This document shows positions 1 to 6,297 of a stretch of DNA of 6,297 bases, in pieces. The notes beneath the pieces are model-generated. The model was not told where the DNA came from. It saw only the letters and a list, made by a program, of their open reading frames with translations, and did not search any database. A program made the position numbers and the translations under genes. Origin of the DNA: a bacterium (GTDB lineage Bacteria > Thermosulfidibacterota > Thermosulfidibacteria > Thermosulfidibacterales > JALWSI01); the NCBI GenBank assembly GCA_027080315.1, contig JALWSI010000117.1, forward strand, positions 1-6,297, read 5' to 3'. The stretch's first letter is position 1. Each line of letters begins with the position of its first letter.

Positions 1-1
1 T

Positions 2-82
2 GGTGTGGCTGCGGCTATAGCCGCAGGAAACTCCGGAGGAGGAGGAAAGCACCATGCCAGCGAAACCAACCCAACGGAGTAG
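2..82 (+). CDS. Possible C-terminal end of an upstream small secreted GfcA/YjbE-like protein (partial)
   Basis: The frame starting at base 2 is open to a TAG at 80-82 and would encode the last 26 residues of a gene beginning outside the window. The tail is an Ala-rich hydrophobic stretch (VAAAIAAG), then a Gly run (GGGG), then a polar HHASETNPTE end. From knowledge of the family, GfcA and YjbE of enterobacterial capsule/exopolysaccharide operons are small exported proteins that end in a similar Ala/Val helix, a Gly-rich patch and a Thr/Ser/His tail, and they lie just upstream of the lipoprotein and export genes. The 29-nt overlap with the next gene matches the other overlaps in this window. 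Only 26 codons are visible, so this could equally be a chance open frame. The identification is by composition and position only. Confidence 0.35.
   Translation, partial: GVAAAIAAGNSGGGGKHHASETNPTE
9..26. repeat. 18-bp perfect palindrome upstream of the export gene
   Basis: CTGCGGCTATAGCCGCAG reads identically on both strands. It ends 9 bases before the purine-rich ribosome-binding region of the wza-like gene. It may be a by-product of consecutive Ala codons (GCT GCG GCT ATA GCC GCA) in the putative upstream reading frame. A dyad operator is possible, but nothing else supports that. Confidence 0.4.
35..49 (+). promoter_or_regulatory. Extended ribosome-binding site of the wza-like gene
   Basis: The sequence GGAGGAGGAGGAAAG contains overlapping copies of the Shine-Dalgarno core. 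AGGAGG at 40-45 sits 8 bases before the ATG at 54. This fixes the start at 54 rather than at the internal ATG at 156, which lacks such a site. The triplicated core suggests strong translation initiation. Confidence 0.75.
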
Positions 83-1142
83 CAGGGGGGCTTTGCTTGG
101 AAAGTGTCAAAGTAGGGACTTAGCAAGAAAGGCCAGGCTTTTTTTTAGCCTGGCCATGTCATTGATCCTTCTCACTGCTTGTTTCTTTCCTCCTTACATC
201 TCTCCAGAAGAGGGCGAGAAGCTGAGCCCTGGGATGGAGAAGAAGATAGAGAAAGAGAGGCAGAGAGCCTTTAATAGCCAAATTGTTTCTCTTGCTGCCA
301 CCCAAGGCAGTGGAGAGAATCTCTATCGTTTGGGACCAGGGGATGTAGTGGAGATCTCAATATTTGGCGTTGAGGCCTTGTCAGACATAAAGGTTCGCAT
401 TGGGGGAGACGGATATGCCAGCCTGCCTCTGGTTGGTCCCGTGAAACTGGGAGGTATTACTGTAAGGGAGGCGCAGAAGGCAGTAGCCAAGGCCTATAGA
501 GCCTACATAAACAACCCCAAGGTGACCTTCTACATCTCAGAATACCATAACTACAGGGTTTCTGTTTTGGGAGAGGTCAAAAAGCCGTCTGTCTATGAGC
601 TGAAGGGGCCTCGCAGTCTGCTGGATGTTATTGCGCAGGCTGGCGGGGTGACAGACGACGCCGACCATACCATAACGGTGGTTCGTACGGAGAATGGCAC
701 AAGGCGCAGCATGATCATTGATCTTGATCAGCTGATCAAGGGCAAAGACCCTACAGGAAACATCATGGTACAGGCCAATGATGTGATCTATGTCCCTCTG
801 GCAGGCAGTTATTTCGTAGATGGTATGGTTAGACACCCAGGGGCATACCATCTCACAGAGCCTGTCACTTTGAGCAAGGCCATAGCCATAGCCGGGGGCA
901 TGGTAGGTGGAGCAGATATAAAGAAAGTGGGCATCTATCGCACAACAAAAGAGGGTACCAGAAAACCCATCATAGTTAACCTTGAGGATATCAGAGCTGG
1001 TAAGCTGGCTGATCCTGAGATTCAGGAGGGAGATGTGATTCTTGTAGGTAAAGACAGGTTGCAAGTGCTTGTTTCCAAGTTCCTTGGGTTCTTTGGGGTG
1101 CATTACAACGCTTACCCCTATAGGTTTGGAGTGGGACGATGA
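54..1142 (+). CDS. Wza-like polysaccharide export outer-membrane lipoprotein (Poly_export + SLBB domains)
   Basis: This protein of 362 residues is predicted to form the periplasm-spanning outer-membrane channel through which exopolysaccharide or capsule leaves the cell. Residues 1-42 form a long basic signal peptide with a hydrophobic core (about 29-42). It ends in a lipobox, LTAC, with Cys43 as the likely lipidated residue, so the mature protein is an outer-membrane lipoprotein. A polar, charged stretch (about 50-75) follows. The polysaccharide export domain starts at YRLGPGD (91-97), the family's hallmark opening, and runs to about 165. Two SLBB-type beta-grasp repeats follow, at about 169-250 (LGEVKKPSVYEL, then AGGVTDDAD) and 253-340 (DGMVRHPGAYHL, then AGGMVGGAD). 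The length is close to E. coli Wza (379). The stop overlaps the next start by 4 nt (ATGA), which indicates coupling to the tyrosine kinase gene, its usual partner. An 8-T run and a strong inverted repeat lie in the signal-peptide region. Confidence 0.95.
   Translation: MPAKPTQRSSRGALLGKCQSRDLARKARLFFSLAMSLILLTACFFPPYISPEEGEKLSPGMEKKIEKERQRAFNSQIVSLAATQGSGENLYRLGPGDVVEISIFGVEALSDIKVRIGGDGYASLPLVGPVKLGGITVREAQKAVAKAYRAYINNPKVTFYISEYHNYRVSVLGEVKKPSVYELKGPRSLLDVIAQAGGVTDDADHTITVVRTENGTRRSMIIDLDQLIKGKDPTGNIMVQANDVIYVPLAGSYFVDGMVRHPGAYHLTEPVTLSKAIAIAGGMVGGADIKKVGIYRTTKEGTRKPIIVNLEDIRAGKLADPEIQEGDVILVGKDRLQVLVSKFLGFFGVHYNAYPYRFGVGR
131..155 (+). repeat. Perfect 9-bp inverted repeat with T-only loop inside the signal-peptide coding region
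   Basis: GGCCAGGCT at 131-139 is exactly complementary to AGCCTGGCC at 147-155, separated by seven Ts. In RNA this gives a GC-rich 9-bp hairpin with a U7 loop, immediately followed by an in-frame ATG at 156. It codes for residues around ARLFFSLA. The T tract is in the loop, not after the stem, so it is not an intrinsic terminator. Whether it regulates translation of the export gene cannot be told from sequence alone. Confidence 0.5.
1128..1131 (+). promoter_or_regulatory. Ribosome-binding site of the tyrosine autokinase gene
   Basis: GGAG at 1128-1131 lies 7 bases before the ATG at 1139, inside the last codons of the export gene. With the ATGA stop/start overlap at 1139-1142, it supports re-initiation by ribosomes finishing the upstream gene. 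Confidence 0.55.
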
Positions 1143-3538
1143 GTGGATCTGAGCTTGTTCCCAACAAGGATGCCCGTGCTCCCGTTATTCAGGGGGAGTG
1201 GATGCCTGCAGGGCAAGAGGGCGTGTATCCCGGGGTGCAGGTTTATGGGCCCTACGGTCCCTATGGACCATACGGTGAGCCTGAAGAGACCGGCATAACC
1301 CTTAGGGAACTCATAGCCATAATAGTGAGACGCCGGTGGACCATTATCGGCGTGCTGCTGGTGGTGCTTTTGTCGGGAATAGTGTGGTGCTTTAACACCC
1401 CTCCCACCTACAAGGCTACAGCTCACATTGAGATCATGCCTCCTCCTCCCATAGCTCCTTTCAAGGATGCAAAGGGTGTGAACTATGTTCCAGATAGCAA
1501 ATTTTTCCAGTCTCAGCTCTACATATTGAAGAGCAGGGGGCTTGCTCAAAGGGTGGTGGAGAGGCTCAACCTCTACAACAACAAGGCCTTCACATCTCCT
1601 CCAAAGGGAATTGGATCCTGGTTTGGGGTGATCTCTTCTACCTTGAAGGATCTCTTCAACCCTGCTCCTTCTACCGAGGCAAAGGAAGATGGTCCTGGTG
1701 TTTCTGTTTCTAACGACAGGGTTATGGAGGGCTTGGTGGACAAGCTGCTGGCAGGGCTCACAGTGGCTCCCCCCAACAGCAGAAGGGGAGGAGGTGGGTC
1801 TATTGTTGAGATAAGCTACGAAGGCCCTGATCCCAAACTATGCGCTCAGATAGTGAACACCTTGGTTGACGAGTACATCCACTTTGACATGGAGAGGAGA
1901 ATAGAGGGAACAAAGCTGGGAAAGAAGTACCTTGAGAAGCAGCTTGCCAAGGTGCAGGCGAGGTTAGAGGTGGCCCAGGAACAGCTTAATCGCTTTGCCA
2001 AAGAGAACGATCTTGTTCTGCTACGGCCCTCCACTGCAGATGGAAAAGAGCAGGGTGACCTCATATCTGAAAAGCTCTCGGATCTCTTGAAGCAGCTGAA
2101 TCAGGCAGAGGCTGACGAGATAACCGCCCGTAATAAGTACCTGTACAGTTTAAAGAACGTTGATGACACCGCTGCTATGAGGGGAGACACCACCATAGCC
2201 TCTCTACGGACCAAGCTGGAAGAGCTTAAGAGACGCTACGCAACCATGTTGACCACCTTCACTCCCAAGTATCCGGCCATGCAGGAGCTTGCCAAAGAGA
2301 TTGAGACGGTCAAGAAGGAGATTGCCCAAGAGCGAGAGAAGATAGTTGCCAGCCTGCGTAATCAGTATCTTCTTGCCCACCAGAAGAGGATCGCTTTGCA
2401 GAAAGAGGTGGAGGCACAGAAGAACCTGGCCTCTTCCCTTGAAGAGAAGGCAGTTGATTACAATATACTTAAACGTGAGGTGGAGACCAACCGAAAGATC
2501 TACGACATGATTCTTACCCGCATGAAGGAGATGGAGGTAGCGGCTGGTATCCAGTCCAGTGCCATCCATCCCATAGATGCCGCCATAGTGCCTTCGCGCC
2601 CTTACAAGCCCAACAAACCTCTAACCTTTGCCATATCTCTGATTCTGGGGACCATGCTTGGTCTTCTCTCTGCGGTAGGATTGGAGTTCTTGGACAACAC
2701 GGTGAAGGATCCAGAAGAGGTGGAGAAGATGCTCTACCTGCCTACTTTGGGTGTTGTTCCTCTGGTTAAGCTGCCCTCAAAGAAGGTGGAGAGGGGAGAG
2801 ACGGTAGATCTCGTCTCTATTACCGAGCCCAGGGCCCCTGCCTCAGAGGCCTTTCGGATGGTGAGAACATCTCTTCTTCTCTCTTCTGCAGGTAAGCCTC
2901 CTCAGATCATCGCCGTTACCTCTCCCCAGATTGGAGCGGGAAAGAGCTTCGTTTCTCTGAATCTTGCTCTATCTTTTGCACAGGCCAAGTCAAAGGTGCT
3001 CCTCGTTGACTGCGACCTCAGAAGGGGACGACTTCACAAGGTGCTGAAAGAGGATCTCTATCCTGGGCTTACCAACTACCTTGCAGGCAGGGTTGAGAAG
3101 CCTGCAATTGTGCGTGAGGTGGTGAGGGACGAGGTGGTGATCCACTTTGTGCCCACAGGTGCCACTCCTCCTAATCCAGTGGAGCTCATTAACTCCTCTA
3201 CGTTTGAAGAGCTTTTGGAGAGCTGGAGGAAAGAGTATGACCACATAATCATTGACACACCTCCCCTCATAGGTTTTGCCGATGCCCTTCTCATCGCAAG
3301 GTTGTCAGATGGAGCTATACTGGCCTTGCGGGCAGATCAAACCCCTAAACCTGCTGCCAAAAACGCAAGGGATCAGCTGAAGCAGGTGGGTGCCAAGCTA
3401 TTGGGGACTGTGGTGAATGGAATGGCCACGGGACGTCACGCATACTACTATTCCTACGGCAAGTATCACGGATACTCCCACTACTATTCAAAGGATTACT
3501 ACAGTGGTTCGCCCTACAGCCTACCTTCCCGCAGCTAA
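1139..3538 (+). CDS. Wzc-like polysaccharide co-polymerase / bacterial tyrosine autokinase
   Basis: This inner-membrane protein of 799 residues is predicted to set polymer chain length and couple synthesis to export through its autokinase. The order is: a cytoplasmic N-terminus with a Tyr-Gly-Pro repeat (36-46); the Wzz-type domain from about 54; membrane helix 1 at about 67-86 (after RRR); a long coiled-coil-rich periplasmic region (about 240-470); the co-polymerase Pro-rich motif PSRPYKPNKP (485-494); membrane helix 2 at about 495-515; and a C-terminal BY-kinase domain. Kinase motifs are intact. They are EAFRMVR (570-576, the ExxRxxR subunit-contact motif), Walker A SPQIGAGKS (595-603, Lys602), Walker A' LLVDCD (621-626) and Walker B IIIDTPP (703-709). 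The tail (769-793) holds 11 tyrosines, the expected autophosphorylation cluster. The N- and C-terminal halves are fused in one chain as in proteobacterial Wzc, unlike the split Firmicute CapA/CapB. No cognate phosphatase is visible in the window. Confidence 0.96.
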   Translation: MSGSELVPNKDARAPVIQGEWMPAGQEGVYPGVQVYGPYGPYGPYGEPEETGITLRELIAIIVRRRWTIIGVLLVVLLSGIVWCFNTPPTYKATAHIEIMPPPPIAPFKDAKGVNYVPDSKFFQSQLYILKSRGLAQRVVERLNLYNNKAFTSPPKGIGSWFGVISSTLKDLFNPAPSTEAKEDGPGVSVSNDRVMEGLVDKLLAGLTVAPPNSRRGGGGSIVEISYEGPDPKLCAQIVNTLVDEYIHFDMERRIEGTKLGKKYLEKQLAKVQARLEVAQEQLNRFAKENDLVLLRPSTADGKEQGDLISEKLSDLLKQLNQAEADEITARNKYLYSLKNVDDTAAMRGDTTIASLRTKLEELKRRYATMLTTFTPKYPAMQELAKEIETVKKEIAQEREKIVASLRNQYLLAHQKRIALQKEVEAQKNLASSLEEKAVDYNILKREVETNRKIYDMILTRMKEMEVAAGIQSSAIHPIDAAIVPSRPYKPNKPLTFAISLILGTMLGLLSAVGLEFLDNTVKDPEEVEKMLYLPTLGVVPLVKLPSKKVERGETVDLVSITEPRAPASEAFRMVRTSLLLSSAGKPPQIIAVTSPQIGAGKSFVSLNLALSFAQAKSKVLLVDCDLRRGRLHKVLKEDLYPGLTNYLAGRVEKPAIVREVVRDEVVIHFVPTGATPPNPVELINSSTFEELLESWRKEYDHIIIDTPPLIGFADALLIARLSDGAILALRADQTPKPAAKNARDQLKQVGAKLLGTVVNGMATGRHAYYYSYGKYHGYSHYYSKDYYSGSPYSLPSRS
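1244..1276 (+). repeat. 9-bp coding tandem repeat encoding Tyr-Gly-Pro units in the kinase N-terminus
   Basis: Three full TAY-GGN-CCN units plus a partial fourth encode YGPYGPYGPYG (residues 36-46 of the autokinase), before the first membrane helix. Third positions vary between units (TAT/TAC, GGG/GGT/GGA, CCC/CCA). The repeat is therefore old or held by protein-level selection and is not a fresh slippage product. The four Tyr residues would face the cytoplasm. Confidence 0.8.
3490..3495 (+). promoter_or_regulatory. Ribosome-binding site supporting a GTG start for the TPR/beta-sandwich gene
   Basis: AAAGGA lies 8 bases upstream of the GTG at 3504, within the Tyr-rich 3' end of the kinase gene. 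The ATG at 3417 gives the longest open frame but has no comparable site. Starting there would add a Thr-rich stretch that is only the frame-shifted reading of the kinase's Tyr codons. Confidence 0.5.
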
Positions 3539-4787
3539 GGAGGGGTCAAAACCCTTTCTGTGGCCCTTTGTGCCGCTGTTGTTGGCGGCTATGCTGATCT
3601 CTCTTCAGCCCCTCATGGGAGCGGTTGCCAGACTTTCGGCGGGAGATGATGTAGAGAAGGGGGCTTTAAGAGCCATGGCGGTTAATCCTCTGAATCCTAA
3701 GTGGAACAGAATCTTGGGAGTGTTCTACCGCTATTCTGGAGAGCCCTTTAAGGCTTTAGGGTTTCAAGAGGGGTTGGTTCTGAAGGATCCTCTTAACCCT
3801 GATGCCTGGATAGACCTTGGGGAGACTCTGCTCTTTATGCACAGGCCTCAGGGGCTCAACATGGTAAAGAATGCCTCTTTTCTTGACCCAACCGATGGTG
3901 GCTATCGCTGGAAGGTGTTAATAACCGCCCTTCAAATGGGAAATGTTGAGCTTGCCTCAAGGGAGATGAAAGCATTGCTGCTTTTAGAGCCCTCAAAACG
4001 GCCGATCATTTTTCAGCTTGCCTACCGTCTCTTTGAAGGAGACATGAACACGGTTATGAGCAAGGTTATTCCTTTGGATCAGAAGGTTATGGAAGACTTC
4101 TTGTTCTATCTGTTCCGACACAACGAGGCGGCTGAAGCCTGGCAACTTTGGCAGGAGCTTGAGCTAAGGGATTGGATTACAGAGAGGGCCCTGAAGGGTA
4201 TGGTGAGCTTTCTGATGCAGAATCAGGCCTACGGCATGGCCTACTCCATCTGGTCAAGGCACGTGGCAGAGGACCAACCTGGGGTTGTTTTTAACCCAGG
4301 GTTTGAGAATGAGCTTTTGGGGTACGGTTTTGGCTGGAGGTGGGAGAAGGTTAGGGGGGTTAGCTACGATCTAAGCTACAGCCAGCACGTTGAGGGGCGC
4401 CACTCTTTTCACCTGAGATTTGACGGTGAACACAATCCGGCCTTTATCACTCCATACCAGATTGTCTATCTGGCAGAGCCTGGAAACTATATTTTGAGGG
4501 CCTTTGTTAAGACCAGATCAATAACCAGCAGTGAGGGGCCGTATCTCTTTGTGCAGGGACAGAATGGGGCTGTGGCCAAGGGACCCAAGCTGAGAGGGGA
4601 TAACGCCTGGAGAGAAGTGCTGATTCCCTTCTCTCTTGCGAAGGGAGACAATGCGGTTGTGATAGGAATAAGAAGAGATAAAAGTCATAAGCTGAACCGT
4701 TTTCTGGGTGGAGAATTGTGGATAGACAAGGTGAGCATAGAGCATCAGGAGGAGAATGAAGAAGAAGGAACTGGAGGAGCTGCTTGA
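3504..4787 (+). CDS. Membrane-anchored TPR-like protein with C-terminal galactose-binding-like (CBM4/9-type) domain
   Basis: From the preferred GTG start the protein has 427 residues. An ATG at 3417 would give 456. A hydrophobic segment at about 18-41 (WPFVPLLLAAMLISLQPL) is a membrane anchor or uncleaved signal. Residues about 50-250 are helical, with TPR-like features: NPLNPKW at 61, DPLNPDAWIDLGETLL from 95, and repeated Ala/Leu heptads. At residue 264 the motif NPGFE opens a beta-rich domain that runs to about 417. NPGFE-type openings and the final GELWIDKVSIE strand are typical of CBM4/9-like galactose-binding folds. The last residues are acidic (EENEEEG). The overlap with the kinase gene is 35 nt and with the next gene 32 nt, so it belongs to the operon. 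I infer a periplasmic scaffold or glycan-binding accessory factor. No catalytic residues were recognised. Domain calls are by eye, and the TPR part is divergent. Confidence 0.85.
   Translation: MVRPTAYLPAAKEGSKPFLWPFVPLLLAAMLISLQPLMGAVARLSAGDDVEKGALRAMAVNPLNPKWNRILGVFYRYSGEPFKALGFQEGLVLKDPLNPDAWIDLGETLLFMHRPQGLNMVKNASFLDPTDGGYRWKVLITALQMGNVELASREMKALLLLEPSKRPIIFQLAYRLFEGDMNTVMSKVIPLDQKVMEDFLFYLFRHNEAAEAWQLWQELELRDWITERALKGMVSFLMQNQAYGMAYSIWSRHVAEDQPGVVFNPGFENELLGYGFGWRWEKVRGVSYDLSYSQHVEGRHSFHLRFDGEHNPAFITPYQIVYLAEPGNYILRAFVKTRSITSSEGPYLFVQGQNGAVAKGPKLRGDNAWREVLIPFSLAKGDNAVVIGIRRDKSHKLNRFLGGELWIDKVSIEHQEENEEEGTGGAA
4747..4752 (+). promoter_or_regulatory. Ribosome-binding site of the J-domain gene
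   Basis: AGGAGG lies inside the end of the preceding gene, only 3 bases before the ATG at 4756, which is a short spacing. The frame has stops just upstream (TAG at 4738-4740) and no other ATG, GTG or TTG between that stop and 4756. The start is therefore well fixed despite the tight spacing. Confidence 0.65.
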
Positions 4788-6297
4788 GGAGATCCTGAAG
4801 AGCAGGGATATCTTCAAGGTCTTCTTGGGGCTTAAATGGCCACCCTCTGAGGTACTTGAAGGGATAATGAGGATTCAACATCCCGATGCCAAGGGGGTGA
4901 TCTCTGCTGTAGCCAGAAAACACAAGGTGGGCAGAGACTATCTGCTGCAGCAGATAGACCGGATTTTGAGGCAGCTCAAAGAGATAAAAGAGAACAACCC
5001 CTACAGCATACTGGGGGTGGCCCCAGATGCGTCTCAGTCTCAGATAAAGGATGCCTGGAAAGAGAAGGTACGACAGTGGCATCCTGATAAGAACAGGGAT
5101 AGGTTGGAGGAGGCCCAGAGAAAAACCAGAAGGTACAACGAGGCTTACGAGCTCTTACGTGATCCGAAAAGAAGATTGACTTACGACAGGGCCCATCTAC
5201 CTTTGATCATCCTGCTTCAGGGGTTAGAGATGTCTAAATTCTTCTCCAATGAGGATGATAAAGCTTCAAAAGAGAGGGTATCCCCTTCTTCAACAGATAC
5301 TCCAACAGAAAGGAGAAGAGGGGGATTTTTGAAAAAGATCCTGAAGCTTGCCATTGTTCTCCTCTGTTTGGCCTCTATTGGAGCCTGGGCTGGGCATTAC
5401 GGAGTGAACATTCTCCTCAAAAGAGAGAGAGGGAGCGAAAGCAGAATAGCTGCAGAGGACGATCTGAGCATCACTCCCCCAGTGGCTACGAAGAGGAATT
5501 TGGCAGCACCATCTCTTCCTGTTGAGGATAGGGGTCTTCCTGAGGAGCTGAAAAAGGTGTTGAAACCGCATTCTCCTGGGTCTCACAGAAAGGAGGCGGT
5601 AGCGAAGGTCTCTTACCACAAAGATGAGAAAATGAGCCAAAGGACTGAGCGGCCTTTGATAGCCGTTGCCCCTTTCGTTGAGAAGAAGGGTGAAGCTGAG
5701 AAGGATCTTAAGCAGCCAGAGAAAAGGTCAAATAAGTCTGTGTCTCAGAAGCTTTTGGCCAAGGCATCGACGGTTTCTAAGCCCTTGAAAGAGAAGGCCG
5801 GAGTTGGAGGGTCAGAGGAGTCAAAGGTTAAAAAAGAGAAGAAAAAGGAGTCTAAGGACGAATCAAAGAAGTCTAAAGCATCAAAAGCCACAAAGAGGAC
5901 TAAAAGGGGGATAAATAGCAAGAAGAAAAAGAAGACGAGGGTTGTTGTAAAGAAGACATCTAAACCTGTTGCGAGCAAGGTGAAGAGGAATAGTCATACC
6001 GGAGAAAGTGAAGAGAAGGTTGACGAGTCTCTTCTTGCAATTGTGCTGAGAGAGTTGAAGGGAACAGAAGAGGAAGAAAAAAAGGATAAGGATGAGACCA
6101 GAATGGCAGCATCTCATACCCATTCTCCTTCCAAACTGGTGAAAAAGGAAAAAGAGAGGCCCCAGTCCCATACTCACAAAGAGAAACCCAAGATTGCTAA
6201 GGATGAGGTTAAGGAGGCTTCTCCTGAGAAGACGGGTGAAGGTAAGGAGAGACCAACAAAGGTAGCTTCCACCTCCACCAAGAAGCCGCTTGTGGCC
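4756..6297 (+). CDS. J-domain (DnaJ-like) membrane protein with long Lys-rich tail (3' end outside the window)
   Basis: An uninterrupted frame of 514 codons runs off the window end without a stop. Residues 1-75 are a charged helical region. A canonical J-domain follows at about 81-145: NPYSILGV at 81-88, helix II, HPD at 109-111, then YNEAYELLRDPKRR and TYD (142-144). The spacing from LGV to HPD equals that of E. coli DnaJ. J-domains stimulate the ATPase of DnaK, so this end should be cytoplasmic. After RRRGGFLKK, one membrane helix spans about 196-213. The rest (220-514) is low-complexity, rich in Lys, Glu, Ser and Pro, with 23 Lys in residues 356-415. It looks like the extended linkers of TonB/TolA or SPOR proteins, although a folded C-terminal domain may lie beyond the window. 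No Gly/Phe region or zinc finger is present, so it is a type III J-protein. It overlaps the previous gene by 32 nt. Its function in polysaccharide export is unknown. Confidence 0.9.
   Translation, partial: MKKKELEELLEEILKSRDIFKVFLGLKWPPSEVLEGIMRIQHPDAKGVISAVARKHKVGRDYLLQQIDRILRQLKEIKENNPYSILGVAPDASQSQIKDAWKEKVRQWHPDKNRDRLEEAQRKTRRYNEAYELLRDPKRRLTYDRAHLPLIILLQGLEMSKFFSNEDDKASKERVSPSSTDTPTERRRGGFLKKILKLAIVLLCLASIGAWAGHYGVNILLKRERGSESRIAAEDDLSITPPVATKRNLAAPSLPVEDRGLPEELKKVLKPHSPGSHRKEAVAKVSYHKDEKMSQRTERPLIAVAPFVEKKGEAEKDLKQPEKRSNKSVSQKLLAKASTVSKPLKEKAGVGGSEESKVKKEKKKESKDESKKSKASKATKRTKRGINSKKKKKTRVVVKKTSKPVASKVKRNSHTGESEEKVDESLLAIVLRELKGTEEEEKKDKDETRMAASHTHSPSKLVKKEKERPQSHTHKEKPKIAKDEVKEASPEKTGEGKERPTKVASTSTKKPLVA

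Follow-up and report, generated by a model that had tools for sequence, protein, structure and literature searches.

A membrane J-domain protein with a long low-complexity linker encoded in a Wza/Wzc polysaccharide export locus

The window analysed here is a stretch of 6,297 nucleotides that corresponds to contig C117 of genome G000 in full, the assembly comprising 1.84 Mb in 253 contigs. It holds four genes (wza-like, wzc-like, TPR-like and a J-domain gene), all on the + strand. One true orthologue of the J protein was found among 386 genomes, in G003, a distant relative from another family of the same order and phylum. The phylum is little studied, and our sample of it consists of nine genomes from one order and three families. 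The features of the window are as follows.

54–1142, + strand: wza-like OPX lipoprotein, 362 amino acids, lipobox LTAC; PF02563 with E 7.6e-21 and two SLBB domains; a similar gene lies in the same position in G003
1139–3538, + strand: wzc-like PCP-2a / BY-kinase, 799 amino acids; Wzz, GNVR and AAA_31 domains, TIGR01007 above cut-off
3417–4787, + strand: TPR-like accessory protein, 33% identical over 413 amino acids to its counterpart beside the G003 J gene; exact start uncertain (between 3417 and 3591)
4747–4787, + strand: AGGAGG ribosome site (4747) and 32-nt overlap of the TPR and J genes (4756–4787); the overlap at the G003 junction is 35 nt
4756–6297, + strand: J-domain membrane protein, 514 amino acids visible, open at the contig end; orthologue at L005:1501–3108
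4756–4995, + strand: pre-J region, residues 1–80, predicted helical, 25% identical to G003
4996–5187, + strand: J-domain (PF00226), residues 81–144, HPD at 109–111
5338–5394, + strand: single transmembrane helix, residues 195–213, Kyte-Doolittle mean 2.11 over 19 residues
5395–6297, + strand: basic low-complexity linker by composition, residues 214–514, no Pfam family, ended by the contig

Both the window and G003 contain an OPX protein and a PCP-2a BY-kinase with related genes adjoining, which identifies a Wza/Wzc export locus and agrees with the polysaccharide export operon of the original prediction. The wzc-like protein is 50% identical to its G003 copy. Its Walker and kinase motifs are intact (AGKS at 600, DCDLRR at 624, IIIDTPP at 703), and its C-terminal tail holds 11 tyrosines. 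Hydropathy analysis gives the TPR-like protein a single N-terminal membrane helix. The ribosome site together with the gene overlap, the latter already recognized from the DNA, would lead to coupled translation of the two genes, TPR and J. Upstream of the G003 locus we find glycosyltransferases and a sugar transferase, both named by eye, and the neighbours of the G003 J gene include the following.

L025:10835–12055: TPR-like neighbour, TPR repeats above Pfam cut-offs
L025:13600–14799 and 14319–16103, − strand: reading frames of a CpsB/CapC phosphatase and a Wzy_C O-antigen ligase, which converge on the J gene

The gene order wza-wzc-TPR-J is the same in G000 and G003, that is, in two families. 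Within the phylum sample, this Wzc, the full-length TPR protein and the protein with pre-J region and J-domain co-occur in two of the nine genomes (G000 and G003), and the other seven, some of which are incomplete (71–96%), lack all three alike. The three proteins are therefore present or absent together and the sole orthologue lies at the same place, which upholds the proposed link to the operon, with conservation resting on one orthologue pair. A scatter of homologues with respect to polysaccharide genes was not seen in this one pair.

Two minor observations concern the surroundings of these genes. In both genomes the C-terminal domain of the TPR-like protein resembles a carbohydrate-binding domain when named by eye, without a family name. 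Positions 2–82 of the window, in frame 2, read as the tail end of an upstream ORF (...AIAAGNSGGGGKHHASETNPTE) with its stop at 80–82; the counterpart position in G003 is occupied by a secreted-looking gene without a Pfam match (L025:6477–7211).

The canonical J-domain of the original prediction is borne out by Pfam. PF00226 matches the window protein with E 9.7e-18 and a score of 64.5 bits, the cut-off being 27.8; the search of the genome gave 69.8 bits. It is the sole Pfam family above cut-off both here and in the full-length G003 protein. The HPD motif is intact in both orthologues. Zinc-finger and C-terminal client-binding domains of class A/B DnaJ are absent from the window protein and the full-length G003 protein according to Pfam, and the pre-J region matches no Pfam family above cut-off. 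A second HPD within the pre-J region (residues 42–44, 4879–4887) is not kept in G003 and hhalign finds no J-domain there; we judge it coincidental. The predicted membrane helix was recovered as a single hydropathy peak, and the charges on either side leave its orientation undecided. A single-sequence AlphaFold model of residues 1–235 (mean pLDDT 42.6) was too poor for use.

Beyond the helix the window protein continues for 301 residues with 20.6% lysine and a net charge of +32, in good agreement with the basic low-complexity tail of about 300 residues described before. The ORF runs off the contig end, which leaves the protein truncated and without its C-terminus; the end 23-mer of the window, sought in the other G000 contigs to extend the gene, gave no match. 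The visible 'giant tail' thus sets a minimum length for a linker, and it need not be the true C-terminus. A tail that reaches the end of a short contig, with a codon-position composition flatter than in wzc, could also reflect a chimera or a frame error in the assembly. However, its 301 codons are free of stops to the window end, compared with 5–28 stops in the other five frames, and a linker of comparable length occupies the same place in G003. An artefact of this kind is thus very improbable.

The G003 protein is complete, with 535 amino acids, and provides a view of the whole architecture. The match spans the pre-J region and J-domain (37% identity over residues 1–154). Its J-domain (81–143) is followed by a helix (176–194, hydropathy mean 2.93), a linker (196–415) and a C-terminal segment (416–535), giving about 340 residues beyond the helix. 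The linker contains 24.5% proline, 10% glutamine, 12.3% serine and 8.6% lysine, with a net charge of +21 over 220 residues. What both tails share is a long, net-positive, probably disordered spacer, while the richness in lysine is not conserved. Because lysine makes up only 8.6% in G003, where proline, glutamine and serine dominate, we give no special weight to the lysine-rich tail, which the original prediction had singled out, and take the tail to be a spacer rather than a lysine-specific binding device. A tail that binds acidic polysaccharide or peptidoglycan, with the J-domain in a secondary role, would suit the net positive charge of both linkers and the lysine content in the window. The low lysine content in G003 argues against such binding, as does the outcome of the domain search that had been suggested, in which no peptidoglycan- or sugar-binding family matched the G003 protein or the visible part of the window protein. 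We consider a polymer-binding tail quite unlikely. The same search gave no SPOR, TonB_C or TolA domain in either protein, the window's own C-terminus being missing.

Besides canonical DnaJ-length proteins, the 386 genomes contain no further orthologue at E 1e-17. Matches in G051, G022 and G047 that extend upstream of the J-domain belong to J-TPR proteins (three of four beside dnaK) and are not orthologues. A search of genome contigs returned a single match, to the J-domain alone.

The C-terminal segment of the G003 protein is not of low complexity. It aligns with the full model of PF14534 (DUF4440; positions 3–107 of 107) with an E of 0.007 that does not reach the cut-off, and SnoaL-like families rank next. 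A search of the PDB yielded weak ketosteroid isomerase matches. In a broad search of the 386 genomes with this segment most matches arose by chance; among the longer ones, only L078 and L080 are NTF2-like proteins of lipoprotein type, the domains of which match DUF4440 or SnoaL_3 above cut-off. A match in G007 is an unrelated gene hit by chance. Comparison of the G003 domain with domains of periplasmic NTF2-like lipoproteins by hhalign gave 96% probability over 104 columns, the partners having come from the same G003 query so that the comparison is not fully independent. Judging from these alignments, the segment is probably a folded, NTF2-like domain. This is consistent with the bridging layout, in which J-domain, helix and long linker lead to a C-terminal domain; thus, of the original interpretation, the operon link and the layout stand and the emphasis on the lysine-rich tail does not. 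Neither the G003 domain nor PF14534 used as query located such a domain in the G000 genome. The window protein may nevertheless end in the same domain, as we infer from its orthologue.

The reading that we favour, held tentatively and at a little short of even confidence, is that of a class-C membrane-anchored J-protein of the Wza/Wzc export locus, which recruits DnaK and carries a periplasmic arm. Its topology, the recruitment of DnaK and the client are what we infer from sequence and context. J-domains require the cytoplasm, and for this reason the tail is placed in the periplasm. DnaK is encoded by a single gene per genome and the J-domain thus has one obvious partner. The N-terminal half, comprising the pre-J helices and the J-domain, would lie in the cytoplasm, where it would recruit and activate the sole DnaK beside the inner-membrane Wzc kinase. 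The single helix would span the inner membrane, and the disordered linker and the C-terminal domain (probably NTF2-like) may extend into the periplasm and dock on or sense the export machine. The likeliest client would be the cytoplasmic kinase ring of Wzc, a ring that drives polymerisation through its cycle of assembly and disassembly. We propose DnaK recruitment and this client because Wzc cycles between an octamer and a dissociated form and this cycling is required (PMC11986026), because Hsp70 disassembles oligomers (PMC8215388), and because the neighbouring Wzc has retained its kinase motifs and tyrosine-rich tail.

Wzc must assemble and disassemble for export of capsule or exopolysaccharide. 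Beyond phosphorylation, a J-protein from the same operon would offer Hsp70 a direct route to the Wzc cycle, and would help to account for the scattered observations of altered polysaccharide output linked to DnaK and J-proteins. A role in controlling sugar export is plausible. A further-reaching version, in which a trans-envelope Hsp70 recruiter crosses the inner membrane and connects cytoplasmic DnaK with the Wza translocon, such that the state of the periplasmic polymer or translocon switches the action of DnaK on the Wzc ring, appears rather unlikely to us.

The J-domain, the helix and the operon data would also fit a dedicated biogenesis chaperone that brings DnaK for folding or insertion of nascent Wzc, Wzy or TPR protein, the arm being a tether only and export not being regulated. 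DnaK is known to aid membrane insertion of proteins such as DjlC (PMC8215388). However, the long linker and the ordered C-terminal domain exceed what help in folding needs. In addition, most Wza/Wzc operons function without a dedicated J-protein; we regard this alternative as credible but on the unlikely side. The J-protein could also present DnaK to Wzc as a substrate for tyrosine phosphorylation, with chaperone activity following export status. In Bacillus subtilis, PtkA phosphorylates DnaK at Tyr601 and the Y601F variant binds DnaJ and GrpE poorly (PMC4835898), and the Wzc adjoining our J gene has complete kinase motifs and a tyrosine-rich tail. As PtkA is no exporter subunit, we judge this improbable and retain DnaK acting on the Wzc ring as the preferred reading.

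Comparison with known systems places the protein among membrane-anchored co-chaperones. Like DjlA of Escherichia coli, it is a single-helix inner-membrane J-protein. DjlA itself works with DnaK, and its overproduction raises the colanic acid capsule in a manner that needs an active J-domain, membrane location and DnaK (PMC11709261). In the present protein the J-domain precedes the helix, whereas DjlA has its helix at the N-terminus, then a TerB-like domain, and its J-domain at the C-terminus, with only a short part of the protein in the periplasm. DjlA works through Rcs signalling, and its description does not place it in a wza/wzc operon (PMC11709261). An identity with DjlA is further contradicted by the absence of a TerB match and by a score of 27.1 bits for the NCBIfam DjlA model against a cut-off of 162, covering the J-domain only. 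The E. coli proteins DjlB and DjlC have a cytoplasmic J-domain followed by one membrane helix (PMC8215388), as is predicted here for the cytoplasmic side. Unlike our protein, with 301 or more residues past the helix (and more in G003), they are tail-anchored with nothing beyond it, and they pair with HscC and not DnaK (PMC8215388), whereas one Hsp70 per genome is present here.

Polysaccharide output is controlled by a J-protein/Hsp70 pair in Nostoc punctiforme, DnaK1-DnaJ3 (PMC9239167). This pair acts with type IV pilus motors and is known from co-expression and two-hybrid data; it is compared here by function. In Myxococcus xanthus, exopolysaccharide or extracellular fibrils are affected by StkA and SglK (PMC4319316, PMC8265645), but these are Hsp70 homologues, while the window encodes a membrane J-protein. 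The likeness to TonB and TolA is one of layout only, with a cytoplasmic N-terminus, a helix, a long low-complexity periplasmic linker and a folded C-terminal domain in what would be the topology here; unlike these, our protein has a J-domain, and neither a TonB_C nor a TolA domain was found in the visible window tail or in full-length G003. The G003 C-terminal domain aligns over its whole length with NTF2-like periplasmic lipoproteins (DUF4440 / SnoaL-like) but caps a J-domain membrane protein. Our literature search brought up no J-protein encoded in a Wzc or exosortase locus, and none of the systems compared unites, within a wza/wzc operon, a pre-J region and J-domain with a helix, a long linker and a C-terminal domain. 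We thus file the layout as new among membrane-anchored class-C J-proteins, the type of co-chaperone itself being known. In viral contigs (L058–L068), the protein has matches to the J-domain only, several of them at 38–39% identity and reaching residue 164.
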